A stretch of DNA of 41,847 bases from Spirochaetales bacterium Spiro_04 (GTDB taxonomy: Bacteria; Spirochaetota; Spirochaetia; Sphaerochaetales; Sphaerochaetaceae): positions 1 to 41,847 of the forward strand of contig LVBF01000016.1 in NCBI GenBank assembly GCA_001604325.1. The letters run 5' to 3'. Made by a program: the position numbers and the translations under genes. The notes under the pieces are model-generated. The model was not told where the DNA came from. It searched no databases and was given only the letters and a program-made list of their open reading frames with translations. Positions 1 through 41,847 of this stretch are shown here, in pieces (positions within the stretch are counted from its first letter, which is position 1; the number at the start of each line of letters is the position of its first letter).

Positions 1-1035
1 CAACAGAATCGGGCTGATGAGCAGGATACAGGGGGTGACGTCCAAGAAGGTACCGAGGACCAGGATCAGGACATCGAGGAGGAGGAAGACCAGCCAGGTC
101 GGGATGTTCGAGTTGACCAAGAATGTGCCGATGTGGGCCGGGACCTGCTCGACGGCGAGAATCCAGGTGAAGATCATGGTGAACCCGCCGATGATCATGA
201 TCGAGCTACTCATCATGAAGGTCTTCTTGAGGGCAACCTTCACATCACTCCACTTCAGCTCCTTATAAACCAAGAAGCCGAGCGCCAGCGCATAGAGGGC
301 GGCGATTCCGGCCGACTCACTGGCGGTGGCGACCCCGAAGGAGACGGTGATGATGATCAAGAGCGGCATGATGACGGCCAATGAACCGTCCTTGGCGATC
401 TTGGCCGCCTTACGGTACCCCAACTTCTCCTTGGGCGGGTGGTAGTGGTTCCGTTTGGAGATGACGTAGGTCAGCACCAGCTGGGTGACTCCGATGAGGA
501 TGCCGGGGATCAGGCCGGCGAGGAAGATCTTCGCCACCGAGGCGCCGCTCACCATCGCGTACATGAGCATCGGCACCGAGGGCGGGATGATCATCCCCAT
601 CGTGGAACTTGCCACCGTGACTCCCGCGGAGAAGCTGAGCGGGTACCCCTGCTTGACCATGTCGGGGATGAGGATCGAGCCGAGGGCCGAGGTATCGGCC
701 ACGGACGAGCCGCTGATGCCACCGAAGATCATGCTGGCCACCACATTCACCTCCCCCAACCCACCGTTGAAGGGTTTGACGAGCAACATCGAGAAGTCGA
801 TGAGCCGTCGGGTGAGGCCTGAGTGGTTCATCAGCTCACCGGTGAGCATGAAGAGCGGCATGGCTATGATGATGAAGCTCTCCGTTCCGGACCAGACCCG
901 CTGGGGGAAGGTCAACAGAAACGAGGGGTTGGTCAAGAGCATATAGAGGATGCCCGAGGCGCCGATGGAGAAGGCGATGGGCACGCCGATAGCCAATAAT
1001 ATGATCAACGCGAGAAACATGAGGGACAGTTGCAT
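1..1035 (-). CDS. dctM: TRAP transporter large membrane subunit (DctM), 3' end outside window
   Basis: The reverse strand reads through without a stop from an ATG at 1035 to the window edge, giving about 345 residues of a polytopic membrane protein. It begins MQLSLMFLALIILLAIGVPI, and later segments such as GEVNVVASMIFGGISGSSVAD and GMIIPPSVPMLMYA match the DctM permease family, which carries sodium- or proton-coupled uptake of acids delivered by the periplasmic receptor. The usual length is about 425 residues, so roughly the last 80 are missing here. The start overlaps the dctQ stop by one base (TAATG) and has an AGGAG ribosome site, which indicates translational coupling. The substrate cannot be read from the sequence. 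Confidence 0.93.
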   Translation of the reverse strand, partial: MQLSLMFLALIILLAIGVPIAFSIGASGILYMLLTNPSFLLTFPQRVWSGTESFIIIAMPLFMLTGELMNHSGLTRRLIDFSMLLVKPFNGGLGEVNVVASMIFGGISGSSVADTSALGSILIPDMVKQGYPLSFSAGVTVASSTMGMIIPPSVPMLMYAMVSGASVAKIFLAGLIPGILIGVTQLVLTYVISKRNHYHPPKEKLGYRKAAKIAKDGSLAVIMPLLIIITVSFGVATASESAGIAALYALALGFLVYKELKWSDVKVALKKTFMMSSSIMIIGGFTMIFTWILAVEQVPAHIGTFLVNSNIPTWLVFLLLDVLILVLGTFLDVTPCILLISPILL

Positions 1036-1556
1036 TACTTATCTCCTTTGAAGCCGAGTTCACTGTCACCCATATCAGCCTTGTCCGGCGCCGGGATGGA
1101 GATGAACTGTCCGACGATATCAACCACCGAATAGAAGATGGTGAACACAAACGAGACGGGAATGATGGCGTAGTACCATCCCCGTTTGATCCCGGTGGCG
1201 GGGCTCGGGACCTTCCCGACCTTGGCGATCATCCTCATGCTGTAATAGATCATGACCACCGAAACGAAGATGATGACGACTTGACAGATGATGGCGAAGA
1301 TCCGCTGCTTTTTTTTGCTGGCACGATCGACGAAGTTCGTGATGGCGATGTGGTCGCCCTCCCTGAGGCCCAACGCAGAGCCGAAGAAGGTGGTGGCGAC
1401 GAAGACCATCGTGAGGAGCTCCTCGCTCTCGACGAAGGCAATGGAGAATAAGTAGCGCAAGAATACACTGATGACGACTCCGCTGGCCAACACCGCATTG
1501 AGGACGATGCCCAAGGTTGAGAGGAACTTATCGGTTCCCAAGATTAATTTTTTCAT
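1035..1556 (-). CDS. dctQ: TRAP transporter small membrane subunit (DctQ)
   Basis: 173 residues with four predicted membrane segments (about 12-32, 45-62, 86-107 and 127-148), the size and topology of DctQ. This subunit pairs with DctM to form the TRAP permease. The stretch FVESEELLTMVFVATTFFG, followed by LREGDHIAI, resembles the family's segment 2 and the loop after it. It lies between dctP (62 bp upstream, with a hairpin in the gap) and dctM (1-bp overlap downstream), the standard P-Q-M order. DctQ families are weakly conserved, so the call rests on topology and context as well as similarity. Confidence 0.9.
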   Translation of the reverse strand: MKKLILGTDKFLSTLGIVLNAVLASGVVISVFLRYLFSIAFVESEELLTMVFVATTFFGSALGLREGDHIAITNFVDRASKKKQRIFAIICQVVIIFVSVVMIYYSMRMIAKVGKVPSPATGIKRGWYYAIIPVSFVFTIFYSVVDIVGQFISIPAPDKADMGDSELGFKGDK

Positions 1557-1587
1557 ACAATCCCACTTGCTCTTGAGTTCAAAGGAT

Positions 1588-1610
1588 GCCCGCCTTGTAG
1601 CAAGGCGGGC
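1588..1610 (-). terminator. Intercistronic hairpin between dctP and dctQ
   Basis: A perfect 10-bp inverted repeat, GCCCGCCTTG / CAAGGCGGGC, has a 3-nt loop and lies just after the dctP stop. On the transcribed (minus) strand it is not followed by a T-run (next bases ATCCTTTG). A partial terminator or an mRNA-stabilising stem that keeps receptor expression above permease expression fits better than a full terminator. Confidence 0.6.
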
Positions 1611-1618
1611 TTATTGCC

Positions 1619-2629
1619 TTAGTTGGAAGCGACGATACGACGAGCCTCATCCAAATCGGCCTGGGTGACGACCCCCTTCTTGACGAAGAAGTCGTATACC
1701 GGCTTACAGGCTGCGATGAACTGGTCAATCTCGCTCTGGTTGGGGCGATAGACCTGGGCACCACCGGCTACGATCATGTCGTAGTAGTAGTCGTTGAGCT
1801 CACGGCGAAGCCGGTTCTGCTCATCGGTGTAAATCCACGCGCCATCCTGGATGATCGCCTGCAGATCCTCAGGCAGTGTGTTCCACATGTCGAGGCCCAT
1901 GTCGATCGGCTCGGGATGGAACTGGTAGTCGATCATCGTCATGTACTTCTGCACTTCGAAGAACTTCATGTCGCCGATGTTGGCGAGCGGGTTCTCCTGC
2001 CCGTCTGCGACGTTGGTCTTCAGTGCCATGTAGGTGTCGCCGTAAGGGATGGAAACGGGGTTGGCACCCAACGCCTTCATCGCCTCGATGATCGACTCGA
2101 TCGGCGGGGTGCGGAGCTTCAGGCCCTTCATGTCGGCCGGGCTCTTGATCGGGCGCACGTTGTTGGTGATCTGTCTCGAGCCACCGTCACCGACGGCGAG
2201 CATCTTGATCCCTTCCTTCTCGGCACTGGCGCGAATCTTATCGCCCAATGCACTGTGGCTCACCTTCATCAGGTCGTCCTGGGTGGGGAAGAAGAACGGC
2301 ATCAAATAGAGGTTGAGCATCGGGGTCTGTGCGTCGAAGACACCACCGACGAACATCTCGAGGGTACCGAGCTTCATCGCCTCAATCATCGCATTCTCGT
2401 TGCCCAGGGTTTCGGCCGGGTAGATCTCGATGATCAGCCTACCGTTGGACTCCTTCTCCACGTACTCCTTCATGACCAACAGCGCCTTGTGGCGAGTGGA
2501 CTCAGTCGTCGACGCGTGGCCCAGCTTCAAGGTATAGACCTTGTCCGCGGCCCCATCCTTCTGTCCTGCCCCAAAGAGGGTCGTCATCGCAACGACGATG
2601 CATAGGACCAAAACCAGTGTTCGTTTCAT
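1619..2629 (-). CDS. dctP: TRAP transporter substrate-binding protein (DctP family)
   Basis: 336 residues. A hydrophobic signal peptide (residues 1-21, MKRTLVLVLCIVVAMTTLFG) is followed by a DctP-type receptor. The region GLKLRTPPIESIIEAMKALG, containing the family's substrate-carboxylate arginine, and YMALKTNVADGQENPLANI are characteristic. The protein binds a small organic acid in the periplasm and delivers it to DctQM. I chose the ATG at 2629 because AGGAGG sits seven bases upstream; longer in-frame forms run into the regulatory region. The signal peptide has no lipobox cysteine, so this looks like a soluble or uncleaved-anchor receptor rather than a lipoprotein. The ligand is unknown; control by the adjacent IclR regulator is inferred. 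Confidence 0.93.
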   Translation of the reverse strand: MKRTLVLVLCIVVAMTTLFGAGQKDGAADKVYTLKLGHASTTESTRHKALLVMKEYVEKESNGRLIIEIYPAETLGNENAMIEAMKLGTLEMFVGGVFDAQTPMLNLYLMPFFFPTQDDLMKVSHSALGDKIRASAEKEGIKMLAVGDGGSRQITNNVRPIKSPADMKGLKLRTPPIESIIEAMKALGANPVSIPYGDTYMALKTNVADGQENPLANIGDMKFFEVQKYMTMIDYQFHPEPIDMGLDMWNTLPEDLQAIIQDGAWIYTDEQNRLRRELNDYYYDMIVAGGAQVYRPNQSEIDQFIAACKPVYDFFVKKGVVTQADLDEARRIVASN

Positions 2630-2649
2630 AATCAATCCTCCTGAGATTG

Positions 2650-2664
2650 TTCCGCATTGTGGAA
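2650..2664. promoter_or_regulatory. IclR-type operator candidate 1
   Basis: TTCCGCATTGTGGAA is an imperfect palindrome (arms TTCC/GGAA) located 21 bp before the dctP start and downstream of its likely transcription start. It nearly matches a second copy 82 bp away (centre to centre). The TTCC-N7-GGAA form resembles operators of several IclR-family regulators, and an IclR gene is divergent from dctP. Confidence 0.55.
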
Positions 2665-2685
2665 TCATGTTCTAATATATAGGTA

Positions 2686-2715
2686 ATCATATGAGTACAT
2701 ATGCATATTTCCCAA
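2686..2715 (-). promoter_or_regulatory. Candidate dctP promoter
   Basis: On the minus strand, TTGGGA and TATGAT are separated by 18 bp. This is a fair sigma-70 match and would start transcription near 2679. It lies between the two TTCC-N7-GGAA palindromes, an arrangement suited to repression by looping or by blocking. The surrounding DNA is very A+T rich compared with the rest of the window. Confidence 0.4.
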
Positions 2716-2731
2716 TATCTTAGCATTTTAA

Positions 2732-2746
2732 TTCCATAATGTGGAA
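2732..2746. promoter_or_regulatory. IclR-type operator candidate 2
   Basis: TTCCATAATGTGGAA matches operator candidate 1 at 12 of 15 positions. It sits within a longer dyad with outer arms AGCATT (2722-2727) and AATGCT (2745-2750). It lies upstream of the -35 of both divergent promoters. Confidence 0.55.
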
Positions 2747-2776
2747 TGCTATTTCATTATAAGATACTCTGAGCAC

Positions 2777-2805
2777 TTGTCAAGAGGGTACAAATCTTCT
2801 ATATT
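2777..2805 (+). promoter_or_regulatory. Promoter of the IclR-family gene
   Basis: TTGTCA (2777-2782), a 17-bp spacer and TATATT (2800-2805) form a strong sigma-70 promoter. The predicted start, near 2812, gives a leader of about 15 bases containing GGAGG. Confidence 0.65.
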
Positions 2806-2826
2806 TATAGTGTCTGGAGGAACAGA

Positions 2827-3612
2827 GTGAAAACTGAGGTGAGAGTACAATCCCTTGACCGAGCCTTTGATATTCTCTCGCTGCTGGGAAGTGAGCAAGA
2901 AGGGGCGAGCCTTGCGTACATCACGGAACGCCTGGCACTTCCCAAGAGCACCGTCCATCGCCTGCTCGGGGTTTTGAGCCAGCGCGGCTTTGTCCGCAAG
3001 AGCGAACGGACCGGATCGTACAAGCTCGGACCGGGACTCATCGAACTCTGCTCCAACTACCTCAACAACCTGGAACTGAAGACCGAGAGCTCTCCGCATA
3101 TGGAAGAACTGTCCACCACCACCGGGAACGTCGTGTTCCTCGCCATCCGGCAGAACCATGAGATGGTCTACATCGACAGCAAGGAGCAGATCACCAGCCT
3201 GCGCAAGTACGCCATCATCGGCCAGCGCAAGCCGCTCTACTGCACTTCACTGGGCAAGGCGCTCTTGATGGGCCTTGCCGAAGAGGAGATCCGGGGCTTG
3301 ATGAGCGGGGTGGTCTTTGAGAAGAGAGGACCGAACACCCACGCCAACATCGAGAGCCTGCTCACCGACATCCGCGAATGCAAACGCCGGGGTTGGGGTC
3401 TCGATGACCAAGAGGCCGAACCGGACATCAACTGTGTCGCCGCCCCGATCTACGATTATCGTGGCCAGGTCATCGCCGCCATCTCCACCTCATGGATCCT
3501 GGAGCAACAGCCGCAGATGACCCCGGAGAAGATGGCTCCACTTGTGGTCAAGTGCGCCACCAACATCTCGACCAACATGGGGTGGAACAAGAAGATCTCG
3601 TCCCGCATATAA
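2827..3612 (+). CDS. IclR-family transcriptional regulator
   Basis: 261 residues. An N-terminal winged helix-turn-helix (about 7-65; LAYITERLALPKSTVHRLLG is the recognition region) is followed by an IclR effector domain with typical segments such as YCTSLGKALLMGL and NCVAAPIYDYRGQVIAAIS. The start is GTG at 2827, set by GGAGG six bases upstream. IclR proteins are usually repressors or activators responding to small organic acids. Divergent placement from the dctPQM operon, with two matching palindromes between them, suggests that it controls the transporter and perhaps itself. The effector is not deducible. Confidence 0.93.
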   Translation: MKTEVRVQSLDRAFDILSLLGSEQEGASLAYITERLALPKSTVHRLLGVLSQRGFVRKSERTGSYKLGPGLIELCSNYLNNLELKTESSPHMEELSTTTGNVVFLAIRQNHEMVYIDSKEQITSLRKYAIIGQRKPLYCTSLGKALLMGLAEEEIRGLMSGVVFEKRGPNTHANIESLLTDIRECKRRGWGLDDQEAEPDINCVAAPIYDYRGQVIAAISTSWILEQQPQMTPEKMAPLVVKCATNISTNMGWNKKISSRI

Positions 3613-3626
3613 CCCATTGGACAAAA

Positions 3627-3650
3627 GAAGAGGGCCGCTCGGCCCCCTTC
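3627..3650. terminator. Bidirectional terminator between the IclR gene and the sigma factor gene
   Basis: The arms GAAGAGGGCC and GGCCCCCTTC pair around GCTC with one mismatch. On the minus strand the stem is followed by CTTTTGT; on the plus strand it is followed by ATCCCTTTATAT. It serves the two convergent genes on either side. Confidence 0.6.
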
Positions 3651-3670
3651 ATCCCTTTATATATCGATCG

Positions 3671-4549
3671 CTATGCGATATAGCTGTCCACGTACCGGGT
3701 GTACTCGGACTCCTTCAGCCGGTCCAACGCCCGCTTCTCGATTTGACGGATCCGCTCCTTGGTGAGGTTGTAGAGCTCGCCGATCTCCTTGAGTGACATC
3801 GGTATCTGACCCTCAAGGCCATACCGCAGCTCGATGATCTCCCGCTCACGCTTGCTGAGCGTGGAGAGCAGACGCCGCACATCATCCTTCAGTGCGCTGT
3901 CCATGAGTGCTTCCTCGGGGCTCTGCGCGCCATCTTCGATGAAATCCGCCACCGAGCTGGCGTTGCCGTCGCCGAAGAGCGGGGCATCGAGGCTGACCAG
4001 GTCGCGGCTGATGGCCAAGAGGTTCTCCACGTGGTCGGCGTCGAAGCCGGCCAGCTCACCGATCTGCTCGGCGGTCGGCTCCTCGGTCTCCAGATCCTTC
4101 ATCAAGGAGCGCTGGGCCTTCTGCATCTGCAACAGTTCATTGGTCCGGTTCAGCGGCAGGCGCACCGCCCTGCCCTTCTCGTTGATCGCCTTCATGATGG
4201 ACTGGCGGATCCACCACACGGCGTAGCTGATGAAGCGGTAGCCGCGGTCGGGATCGAACTTGTCCAGGGCGGTCATCAGGCCGATGTTCCCCTCGTTGAT
4301 CAAATCGACCAAGGGGAGGCCTTGGTTCTGGTACTTCTTGGCGACATTGACGACGAACCGCAGGTTCGCCTCCACCATCCGCTTGCGGGCGAACTCATCG
4401 CCGTCCCGGCTCTTGATGGCAAGGTCGAGCTCCTCCTCTTCGGTGAGCAACGGAATACGGTTGATCTCCTTCATGTAGATGCTCATGATGTTGGCATCAT
4501 CGTAGGAATATTCACTCTCTTGGTTCAACATTGTATTTCTCTTGCTCAT
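3671..4549 (-). CDS. Sigma-70 family RNA polymerase sigma factor, group 2 (RpoD/RpoS-like)
   Basis: 292 residues with sigma regions in order: 1.2 (about 18-50), 2 (56-126, including [20 protein letters not shown] and [13 protein letters not shown]), 3 (140-190) and 4 (215-285, including [15 protein letters not shown] and [20 protein letters not shown]). It lacks region 1.1 and the long non-conserved insert of a primary RpoD, so it is probably an alternative, RpoS-like factor. The ATG at 4549 is preceded by GAGGGAG and lies 25 bases downstream of the start predicted from an exact -24/-12 promoter. A longer in-frame form starting at 4612 would begin upstream of that promoter. The gene is monocistronic, with a terminator after it. 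Its regulon is unknown. Confidence 0.9.
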
Positions 4550-4584
4550 GCGGTACGCTCCCTCATTGGTGTTGCTACATGGTA

Positions 4585-4601
4585 TGCAAGATACGTGCCA
4601 A
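4585..4601 (-). promoter_or_regulatory. Sigma-54 (-24/-12) promoter of the sigma-70 factor gene
   Basis: The minus strand reads TTGGCACGTATCTTGCA, an essentially perfect match to the RpoN consensus TGGCACG-N4-TTGCW, with GG and GC separated by exactly 10 bases. The predicted start is near 4574, giving a leader of about 25 bases to the ATG at 4549. RpoN promoters require an NtrC-type activator; one is encoded at 7821-9182. Confidence 0.8.
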
Positions 4602-4698
4602 GAAAATAGCATTATTTATAATTTCTTATTGAACGAATATTTAACAAGCTTTACAAGAAAACCAAGCAGGTGAATTTCTGCATAGCACAGCAAGGAGT

Positions 4699-4754
4699 GG
4701 CTCATTTTGGCCCACCGCCCCAAAAGACCATCCGTTTCGGGTCATTTTGACACA
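4699..4754. repeat. Tandem 16-bp repeats, candidate enhancer sites for a sigma-54 activator
   Basis: GGCTCATTTTGGCCCA (4699-4714) and GGGTCATTTTGACACA (4739-4754) match at 13 of 16 positions and start exactly 40 bp apart, placing them on the same face of the helix. They are about 133 and 173 bp upstream of the predicted sigma-54 start, a normal distance for activator binding. An overlapping dyad, TTTTGG-N9-CCAAAA, lies at 4705-4725. Confidence 0.45.
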
Positions 4755-4770
4755 GAGCGGGCGGAAGGAA

Positions 4771-5196
4771 TCAACCAAACGCCCGATGTGGGTCCTTTTC
4801 TTCCCCTATCCACGGAAAATCCAGCTCAAGCGTGCCGAACCAACGGGCAAGATGCTCGGTCGCGAAGGGCAATTCGCTCTCCTCCAGCTCCACCTTGATG
4901 CGCTCATACTCATCCCTGAGGAGGTCGTGGATCATATCCCCTTCACAGATCGAACAGTTGAGGCGCCCCTTTCCCATCAGATAGATGGCGAACTGGCGAC
5001 GGAAGAAGTCGATCCACTCCAGGTCGGCGCCCTCCTCCGTCCCCCCGCGGATCAGAAACGCATCGATGAGATAGGTCAGCCCCATGCCCATCTCATGGGC
5101 ACTGGCAAAGAGACACCCGAGCTGGTAGAAGTGCTGCCACAGCTGTGACGATGCTCCCCACTCTGTCTCCTCATCATGTTCCAATCTCAATTCCAT
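4771..5196 (-). CDS. Hypothetical protein, function unknown
   Basis: 141 residues, acidic, mostly helical in appearance, with no signal peptide and no convincing membrane segment. I do not recognise a family. There is a single CSIC pair (LNCSICEGDMIHDLLRDEYE), too little to call a zinc site. The start chosen is the second of two adjacent ATGs (5196), five bases after AAGGAG. Upstream in-frame ATGs lie at or before the predicted transcription start. The gene has a clear sigma-70 promoter and is divergent from groES. Its stop is just upstream of the repeats preceding the sigma factor gene. Codon use matches its neighbours, so it is probably a real gene. Confidence 0.65.
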   Translation of the reverse strand: MELRLEHDEETEWGASSQLWQHFYQLGCLFASAHEMGMGLTYLIDAFLIRGGTEEGADLEWIDFFRRQFAIYLMGKGRLNCSICEGDMIHDLLRDEYERIKVELEESELPFATEHLARWFGTLELDFPWIGEEKDPHRAFG

Positions 5197-5222
5197 CATC
5201 GCTCCTTGCATTCTCTGCATTG

Positions 5223-5251
5223 AATATAGGTACAGAGCGGCAAAGAGGCAA
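5223..5251 (-). promoter_or_regulatory. Promoter of the hypothetical gene
   Basis: The minus strand carries TTGCCT, 17 bp, TATATT. The start is expected near 5216, just upstream of the chosen ribosome site. Both hexamers and the spacer length are identical to those of the divergent groES promoter. Confidence 0.6.
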
Positions 5252-5320
5252 GTCTATGTGGAAAAGTATGGAGTTGGGAGAGAGGCACACAAGACGCCAC
5301 CGGAGCCTGAAATCCCTCCC

Positions 5321-5349
5321 TTGCCTGTCTCAGCCCTTTTTACTATATT
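5321..5349 (+). promoter_or_regulatory. groES promoter
   Basis: TTGCCT (5321-5326), a 17-bp spacer and TATATT (5344-5349). The predicted start is near 5356, about 57 bases before the groES ATG. Confidence 0.6.
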
Positions 5350-5359
5350 AATGCAAGCA

Positions 5360-5376
5360 GGCAGCCACGTGCTGCC
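5360..5376. promoter_or_regulatory. Inverted repeat at the groES transcription start
   Basis: GGCAGC-CACGT-GCTGCC, a 6-bp perfect stem immediately after the predicted +1. The position suits an operator or a 5' leader hairpin. It is not the HrcA-binding CIRCE element (TTAGCACTC-N9-GAGTGCTAA). Confidence 0.4.
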
Positions 5377-5412
5377 CTCTCGCGTAAAAATCCATGGTTG
5401 GAGGAAGAATCA

Positions 5413-5685
5413 ATGACCATCAAGCCTTTGGCAGACAGAGTGTTGGTAAAGAACGAGGAACTACAGGAGAAGACCGCAAGCGGCATCTTCATCCCGCAGA
5501 CAGCCCAGGAAAAGACCCAGATCGGCAACGTCGTCGCAGTCGGCGAGGGAACCGATGAGGTGAAGATCACCGTCAAAGTCGGCGACAAGGTCCTGCATGA
5601 CAAGTACAGCGGCACCGCGGTGAAGGTCGACGGCGTCGAGTATTTGATCCTGAGCATGAAGGACATCCTCGCCGTCATCGAGTAA
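5413..5685 (+). CDS. groES: Co-chaperonin GroES
   Basis: 90 residues, the standard length. [16 protein letters not shown] opens the fold, [18 protein letters not shown] contains the mobile loop that docks onto GroEL, and [20 protein letters not shown] is the typical end. It forms the heptameric lid of the GroEL folding chamber in the cytoplasm. The ATG at 5413 follows GGAGG. groEL is not adjacent: a terminator and the convergent dinG follow. The gene therefore stands alone, as in some other spirochaetes. Confidence 0.96.
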
Positions 5686-5710
5686 GCTCCATACGACGAC
5701 ACACAAAAAC

Positions 5711-5734
5711 GAGGTGGGTGACCACCTCTTTTTT
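5711..5734. terminator. Bidirectional rho-independent terminator after groES and dinG
   Basis: GAGGTGG-GTGA-CCACCTC followed by six T on the plus strand. Flanking CACAAAAA and TTTTTTGTG extend the symmetry, so the minus strand also has a T-run after the stem. Confidence 0.85.
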
Positions 5735-5740
5735 GTGCCC

Positions 5741-7834
5741 TCAGTAGAGGAAGCTCTCGATGCGTGAGGCGATCGATGCGCTGTCGCACTCGGGGTGATA
5801 GCTCTCCGGCAGGCTCCTGAGCATGAACGGGCCGTAGCTTTTGGTCATCACCCGGCTGTCGAGGATCAAGACGATGCCGCGGTCGGAGGTGGAGCGCAAG
5901 AGGCGGCCGAACCCCTGCTTGAGCTTCATCGTCGCCGACTGGAGGGCGAGCTGGAAGAAGCCGCTGCCCCCCTCCCGGTCGATGGCCTCACAGCGCGCCT
6001 TGAAGACCGGGTCGCTCGGAACACTGAACGGCAACTTGGTGATGATGACGAGGCGCAGCGTGTCCCCGGGTGCATCGACCCCCTCCCAGAAGGAGGAGGT
6101 GGCGAAGAGCGTCGAGTTCTCCTCGGCGATGAAGGTGTTGAGCAGGGCGTAGCGGTCCCCCTCCCCTTGGCTGAGCAGCAGCATGCCCTCTTCGGCAAAG
6201 CGATGGGCGATCCCCTCCTTCACCGCCTTCAGCACGGCATAGGAGGTGAAGAGCACCAAGGCCCCGCCTCCCGAGGTATGCACACTCTCCCAGACGTGCT
6301 CCCGCAGGTACTCCAGATACGGCTCATCGGCCTTCGCCGGCGGCGGGGGCGCATCATGGGGGGTGAGGAGCATCAAGCGCTCCTTGTAATCGAAGGGTGA
6401 GAGGAAGACCCCCTTCAAAAAGGGGCGGCTCTCACTATACGGCAACCCGACCCGACTCGACCAAAAGGCGAACTCATCGCCCAGGTCCATCGTCGCCGAG
6501 GTACAGACCACCGTCTCGAGCTTGGAGAAGAGCGCTTCGGTGAGGATCGGTGCGATGGAGAGCGGGGTGATGCAGACCTGGATCCTCACCTGGGAGCGGA
6601 CTCGCTCGGCGTTGAACCAGTGGATCTCGTCCCCCCACCCGGCAAAGTCACAGAAGCGGGAGAGGACATCGGCCATGGCGGTGATGCGGTCGCTGCGCAC
6701 CTTCAGCTCAGTGGAGCGCCCCTCCAGCTCGCTGGGGACCTTCACATCAGAGACGAGGCTGTTGATTCTCGCCCCCAGACGCGACGCGGTCTCGGCGATG
6801 GCGAGGGCGGCCTCTTTGAAGGAGGTGAGGCGACCCTGGTGCTCCACCTTGATCAAGACCGGCTGGTAGTCGTTCTTCTGGAAGACCGAGAGCAGGTATT
6901 GGTCGAGCGTCTCCACCTGCTGCAGCAGAAGGTGGATCAGATCCTTGATCGCCTCGATGCGCTCCACCTCAGGAGTATAGGAGCCGATCTGGTCGAGCAG
7001 CGACTGCTTGCTGTAGCGGCTTGAGCGCTGGATCTTGTGCACCTGGCGCAGCAGCGAGGAGCTGTCGTACTCCGCTTTGAAATACTCACTGGCGTTGGCC
7101 TCGATGTTGTGCGCCTCGTCGATGACCAGGTGGCCGAAGGCAGGGAGGATCGCCTCCTCGTCGTACCCGGTGTCGTTGAGGTTGCGCCGCTGTGCATCAC
7201 TGAAGAGCAGATGGTGGTTGCTGATGACGATCTGCGCCTCCCGGGCCCGAGCCTTCGCCTTGAAGAAGAAGCACTCCTTGAAGTAGGGGCAGCTGTGGGC
7301 TGGACAGAGATCGCTGTCGCAGCAGCTCTCGCTGAAGAGCTCCCCGCTGATGGAGAACCCCAGATCACTGAACAGGCCGCTCTTCGTGGTGCGCATCCAC
7401 CGCTCCACCTGGGAGAGCTCGCTCTGTGGATCGGCGGCCACGATCGGGGAGTCGCCCTTCACCTGGAGAAAGCGCTGGATGCAGATGTAATTGGAGCGCC
7501 CCACGGCGAGGGCCGTCGTGCACTCGAGGCCCAGGCAGGAGAGGAGGATCGGCAGGTCCTTCTCGAAGAGCTGGCGCTGCAGGTTGATGGTGCTGGTGGC
7601 CACCACGGTCCGCTCGTCGGGAAACTCCTTGGCCCGGGAGGCGGCGACGGCGAGGTAGGCGAATGACTTGCCGATGCCGGTGCCCGCCTCGGCGGCGCAG
7701 ATCGCCCCTCTTTCATAGCTCTCACGGACCAGGTCCGCCATGAGCAGCTGCCCTTCACGGAATTCATAGCTGGGGAAGTGAGCTTCCAGCAAGCCGTCCT
7801 TATCGAAAATCTTGTAGATGTCATCCTTCGTCAA
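5741..7834 (-). CDS. dinG: DinG-family (XPD-like) ATP-dependent DNA helicase
   Basis: 697 residues. Walker A AEAGTGIGKS (about 48-57), a cysteine cluster consistent with the 4Fe-4S domain (C118 and C171-C188, CCDSDLCPAHSCPYFKEC), the DEAH box VIDEAHN (238-), then FATSSFWEGVDAPG and QGFGRLLRS in the C-terminal motor domain. It is a superfamily 2 5'-3' helicase acting on damaged or structured DNA. The start is TTG at 7834 with AGGA eight bases upstream, overlapping the end of the response-regulator gene by 14 bp. It is the last gene of the murG operon and ends at a terminator shared with groES. Confidence 0.9.
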   Translation of the reverse strand: MTKDDIYKIFDKDGLLEAHFPSYEFREGQLLMADLVRESYERGAICAAEAGTGIGKSFAYLAVAASRAKEFPDERTVVATSTINLQRQLFEKDLPILLSCLGLECTTALAVGRSNYICIQRFLQVKGDSPIVAADPQSELSQVERWMRTTKSGLFSDLGFSISGELFSESCCDSDLCPAHSCPYFKECFFFKAKARAREAQIVISNHHLLFSDAQRRNLNDTGYDEEAILPAFGHLVIDEAHNIEANASEYFKAEYDSSSLLRQVHKIQRSSRYSKQSLLDQIGSYTPEVERIEAIKDLIHLLLQQVETLDQYLLSVFQKNDYQPVLIKVEHQGRLTSFKEAALAIAETASRLGARINSLVSDVKVPSELEGRSTELKVRSDRITAMADVLSRFCDFAGWGDEIHWFNAERVRSQVRIQVCITPLSIAPILTEALFSKLETVVCTSATMDLGDEFAFWSSRVGLPYSESRPFLKGVFLSPFDYKERLMLLTPHDAPPPPAKADEPYLEYLREHVWESVHTSGGGALVLFTSYAVLKAVKEGIAHRFAEEGMLLLSQGEGDRYALLNTFIAEENSTLFATSSFWEGVDAPGDTLRLVIITKLPFSVPSDPVFKARCEAIDREGGSGFFQLALQSATMKLKQGFGRLLRSTSDRGIVLILDSRVMTKSYGPFMLRSLPESYHPECDSASIASRIESFLY

Positions 7835-9182
7835 TGTGGTATTCCTGTAGCTTCCTATGCAGCGTCTTCCGCCCGATTCCGAGCACTTCGGCGGCCCGGG
7901 TCTTGTTGCCGCCGCACTGGGCGAGGGTGGAGATGATCAACCGCTTCTCAGCCTCGGCGAGGGTGATGCCCACCTCGAGGCTGACCGAGCCAGCGCTCTC
8001 CGCCTTCCCGATCTGCTGGGGGAGATCCTCGATCTCGATGACCGAACTTCGGGTGAGGACCACCGCGCTCTCGATGCAGTTGCGCAGCTCACGGATATTG
8101 CCCGGCCAATCGTAGGCGAGCAAGGCACGCTTGGCCGCATTGGAGAAGCCTTCGATGGAGCGCCCGTTCTCCTCGCTGAACTGGGTGAGGAAGCTGGTCA
8201 AGAGGAGGGGAATGTCATCCTTGCGCTCGCGAAGCGGCGGGACGACGAGGTGGACGACGTTGAGGCGGTAGTAGAGATCCTCGCGGAAATTCCCCTTCTC
8301 GATCTCAGAGAGGAGGTCCTTGTTGGTGGCACAGATGATCCGCACGTCAACGGAGATGGGTTTCTCTCCCCCGACCCGCTCGAACCGCCGATCCTGCAGG
8401 ACACGGAGCAGCTTGACCTGGGTCTGCAAGTTGATCTCCCCGATCTCATCGAGGAAGATCGTCCCGCCGTCGGCGAGCTCGAAACGGCCGCGCTTCTGGC
8501 TCACCGCACCGGTGAAGGAGCCCTTTTCATGGCCGAAGAGCTCGCTCTCCAAGAGCGATTCGCTGAGGGCGGCGCAGTGGACCTTCACCAGCGGTCCCTT
8601 CCCCCGGTCGGAGAGCTCATGGATCGCATCGGCGACGAGCTCCTTGCCCACCCCACTCTCTCCGGTGATCAAGACGGACGCCTTGGTCGGGGCCACCTGG
8701 GCCACGGTATCCATCAGGGCGACCATCTTTGCGCTCTTTCCGATGATCCGGTCGTAGCGGTTTCGCGCCTTCAAGAGGGCGACCTCCTCCTTCAACCGCT
8801 CATGCTCAGCGTAGAGGTCGCTGGAGGAGAGCGCTTTCTTGACCACCAAGGAGAGGCGGTCGAGGTCGACCGGCTTGGTGAAGAAGTCGATGGCACCGCC
8901 GCGCATTGCATCAACCGCGCTCTCGATGGAGCCGTGGCCGGTGAGGATGATCACCGGGAGGCGGGGATAGGCCCCGTTGATCCGCCTCAGCAGCTCATCA
9001 CCGCCCATCTTGGGCATGCGCAGGTCGGTGATGACCAGATCGACCGGGTGGGTGTTGATGGTCTTCCACGCCTCCTCACCGTTGGAGGCGACGAGGGCTT
9101 CATACCCCTCCAACTCCATGGCGAGGGCCAGCCCGCTTTGGATGTTCTTCTCATCATCGCAGATCAGGATATTACGCTTCAT
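7821..9182 (-). CDS. NtrC-family sigma-54-dependent response regulator (AtcR-like)
   Basis: 453 residues in three domains. The receiver (1-120) has D9, D10, phospho-acceptor D53, T81 and K103. The AAA+ activator domain (about 140-375) has Walker A GESGVGKE, the sigma-54 contact loop as GSFTGA (usual form GAFTGA) and Walker B GGTIFLDEIG. A Fis-type helix-turn-helix (about 405-450) includes GGNKTRAAEVLGIGRKTLHRKL. It should hydrolyse ATP to open RpoN promoters when phosphorylated by the kinase encoded just upstream (11-bp overlap). The neighbourhood matches what I recall of Treponema AtcR. The sigma-54 promoter at 4585-4601 is an obvious candidate target. Confidence 0.93.
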   Translation of the reverse strand: MKRNILICDDEKNIQSGLALAMELEGYEALVASNGEEAWKTINTHPVDLVITDLRMPKMGGDELLRRINGAYPRLPVIILTGHGSIESAVDAMRGGAIDFFTKPVDLDRLSLVVKKALSSSDLYAEHERLKEEVALLKARNRYDRIIGKSAKMVALMDTVAQVAPTKASVLITGESGVGKELVADAIHELSDRGKGPLVKVHCAALSESLLESELFGHEKGSFTGAVSQKRGRFELADGGTIFLDEIGEINLQTQVKLLRVLQDRRFERVGGEKPISVDVRIICATNKDLLSEIEKGNFREDLYYRLNVVHLVVPPLRERKDDIPLLLTSFLTQFSEENGRSIEGFSNAAKRALLAYDWPGNIRELRNCIESAVVLTRSSVIEIEDLPQQIGKAESAGSVSLEVGITLAEAEKRLIISTLAQCGGNKTRAAEVLGIGRKTLHRKLQEYHIDEG

Positions 9183-10365
9183 AGGACACCTCCGTGCTCT
9201 GGGCCTCCTCGATGGCCAGGTACTCGCTCTCCGGCACCGGGAAGTGGAGGGTGAAGAGTGACCCCTCCCCTCTCTTTGATTGCACCGTCACATCCCCGTT
9301 GTGCTCCTTCATGATCTTGTAGACCATCGTCAACCCGAGGCCGGTACCGCTGGCTTTCGTGGTGAAGTACGGCTCGAAGAGCTTCTGGATGGTTTGCTCG
9401 TCCATGCCCTTGCCGGTATCGCCGACCTGGACGGTGACCTCGTTGCCCTCATGGCGCACCGCGATGGTCATGATCCCCCCATCCTCCATCGCGGCCATCG
9501 CGTTCTTGATGAGGTTGAGGAGCGCCTGCTTGACCAGGTGGTCGTCGAAGAAAATGCGCGGCAGGAAGGAGGCGAACTCCTCGTTGAGGGTGATCTTGTG
9601 GGCAGCGAGCTCAACCTTGGCGAAGGCACAGACCTCGGCGACCGTTCCCCTGATCTGAGCGAGGCGCGGGCGGCTATCCAGCGGCTTGACGGCGAAGAGG
9701 AAGTCGACGACGATCGTGTTGAGCCGCGCGATCTCCTCCTCAAGGACATCGATGTAGCGCGACGCGTCCTCTTCCGTGAGACAGGTCTGACGGGCGAACG
9801 CCTTGCGCAGCAGCTGCAGGTGGATGTCCATCGCCGCCAACGGATTCTTGATCTCGTGGGCCACCCCCGCCGCCATCGTCGTCAGGCTGGCGAGGTTCTC
9901 GCTGCGCCTGAGCCTTCGTTCGGCCGCATTGTGGGCCGTCACGTCGGTGAGCATGATGACGAGGGAGGAGTCCTTGGCGGTCCCAGACCGCTTGTAGGCG
10001 GTGACGGTGACCGCGATGGTCTGGATCTTGTCCCCCTTCTGGAAGGAGAACTCGTTCTCCGCCTCCTCATCCATCTGTTGCACCTGGCCTGTGATGTACG
10101 CCGTGATGTGCTCATCCGTCAGGGCGTCTTCGAGCGCCATCCCCTCCCAGGAGCGGCTGCGGACCATCGGGACCAGGGTGCGGCAGTTGGAGGTGGCATA
10201 CCGGATCACAAGCGATGCGTCGGTGAGGATGACCCCATCCTCGATCGACTCGAGTACGTTCTCCAGCATCTCCAGTTCATTGGAGAGGCTCTCCAGCACG
10301 CCGACGATTTGGCGGGTGTCGAGTTGATCGATCTTGGCGATCGCCCGTTGGACAAAGTTTCTCAT
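9172..10365 (-). CDS. Soluble PAS-domain sensor histidine kinase (NtrB/AtcS-like)
   Basis: 397 residues without membrane segments. A PAS domain (about 35-145) is followed by a dimerisation and phosphotransfer domain with H170 in GVAHEIKNPL, and a HATPase domain with an N-box (NLIKNAMAAM), G1 (DTGKGMD), an F-box (FEPYFTTK) and G2 (GTGLGL). It should phosphorylate D53 of the adjacent activator. A cytoplasmic PAS sensor implies an internal signal such as redox, nitrogen or carbon status. No cofactor-binding residues can be assigned. The ATG overlaps the preceding stop by four bases (ATGA). Confidence 0.92.
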   Translation of the reverse strand: MRNFVQRAIAKIDQLDTRQIVGVLESLSNELEMLENVLESIEDGVILTDASLVIRYATSNCRTLVPMVRSRSWEGMALEDALTDEHITAYITGQVQQMDEEAENEFSFQKGDKIQTIAVTVTAYKRSGTAKDSSLVIMLTDVTAHNAAERRLRRSENLASLTTMAAGVAHEIKNPLAAMDIHLQLLRKAFARQTCLTEEDASRYIDVLEEEIARLNTIVVDFLFAVKPLDSRPRLAQIRGTVAEVCAFAKVELAAHKITLNEEFASFLPRIFFDDHLVKQALLNLIKNAMAAMEDGGIMTIAVRHEGNEVTVQVGDTGKGMDEQTIQKLFEPYFTTKASGTGLGLTMVYKIMKEHNGDVTVQSKRGEGSLFTLHFPVPESEYLAIEEAQSTEVSYEA

Positions 10366-11510
10366 CGTACCTCCAAGAGGGTGTAGTACAGCCCTTGGCC
10401 CATCATCTTCACCTCTTGGTTGTAGAGTTCACCCTGATAATAGCTCTCATTGATGGCTCGGACGGAGCGTGCCGTACGCTCCGCATCCATGGTGCCCGCT
10501 CGTTGCGTGTTTTCAAACTGGGCGAGCAGGAGGCGGAGCAGCTGCTCATACCCGTCCATCGCGGCGATGGTATCGAGAAGGGTGGCGAGCTCGATCGAGG
10601 AGAGGGGTCGCCCCGTGATGATGGAGGCATGGAGGCGCTCGGCCGCGCTCTCCAGCACGGCGAGATCCAAGCCTCCGTTCTCCAGAAAGAACTGCTCGAG
10701 GCTCGCATACTCCTTCTTCGGGTAGTACGGTTCAAGGTACCGCTTCAGCGCCTCGCCGCTGAGCGGGGGGAAGCGCGTCATCCGGGCGCGCGACAGGATC
10801 GTCTGCATGATGCGGGAGGGGTGCTCGCTGATGAGGAAGAAGTAGACATCCTCGGGCGGCTCCTCAAGCAGCTTGAGCAGTGCGTTGCGCGCCGAGGGGT
10901 TCGTCTCCTCCAGCGCCTCGATGATGATGAAGCGCTTCTGGCTGCCGATGGCCGACCGGCTGACCCAATCGGCGATGGAACGCACCTGGGTGATGGTGAT
11001 GGTCGAACTCTTCTTCGCCGCGGTGAGCAGGCGGCGGGTCTGCCTCCTGAGGTCCTCGACCCACTTCTCCCGCTTCTCCTCCTCGCGGCTTTCGATGAAC
11101 TGGCCGACCAATTCGGCGAGGGCGGTCGCCTCGGGGAGGGTATTGAGCTGCGGATGATAGGAGAGCAGCAGTGTCCTCAGCGAACGGATGGCACGTATCT
11201 TCGTGGTCTCGGTGCCCAGGGCCTGGTAGGCGGCGAGGTTGCTCTCGATGAGACAGCGGTGGTCCCTCCGGCTGACGATGAGTAGGTTCTCCATCGTCAG
11301 GCAGCGGGCGCTGTGGCATGCGGGGCAAAGGCAGTGCTCGCTCCCCTCGTTGTGGCAATCGAGGACCCGCACACACTCGAGCGCCCCGGTCATCCGGAGG
11401 CTGTAGGCGGGTCCGGTGAAGAGGTTCACCTGGGCGAAGGTGCCGCCCTCGATCTGGAGGGCGAACCGGTCGGCCAGGTCAGCATGGTAGGGGGAGAGCA
11501 CTTCAAACAT
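10362..11510 (-). CDS. holB: DNA polymerase III delta-prime subunit-like protein
   Basis: 382 residues. The N-terminal AAA+ fold has FTGPAYSLRM where an active loader has its P-loop, so ATP binding is lost, as in delta-prime. Cysteines at 52, 60, 62, 65 and 70 resemble the zinc module of DnaX and delta-prime. The segment NPSARNALLKLLEEPPEDVYF, followed by SRIMQTILSRARMTRF, is the conserved sensor-1 and SRC-like part. It would act in the clamp loader. The ATG at 11510 matches the expected N-terminus and overlaps cvpA by 8 bp. A long charged linker (about 130-170) is unusual. An alternative name would be a generic DnaX-related ATPase. Confidence 0.72.
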   Translation of the reverse strand: MFEVLSPYHADLADRFALQIEGGTFAQVNLFTGPAYSLRMTGALECVRVLDCHNEGSEHCLCPACHSARCLTMENLLIVSRRDHRCLIESNLAAYQALGTETTKIRAIRSLRTLLLSYHPQLNTLPEATALAELVGQFIESREEEKREKWVEDLRRQTRRLLTAAKKSSTITITQVRSIADWVSRSAIGSQKRFIIIEALEETNPSARNALLKLLEEPPEDVYFFLISEHPSRIMQTILSRARMTRFPPLSGEALKRYLEPYYPKKEYASLEQFFLENGGLDLAVLESAAERLHASIITGRPLSSIELATLLDTIAAMDGYEQLLRLLLAQFENTQRAGTMDAERTARSVRAINESYYQGELYNQEVKMMGQGLYYTLLEVR

Positions 11511-12030
11511 TTGGCAACCCCGTCGTGGCACCGATCCAGGCAAAGGATCCTGGGACCAGCGGGCGAACGACGTGCATGACGAACTGGCTCTTGTCCATGA
11601 ATGAGGAGAGGTCGAAGGCGCGTTGCAACTCAAGGACGTAGAGGATCACGGCGCAGGCGATGGCCAGTTCCACCACGCCCCACAAGAAGCCGAGCAGCGC
11701 GTTGACCTGCTTCAACCCGGTGGCGGTGAGCGCGGTTTCGAGGAGACCGCCGACGGTCCTCATCAAGAGATAGCCGACCAAGAAGAGGACGACCCAGGCG
11801 ACCAGACTCGCAAGGAACGGTCCCAAGTTGAACGATTGGGTCAAGATCTCAGCGACGATCTTGGTGAACATCAGGGCGACCAAGAAGCCGATGATGTACC
11901 CGCTTCGATGGGAGAATGCCTTGGCGAACCCGGTGAGGGTCCCGACGATCCCCGCGATGATGGCGAGGCTGAACACGATGATGTCGACCGAATTAAAGTA
12001 GATTGAGGCGATGGTTACTCCCCACTGCAT
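11503..12030 (-). CDS. cvpA: CvpA-family membrane protein
   Basis: 175 residues with four membrane segments (about 15-34, 44-62, 70-92 and 108-132). NSVDIIVFSLAIIAGIVGTLTGFAKAF is the characteristic start of the CvpA family, with the conserved acidic residue in the first helix and GxxxG-like packing. Members are needed for colicin V production or envelope homeostasis, and their molecular role is not settled. GGGGAGGA precedes the ATG, and the gene overlaps murG by 16 bp. The murG-cvpA pairing is, as I recall, also found in Treponema. Confidence 0.85.
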   Translation of the reverse strand: MQWGVTIASIYFNSVDIIVFSLAIIAGIVGTLTGFAKAFSHRSGYIIGFLVALMFTKIVAEILTQSFNLGPFLASLVAWVVLFLVGYLLMRTVGGLLETALTATGLKQVNALLGFLWGVVELAIACAVILYVLELQRAFDLSSFMDKSQFVMHVVRPLVPGSFAWIGATTGLPNV

Positions 12031-13097
12031 GAATGCTTCCTCCCCTGCTCCCTGACCAGATCGGCGATCAGGGAGGCACTTGCCGGCTTTCCAAGGCCGG
12101 CCATCGAATCCGCCAAGGCCCGACGGGCCTGATCATCTTCCAAGAGCGCGCACACCACGGCGGCGAACGTCTCGCTCTCCACATCCTCAGAGAGTACCCG
12201 CGCCGAGCCGTGTTGCTCAAGATGGCGGGCGTTGTCCTCCTGATCTCCCCGACTGTAGGAGCCCGAGAGGGGGATGAGCAGTGCCGGTACCCCGAAGAGC
12301 GCCAACTCGGCGATGGTGTTGGCACCGGCTCGACAGACGACCAGGTCGGCCCGCTCAAGGAGGGCGGGCAGCAGAGATGTGATGAACTCGACCTCTTTGT
12401 AGCGTGGATGCTCCCGGTCGCTCCGGTTTCCCCGTCCGCACTGGTGGTAGACGTAGGCGGAGGCAGTGAGCTGATCGAGCGTGGATTGCACCAGGCGGTT
12501 GATGGTCTGGGACCCCCCGCTTCCCCCGAGGACGAGGAGCAGTTTTTCATCTTCCTTGAGAAACGGCAACACTGCACTCCCCTTCTCATATTCGGCGAGC
12601 GACTTGCGGATCGGGGAGCCGGTGGCGACGATGCGCTTCGTCCTGAGGCGCTCGAACCCCTCCTCGAAGGGGGTGCAGACAATGCGTGAGAATCGGCTGT
12701 TGATCCGGGTGGCCAGCCCCGCCGTGGCATCGCTCTCGTGGCTGATGACGGGGATGCGGAGCAGATAGGCGGCCGCCACCACCGGTGGGGTGACAAAGCC
12801 GCCCTTGGAGAAGAGTACATCGGGGCGATGGCGCGTCAGAATCCACAGTGATGCGAAGAACCCCGCGATGACGAAGGCTGGGTCGATGAGATTGCGATAA
12901 GAGCGATAGCGGCGCAACTTTCCGCTGGGAATGGCGCGAAATTCCAACCCGGCGGCCTCCACGGCTTCCCGTTCGACCCGTTCATCGCGGCCGATGTAGA
13001 AGGCTTGATACCCTTCATCGCCGCTCAGCTCCTCATGCACGGCGAGCGCCGGATAGACATGGCCGAGGGTCCCACCCCCAGTATAGCAAACCACCAT
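12015..13097 (-). CDS. murG: UDP-GlcNAc:undecaprenyl-diphospho-muramoyl-peptide GlcNAc transferase MurG
   Basis: About 360 residues. The glycine-rich acceptor loop TGGGTLGHVYPAL, the segment VLFSKGGFVTPPVVAAAYLL, the donor-binding loop LGGSGGSQTINRL and RAGANTIAELALFGVPALLIPL identify the GT28 family. MurG adds GlcNAc to lipid I on the inner membrane face to make lipid II. I chose the ATG at 13097 because it places the catalytic loop in the usual position; an ATG at 13112 is the alternative, and neither has a strong ribosome site. It heads the operon murG-cvpA-holB-kinase-activator-dinG and lies outside the main dcw array. Confidence 0.94.
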   Translation of the reverse strand: MVVCYTGGGTLGHVYPALAVHEELSGDEGYQAFYIGRDERVEREAVEAAGLEFRAIPSGKLRRYRSYRNLIDPAFVIAGFFASLWILTRHRPDVLFSKGGFVTPPVVAAAYLLRIPVISHESDATAGLATRINSRFSRIVCTPFEEGFERLRTKRIVATGSPIRKSLAEYEKGSAVLPFLKEDEKLLLVLGGSGGSQTINRLVQSTLDQLTASAYVYHQCGRGNRSDREHPRYKEVEFITSLLPALLERADLVVCRAGANTIAELALFGVPALLIPLSGSYSRGDQEDNARHLEQHGSARVLSEDVESETFAAVVCALLEDDQARRALADSMAGLGKPASASLIADLVREQGRKHSCSGE

Positions 13098-13195
13098 GCC
13101 CCATCGTACCATGAAGCGGCGCTCATGAACAGCCAAAAATGGTCCATATTGATACACGTGGGTAGAATTGTCTCGATGTTTTTCCCTCTCTTCCC

Positions 13196-13224
13196 TTTTC
13201 CCAACCGCATTGTATGAGTATACT
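13196..13224 (+). promoter_or_regulatory. Candidate secA promoter
   Basis: TATACT (13219-13224) is a good -10 hexamer about 40 bp before the secA ATG. The -35 is weak: TTTTCC with a 17-bp spacer or TTTCCC with 16. The region is shared with the divergent murG operon. Confidence 0.35.
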
Positions 13225-13264
13225 TTCATCAGGGATCTCCTCCCGCCAACAAGGAAGCAAGCAT

Positions 13265-16023
<2,759 letters not shown>

Positions 16024-16027
<4 letters not shown>

Positions 16028-17112
16028 AAGAACTGGCTGGGATCGAGGGAGATGCCGGACTGCTCGATGCTGAAGAAGAGCGTCGGCCGCTGCCAGTCGG
16101 TGCCGCTGGTGCCGATCGATCCGATGGTGGCGCCCTTGGTCAGGTTCATGCCGATCTTCACCTCGACATTCTCCAGGTGGTGGTAGCTGGTGCGGTACCC
16201 GCCTTCATGGCTGAGGGTGACGAACCGTCCCCTCCCCTGCACCTCATACCCGGCGTCGACGACCTGCCCGGTGCCGGCGGCGACGACCGCTTGGCCCCAG
16301 GAGCCTTGGATCAGGACACCGGAGAGGATCTCGGTAGCCCCGCTGGCGGGGTTCACCCACGGCTGGCCGAAGAGGGCGGTGATCGATCCGGCGGTCGGTT
16401 TCTGGAACTGGATGGGCGCCCGGTCCGTGAGTGGGGCGGATGAGGGAGAGGTAGTGTCCGGGATAAAGAGCTGCTGGCCTACCGTGATGATCTCACTCTT
16501 GAGGCCATTGAGCTCCTGCAGGGTCTTCCAACCGAGGCTGGGGCTATAGGTTCGGGCGATCGTCGAGAGCATGTCCCCCTCGCGCACCGTATAGAGCTGA
16601 CCGTCACGGTCGGGGATCTTCAGCACCACTCCCTCGCGGATCGCCTGGACATTACGGATCTGATTCACGCTGATCAAGGTCTGCGTGCGCAGCCCATAGA
16701 GGGCGGCGATCGAGGTGAGGTCCTCTCCCTCCGCTACCCGGTGGTCGGCATATTGCAGGAGCAGGGGATTCGATTGGGTCGTCTGCGGTCGGTCACTGAG
16801 GGAGACCGCCTGGCGTCGCTCTTCCTCCCCCTTCTGTGTCGCTGCTTCCACGGGGACGACCGGCACCTCTGGCTCGACCGTCGGGGCATCGCTGATCGGG
16901 GCGACCTGGGCAGCCGGCTGGCTGATGGTCACCGTTGGATTCCCTTGGTTCGCCTGAGGAAAGAAACGATACCAGACGATGATGACGACGACACAGATGG
17001 CGATGCCCAACACAATGGTCACGATCAGGGTCCTGCTCGGCCTGGTCGAACCGTCACGTCCTCCGGGGCGAGAGTGTTGACTATCCATGTCATCATAATA
17101 ATCTTTTGCCAT
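16024..17112 (-). CDS. LysM and degenerate LytM (peptidase M23-like) envelope protein
   Basis: 362 residues. A single membrane anchor (about 29-49) precedes a proline-rich linker, two LysM peptidoglycan-binding repeats (about 122-167 and 172-218) and a C-terminal LytM fold (about 245-360). The zinc ligands are mostly gone: the first histidine position reads ILSGVLIQG in place of H-x3-D, and the final H-x-H reads TLFFS. Only the YHHL histidine remains. Such inactive LytM proteins (EnvC and NlpD types) activate cell-wall amidases at division sites; that role is inferred. It is divergent from a class B penicillin-binding protein across only 41 bp. Confidence 0.85.
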
Positions 17113-17153
17113 CGCTCGACATTACCTTTTCTCCATAGTAGTATAAATCCAAG
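17113..17153. promoter_or_regulatory. Compact divergent promoter region
   Basis: A 41-bp gap. The plus strand has TATAAA at 17142-17147, only six bases before the penicillin-binding-protein ATG, with no Shine-Dalgarno sequence. The minus strand has TATACT (17140-17145 as agtata) with TTGGAC 18 bp upstream, inside the start of the plus-strand gene. The two -10 elements overlap. Confidence 0.4.
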
Positions 17154-18809
17154 ATGGCTACCAGTCCAAAACGCTCCTATCTGACCCTCTTCAGGGTCGC
17201 GATCAGCGCATTATTCATCGTAATCCTCATCCGGGTGGCCTTCTTGATGCTCACCAGTCCAAAATCCGCACGCCAATATGATGACCCCCAGGTCGCCGAA
17301 CGGGTGGAGCGCGGGACGATCCTCGACCGCAATGGACGAATCCTCGCCATCCAAACCCCGTACTGGGGGGTGTACTTCCACCTCAACGCCATCGACGACC
17401 TCGCCTTCGTCAGTGAGGTGGTCTCCCCGTTCGTACAGATGAGCGCGGATCAGATCATGGAGCGGGCCCGCGGCTATACCACCTACGCCCAGATCAAGGA
17501 GCGCATCGATGAGCAGACCGCCGAGGAGTTGAAGACGGCGTTGGCCAAGAACCGGTTGCAGAACCAGGTGACCATCGAAAAGCGGCAGGGGCGTACGTGG
17601 CCGGCCCACTTCCATGGGGTGCAGACCATCGGCTTCACCAACACCGCCGGCGAAGGCATCGAGGGTATCGAGCTCAGCCAAGAGCGCTATCTCAACCCCG
17701 TGCCCCAGGTCGGCGAGCGCCTCGTCACCTACGGCGATGAGATCACCCTCACCCTCGATCTGGACATCCAATATACCGTCGATGTGCAGCTGCAGGAGAT
17801 CGCCGAGGAGTGGGATCCCGAATGGAGTGCCGCCATCGTCCTCGATGCACAAAACGGCGACCTGCTCGCCGTAGGCAGCTGGCCGTGGTACGATGCCAAT
17901 CTCTTTGGTAAATCGACGAGTGAGGAGCGGAAGAACCATGCGGTGAACCAGCTCAGCGAGCCGGGGTCCGTCTTCAAGCTCTTCAGCCTCGCCTCAGTGC
18001 TCGAAGCGGGCGAGGCCGATACCTCCACCACCTTCTTATGCGACGGCAGCTATACCTTCAACGCCGGGGGATCGGCGGTGACCATCACCTGCTCCTCGCC
18101 GCACGGTGAGGTGGACTCTCGGACGATGATCAGCAAATCGTGCAACGGGGCGATCTCCCACTGGGCGCTCCAGACCGACCCGGCAAAATTCTTCGAGACG
18201 CTCTCGAACCTCGGCTTCACCTCCTCCTGGGACATCGACCTCCCCTCCCGGGCGCGTTCGATCATCGCCGATGTGGGAGCGTGGTCCCTCCGCAGCCAAC
18301 CGACGATCGCCTTCGGCCAGGAGCTGTTGACCACTGCCTTGCACCTGACGGTCGCCGCCACCGCACTCGGGCCCACCGGAGAACTGCTCACCCCCCACTT
18401 GATCCTCCGTCGCCGTAGCGGGGAAGATGGGACCCTGCTCTATGAGCGGGTACGTACCCCGGTCGCCCAGGTGCTCACTCCAGCGAACACCGCGATCATC
18501 CGGGAGGGGATGCGCCTCGCCACCGAAGAGGGGACGGGGACGCTGGCCAGGGTGGAGGGCTTCGCGGTCGGCGTCAAGACCGGCACCGCCCAGATCATGA
18601 ATCCGGAGACGGGCAGCTATGCCGACGGCGCCCTCTATGCGAGCGCGCTGGCCATCGTGCCCATCGATGAGCCACGCTATATCATCTATGTGGGGGCCCA
18701 TGATCCCAAAGGGTCGAATATCTGGGGGGCGAACATCGCCGCCCCCGCGATCAAAGAGATCATCAAGACACTGGCAAGTCAGGGAAAACTCATCGTCTCA
18801 GAGAAATGA
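17154..18809 (+). CDS. Class B penicillin-binding protein (FtsI/PBP2-like transpeptidase)
   Basis: 551 residues. A membrane anchor (about 13-33), a pedestal domain beginning with ERGTILDRNGRILA (53-66), and a transpeptidase domain with all three active motifs: SVFK (S272 nucleophile), SCN (329-331) and KTG (475-477, in VGVKTGTAQ). It cross-links peptidoglycan in the periplasm. The FtsI-like N-terminal motif and the absence of ftsI between ftsL and murF make it the likely septal enzyme; no PASTA domains are present. No ribosome-binding site precedes the ATG. It is convergent with the flhF-like gene (12-bp overlap). Published Sphaerochaeta genomes are reported to lack such proteins, so its intact state is notable. 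Confidence 0.88.
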   Translation: MATSPKRSYLTLFRVAISALFIVILIRVAFLMLTSPKSARQYDDPQVAERVERGTILDRNGRILAIQTPYWGVYFHLNAIDDLAFVSEVVSPFVQMSADQIMERARGYTTYAQIKERIDEQTAEELKTALAKNRLQNQVTIEKRQGRTWPAHFHGVQTIGFTNTAGEGIEGIELSQERYLNPVPQVGERLVTYGDEITLTLDLDIQYTVDVQLQEIAEEWDPEWSAAIVLDAQNGDLLAVGSWPWYDANLFGKSTSEERKNHAVNQLSEPGSVFKLFSLASVLEAGEADTSTTFLCDGSYTFNAGGSAVTITCSSPHGEVDSRTMISKSCNGAISHWALQTDPAKFFETLSNLGFTSSWDIDLPSRARSIIADVGAWSLRSQPTIAFGQELLTTALHLTVAATALGPTGELLTPHLILRRRSGEDGTLLYERVRTPVAQVLTPANTAIIREGMRLATEEGTGTLARVEGFAVGVKTGTAQIMNPETGSYADGALYASALAIVPIDEPRYIIYVGAHDPKGSNIWGANIAAPAIKEIIKTLASQGKLIVSEK

Positions 18810-19658
18810 GAGCGCCTCAAGATCGAGGGTGAAGCCGACAAGACGACTGAGCAGCGCCGATGAATCGGCAGCCCTCACCTCGCCTTCGTCATCGGCTGTG
18901 TAGGCGAAGGTGACCTTCGACTGCACCAGATACGCCAAGAGCGCTCCGATTTTCTCAGCCTTCTCAAGACCGGTCACCAGGAGGGCGTCGGCATCATCTC
19001 TCTCCAGCGCCGCCGCGTCAGTGACGAGCAGACGAGTCAACGCTTCCCCCTCGATGAGGGAGAGCATGGCATCGTCAGGGGCGAGGAGCACCACACGCTC
19101 ATAGCGCTCCAACGTCTCGCCCAACGCCTCGAATTCCGCTCTTCCCGTCGCATGGTAGAGCGGCAGCGAATAGAGGGCTGCAGCCTCGACGAGGGACGGT
19201 TCGTCAGATCCAAGGGTGAGGATCGCGACCTTCTTCCGCTCCTTGGCCCGATGATAGAGCGCCAGGCGGGGTGCCATCGCCGCCGCCCCCGCTCCCATCA
19301 AATGGACGAAGCGCCGATCGAGACCGGCGGTATAGTCGATGGAGGTGAACAGCTCTTCGATGAGGCGGACCTCGACCTCCGCCTGCTGCATCGTCTCGAT
19401 CGATGCCCACACGTCCGCTGAGGCGCAGAGACCGGCGGGGATGTCGTTTGCCTTCAGGATTTTCTCCCGATGCTCTTGGGGATCGAAGCGTACCTGCTTT
19501 GAGAGGTCCACCAGGTAGAAGGTGATCTCACAGCGCGCGGGACCCCGGGCGACCGGGATGTCGCGACGGGTATGGACACGCACCGCACTGCCCCACTTCT
19601 CTCGGGCGAGGCGCAGGGCGCTCTCATAGTCGTCACTCTCCAGGCGCAGGAACTCCAC
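18798..19658 (-). CDS. FlhF-like protein with degenerate GTPase motifs
   Basis: 286 residues. The N-terminus (FLRLESDDYESALRLAREKW) matches the start of FlhF, the SRP-type GTPase that positions flagella, and the C-terminal region resembles the end of the FlhF G domain (SKVTFAYTADDEGEVRAADS). All nucleotide-binding motifs are altered: the P-loop position (122-131) reads GAGAAAMAPR without the GKT, the DTAGR position reads APDDA (about 193-197), and TKLD reads TGLE (229-232). The frame is intact, and the GTG start has a perfect AGGAGG that overlaps the hslU stop, so it is expressed and probably maintained. I infer a pseudo-GTPase retained after loss of flagella, role unknown. Confidence 0.7.
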   Translation of the reverse strand: MEFLRLESDDYESALRLAREKWGSAVRVHTRRDIPVARGPARCEITFYLVDLSKQVRFDPQEHREKILKANDIPAGLCASADVWASIETMQQAEVEVRLIEELFTSIDYTAGLDRRFVHLMGAGAAAMAPRLALYHRAKERKKVAILTLGSDEPSLVEAAALYSLPLYHATGRAEFEALGETLERYERVVLLAPDDAMLSLIEGEALTRLLVTDAAALERDDADALLVTGLEKAEKIGALLAYLVQSKVTFAYTADDEGEVRAADSSALLSRLVGFTLDLEALSFL

Positions 19659-19668
19659 CCGTCACCTC

Positions 19669-21027
19669 CTAGAGGATGAAGCGGGAGAGGTCTTCATTCT
19701 TCATGATCTCCTCCAGTCGCTCATCGACGTATGATGATGTGATGGTGATCGTCTGTCCACTCAGCTCATCGGCGCTGAAGCTCAGCTCCTCAAGCAGCTT
19801 CTCCATGACGGTGAAGAGCCGGCGCGCACCGATGTTGTCCGTCGTTGCGTTCACCTCCCAGGCAATCTCACTGACGCGCCTGATCGCCCCATCCTCGAAG
19901 TTGATGGTGACTCCCTCGGTCGCCAAGAGCTCCCGGTACTGCATCGTGATGGCGTTCGCCGGCTCGGTGAGGATCCGGTAGAAGTCATCGGCCGTCAGCT
20001 CGTTGAGCTCGACACGGAGCGGGAAGCGCCCCTGCAGCTCGGGGATCAAATCACTGGGCTTGGAGACGTGGAAGGCGCCGCTGGCGATGAAGAGGATGTG
20101 GGTCGTGTCGATGATCCCCCACTTGGTGGAGACGCTGGTCCCTTCGACGATCGGCAGGATGTCGCGTTGCACCCCCTCACGGGAGACGTCGATGCCGCTC
20201 GAGGCGCCGCTCTTGGCGACCTTGTCGATCTCATCGATGAAGACGATGCCCATCTGCTCCACCCGCTCCTTGGCTTCGTCGATGGCTCGGTCGGTATCGA
20301 CGACCTTCTCCGTCTCCTCCTCGGTGAAGATCTCACGCGCACGGCGCACGGTCACCTTCCGATGGTGTCCCTTGCTGTTGCCGAAGATCGAGCCGAGGCT
20401 CTGCATCGCCTCCTGGAGCTCCTCCATGTTCGGTTGGCCCATCACCTCGATGCCCACCCGCTTTTGGCCCTGGACAGTGATCTCCACCTCACGTTCATCA
20501 AAAAACCCGTCCCTCAGCATCCGTCTGAAGCGCTCGCGCATTGAGTCGGCGCTCTCCTTGACCTGCGTGTCGGCGGAAGATTCGGGGTTCTGTGGCAAGA
20601 GGATATCGAGCAGGCGCTCCTCAACCCGTGCCTGGACCTTCTCCTTCTGGTACTCGGCGAGTTCACTCTTGACCTGCTGCACCGCGATGGACATCAGGTC
20701 ACGGATGATTGATTCGACGTCACGCCCGACGTATCCGACCTCGGTGTACTTGGTCGCCTCCACCTTGATGAAGGGGGCGTTGGCGAGGCGGGCGATCCGG
20801 CGGGCGATCTCGGTCTTGCCGACCCCCGTGGGCCCGATCATGATGATGTTCTTCGGCGAGACTTCGTCACGGATCTCCTCGGGCAACCGTTTGCGGCGCG
20901 TACGGTTGCGGATCGCCACCGCGATGGTCCGTTTGGCCTGGTCTTGCCCGATGATATACTTATCCAGCTCCTTGACGATTTCGGAGGGCTTGAGCTCGTC
21001 AAGCTTCCGGCTCTTCAGATATTCCAT
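19669..21027 (-). CDS. hslU: HslU, ATPase subunit of the HslUV protease
   Basis: 452 residues. KYIIGQDQAKRTIAVAIRNR starts the AAA+ domain, Walker A GPTGVGKT is at 65-72, and EVGYVGRDVESIIRDL and Walker B MGIVFIDEIDKVA follow. The I domain lies about 110-240, and the C-terminus ends in the short tail (LSRFIL) that inserts into HslV. It unfolds proteins and feeds them to HslV. It follows hslV by three bases and is followed by the flhF-like gene ten bases on. Confidence 0.97.
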   Translation of the reverse strand: MEYLKSRKLDELKPSEIVKELDKYIIGQDQAKRTIAVAIRNRTRRKRLPEEIRDEVSPKNIIMIGPTGVGKTEIARRIARLANAPFIKVEATKYTEVGYVGRDVESIIRDLMSIAVQQVKSELAEYQKEKVQARVEERLLDILLPQNPESSADTQVKESADSMRERFRRMLRDGFFDEREVEITVQGQKRVGIEVMGQPNMEELQEAMQSLGSIFGNSKGHHRKVTVRRAREIFTEEETEKVVDTDRAIDEAKERVEQMGIVFIDEIDKVAKSGASSGIDVSREGVQRDILPIVEGTSVSTKWGIIDTTHILFIASGAFHVSKPSDLIPELQGRFPLRVELNELTADDFYRILTEPANAITMQYRELLATEGVTINFEDGAIRRVSEIAWEVNATTDNIGARRLFTVMEKLLEELSFSADELSGQTITITSSYVDERLEEIMKNEDLSRFIL

Positions 21028-21030
21028 GGC

Positions 21031-21567
21031 CTACAATTCCTCTACTGTGATGATGTCGTCGGTGTAGATGCACAGCTTCGCCGCGATCTGCACGCTCTTC
21101 TTTGCGATCTCGGCCGCGCTCATCTGGGGAGCGGCCTCCATGTACGCCAAGGCGGCGGCCAGGGCGAAGTTTCCCCCGCTGCCGATGCCGATGGCATCCC
21201 GTTCGGGTTCCACGACATCCCCCGCCCCGTTGATCAGGTACATCGCTGTTCCGTCGCTGACGATCATCATCGCCTCCAACTGGCGCAGGTTCTTGTCGGT
21301 CCGCCACTGCTTGGCCAGCTCGACCGCTGAACGGGTGAGGTCCCCGTTGTATTGCTTGAGCTTCGTCTCGAAGAGCTCGAAGAGGGTGAAGGCGTCGGCG
21401 GTCGTGCCGGCGAAGCCGGTGATGACCTTCCCGTCGTAGAGGGTGCGCACCTTGTGTGCGTTTGATTTGAGGATGGTGTCACCGAAGGTCACCTGCCCAT
21501 CCCCGGCGATCGCCACGTTGCCATCCTTTCTCACAGCGACTATGGTCGTCCCTTTAAAACTACTCAT
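21031..21567 (-). CDS. hslV: HslV, peptidase subunit of the HslUV protease
   Basis: 178 residues. [20 protein letters not shown], followed by AGDGQVTFG, is the family start. The nucleophile is most likely Thr7, exposed by removal of the six residues ending in Gly6, as in HslV proteins with a short propeptide. [12 protein letters not shown] and [17 protein letters not shown] are the typical later segments. The second of two adjacent ATGs (21567) is placed six bases after AAGGA and overlaps the end of xerC by 8 bp, which suggests coupled translation. It forms the double hexameric proteolytic core. Confidence 0.95.
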
Positions 21568-22462
21568 CATTGATCCTTCCATGAGGGTGGCTCGATCGAT
21601 AGACCTCGGCCAACCGTGCTTGTGATACGTGGGTGTAGATCTGCGTGGTGGAGATGCTGGCGTGGCCGAGCAACTCCTGCACCAAACGGATGTCCGCCCC
21701 ACGGTCGAGGAGGTGGGTGGCAAAGGTATGCCGGAGCACATGGGGTGTGAACGGCTTCTGCCAACCAAGTCTCTTCCTATATGCAGCAAACATAACACCA
21801 ACGGTGCTCATCGGCAACTGCTTGCCGTCTTTTGTCGTCAAGAGCAGATCGGTGTCAGGGTGTTCGCCCTTCAGGCTCCGATAGTGGGAGAGGAGGCGCT
21901 CAGAGCGCGCTCCGTAAAAGACGTACCGCTCTCTCCTCCCCTTGCCCAAGACCCTGATCCGCTTGCCGGGGCGATCGATGTCCCGCTCCCGGATGCCCAA
22001 CAGCTCGCCGATGCGGCACCCGGTCTCATAGAGCAGGGTGAAGATGAGTAGCGCCTGCGTCGTGGCCCAGTCGCCCCAGGGGAGAGCGAGCAACTCCTCC
22101 ACCTCAGCGGTGGTGAGGTAGGTGGGCAGGCGGTCCGCCACCGGCCTCGTCCTGATCAGGGCGAAGGGGTTGGAGGCGACGACCCCCTGCCGCTCGAGGT
22201 GGGCGTAGAAGGAGCGCACCGCGCTGATCTTGCGGTTGATCGTCGACTGACGATACTCCTCATCGAGGAGATAGCGCATGAACATCCGGCCATCCTCACC
22301 CTTCGCCTCCTCCATCGTGATGCCGATCGAGCTGAAGAAGGTGGAGAGCTCAGAGAGGTCGCACCCATAGGCGGTCACCGTGTGGGCGCTGAGATTGCGC
22401 ACCCGCTGCTCCACTTCCAGGTACGAGGCGATCAAGCTGAGGTCATCCATAGCGTTCATCAT
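21560..22462 (-). CDS. xerC: Tyrosine recombinase XerC-like
   Basis: 300 residues. An N-terminal SAM-like core-binding domain (about 8-100) and a catalytic domain with R150, K174, H241, R244, H267 and nucleophile Y276. Such enzymes act at dif with the cell-division machinery to resolve chromosome dimers. The ATG at 22462 overlaps the dprA stop (ATGA); ATGs at 22459 and 22450 are alternatives. A second recombinase lies three genes upstream. Which of the two is the true XerC or XerD partner is not certain; I assign this one XerC because of its dprA and hslVU neighbours. Confidence 0.88.
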
Positions 22463-23115
22463 ACCATGAGTGTCCGCTCCCAACCAAGCAGGGTGGCCAC
22501 CTCTGCATAGCTGGAGACCACCGGGGCACCCATCTCCTCCAGCAATCGACTGCCGTCGCTCTGAGAGTCGCCGCCCAACCCCACGGTGTGGACGAAGACC
22601 TCCTTGCCGCCATCGAGCGCCGCCTTGGCGGTGGCGAGGCTCGAGCCATGGCATGAGGCCTCGATGACCAGCGTCGCCTCCCCCCACGATCCACGGAGCG
22701 CCGCACCGCTGGCCTTCCGCACGCGTGCATCGATGGACTCATCCACAAACGGGGTGACGAGGATCGCGGTGGGGATGCGCCAGCCGGAGCGGGGAAGCGG
22801 CGAGTCGAAGACCACCACACTCTCCCGCCTCCCCTCCCATGCCCCGTAGAGGGCGTGGCGGTCGATGCCGGTGTTGCTGCTGACCACCAGACAAATCCCC
22901 GCCTGCGCGCACGTGAGGGCGATGTCGTAGGTGACGCGGCGTGCCGCATAGCTCGGCGCCGTACCGCCCGTGATGGTCAACAGGGGCCGGGCGATCGGGA
23001 TCTTCGGACCGCGGACCAAAAGATGGCGCGGCCGTGGGCGAAGCGTGGCAAGCTGATGCGGGTACTCCTCGTCCGCGATGGTGATGGTGCGTACACGAGC
23101 GCTCTCTTCGTTCAT
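22459..23115 (-). CDS. dprA: Divergent DprA/Smf-like DNA-processing protein
   Basis: About 218 residues. The Rossmann-like DprA fold is recognisable from ADEEYPHQLATLRPRPRHLL, SSNTGIDRHALYGAW (canonical SGxAxGIDxxAHxGAL), TLVIEASCHGSSLATAKAAL and EVFVHTVGLGGDSQSDGSRLLEEMGA. DNA-binding signature residues differ: GSR reads GGT (50-52) and RNR reads RVR (131-133). It also lacks the usual N-terminal helical and C-terminal winged-helix domains. DprA loads RecA on incoming single-stranded DNA; whether this short form still does is open. Start at 23115 is uncertain (AGGGGG only one base before the ATG); a TTG at 23151 overlapping the tauE stop is the alternative. Confidence 0.72.
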   Translation of the reverse strand: MNEESARVRTITIADEEYPHQLATLRPRPRHLLVRGPKIPIARPLLTITGGTAPSYAARRVTYDIALTCAQAGICLVVSSNTGIDRHALYGAWEGRRESVVVFDSPLPRSGWRIPTAILVTPFVDESIDARVRKASGAALRGSWGEATLVIEASCHGSSLATAKAALDGGKEVFVHTVGLGGDSQSDGSRLLEEMGAPVVSSYAEVATLLGWERTLMV

Positions 23116-23147
23116 ACCCCCTAAGGGGAAGGGGGGCCCCTCTTGCT

Positions 23148-23891
23148 TCAAAAGAGGTCGATGATCACTTTCACGAGGAGCAGGGCGAGGACGAAGAGCA
23201 TGATCGGCTTGACGAGGCGCGCTCCCACCTTCAGCGCCAGCCGGCTTCCGGTGTAGCCGCCGATGATGGAGGCGACGGCGCAGGGGATGGCGATGGAGAA
23301 GTCCACCGATCCATGGAAGAGGAAGACCGCCATCGCCGCGATATTGCTCGACAGGTTCACCAGGCGCGCCGTCCCGCTCGCTTCCAAGAGCTCCAGCCCC
23401 ACCAAGGCGGTGAAGACCAGGGTGAGCAGCATCCCGGTGCCGGGACCGAAGAAGCCGTCATAGCCGCCGATGAGCAAACTCAACAGAAAAGAGATGGTGA
23501 GCACGACACTCTTGGGACGGCTCTTGCCCCTGCCAAAGTTGGGGTTCACCAGCATGAAGACCGCGATGGCCGGTACCAGGACGACCAAGAGATACACGAG
23601 GTAGTCGCCGGCCCAGCGCTCAGCGAGCGCGCTGCCGATGGCAGATCCTATGAAACTTGCGGGGATGGCGGCTGCCGCCACGGTCCAGGAAACCGCTTTT
23701 TTCGAGATGTACTGGGCCGATGCGATGGTGGTGCCGAAGGAGGAGGCGAACTTGTTGGTCCCCAGGGCGCTCTGCGCCGGAAGCCCCACGGCCACATAGG
23801 CGGTGAGGGTGATGAGGCCACCGCCACCGGCGATGGCGTCGACGAAGGCGCCGAAGAAAATGATGGGGAGGAGGATCAGGAGGGTGGTCAT
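23148..23891 (-). CDS. TauE/SafE (TSUP) family membrane transporter
   Basis: 247 residues with about eight hydrophobic segments and two related halves. FFGAFVDAIAGGGGLITLTAY and GGYDGFFGPGTGMLLTLVF are the paired signature loops of the TSUP family, which exports or imports sulfur-containing or small organic anions. The substrate cannot be inferred. It sits inside an operon of recombination and division genes, overlapping xerD by four bases (ATGA). That is an odd metabolic insertion, but the codon use looks like its neighbours. Confidence 0.9.
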   Translation of the reverse strand: MTTLLILLPIIFFGAFVDAIAGGGGLITLTAYVAVGLPAQSALGTNKFASSFGTTIASAQYISKKAVSWTVAAAAIPASFIGSAIGSALAERWAGDYLVYLLVVLVPAIAVFMLVNPNFGRGKSRPKSVVLTISFLLSLLIGGYDGFFGPGTGMLLTLVFTALVGLELLEASGTARLVNLSSNIAAMAVFLFHGSVDFSIAIPCAVASIIGGYTGSRLALKVGARLVKPIMLFVLALLLVKVIIDLF

Positions 23892-24766
23892 CGACTTTCT
23901 CCGCTCGGGTGGAAGCGCTCATAGGCGGCTTGCAGGGCGCCGGTGTCCACATGGGTGTAAATCTGGGTGGTCTTGATGTCGCTGTGCCCCAAGAGCTGTT
24001 GCACGCTTCTGAGGTCCGCACCCCCCGCCAGCATGTGGGTGGCATAGCTGTGGCGCAGCGTATGGACGGTGATGTCCAGGTCGGCCGCCTTCGCATAGGC
24101 GGTAAAGCGTTTGTGCACCGCTTGACGGGTCAGTCCCTCTCCCCGTCGACCGACGAAGAGGGTCTTCTCCCCCAGGTGGGGGCCCACCAAGGTCGGCCTG
24201 CTCTCCTCCAGGTAGGCATCGACCCACAGGCGGGCCACATCACCGACGGGAATACGGCGCATCTTGTTGCGCTTGCCCAACACGGTGACCGCATCCTTGT
24301 GGTAGTGTGATACGGAGAGAGAACACGCCTCGCTGATGCGCAGGCCGCAGGAGTAGATCAATTCGAAGAGGGCGCGATCGCGCAGGCCGAGCGCATCGCT
24401 GTCGTCGATGGTGGCCAGAAGGCGCTCCACCTCGTCCACCGAAGCCACATCCGGCAATCTCATCCCCTCCTTGGGGCGCGGCAGGAGACTCACCGGGTTG
24501 TCGCTCCTGGCCCCCTTCGTCTGAAGATAGGTGAAGAAGGAGCGCAGGGCGCTGAGCAGCTTGGCGACGCTGCGCCCCGAGAGGGAGCGCAGTTGGGCCT
24601 GCTCGACCACATACGCCTGGACTTCCTGCATGGAGACTGCATCGATGTCGTGCCCCGCCTCCAAGAAGAGGGAGAGCTCATTGGTGTAGATCGCGATCGT
24701 AGCCTTGCTGAGCCGTCGTTCGAGGCTGAGGTACATCTCGTACTCGTCTACGATGAGGGAGGCCAT
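23888..24766 (-). CDS. xerD: Tyrosine recombinase XerD-like
   Basis: 292 residues. A core-binding domain (about 4-95) and a catalytic domain with R143, K165, H235, R238, H261 and Y270 (LLGHSDIKTTQIYTH). It is the probable partner of the recombinase at 21560-22462 at dif, or a second copy with another target. The ATG at 24766 shares one base with the ftsZ stop (TGATG). Placement directly after ftsZ is a plausible way to match recombinase level with division. The XerC/XerD naming of the two is by analogy only. Confidence 0.86.
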   Translation of the reverse strand: MASLIVDEYEMYLSLERRLSKATIAIYTNELSLFLEAGHDIDAVSMQEVQAYVVEQAQLRSLSGRSVAKLLSALRSFFTYLQTKGARSDNPVSLLPRPKEGMRLPDVASVDEVERLLATIDDSDALGLRDRALFELIYSCGLRISEACSLSVSHYHKDAVTVLGKRNKMRRIPVGDVARLWVDAYLEESRPTLVGPHLGEKTLFVGRRGEGLTRQAVHKRFTAYAKAADLDITVHTLRHSYATHMLAGGADLRSVQQLLGHSDIKTTQIYTHVDTGALQAAYERFHPSGESR

Positions 24767-25983
24767 CACTGCCCCTCTTGCTCCTTGGAACGACCGTAGC
24801 GGAGGACGGCCGGGATCGAGTAGTCGGTGGAGGCGGGGTTGACCGCCTTGCCCAGCTGCTTTTGAAGATCCTGCCAACGGTTGACCTGGATGGCGGCCAC
24901 ATCGTCGCTGCGCTCTTCGCTTTTCTCCTCGCCCCTCTCACTGGCGGTGAAGCGACGCTGGGTCGTCTCATGTTCGCTGCTCTCCGCGCCGATGACCGAT
25001 TCCTTGCGGTCGAAGCCGGTGGCGACGACGGTCACCTTGATGCGGTCCCCCAATTCGGGGTTGAAGGCCTGGCCAGCGATGATCAAGGCATCCTCGGCAC
25101 ACTGGGCGGTCACCAGTTCGACCACGTCCTGGTACTCCTGGAGCGTAAGGTTATCGCTTCCGGCCAAGTTTATCAACACACTTTTGGCCCCCTCGATGGA
25201 GGCGTTCTCCAAGAGCGGGTTGCTCACCGCCTGGCGGGCTGCATCGACGGCACGGTTCGCGCCTTCTCCGAAGCCGATGCCCATCAAGGCATCGCCCTTC
25301 CCCTTCATGACGGTCCGCACGTCGGCGAAGTCGATGTTGATCTCACCCGGTTCGGTGATCAGCTCGCTGATCCCCTGCACCCCCATGTAGAGGACCTCAT
25401 CGGCCATCAAGAAGGCTTGTTTGATCGGAGTGTTGTTCTCCACCACCTTCAGGAGGTACTGGTTGGGGATGATGATCAAGGTATCGACCTGCTTGCGCAG
25501 CTTCTCGATGCCCGCCTGGGCGAGCACCAGTTTCTTCTTGCCCTCGAACGCAAAGGGGGTGGTGACCACCGCCACGGTCAAGGCGTTGCAACTCTTGGCC
25601 ACCTCGGCCACGATCGAGGCCGCTCCGGTGCCGGTGCCGCCCCCCATGCCGGCGGTGATGAAGACCATGTCGGCGTTCTCCACCTCACGGCGGATCTCCT
25701 CCTTGCTCTCCTGGGCGGCTTTCTCCCCGACCTCGGGAATCCCGCCGGCCCCGAGGCCTCCGGTGAGCTCACGCCCGATGGGGAGCCTGGTCTGGGCGTT
25801 TGAGCGTTGCAGGGCCTGCATATCGGTGTTCATCGTGACAAAGTGCACCTTCTTCAAGCCGCTGGCGATCATGCGGTTCACCGCATTGCCGCCGGCCCCA
25901 CCGACTCCGATGACCTTGATCACCGTGCTGGTCGCCTGCTCGTCCTTCACCATATCCTCTACTTCGAACATTCCAAAATCCAT
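24766..25983 (-). CDS. ftsZ: Cell division GTPase FtsZ
   Basis: 405 residues. KVIGVGGAGGNAVNRMI, the tubulin signature GGGTGTG (114-120), NIDFADVRTVM, which is the T7 catalytic loop region, and a disordered acidic linker (about 330-380) followed by a C-terminal conserved peptide (DYSIPAVLRYGRSKEQ) that binds FtsA. It polymerises into the Z ring at mid-cell. Twenty-five bases follow ftsA. GAGGTGA lies 11 bases before the ATG at 25983; the in-frame ATG at 25971 is a minor alternative. Confidence 0.98.
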   Translation of the reverse strand: MDFGMFEVEDMVKDEQATSTVIKVIGVGGAGGNAVNRMIASGLKKVHFVTMNTDMQALQRSNAQTRLPIGRELTGGLGAGGIPEVGEKAAQESKEEIRREVENADMVFITAGMGGGTGTGAASIVAEVAKSCNALTVAVVTTPFAFEGKKKLVLAQAGIEKLRKQVDTLIIIPNQYLLKVVENNTPIKQAFLMADEVLYMGVQGISELITEPGEINIDFADVRTVMKGKGDALMGIGFGEGANRAVDAARQAVSNPLLENASIEGAKSVLINLAGSDNLTLQEYQDVVELVTAQCAEDALIIAGQAFNPELGDRIKVTVVATGFDRKESVIGAESSEHETTQRRFTASERGEEKSEERSDDVAAIQVNRWQDLQKQLGKAVNPASTDYSIPAVLRYGRSKEQEGQ

Positions 25984-26008
25984 ATATGCTATTTCACCTC
26001 ATGTACAC

Positions 26009-27256
26009 TTAAAAGAGCGTCCGGAAGAATCCACGCAAAAGCGGGGCGAACCGACTCTCCTTGCGTGACCGTCGTTTTATATGTGAGCTCTTGGTCGGGG
26101 CGCTTTCACGGACCTTGCGGGCCTCGCTCTTGAGGAGACCGAGCACCGTCGTATAATCGGGGCTGATGTAGGAGCGGTCAAGCCCCCCGATGGCTTCTGG
26201 AAAGCCCATTCGTGCAGGGAGCTGGAAGATTTCGCTGGCCAGCTCGGTCACACCGCTGAGTAGCGAACCACCGCCGACCAGCACCACCCCACCGCCATAG
26301 GAGCCGCCGAGGCTGGCTTTCTCCAAATCACTGCGCAACCGGCTGAAGATCTCCGCCATCCGCGGCTCGATGACTTTGGTGAGTTCACGCTTCGGCATCT
26401 TGATGGGCGGGAGGCCCCCGACCTGCGGGATGAGGACCATCTCATCGCTGCCCACCGAGGGCACGTAGCTGTGTCCGCTCTCCACCTTGATCTGCTCGGC
26501 GGTCGACCGGGCCTTGTTGAGGATGTAGGCGATGTCGGCGGTGACCGCCTCCCCTCCGAGGCTGACGCCACCGGTGTAGACCGGCGCCCCCCTGCCGTAT
26601 GCGATGAGGTCGGTGACCCCACCGCCGATATTGATGAGGATCGTGCCCATCTCCCGCTCTTCGGCGGAGAGCACCACCTCGCTGTCCGCAAGGCTCTGCA
26701 GCACCAGGCGCTGCACCCCCAGACCGGCCCGCTGTATGCATTTTCGCTGCAGCTGGGCGACTTGGGTGGACGCGGTGACGATGAGGACCTTGCTCTCGAG
26801 GCGGTGGGCGAGCATGTCGATGGGGTCCTTGACCCCGCTCTGCCCATCGATTTGGAACTCCTGTACCAGCGTGTGGAGAATCTCCCGGTCCTGCGGGAGC
26901 TCAAAGGCCCGGGCGACCTCAAGGCTGCGGAAGATGTCCTCGCGCTTGATCTCCTGGTCCTTGCTGTTGATGCCGACCACCCCCGTCGAGGGGAAGCCGA
27001 TGATATGTTCTCCGCCGATGCCGATGATCACCTCATTGACCTCGGCGCCGGCCTGCAGCTCCGCTTCATTGATGACCGTCTTGATCGTCTTCAACGTTTG
27101 TTCGATGTTTATGATCGCGCCTTGGCGCACCCCTTCACTCGGGTGTTCACAGACCCCTTCGACCATCAACTGGCCGTCACGACTCACTGAACCGATGACC
27201 GCACGGGTCTTCGTCGATCCAATATCGAGGCCCATCAACATCTTTTCACCAGCCAT
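26009..27256 (-). CDS. ftsA: Cell division protein FtsA
   Basis: 415 residues. An actin-like fold with phosphate-1 loop GLDIGSTKTRAVIG near the N-terminus, the SHS2-containing 1C domain and INIGGGVTDLIAYG as phosphate-2, then VVLVGGGSLLSGV as the adenosine motif. The end, SRFAPLLRGFFRTLF, forms the amphipathic helix that ties FtsZ filaments to the membrane. The ATG at 27256 is preceded by AGGGGG. It sits in the classical ftsQ-ftsA-ftsZ order. Confidence 0.96.
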   Translation of the reverse strand: MAGEKMLMGLDIGSTKTRAVIGSVSRDGQLMVEGVCEHPSEGVRQGAIINIEQTLKTIKTVINEAELQAGAEVNEVIIGIGGEHIIGFPSTGVVGINSKDQEIKREDIFRSLEVARAFELPQDREILHTLVQEFQIDGQSGVKDPIDMLAHRLESKVLIVTASTQVAQLQRKCIQRAGLGVQRLVLQSLADSEVVLSAEEREMGTILINIGGGVTDLIAYGRGAPVYTGGVSLGGEAVTADIAYILNKARSTAEQIKVESGHSYVPSVGSDEMVLIPQVGGLPPIKMPKRELTKVIEPRMAEIFSRLRSDLEKASLGGSYGGGVVLVGGGSLLSGVTELASEIFQLPARMGFPEAIGGLDRSYISPDYTTVLGLLKSEARKVRESAPTKSSHIKRRSRKESRFAPLLRGFFRTLF

Positions 27257-27278
27257 CGTGCAACCCCCTTGTGGCAGA

Positions 27279-28025
27279 CTACCTGCGCACCAAACCCTCG
27301 CGATAGAGATCGTAGCGTTTGGCTTCTGAGCTGAGGAAGAAGAGCGAACGCTCCCGGTCTTCTTGGACCAGGGCAATCGCCGCTTGCACCCGTGCAGCCC
27401 CCACAGGCTCCCTGACCCAAATCTGGGCATGCAGGGACGAGAGTTCCAACACCATCTTTCCAAAGCTGTTACTGCTATTATTATCGTATTTTACCCTTGT
27501 TATCAAGGAGCTTTCGCCTCCGAGCGAATCGGTGAGCTCGATCACCTGTTCAAAGAGTTCATCCACACCCCATCGAACCATCACTTGGGCATAGGAAGCG
27601 GGGACTTCGATGGTCATCACCCGCCTCTGGTACGGGGCGGCGTCCTCACCCGTGATGGCGAACAGATGCCCATCCTTGATGAGGTAGTATCCCTCATCAT
27701 CACTGCTGTGGATGATCACCCGGCTCTCCGTGACGGTGAGGTGCACGGTGATCGTATCGGGGAGCCTGCGCCGGATCACCGCATCCTGGACCGTCGCGAG
27801 CTGTTTGAGACGGGCCTCTTCCTTGGCGGGAGAGAGGCGCAGAAGCGGCGTGCCGACCAAAGTCGAGAGCTGTGCCTTGACCTCGGCGCTCACCTCCTCG
27901 CCCTCATTGGCCGTGGTGATGACCACCTGGCGGACGGTGTACCTCGGGCTGGTGGAGAGCCAGGCCAGGGTCAACAGCGCCGCGGTGAAGAGGAGGAGGA
28001 CCACGAGGCGGATTCTCAGTTTCAT
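27279..28025 (-). CDS. ftsQ: Cell division protein FtsQ/DivIB
   Basis: 248 residues. A short cytoplasmic start, one membrane segment (about 6-24), a POTRA domain (about 28-100: YTVRQVVITT through PDTITVHLTVTESRVI) and a beta domain. It links FtsB and FtsL to the divisome in the periplasm. AGGAGG lies five bases before the ATG, which overlaps the ftsW stop (ATGA). Sequence conservation is modest; position between ftsW and ftsA strengthens the call. Confidence 0.9.
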   Translation of the reverse strand: MKLRIRLVVLLLFTAALLTLAWLSTSPRYTVRQVVITTANEGEEVSAEVKAQLSTLVGTPLLRLSPAKEEARLKQLATVQDAVIRRRLPDTITVHLTVTESRVIIHSSDDEGYYLIKDGHLFAITGEDAAPYQRRVMTIEVPASYAQVMVRWGVDELFEQVIELTDSLGGESSLITRVKYDNNSSNSFGKMVLELSSLHAQIWVREPVGAARVQAAIALVQEDRERSLFFLSSEAKRYDLYREGLVRR

Positions 28026-29182
28026 GACCGCCTCCTGAGCGCGAGGGCGCGGTAGATGAAGGCGGAGCTCGACAGTACGACGACGAGGTTCGTCCCCCCT
28101 TGGCTGAAGAAGGGCAAGGGCACGCCGGTGGGCGGCACCAAGCCGGTGACCACCGCGAGGTTGAGGATGGCCTGCAGGCCCACCATCGTGGTGAGGCCGA
28201 AGGTGACGAGCGAGAGGAACCGATCCTCCCCTTCGCTGCGCCTCACCGCCGTATAGCCAAGGTTTATGTAGGCGATGAAGAGGGCGATGATGAGGGTGAC
28301 CCCGACGAGGCCGATCTCCTCGCATATGGAGGCGAAGATGAAGTCGCTGTGGACCTCGGGCAAGAGCCCCTCCTTGTAGATGCCGCCCCCCAGCCCCACC
28401 CCGAACAATCCGCCCCGTCTGATCGCCTTCAGACTCACCGAGACCTGGTAGTTGATGCCGCTCGGATCAAGGGTGGGCATCAAGAAGGAGATGATGCGCC
28501 GGATGCGGTAGCCCTGGCTGAAGAGCGCCACCACGGCCGGTGGGACGATGAAGGCGAAGAGCAGGGCCAACGATTGCCAATGCAGCCCCGCCGCGATGAG
28601 CATGGCGCCGCACTGCGCCAGAAAGAGCAGGGCCGAGCTGTAGTCGCGTCCGGCGAGGATCAGGGCGGTGACGAAGAGGGCGACGAGGGCGGGGATGATG
28701 AAACGGCGCTGTTCCTTGTCCAAGTCGGATCGTTTGGCAAAGTATGCGCCGTAGTAGAGGGCGATGGCGATCTTGGCGAATTCAGAGGGTTGGATGCTCG
28801 GCAATCCCGCGATCTCCAGCCAGCGACGCGAGCCGAACTTCTGTTGTCCAAAGGAGCTGAAGAGGGTGAGGGAGAGCAGGAACACCACCGCGACCAACGC
28901 CAACGGCGAGAGACGCCTGATGAGGGAGGTCGGGAGGAAGATGATCAGGGCGATGGGGACGAGGGCGTAGAGGGCGAAGGTGAGCTGACGGCGGAAGAAG
29001 TAGGCGTGGTCGAGCTCGAAGGAGAGCGCCTCGTTGTAGGAGGCGCTGTAGAGCATCACCAGGCCCAAGGCGGTCAAGAGCAGCGTGACCACAACAAAGA
29101 GGAAGGGTGCGTTGTCCCTCTTCTGCCGCTCTCCTCGAAGGGCGGGGCGATTGTTGATCAAATAGTCGTTGTAGTCGTCCAT
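28022..29182 (-). CDS. ftsW: Septal peptidoglycan polymerase FtsW (SEDS family)
   Basis: 386 residues with about ten membrane segments. Motifs include GLVMLYSAS, SIQPSEFAKIAIALYYGAYFA, ALILAGRDYSSALLF with the presumed catalytic aspartate, and a C-terminal VPPTGVPLPFFSQGGTNL. It polymerises lipid II together with a class B penicillin-binding protein, presumably the one at 17154-18809 since none is in the array. Six bases separate it from mraY. Confidence 0.95.
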   Translation of the reverse strand: MDDYNDYLINNRPALRGERQKRDNAPFLFVVVTLLLTALGLVMLYSASYNEALSFELDHAYFFRRQLTFALYALVPIALIIFLPTSLIRRLSPLALVAVVFLLSLTLFSSFGQQKFGSRRWLEIAGLPSIQPSEFAKIAIALYYGAYFAKRSDLDKEQRRFIIPALVALFVTALILAGRDYSSALLFLAQCGAMLIAAGLHWQSLALLFAFIVPPAVVALFSQGYRIRRIISFLMPTLDPSGINYQVSVSLKAIRRGGLFGVGLGGGIYKEGLLPEVHSDFIFASICEEIGLVGVTLIIALFIAYINLGYTAVRRSEGEDRFLSLVTFGLTTMVGLQAILNLAVVTGLVPPTGVPLPFFSQGGTNLVVVLSSSAFIYRALALRRRS

Positions 29183-29188
29183 GGCAAC

Positions 29189-30118
29189 CTACCAGAGGAT
29201 GATCAACGAGAGGGCCCCGCACACCCACGACGCCAAGATGAAGCGGCGCACGATCGTTCGCTCCCCCACCCCTTTCATCTCATAGGCGTGGTGCAGCGGG
29301 GCGATGGTGAAGATCTTTCGCCCAAAGCGACGGATCGAGATGATTTGGATGAGGCTGGTGGCCAGCTCGACCAAAAAAAGCCCCCCGGCGAAGAGGATCA
29401 TGAGTTCAGCTTTCAGCAGCAGCGCATGGATGGCGATATAGGCGCCGAGGACATGGCTTCCCGCATCACCCATGAAGTAGCGCGCAGGATGGGCGTTGAA
29501 GATGAGGAAGACCGAGACGGCTCCCAACAGTGCCGTCGAGGGGACCAATCCCCGTTTGATGGTGATGAGGATGATGAGCAACAGGAGGGGAATGCTCGAG
29601 CCGGCGGCCAGGTTGTCCAAGCCGTCGGTGATGTTCACCGCATTGACAAAGAAGAGGAGGTAGCAGAGGGCGAACGGATAGTACCCCCACCTGAGGTTCA
29701 GCGTCAGGCCAAAGAGCGAAATGGTGGGGTCGGCATATCCAGAACGGGAGAGGAGGAAGAGGACCACCACCGCCCCTGCTATCTGGAGGGCGAGCTTCGT
29801 CAGGGAAGCAAGTCCATCGGAGGAGGCGCTGTGCGCCTTCGCCCGGTCGTCGGCAAAGCCGATGAGACCGAAGATGAGCATCGTCACGAGTGGGATGAAG
29901 ATGATCGGATCGCTGAGGGCGGAATCGAACAGGCCCACGACGAGGGTGGAGAGGCCGAAGGCGATGCCCCCGACCACCGGCGTACCCTCCTTCTCCTTCT
30001 GGGTCGCCAAAAGTTCATCCTTGATGATCGCGCCGCTGTTGTGGCCGCGCAGGAGGAGACGGGAGAGGACCCACGTGACAGCCGCGGAGAAAAAAAAGAG
30101 GAGGATGAGCCTAGGCAT
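29189..30118 (-). CDS. mraY: Phospho-N-acetylmuramoyl-pentapeptide transferase MraY
   Basis: 309 residues, somewhat shorter than the usual 320-360. GTPVVGGIAFGL, GFADDRAKAHS (Asp-Asp magnesium site), FFVNAVNITDGLDNLAAG, HPARYFMGDAGSHVLGA and APLHHAYEMKGVGE cover the conserved cytoplasmic loops. It makes lipid I from UDP-MurNAc-pentapeptide and undecaprenyl phosphate, the step before MurG. The ATG at 30118 overlaps the murF end by 8 bp. Confidence 0.95.
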   Translation of the reverse strand: MPRLILLFFFSAAVTWVLSRLLLRGHNSGAIIKDELLATQKEKEGTPVVGGIAFGLSTLVVGLFDSALSDPIIFIPLVTMLIFGLIGFADDRAKAHSASSDGLASLTKLALQIAGAVVVLFLLSRSGYADPTISLFGLTLNLRWGYYPFALCYLLFFVNAVNITDGLDNLAAGSSIPLLLLIILITIKRGLVPSTALLGAVSVFLIFNAHPARYFMGDAGSHVLGAYIAIHALLLKAELMILFAGGLFLVELATSLIQIISIRRFGRKIFTIAPLHHAYEMKGVGERTIVRRFILASWVCGALSLIILW

Positions 30119-31496
30119 AGCGATGCCCCCGCGCCTGCAGCGTGGGGATGAGGCGATCGATGGCGACAGAGCGGCTCGCCTTGAGCAGGACCAGGTCCCC
30201 TTCCCTGATCGTCTTCTCCACCTGCGCTCCCAGCTCATCGAAGTCTTCAGTATAGGTGACCGCCCCGCGATAACCGAGGCGGGCAAGCTCGTCCTTGGCA
30301 CTCTTCATCTCCGCACCGTAGAGGTGGGCCTGGGAGAAGGAGGAGGAGGCCAAGATCTGGGCCACACCGCGGTGGGCGCGTGTGCTCTGACTGCCCAGCT
30401 CCTTCATCGGACCGAGGACCACCTTCTTCTCCCCCTTCCAGGAGAGCGTGGAGAGGTACGCGAGAATGCTGCTGGTTGAGTCCCAACTGGCATTGTAGGA
30501 GTCGTCGATGATCGTGATGGGCCCGCTCTGCACCGAGGTGCGTCCGCTCATCGCCTGAAAGCCCTCCAACGCCTGTGCGATGGTCTTGGCCTCGATGCCG
30601 AGGCTGTCGGCCACCGTGATGGCACCCACCACATCCTCCAGGAGGTGGCTTCCGACGGTGCGCACGGTGAACTCTTCTCCATGCCAAGAGATGCGCCACC
30701 CGTCGAGGCCCAGGTCGAGGGCCTGGACATCGCTGTTCTGATAGCGCGTCAAGGCACGGGGAGATGACGCTTCGATCAGGGGGAGGTGCTGGCACCGCTG
30801 GCTGATGAAGCCCGCTTCGATGGCGGGATGGAAGATCTTCGCCTTCTCGCGGGCGGTGGTGCGCACCGAGGTGAACTTCTCGAGGTGGGAGATGCCGATG
30901 TTGGTCAAGAGGGCATGCGATGGCTTGAGGATCGAGACGAGCCGATCCATCTCCCCAACGTGGTCGATGCCGAGCTCGAAGACCCCGTAGCGATCGTGGG
31001 GGGAGAGGGTGAAGACCGACAAGGGAAGCCCGTATTCACTGTTGAGGTTCCCCGGTGTCCGGGCGGTGGGAGCGCTGTGCGAGAGGATGGTCGCCAGCGC
31101 CTCCTTGGTGGTGGTCTTGCCGACGCTGCCGGTGATGCCGATCAAGGTCGCTTGGTTGCAGTGCGCCACATAGGAGGCGGCAAGGCGATGGAGGGCTGAG
31201 AGCACATCGGTGACGGCGATGATACTCACCGAAACCAGATGACGCGCCTCTTCAGCGCGGCTTGCGGGCACGACCACCGCCACCGCTCCCCGCCTCTCCG
31301 CGTCCGCGATATAGGAGAATCCGTCCCGCTCATTTCCAGTGAGGGCGAAAAAGAGCGACCCCGCCTCACAGAGGCGGCTGTCGATCTGGGAGTTGGTGAC
31401 CAGCTTCTTGGATGGGCGCAGGCACACCCCCTGCATCATAGGTGCAAGGCGGGAGGGGGTGAGACCCAAGATTCCAAGCTGCTGGCCCCTGGTCAT
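30111..31496 (-). CDS. murF: UDP-MurNAc-tripeptide:D-Ala-D-Ala ligase MurF
   Basis: 461 residues. The N-terminal MurE/MurF-type domain (SRLCEAGSLFFALTGNERDG), the central ATPase with ITGSVGKTTTKEALATIL and TPGNLNSEYGLPLSVF, and GPITIIDDSYNASWDS starting the C-terminal domain. It completes the cytoplasmic pentapeptide precursor. MurF acceptor motifs favour this over MurE or MurD. The ATG at 31496 overlaps the ftsL stop (ATGA). murE, murD, murC and ddl are not present in the array. Confidence 0.94.
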   Translation of the reverse strand: MTRGQQLGILGLTPSRLAPMMQGVCLRPSKKLVTNSQIDSRLCEAGSLFFALTGNERDGFSYIADAERRGAVAVVVPASRAEEARHLVSVSIIAVTDVLSALHRLAASYVAHCNQATLIGITGSVGKTTTKEALATILSHSAPTARTPGNLNSEYGLPLSVFTLSPHDRYGVFELGIDHVGEMDRLVSILKPSHALLTNIGISHLEKFTSVRTTAREKAKIFHPAIEAGFISQRCQHLPLIEASSPRALTRYQNSDVQALDLGLDGWRISWHGEEFTVRTVGSHLLEDVVGAITVADSLGIEAKTIAQALEGFQAMSGRTSVQSGPITIIDDSYNASWDSTSSILAYLSTLSWKGEKKVVLGPMKELGSQSTRAHRGVAQILASSSFSQAHLYGAEMKSAKDELARLGYRGAVTYTEDFDELGAQVEKTIREGDLVLLKASRSVAIDRLIPTLQARGHRYA

Positions 31497-31825
31497 AGGC
31501 CTGTCCGAGCCACGCTGTTGACGCTCTGGGCGGTGATCGGGATGAGCTCGATCTCCTCTCTCCATGCGCCATCGATGAGGGATTCGGGCATCCCCAGGGT
31601 GGAGATGCTCGCTTTGAGCTGCCGCTGTTGTTCAGCACGGCTGAGATGGCTGCTCTGCAAGGTGCGGTACTCGAGCACCAGGGAGCGGTTGATGCCCCGC
31701 TGGTAGAGGGGAAGCATCATCGAGGCGACGAGGGCCATCAACAGCACGATGAGAGAGAGGCGCGACAGCGAGGCGGATTGTCTGCGCTGTGCGGTTTTGT
31801 CGCGTTCATACCATTCATTTTCCAT
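31493..31825 (-). CDS. ftsL: FtsL-like cell division protein
   Basis: 110 residues. A basic cytoplasmic start (about 1-22), one membrane segment (about 23-40) and a heptad-rich periplasmic region (about 45-80) that could form a coiled coil, as in FtsL, which bridges FtsB, FtsQ and the FtsWI synthase. Sequence similarity in this family is very weak, so the call depends on size, topology and location between rsmH and murF. AGGAGG overlaps the rsmH stop, seven bases before the ATG. ftsI, usually the next gene, is missing here. Confidence 0.78.
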   Translation of the reverse strand: MENEWYERDKTAQRRQSASLSRLSLIVLLMALVASMMLPLYQRGINRSLVLEYRTLQSSHLSRAEQQRQLKASISTLGMPESLIDGAWREEIELIPITAQSVNSVARTGL

Positions 31826-31836
31826 ACATGCACCTC

Positions 31837-32718
31837 CTATAGTTTCTCTATGACGCGGAGCTTGGCGCTCCTGCTCGGTGGGTTCTCATTGCGTTCCTCT
31901 TCGGAGGGGACCAACGGTTTTTTGGTGAGGATGTTCACCTGGTCACCTTCAAGATCCTTGAAGAACCACTTGACGATGCGATCCTCGAGGGAATGGAAGC
32001 TGATGACGGCGATCCGCCCTCCCTTCTTCAGTGACCTCACCGCTCCAGCGAGGGCGACCTCGATGCGGTCGAGCTCCCCGTTGACCTCGATGCGGATCGC
32101 CTGGAAGGTCCGGGTCGCCGGATGCAGGTACCCGTAGCGATAAGCCGGTGGTACCGCCTTGTAGATGATCTGGGCCAAGCGCTCGGTATCATTGATCTTG
32201 GAGAGGCGGCGCTCGGTGACGATCGCCCGGGCGATGCGCCGGCTGTAGCGCTCCTCGCCGTAGCGGTAGATCACGTCGGCGAGCCGCTCTTCGGGATAGC
32301 CGTTGACCACGTCCATCGCACTGATGGGATCGGTTGGGTCGAGGCGCATGTCCAGGGTCTCCCCCTTGCGGAAGGAGAAGCCGCGCCCGCTCTCTTCATA
32401 GTGGTATGAGGAGATGCCCAAATCGAAGAGGATCAGGTCGTACTGCTCCTCCTCCGCCGTCTTGAAGAACTCATCAAAGGCGATGTTGAGGGGCGTAAAG
32501 CGCGATGCATACTCCTCCATGCGCACCTTCGCCTTCTCGAGGATCCCGGGATCGCGGTCCAGGGCGATGACGCGGAGGTTTGGGTAGGCGGCGAGGAAGC
32601 GATGGGTATGCCCCCCCTCGCCACAGGTGCAGTCGACCATCGTCGCCGCTCCCTCTTGGGGGGGGATGAGGGAGGCGAGCACTTCGTTGGGCATGACCGA
32701 ATAGTGGACGTATTCCAT
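31837..32718 (-). CDS. rsmH: 16S rRNA (cytosine-1402-N4) methyltransferase RsmH (MraW)
   Basis: 293 residues. HYSVMPNEVLASL, the SAM loop VDCTCGEGGHTHRFLAAYP, ILFDLGISSYHYEESGRGFSF, LHPATRTFQAIRIEVNGEL and ISFHSLEDRIVKWFF are all family hallmarks. It methylates the decoding-site cytosine. Start is ambiguous between two adjacent ATGs (32721, sharing a base with the mraZ stop, or 32718 with better spacing from GGGAG); I use 32718. Confidence 0.96.
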   Translation of the reverse strand: MEYVHYSVMPNEVLASLIPPQEGAATMVDCTCGEGGHTHRFLAAYPNLRVIALDRDPGILEKAKVRMEEYASRFTPLNIAFDEFFKTAEEEQYDLILFDLGISSYHYEESGRGFSFRKGETLDMRLDPTDPISAMDVVNGYPEERLADVIYRYGEERYSRRIARAIVTERRLSKINDTERLAQIIYKAVPPAYRYGYLHPATRTFQAIRIEVNGELDRIEVALAGAVRSLKKGGRIAVISFHSLEDRIVKWFFKDLEGDQVNILTKKPLVPSEEERNENPPSRSAKLRVIEKL

Positions 32719-32720
32719 CA

Positions 32721-33173
32721 TCACTCCCTCTCTCTCATCTGGCTCAGCGACTGGGCGGCATCCAAGAACTCATCCATGGATTCGGAGAGGTACTTCTCAT
32801 ACTCCTCCTTGCTCCAGAGCTCGAGGTAGTTGCCGGTGCCCAGGATCACCGACTCATCCTTGGTGGAGAGGCCGACGCTCTCGCGCAGGCTCATCGGGAT
32901 GTTGAGACGTCCGACCTTGTCGAATTCGCACAGCTGTGCCGGTGCGATCATCCCCCGCTGCAGAATCCGCAGCTTGCGGTCGAACATGGAGCTGGTGGTG
33001 CTGATGATCGTATCCTTGAGTTGTTCGAAGTCGGCGGGGAGCATGAGCCAGAGGCAGGTCTCCAGGCCACGCGTGACATAGAGGGCCTCCCCGGCCAGTG
33101 CGCTGCGCAACCGGGCGGGGATGAGGATGCGACCTTTCTCATCGATGGTGCTGTAGAACTCACCGGTCAACAT
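32721..33173 (-). CDS. mraZ: Transcriptional regulator MraZ
   Basis: 150 residues with two SpoVT/AbrB-type half-domains. LTGEFYSTIDEKGRILIPARLRSAL is the first, and AQLCEFDKVGRLNIPMSLRE the second, each with the family D-x(2)-GR motif. MraZ forms a ring and binds tandem TGGGN repeats to repress its own operon. Such repeats are visible just upstream (33213-33226). The ATG at 33173 is placed eight bases after GAGGAG. It is the first gene of the 16-gene array. Confidence 0.95.
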   Translation of the reverse strand: MLTGEFYSTIDEKGRILIPARLRSALAGEALYVTRGLETCLWLMLPADFEQLKDTIISTTSSMFDRKLRILQRGMIAPAQLCEFDKVGRLNIPMSLRESVGLSTKDESVILGTGNYLELWSKEEYEKYLSESMDEFLDAAQSLSQMRERE

Positions 33174-33212
33174 CACAAGACTCCTCAAAACACCAAGTAT
33201 TTGGGATTTTCT

Positions 33213-33257
33213 CCCACTGGTACCCATTAATGTACACCTCTTACCACCAAAGTACAA
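33213..33257 (-). promoter_or_regulatory. mraZ promoter with MraZ-binding repeats
   Basis: On the minus strand, TTGTAC (33252-33257), a 17-bp spacer and TACATT (33229-33234) predict a start near 33222. Two TGGG boxes (33223-33226 and 33213-33216) lie exactly 10 bp apart across the start, matching the TGGGN-N5-TGGGN pattern known for MraZ in E. coli. A further TCCC follows 10 bp on. Confidence 0.7.
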
Positions 33258-33333
33258 CTAAACAGTTGCTATTTTCAGCAGTGGTTTAGAGATATTTGCC
33301 CCTTATGACTTAACAAACGTCTAGGATGGGCGC

Positions 33334-33365
33334 AAAAAACACCCCCTCCGACGATCGGACGGGGG
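33334..33365 (-). terminator. Rho-independent terminator after the GH57 branching enzyme
   Basis: Arms CCCCCTCCGA and TCGGACGGGGG around CGA (one bulge, 33342-33365), with AAAAAA at 33334-33339, which reads as a T-run after the stem on the minus strand. Confidence 0.75.
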
Positions 33366-33385
33366 AGTTCCTCAGGAATCGAGCA

Positions 33386-34978
33386 TCAATGCTTGGGGTT
33401 GAAAATATTGTAGTCTATGTCGGCGAAAATGAGATTTCTCTTCTCGGCTTTGACCAGCCATTCGGTGTTCACCGCGTTCTTGCACATATTGGAGTAGACG
33501 ACGTTGAAGTTTGAAAGGTGGTCGATGATCCGCTTGTGGGCGTACTCGCTGCTGCTCTTGTTGTACATCATGAACGGCCAATCACTCGCCATGGCGAGCA
33601 GCACCTCCCGGGCGGCTTGGTTGAGGAAGCGCTGCTTGAGGCTCACCTGGTCCCCAAAGCGTTCGGCCAGCTCCTCCATCCGCTCGATCGCCTTGTGGAT
33701 GTGACGGTACGACCAGGCGTTGGCGCCATCGAGCCAGACGGCGCTGTAGCCCCCATGCCCCCAAGAGGAGAAGGCGGGCTGGACGGTCTGGAGCTTCTCA
33801 TCCCCCTCCAAGAAGAGGGAGGGTGTGGTCAATCTCACCGTATCCTCGCTTTTGGCGATGAGCCGGATCACCTCTTCCAGCCACCACACGCCCTCGAACC
33901 ACCAGTGTCCGAAGAGCTCGGCGTCGAAGGCAAGGGTGAAGAAGGGAGTTTCCTCGAGGGTATTGGAGAGGGTGAGCGAGCGCTTCTTCAGCATATAGAG
34001 GAAGTTCTTGGCGTGATCGACGACTCTCCGTTGGGCCAGCGAGCGCACATAGGGGACCTTCTGGTCGGTATGTCCGGTGACGGCCCAGTACTTGAAGCCG
34101 GTGAAGACCCTGACCTGCGGCTCGTGGATATACGGTCCGATATACTCCATCGGAAGATCGTAGCCGATGTCCCGGTAGAACTCCCGGTAGACTTTGTCGG
34201 TGGGATAGCCGCTCTCATTGGACCAGACCAGGCTGGTGCCCTTGAAGTCGCGGGGGAAGGCGGCCACTCCGTTGTGGCAGTACACCGGTCGATAGACCCC
34301 GTTCTCCACCTTGTCGGAGGAGAGGAGCATCGCCTGGCTCGCCGTCTGGAACCAACCGATGCCGTGGGAGCGCAACACATCCTCGAGGCCGGGGTAGTAG
34401 CCGCACTCCGGGAGCCAGAACCCCTTGGGGAGGTGGCCGAAGGTGGTCAAAAACGACTGGACCCCGATCTCCACCTGGGCGTTGGTCGCCGAGGGGTACT
34501 CCTTGTAGAGCGGCAAGAAGGCGTGGGTCGCCGCGGTGGTGGCCAGCTCGAGGTACCCGCGCTCCTCCAGATCCTTGAAGCCGTCGAGGATATTGGATTT
34601 GTAGTGTTCGACGAAGTCATGGAAGTTGAGGCGGGCCTGCTCCAGGTAATAGGTGGCCATCTCGCTGAACTCCGGTTGCTCCGCGGCACAGCGCTTCACT
34701 TCCTTTTCCCCGAGCTCGATATGCCGCTCCAGGTATTGGGTGTAGCGTTCGGCGAGCACCGGGTCTTTGAGCATCGTGCAGAGGCTCGGGCTGAGGCTGA
34801 TGGTGAAGACGTACGGGACCTTGTCCTCGGCGAGGCGGTTGCACATCCGCAAGAGCGGCAGATAGCTCTCGCTGATCGACTCAAAGAGCCAATCCTCCTC
34901 GAGGAAGCGGGGGTATTCGGGGTGACGGACAAAGGGCAGATGGGCATTGAGGATGAGGGAGACCTTCGCTGTGTTCAT
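33386..34978 (-). CDS. GH57 1,4-alpha-glucan branching enzyme
   Basis: 530 residues. NAHLPFVRHPE (11-21) is GH57 motif 1, GFWLPECGYYPGLE holds the nucleophile E191, and TLAFDAELFGHWWFEGVWWLE holds the acid/base D352. A C-terminal helical domain of the branching-enzyme type follows (about 420-530; WGHGGYSAVWLDGANAWSY). The length and motif spelling fit the archaeal/Thermus-type branching enzyme rather than amylopullulanase. It introduces alpha-1,6 branches in glycogen. It is the second gene after a DUF4912 gene, with a one-base overlap (TGATG), and a terminator follows. Confidence 0.88.
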   Translation of the reverse strand: MNTAKVSLILNAHLPFVRHPEYPRFLEEDWLFESISESYLPLLRMCNRLAEDKVPYVFTISLSPSLCTMLKDPVLAERYTQYLERHIELGEKEVKRCAAEQPEFSEMATYYLEQARLNFHDFVEHYKSNILDGFKDLEERGYLELATTAATHAFLPLYKEYPSATNAQVEIGVQSFLTTFGHLPKGFWLPECGYYPGLEDVLRSHGIGWFQTASQAMLLSSDKVENGVYRPVYCHNGVAAFPRDFKGTSLVWSNESGYPTDKVYREFYRDIGYDLPMEYIGPYIHEPQVRVFTGFKYWAVTGHTDQKVPYVRSLAQRRVVDHAKNFLYMLKKRSLTLSNTLEETPFFTLAFDAELFGHWWFEGVWWLEEVIRLIAKSEDTVRLTTPSLFLEGDEKLQTVQPAFSSWGHGGYSAVWLDGANAWSYRHIHKAIERMEELAERFGDQVSLKQRFLNQAAREVLLAMASDWPFMMYNKSSSEYAHKRIIDHLSNFNVVYSNMCKNAVNTEWLVKAEKRNLIFADIDYNIFNPKH

Positions 34979-35709
34979 CAGAGTACCCCCCCGCTCATCT
35001 GCTGGGCCAATTCACGCAGGATGGCGTTGTCGATGATCTCCCCCTCGCGGGTGACCAGTGAAGAGAAGTGGATGCAGAAGAGCGACAGGTCGTCGCCCAG
35101 CCGTCCGGCCTTCCCCACCCAATACGGTTGGGCGACCTCGACGCTGTTGGAGCGGGCCAAGGATTGCTCCTCACCGCGCTTGTCACGCCAGCAGAGGTCG
35201 ACCGCATAGGACGCGCCCATCTGTGGAAGGTTGATGTTCCACTGCTGGTCGTCCGTATCTATGGTGATGTCGTAGGCGCTCTCCTCTCCCCCGCCAAGGG
35301 GAGTCTGGCTCACCCGCAAAAAGAAGCTGCCGAGCGGCGCCCCCTCATCATCGACGATCTCCTCCAAGAGGTGGGAGGAGAATGACCAGTAGGCGAAGGC
35401 CCACTGAGGGTCACGGAGCAAGAGGTGGATCGAGGTGTCATGGTAGGACTCCGGCAGGCTCTCGGTGCCGGGCAGGCCGTTGACCGGATGGGAGTTGCCA
35501 CGATAGCTGGTCAGTGAATTGCAGTATCGGTTGCGATTGATCTTCCCCTTGATGGTCTGCAGATTCTCGTCGTCCTGTTCACCGAACGCCTCTTCCAAGG
35601 CATCTATGAGCTCCTCACGGTCCAGATCCTTCCAGCTCTTCACCCCCTCTTGCTGGGCGATGTACTGTAGCTCGGTCGTGGACAAGGAATCGATATTGAT
35701 GAGAATCAT
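34978..35709 (-). CDS. DUF4912 protein associated with the branching enzyme
   Basis: 243 residues. An N-terminal helix-extended-loop-helix or Rho-N-like segment (about 7-43: LSTTELQYIAQQEGVKSWKD) precedes the DUF4912 core (about 85-230: LPESYHDTSIHLLLRDPQWA, followed by FAYWSF). DUF4912 is often adjacent or fused to GH57 branching enzymes; its role in glycogen handling is unproven. The ATG at 35709 lies five bases after GGAG. A strong promoter and a palindrome precede it. Confidence 0.82.
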   Translation of the reverse strand: MILINIDSLSTTELQYIAQQEGVKSWKDLDREELIDALEEAFGEQDDENLQTIKGKINRNRYCNSLTSYRGNSHPVNGLPGTESLPESYHDTSIHLLLRDPQWAFAYWSFSSHLLEEIVDDEGAPLGSFFLRVSQTPLGGGEESAYDITIDTDDQQWNINLPQMGASYAVDLCWRDKRGEEQSLARSNSVEVAQPYWVGKAGRLGDDLSLFCIHFSSLVTREGEIIDNAILRELAQQMSGGVL

Positions 35710-35719
35710 GCGCACTCCA

Positions 35720-35734
35720 GTATGATCATCATAC
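35720..35734. promoter_or_regulatory. Operator-like palindrome at the DUF4912-GH57 start
   Basis: GTATGATCATCATAC: perfect 7-bp arms around a single C, centred at 35727. It overlaps the transcription start predicted from the promoter at 35740-35768, which is a typical repressor position. Confidence 0.5.
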
Positions 35735-35739
35735 GAGCA

Positions 35740-35768
35740 ATCGTAGAAGAATCATCGTTCTTAGTCAA
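35740..35768 (-). promoter_or_regulatory. Promoter of the DUF4912-GH57 operon
   Basis: The minus strand has TTGACT (35763-35768), a 17-bp spacer and TACGAT (35740-35745). Start expected near 35733, inside the palindrome. deoD ends 17 bp upstream on the same strand. Confidence 0.6.
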
Positions 35769-35785
35769 CAATGGCAAGGAATGCG

Positions 35786-36493
35786 CTACGCAAAGAGCGT
35801 GGAGAGAGCGAGCAGCACCATGGAGTCGAACGTGGTCTGCCGCTCTTTTGGCGGGACCTCTTCTCCACTGAGCAGCGAGTCGCTGACCGTCAACAGCGTC
35901 AACGCCTCCACCCCATACAGGCGGGCCAATGTATAGAGTTCACAGCTCTCCATCTCGATGGCCATCGTACCCACGCTCTGGGCGAGGGCCATCTTCTCCT
36001 TCCCCTTCAGGTCGTAGAACTGATCGCTGGTGAACACGTTCCCCACCTGGGCCGGGATGGAGAGCTCAATGGCCTTCTCGTAGGCGCGCCGGAGCAGGTC
36101 GAAGGAGGCGGTCGGGGCGAACTGGTAGGAGCCGAAGCGGCTCACGTTCATCCCGCTGTCGCAATCGGTGGCCTGGACGATGAGCACATCGCGCAGCTTG
36201 AGGCGCTCGCTCATCGTTCCGCAGGTCCCGATCCGCACGAGGCGCCGGGCCCCATGGTCCTTGATCAGCTCGTGGGCGTAGATGGAAAAGGAGGGCATGC
36301 CCATGCCGGTGCCCTGCACCGAGACACGGTGCCCCTTCCAGAAGCCGGTGAACCCCCACATGCCCCGAATCTCGTTGTAGCGCACCACCTCAGTGAGGCA
36401 GGTGGTGGCGATGTGTTCCGCCCTCAGCGGATCTCCCGGCAACAGGACTGTTTCAGCGATGCTCCCCTGTGGTGCGACGATATGGATACTCAT
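35786..36493 (-). CDS. deoD: Purine-nucleoside phosphorylase (DeoD type)
   Basis: 235 residues, the standard length. LLPGDPLRAEHIA is the phosphate-binding start, GTGMGMPSFSIYAHEL and RLVRIGTCGTM line the active site, and MAIEMESCELYTLA with TVSDSL gives the ribose-binding Glu and the catalytic Asp of DeoD. It cleaves purine ribo- and deoxyribonucleosides with phosphate. AGGAGG precedes the ATG at 36493. It is divergent from the DUF3536 GH57 gene across 50 bp and separates the two GH57 genes. Confidence 0.93.
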   Translation of the reverse strand: MSIHIVAPQGSIAETVLLPGDPLRAEHIATTCLTEVVRYNEIRGMWGFTGFWKGHRVSVQGTGMGMPSFSIYAHELIKDHGARRLVRIGTCGTMSERLKLRDVLIVQATDCDSGMNVSRFGSYQFAPTASFDLLRRAYEKAIELSIPAQVGNVFTSDQFYDLKGKEKMALAQSVGTMAIEMESCELYTLARLYGVEALTLLTVSDSLLSGEEVPPKERQTTFDSMVLLALSTLFA

Positions 36494-36514
36494 GCACGCC
36501 TCCTTCTCATATTC

Positions 36515-36550
36515 TTGGACAGATGATATACTCCTGTCCATATATGGACA
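36515..36550. promoter_or_regulatory. Divergent regulatory region with perfect palindrome over the GH57/DUF3536 start
   Basis: TGTCCATATATGGACA (36535-36550) is a perfect 16-bp palindrome containing the ATG at 36544. A further inverted half-site, TTGGACAG (36515-36522), lies upstream. A plus-strand -10, TATACT, is at 36527-36532, with TTCTCA 17 bp before it. The predicted leader is only 4-5 bases. Confidence 0.5.
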
Positions 36551-38871
36551 CAGCAAATGAGAATCAAAAGACGCCGTTGATCCTCCACGGGCACTTTTAC
36601 CAACCCCCCCGGGAGAACCCACGGACCGGAATCATCAATAAACAACTTTCCGCCAACCCCTGGGGGGATTGGAACGAACTGATCACCGCCGACTGCTACC
36701 GGGCGAATTGCCACTCGCGCTACCTCGACGCCTACGGCTCGATCATCAGCCTCTCCAACAACTACGAGGCGCTCAGCTTCAACTTCGGCCCCACCCTGCT
36801 CACCTGGCTCCAGGCCAACGACCCGGAGAGCTACGAGATGATCATCGAGGCGGACCGCAGCTCGATGAGGCGCCTGGGCCACGGCAACGCCATCGCCCAG
36901 GTCTACAGCCATGCGATTCTCCCCTTGGCCACCCGGGAGGACGCCCGCACCCAGATCCTCTGGGGTTTGGACGACTTCAACCGCCGCTTCGGCCGGGACG
37001 CCGAGGGAATCTGGCTCAGTGAGACGGCCATCAACGGGATGGTCATCGACCTCCTCGCCGAGGAGGGGGTGCGCTTCGTCATCCTCTCCCCCTGGCAGTG
37101 CCGGGCCGTGGACCGAGGGGGCAAGAAATTGGTCAACCTCGACGGCAAGCCCGCACCGTACGACCGAGCCTACCTCATCAGCGGGGAGGAGGGAGGGACC
37201 ATCAGCGCCTTCTTCTACAACCCCCAGCTGGCCGAGGGCATCAGCTTCGGCCACTACCTGAGGGACGCCGACCAACTCTACGAGCGTCTCTTGGCCATCA
37301 AGGGCACGGAGAAGCCCGCCATGATCCACACCGCCACCGACGGGGAGATCTACGGCCACCACGAGCCGTATGGCGACATGGCCCTCGCCGCCCTGACCCG
37401 GAAGGTCGGCGAGCGCAACGACTTCTTCTTCACCAACTACGCCTCCTACCTGGCCGACAACCCGGCCACTGAACGGGCCATCCTGCACGACGGAGAGGAC
37501 GCTCTGGGCACCAGTTGGTCGTGCTTCCACGGAGTGAGCCGCTGGTACAAGGATTGTGGGTGCCATACCGGCGGGGATGAGAGCTGGAACCAGAAGTGGA
37601 GGACGCCACTGCGCACCGCCCTCCAAGAGCTGGGAGGAGAGGTCGACCGTCTCTACGAAACAGAGGTCAAGGCGATCCTGGGAGAAGATTTCGATACCCG
37701 CGCCCTGCTCAACAGCTTCTCACCGGTGGCCAGCAAGCTGATCCCGATGCGGCAGTTCGTCAGCGCCTACACCGACTCACCCAAAGAGCAAGCGACCCTG
37801 GCGAGCCTGCTCCTCGCCCAGAAGTACAAGCACTACGCCTTCACCAGCTGTGGCTGGTTCTTCAACGACATCGCCGGGCTCGAGCCGAGACAGAACATCG
37901 CCTATGCGCTGATGGCCCTCTCCTACTGCCTCCCGTTCGCCGACGAGGAGCTGATGATGAACTTCCTCTCCACCCTCTCCAAGGCGAAGGCCAACCGCAA
38001 ACAGGACGGCACCGGCGAGAGCATCGCGACCGAAGAGCTGGGCCAGCTCTCCGGCATCGCGGAGGCTTCGCTCTTCTTCGCCCTGCGCCACCGCATGCTC
38101 GATGGCGCTGCACAGAATGAGCGGTATGGAATCTTTCGCCTCATCTCCTATGATACAGACCCTGCGGGTGACCGCCTGCTCATCGAGAACACCGATTCTC
38201 TGTCTCGCCATCTGAGTACGGTGACCGAGCAGTACACCCGCCTCTTGGGCACCACGTACCATCTCACCATCAGGGACGATGAGTCGGGTGATGCACAGCG
38301 CTACACCTTGGACATGGACGATATCCCGCTCAGGATGCGCGACGACCTGCTCTCCTCGATCGAACGGGGCTTCTGTGGCCTCGATCGTGAAGGGGTACGG
38401 AAACTGGGAAAGACGATCCGCAACTACAGTAGCCTGACACGCAGCGTCCCCTACCTGCCGATGGGGTCGCTCCACCAGGAGCTCGTCGGCGCGACCCTCG
38501 CCGCCTTCACCACCCTCTTCTCCAACGGCACCAGCGAACACTGGAAGGAGCTGCAGGGGGAGTATGAGACGTTGGTGAACTTCTTCCTCTCCTACGCCAA
38601 GCAACCGGAACGCGAAATGTTGGCCACGATCTTCGACCGCCAGATCCACCATGTCGCCACCCTCATCGCACGCGAGGGACTGAGGGAGAAGAGCCTCTCC
38701 TTCATCTTGGATTTCCTCGCCATGGTACGCTCCCACGCCATCGAGCCGGAGCTCAGGGGGCTGCAGGAGGAGGTCTACCCCTACCTCACCGCGGCCAAAA
38801 CGTGGGATGGCGACCCCACGCAGCTGGACGCGCTCGCCGGTGCGCTGAACTTCTCCCTCACGACCGACTGA
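36544..38871 (+). CDS. GH57-family glycoside hydrolase with DUF3536
   Basis: 775 residues. An N-terminal GH57 barrel opens with LHGHFYQPPRENP (14-26); WLSETAING carries a probable nucleophile E160, and HTATDGEIYGHHEPYG (about 262-277) the second acidic site (D266, E268). The rest is the DUF3536 region, with cysteine-rich SWSCFHGVSRWYKDCGCHTG. Specificity is unknown; alpha-glucan chemistry is likely from the fold. The ATG at 36544 fits the family N-terminus but has no Shine-Dalgarno sequence and lies inside a perfect palindrome. It is convergent with the GNAT gene (14-bp overlap). Confidence 0.87.
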   Translation: MDTANENQKTPLILHGHFYQPPRENPRTGIINKQLSANPWGDWNELITADCYRANCHSRYLDAYGSIISLSNNYEALSFNFGPTLLTWLQANDPESYEMIIEADRSSMRRLGHGNAIAQVYSHAILPLATREDARTQILWGLDDFNRRFGRDAEGIWLSETAINGMVIDLLAEEGVRFVILSPWQCRAVDRGGKKLVNLDGKPAPYDRAYLISGEEGGTISAFFYNPQLAEGISFGHYLRDADQLYERLLAIKGTEKPAMIHTATDGEIYGHHEPYGDMALAALTRKVGERNDFFFTNYASYLADNPATERAILHDGEDALGTSWSCFHGVSRWYKDCGCHTGGDESWNQKWRTPLRTALQELGGEVDRLYETEVKAILGEDFDTRALLNSFSPVASKLIPMRQFVSAYTDSPKEQATLASLLLAQKYKHYAFTSCGWFFNDIAGLEPRQNIAYALMALSYCLPFADEELMMNFLSTLSKAKANRKQDGTGESIATEELGQLSGIAEASLFFALRHRMLDGAAQNERYGIFRLISYDTDPAGDRLLIENTDSLSRHLSTVTEQYTRLLGTTYHLTIRDDESGDAQRYTLDMDDIPLRMRDDLLSSIERGFCGLDREGVRKLGKTIRNYSSLTRSVPYLPMGSLHQELVGATLAAFTTLFSNGTSEHWKELQGEYETLVNFFLSYAKQPEREMLATIFDRQIHHVATLIAREGLREKSLSFILDFLAMVRSHAIEPELRGLQEEVYPYLTAAKTWDGDPTQLDALAGALNFSLTTD

Positions 38872-39136
38872 TGAGTGAGCTGAGCTCACGATCTGCGCTG
38901 AGCAACGAGGCGGCGTAGGGACAGCGGGGGACGATCGTCCTCCCCTCGCGCAAGGCCCGCTCGACGACGAGCATCACCAAGGCTCGGGCGATGCCTTGGC
39001 CGCGGATCGATGGATCGACTTCGGTATGCGAGATGAGCAGGGCGCCGCTGTCGGTGGTGCTCACCTCCACCGTGGCGAGTGGACTCTCGTCTCTCTCTCC
39101 GTAGGCAAAGCCCCCGTCCATTCGATAGTACTCCAC
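38858..39136 (-). CDS. Small GNAT-family N-acetyltransferase (YjdJ/COG2388 type)
   Basis: 92 residues. The minimal GNAT fold: LISHTEVDPSIRGQGIARAL is the acetyl-CoA-binding strand and loop (R/Q-x-x-G-x-G/A as RGQGIA), and VPRCPYAASLLSADREL is the C-terminal part with the Pro-x-Cys-x-Tyr pattern of this subfamily. The substrate is unknown. The GTG start at 39136 has AGAGGG seven bases upstream, one base after the recN stop; an ATG at 39121 is the alternative. It is the last gene of the nadK-recN operon. Confidence 0.82.
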   Translation of the reverse strand: MEYYRMDGGFAYGERDESPLATVEVSTTDSGALLISHTEVDPSIRGQGIARALVMLVVERALREGRTIVPRCPYAASLLSADRELSSLISRS

Positions 39137-39137
39137 A

Positions 39138-40802
39138 TCAAAGCCCTCTCTCCAACAGCTTCGAGGCATGAGACAGACTCTCTTGGCTCGTCTCATCCCC
39201 GCTGAGCATCCGCGCGATCTCCCGACGCCTCGCGTCCCCCTCCACCTTCGAGATGAGGGACCAGCTCATCGAGTCGGCCACCTCCTTGTGGACGACGAGA
39301 TGGAGGTCCGCCTTGCTGGCGATCGAGGCGAGGTGGGTGATGACCACCACCTGGTGGCTGCGGCTCAGCAGGGAGAGCTCCTCGGCCACCGCGATGGCGA
39401 CCGTCCCCCCGATGCCGGCATCCACCTCATCGAAGATCAAGGTGGGGATGGCGTCGCTCTCGGCCAGGCTCGTCTTGACGGCGAGCATGATCCGGCTCAG
39501 TTCACCCCCACTGGCCACCGAGCGGATGGGCAGCAGCTCCATGCCGGGGTTCGCGCAGATCAGGTACTCGACCGAATCGATTCCCACCGTGGTGGGGGCG
39601 GTCGTCTCGAACTCGATGAAGAAGCGTGCCTGTTGCATGCCCAGGCGCCGCAACTTCGACTCCACCGTCATAGAGAGGCGCAGCGCCGCTTCACGGCGGA
39701 CGTCGCTCAGGCTCCGGGCGCTCTCCATCATCTGAAGGCGCGCCTCCTCGATCTGCTTTTCAAGCGCTTCCAGGGCCGCCTCCCCCTCCTCGCCGAGGGA
39801 GAGCCGGGCCTGGCTCTCCGCAAAGAAGGCAAGGGTCGCTTCCAGGGTCGGCCCATGCTTCTTCTTCAGCCGTTGCAGCAGGGCGAGCCGCCCTTGGAGG
39901 GCGTCCAGTTCATCGGGGCTGAAGCTGATGGAGCCGAGGTAGTCGCGCAGGCTCTCATAGATGTCCTGCACCTCGAGGAAGGCGCCTTCCAAGCGCTGGA
40001 CGAGGGGCGTGAGCGAACCGTCGATGTGGGCAGCCTCAGCCACCTCCCCCTGGGCTTGGCGCAAGAGCGGGACCGCCCCCGTCCCCTCATGCAGATGGTG
40101 GGTCGCAAGGTGGAGTTGCTCGTAGAGCTGTTCGGCCGAAGCGATGATCTTCACCTGTTGGGCGATCTCCTCATCCTCGCCGGGCTTTGGGTCGACCTGG
40201 GCGATCTCATCGACGGCGAAGCGCAGGTAGTCGGCCTCCCTCCTCGCATTCGCAAGGGAGGCCTGCATCGCCTTGTGCTGGCCCACCAAGCGCTGATGCT
40301 CCTCATAGCGGGCACGGTATTCACCCAGGCGGTCGTCGCATGCGGCCCATGCGTCAAGGACCCGCAGCTGACGCTGCGGTGAGAGCAGGCTCTGGTGGTC
40401 GCGCTGGGCGCTGATGTCGAAGAGCTCACAGGAGACGGCGGTGAGATCGGAGAGCGTTGCCGTCGCCCCACAAATCGTGGTGACCGAACGCCCGGTTCTC
40501 CGGATGGTGCGCCGGATGATCGCCGTATCCTCCCCAAGGGTCAAATCCTCACGGTCGAGAAACGCAGAGAGCGCCTCTCCCGGGCCTTGGGGGAGGTAGA
40601 AGGTGGCGGTCACCGTGGCGCTTTCGCTTCCACTGCGGATGGCCTGGACATCGGCCTTCGATCCCAAGAGGAGCGACAGGGCGCCGAGGATGATGGACTT
40701 GCCCGCCCCGGTCTCCCCGCTGATGACGGTGAAGTGCTCGTCGAACTCCAGCAGCGAGTCCTCGATGAGGGCATAGTTGTGGATCTCCAGGCGCTCAAGC
40801 AT
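39138..40802 (-). CDS. recN: DNA repair ATPase RecN
   Basis: 554 residues. SMC-like: Walker A GETGAGKS (29-36), a coiled-coil middle (about 150-370), ABC signature SGGELSRIMLAVKT and Walker B TLIFDEVDAGIGG, followed by QVVVITHLASIAS. It acts early in double-strand break repair. The ATG overlaps the nadK end by 8 bp. The nadK-recN pairing is common in bacteria. Confidence 0.96.
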   Translation of the reverse strand: MLERLEIHNYALIEDSLLEFDEHFTVISGETGAGKSIILGALSLLLGSKADVQAIRSGSESATVTATFYLPQGPGEALSAFLDREDLTLGEDTAIIRRTIRRTGRSVTTICGATATLSDLTAVSCELFDISAQRDHQSLLSPQRQLRVLDAWAACDDRLGEYRARYEEHQRLVGQHKAMQASLANARREADYLRFAVDEIAQVDPKPGEDEEIAQQVKIIASAEQLYEQLHLATHHLHEGTGAVPLLRQAQGEVAEAAHIDGSLTPLVQRLEGAFLEVQDIYESLRDYLGSISFSPDELDALQGRLALLQRLKKKHGPTLEATLAFFAESQARLSLGEEGEAALEALEKQIEEARLQMMESARSLSDVRREAALRLSMTVESKLRRLGMQQARFFIEFETTAPTTVGIDSVEYLICANPGMELLPIRSVASGGELSRIMLAVKTSLAESDAIPTLIFDEVDAGIGGTVAIAVAEELSLLSRSHQVVVITHLASIASKADLHLVVHKEVADSMSWSLISKVEGDARRREIARMLSGDETSQESLSHASKLLERGL

Positions 40803-41655
40803 GCATGCCTCCCGACCAGTTGAGCTTGTCTCTCAGCACCTCGATGAAATTGCGCCGTTGGCTGACGACGAGCAGGGCTCGGCTCTGCGACCGCTCCACC
40901 TCGATGATGTCCCCCTCGGCGAGGGCGAAGTTCTGCTGCCCGTCGAGCGAGAGCATCAGGCCGGTGCGCTGACCGGGGGCGATGGTGATGGAGATCCGCG
41001 ACTCCCCGTTGACCACCAGCGGACGGTTGGAGAGGGTGAAGGGACAGATCGGGGTGATGACCAGGCAGGAGAGGCCCACGTCAAGGATCGGGCCACCGGC
41101 CGCGAGGCTGTAGCCGGTCGATCCGGTGGGGGTCGCGATGATGATTCCATCGGAGCGGAAGAAGCCGGCCTCCTTGTCGTCGACCTTCAGCGCCATATTG
41201 ATGAGCTTGCTGATGCCGCTGGAGGCGACGACCATCTCATTGAGCGCATGGGCGCTGTAGACGCGCGTATTGTCGCGGATCACCGTGGTGCGGATCATCA
41301 GGCGACGGCTGATGGCATGCTTTCCCTCCAGGAAGAGATCGATGGCCTCCTGCCACTCATCGACGGAGATCTCGGTGACGAAGCCGAAGGTCCCCAGATT
41401 GACGGCCAGGATCGGGATGCCGTAGCTATGGAGGTAGCGGGCGCAGTACAGGACCGTGCCATCGCCACCGAGGCAGATCACCAGGCCGGTCCCCTCCTCG
41501 ATGTGGATCTTCTCGTTCGCCGTCATCGTCTTGAAGACCGTGCTTCTGATCCCACGCTCACCAAGGTAGCGGGCGATGGTCTCGCTCATCTCGTGGCTCT
41601 CTTTCTTTCTCCAGTTCGCGACGATCAGGACGTGAGTGATCTTCTCTGTGTCCAT
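40795..41655 (-). CDS. nadK: NAD kinase
   Basis: 286 residues. GGDGT (63-67) is the phosphate-binding motif, NE (139-140) follows, and SDGIIIATPTGSTGYSLAAGG (168-188) is the conserved substrate region. It makes NADP from NAD and ATP (or polyphosphate). AGGAG precedes the ATG at 41655. The gene begins 11 bases after the preceding reading frame, so it is likely co-transcribed with it. Confidence 0.96.
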   Translation of the reverse strand: MDTEKITHVLIVANWRKKESHEMSETIARYLGERGIRSTVFKTMTANEKIHIEEGTGLVICLGGDGTVLYCARYLHSYGIPILAVNLGTFGFVTEISVDEWQEAIDLFLEGKHAISRRLMIRTTVIRDNTRVYSAHALNEMVVASSGISKLINMALKVDDKEAGFFRSDGIIIATPTGSTGYSLAAGGPILDVGLSCLVITPICPFTLSNRPLVVNGESRISITIAPGQRTGLMLSLDGQQNFALAEGDIIEVERSQSRALLVVSQRRNFIEVLRDKLNWSGGMHA

Positions 41656-41666
41656 GTACCAATCTC

Positions 41667-41847
41667 CTACGGAAGGTGTGTGATGACCTTTAAGAGCAAT
41701 TCTACATCACTTTGCTTGAGAAAGGGATAAATCGGCACCCGAATCGAGCGCAAAAATGGGGCGGTGGCCTCAGGAAAGTGATCGTAGATCTCCTCGATCG
41801 AAGCGGCGAGGCTCTTCTCGAATGTACGCTTGGCCATGACTTGGTAC
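41667..41847 (-). CDS. C-terminal fragment, probable DegT/DnrJ/EryC1-type aminotransferase
   Basis: Sixty residues are readable before the TAG at 41667, running off the window edge with no start in view. The ending SIRVPIYPFLKQSDVELLLK, followed by VITHLP, resembles the C-terminus of sugar aminotransferases of the DegT family (pattern P-x-Y-P-x-L then an amphipathic helix). These PLP enzymes make amino sugars for envelope polysaccharides. The evidence is a short tail only; other families cannot be excluded. Confidence 0.4.
   Translation of the reverse strand, partial: YQVMAKRTFEKSLAASIEEIYDHFPEATAPFLRSIRVPIYPFLKQSDVELLLKVITHLP

Follow-up and report, generated by a model that had tools for sequence, protein, structure and literature searches.

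The window analysed here, a stretch of 41,847 nucleotides from the contig LVBF01000016.1 of Spirochaetales bacterium Spiro_04, carries between 13214 and 25983 the gene order ftsZ-xerD-tauE-dprA-xerC-hslV-hslU-flhF, which faces pbp, a LysM/M23 peptidase gene and secA. The same order is common to much of the Sphaerochaetaceae, and it recurs without tauE in the genomes G038 and G051. We are concerned with the last gene of the series, the minus-strand frame at 18798-19658, whose product we call the window protein; together with its counterparts in genomes G004 and G007 it makes up what we call the window clade. An earlier note on this DNA had described the frame as intact and as preceded by a perfect AGGAGG overlapping the hslU stop, and we find the same: no stop interrupts the 286 codons, the hexamer overlaps the stop codon of hslU (19669-19671, minus strand), and the GTG start lies 10 nt past that stop (Table 1). 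The convergent neighbour is presumably a penicillin-binding-protein-like gene.

Table 1. The FlhF-derived gene of the window, its parts and its immediate neighbours
Feature	Position	Strand	Remark or basis
FlhF-derived gene	18798..19658	-	286 aa, GTG start
AGGAGG, ribosome-binding site, overlaps hslU stop codon	19665..19670	-	sequence
hslU, upstream neighbour of flhF	19669..21027	-	
B domain	19506..19658	-	residues 1-51; 75-82% identity in the window clade, its best-conserved stretch
Linker and shortened N domain	19314..19505	-	residues 52-115
Degenerate SRP-type G domain	18909..19313	-	residues 116-250; fold predicted, motifs gone
Former P-loop (G1), GAGAAAMAPR	19266..19295	-	alignment; GxxGxGKTT in intact relatives
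Former G3, APDDA	19068..19082	-	alignment; DTxG in intact relatives
Former G4, TGLE	18963..18974	-	alignment; TKLD in intact relatives
C-terminal tail, ends ...GFTLDLEALSFL	18801..18908	-	residues 251-286; second conserved part
Convergent gene, presumably penicillin-binding-protein-like	17154..18809	+	shares 12 nt with the 3' end of flhF

Taken alone, the window protein has no significant match in Pfam or NCBIfam, and neither TIGR03499 nor PF00448 is matched over its curated cut-off, whereas intact orthologues do match; the resemblance to FlhF was therefore demonstrated through the orthologues. Orthologues at the same locus are 55% (G004) and 44% (G007) identical to the window protein, and those from many genomes of the genus are 36-38% identical. 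For instance, the protein at L006, which scores 116 bits on Pfam SRP54, is 38% identical over residues 1-281, and the L100 orthologue scores 112 bits on TIGR03499, under the model cut-off of 174. A profile search, which had been proposed as a check, is thus blank for the window protein by itself, and it is the orthologue series that carries the link to FlhF. The locus is orthologous, the B-N-G layout can be aligned and synteny is shared; the gene is a true FlhF descendant, of solid origin, and its function we infer. The earlier note had also allowed that a second, normal flhF might explain this one as a simple paralogue. No such copy was found in the source genome (80.6% complete), where the SRP54 matches are Ffh and FtsY only.

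The GTP-binding motifs were tabulated from an alignment of the collected FlhF proteins of the family and of its motile relatives. In the window protein, GAGAAA(MAPR) occupies the P-loop position of intact orthologues, LAPDDA stands in place of DTxG and TGLE in place of TKLD, and its SRP 'DxxR' box (now GSDEPSL) and closing 'DGQxVP' loop are replaced as well. GK[ST], DTxG and TKxD are all gone from G004 and G007 too, and by their G1, G3 and G4 motifs none of the three proteins would be counted as an FlhF. They are the only full-length proteins tabulated without GK[ST], and the replacement letters differ in each of the three MAGs, so that we reject a single assembly error as the cause. The claim that every GTP-binding motif has been lost consequently stands for the window protein, G004 and G007 but not for the family, most of whose members retain the motifs (G1, G3 and G4 together in about 45 of 65 full-length members). 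Another divergent protein, that of G161, is also without a recognisable P-loop; G011, G022 and G023 retain the P-loop and have lost DTxG, and in genus g41 DTxG is lost and TKxD has become TMCD. On the species tree, intact lineages separate the clade of G011, G022 and G023 from the window clade (fork SH-aLRT 94; the tree was built without G004, which was grouped with the window protein by sequence identity), and erosion of the GTPase was therefore likely independent in at least two subclades. As sister species carry an intact FlhF, the GTPase was lost later than the flagellum and in particular clades. Judging from its residues, the window protein is very unlikely to bind GTP, and with G1-G5 lost from its G domain the window-clade FlhF is very likely a pseudo-GTPase with a predicted NG-like fold.

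In the motile sister lineages, twelve of which were found to have hslU and flhF together on a single contig and strand, some 20 kb separates the two genes, in the order hslU-[flgB, flgC, fliE, fliF, fliG ... flhA]-flhF-flhG. The genes between them were named where domains identified them, namely rod proteins of the FlgB and FlgC types, FliE, FliF and FliG, with FlhA and FlhF at the far end; the ParA/MinD-type protein after FlhF is taken as FlhG. In nearly all Sphaerochaetaceae loci examined, flhF instead comes directly after hslU (median gap 10 nt over 65 loci), and it does so likewise in G037, G038 and G051, which are without FlhA or flagellin. This leads us to regard flhF as the far end of the lost operon. 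The earlier suggestion of a remnant at an old flagellar junction is right in so far as hslU abuts flhF, but what remains is the distal end of the operon, with flhF, and not the flgB end. As to whether the genome has any flagellar genes, a question also raised at that stage, we find none of those sought: FlhA and FliG are each absent from all 139 family genomes, flagellin from all 36 family genomes searched, and no such partner of FlhF was found in the source genome, itself 80.6% complete. FlhG is also absent after flhF throughout the family, where the best matches reach only E about 1e-9, as compared to 1e-24 or better in most motile genomes and in G037 and G038. Among non-flagellates, flhG still adjoins flhF in these two only, and the flhF-flhG pair was seen in both flagellum-less genomes (G037, L092 4418-5305; G038, L093 5794-6657).

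The non-flagellate lineages (Sphaerochaetaceae, G037, G038 and G051) group together as a single clade (SH-aLRT 100), so a single loss of the flgB...flhA block explains all of them and several independent losses are unneeded; on the tree there is a single flagellar loss. A 2025 preprint on spirochaete genomes also infers a single loss of motility in non-spiral spirochaetes, which it describes as retaining almost no motility genes, and its main text leaves FlhF unmentioned (PMC12236494). In G043 (L159), hslU and flhA are only about 7 kb apart, the FlhA match is in two pieces and no flagellin was found, which is possibly a flagellar operon in mid-decay or a frameshifted assembly.

An flhF orthologue follows hslU in 125 of the 139 family genomes (about 90%), 111 of them recognised by BLAST matches to the window protein, mostly over the B domain, and 14 added by position as divergent or missed copies (G033, G030, G034, G075, G077, G092, G106, G121, G145, G146, G151, G160, G161 and G162). 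Three further genomes have hslU with no FlhF-like gene after it (G063, L227; G065, L228; G080, L240), probable secondary losses which mean that the gene is not essential everywhere, and 11 were not assessable from their contigs. Close intact orthologues show dN/dS of 0.07-0.12, comparable to the neighbouring cell-wall genes of the same pair, and by domain the values are 0.06-0.08 for the G domain in every intact group and 0.05-0.19 for the B domain. Such constraint on the G domain, despite there being no flagellum and no FlhG, suggests that the GTPase of the intact orthologues is in use.

The window clade differs in where constraint lies, strongest on the G domain in intact orthologues and here on the B domain and C-terminal tail (the tail is 53-75% identical and the G domain 35-46%). 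Its whole-gene dN/dS is 0.27-0.37 (G domain 0.36, B domain 0.24), values that come from three sequences and are rough because synonymous sites are near saturation. Even at dS above 1, the frame is open in each of the three species. Simulated neutral drift over an equal synonymous distance brought amino-acid identity down to 11% and introduced about 8 stops, against an observed 55% and 0 stops, and neither the frame decay nor the neutral evolution of a pseudogene was found. The dN/dS comparison proposed in the earlier note thus gives a frame under selection. Across the family, flhF is retained by selection on its frame and is not merely left over.

Alternatively, FlhF might have been purposeless since the flagellum was lost and be decaying at varied speeds, with the window clade well advanced and due to lose the gene. 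We consider this unlikely: the G domains of intact orthologues are held at their low dN/dS across lineages all without flagella, three window-clade species keep open frames and a well-conserved B domain at such synonymous distances, and the gene persists in most of the family. There is nonetheless something to be said for slow decay, which would also give the relaxed constraint seen in the raised window-clade dN/dS, and which would accommodate the repeated loss of motifs in several subclades, the three genomes with nothing after hslU, and the remnants of genus g4, in which only the B domain survives.

The B domain is the sole part kept everywhere in the family orthologues. In genus g4 (G028, G135 and G136) it is all that remains after hslU, 52-60 aa as called, with 60 aa in two of the three and in G135 an open frame of about 80 aa without an obvious ATG start; a convergent gene appears to sit where the N-G part once was. 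The B-only loci L110, L188, L189, L241 and L242 all lie close to this convergent gene. Near-invariant positions of the family B domain are R27 (95%), R31 (94%), A18 (94%), D33 (80%) and H29 (74%), residues that are rare in the B domains of motile spirochaetes. Flagellar assembly in motile bacteria requires the B domain, which in Shewanella binds FliG, while polar localisation comes from the G domain (PMC12713375); in Vibrio, FlhF mutants in the GTPase motifs are no longer polar (PMC7226244). As there is no FliG in the family, the B domain must bind something else, if it has a partner at all. Alternatively, the window protein might be translated along with HslU and act on the adjacent HslUV protease as its adaptor or regulator, as the tight packing of hslU and flhF family-wide could suggest, down to 2 nt past the hslU stop for the B-only genes of G028 and G136. 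We regard such a role as improbable, since the operon deletion already explains the adjacency, the two genes stand 20 kb apart in motile relatives, and G063, G065 and G080 have hslU without flhF.

Structure prediction had also been proposed earlier, with an unrelated fold as the outcome that would speak against FlhF. A first model, for which the window protein was aligned with seven relatives (five of the eight rows being intact FlhF), reached pLDDT 84.7 and had FlhF 2px3 as its top PDB match (Z 18.4, 217 aligned, rmsd 2.8), with FtsY and Ffh structures at Z about 16-17. Because PDB matches within 1 Z were counted as tied, the fold supports an SRP-type NG domain, and it is the orthologues that assign the protein to FlhF. 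Since intact rows could steer this model, a control was built on the three degenerate proteins only; its pLDDT is lower, at 69.4, and FlhF is again the top match (E 2.2e-9). The SRP-type NG fold is thus that of a predicted model, not of a solved structure, and either alignment leads to FlhF. A fold of this type might suggest a place in the SRP or membrane-targeting pathway, with FtsY or Ffh as the partner of the NG domain. In heterodimers of SRP GTPases, however, the two subunits come together by way of bound GTP (PMC7226244), and all GTP motifs of the window protein are gone, which makes this reading very doubtful indeed. No PDB sequence was matched significantly by a profile built from the three degenerate proteins only, so that FlhF descent, unprovable by sequence alone, was established by orthologues and fold. 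That the window protein is unrelated to FlhF and resembles it at its ends by chance would suit this null result and the lack of a Pfam match, but it is scarcely credible, being refuted by the continuous orthologue series at one locus and at odds with FlhF as top structure match even from degenerate sequences only. The relatedness to FlhF claimed in the earlier note is accordingly borne out by orthologues, synteny and predicted fold.

The explanation we favour, and hold to be reasonably probable, is that flhF is the one end that survives from a lost flagellar superoperon, now a GTP-independent derivative whose B domain serves a non-flagellar partner. An ancestor of the Sphaerochaetaceae and nearby families lost the flgB...flhA block between hslU and flhF once and kept FlhF; comparison shows that FlhG was kept in two sister lineages and lost in the Sphaerochaetaceae. 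FlhF would then have taken a non-flagellar role in which, as we infer from how strongly purifying selection acts on the G domain, the GTPase was initially still used. In the window clade the G domain has lost G1-G5 and kept a predicted NG-like fold, with selection now holding the B domain and C-terminal tail, and a related genus has an all-B-domain version. We propose that the result may be a constitutive, GTP-independent adaptor, made together with HslU, whose B domain would bind the non-flagellar partner; a polar or septal site for the window protein is one possibility only. For the family as a whole, the balance tips slightly towards a conserved non-flagellar function of FlhF carried by the B domain, several lineages having dispensed with the GTPase, down to the B-only form. 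Spherical, non-swimming spirochaetes have kept an old flagellum-positioning gene, which in the window group probably has a non-flagellar job.

To our knowledge FlhF is known solely as a flagellar placement GTPase, and no account of FlhF in bacteria without flagella came up in a literature search that covered few subscription papers. The presence of FlhF in about 125 species of a family without FlhA or FliG, most with signs of selection, points to a role separable from the flagellum, and the natural series of intact GTPase, GTPase-dead and B-only forms would allow the binding of the B domain to be queried directly.

With regard to known systems, FtsY and Ffh share the predicted NG fold with the window protein but are not orthologous to it, and both are separately present in the source genome. 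The FlhF of motile spirochaetes (TIGR03499) has in common with the window protein the descent of its locus, the B-N-G layout, the predicted NG fold and a position downstream of hslU; the window protein differs in its length (286 aa, as compared to 381-457 aa in most motile forms), in its lack of G1-G5, in the B-domain signature R27, R31, H29, D33 and A18 that is typical of the family and atypical of motile forms, and in belonging to a genome without a flagellum, FlhA, FliG or FlhG. Closer to it are the intact orphan FlhF proteins of other Sphaerochaetaceae (for example L006, L018 and L023), which have the same locus and B-domain signature and again no flagellar genes found, but which, unlike the window protein, retain GKT, DTxG and TKLD together with a strongly constrained G domain. 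The B-only FlhF of genus g4 shares the locus after hslU, the B domain and the absence of GTPase function, and differs from the window protein in that the entire N-G part has been deleted.
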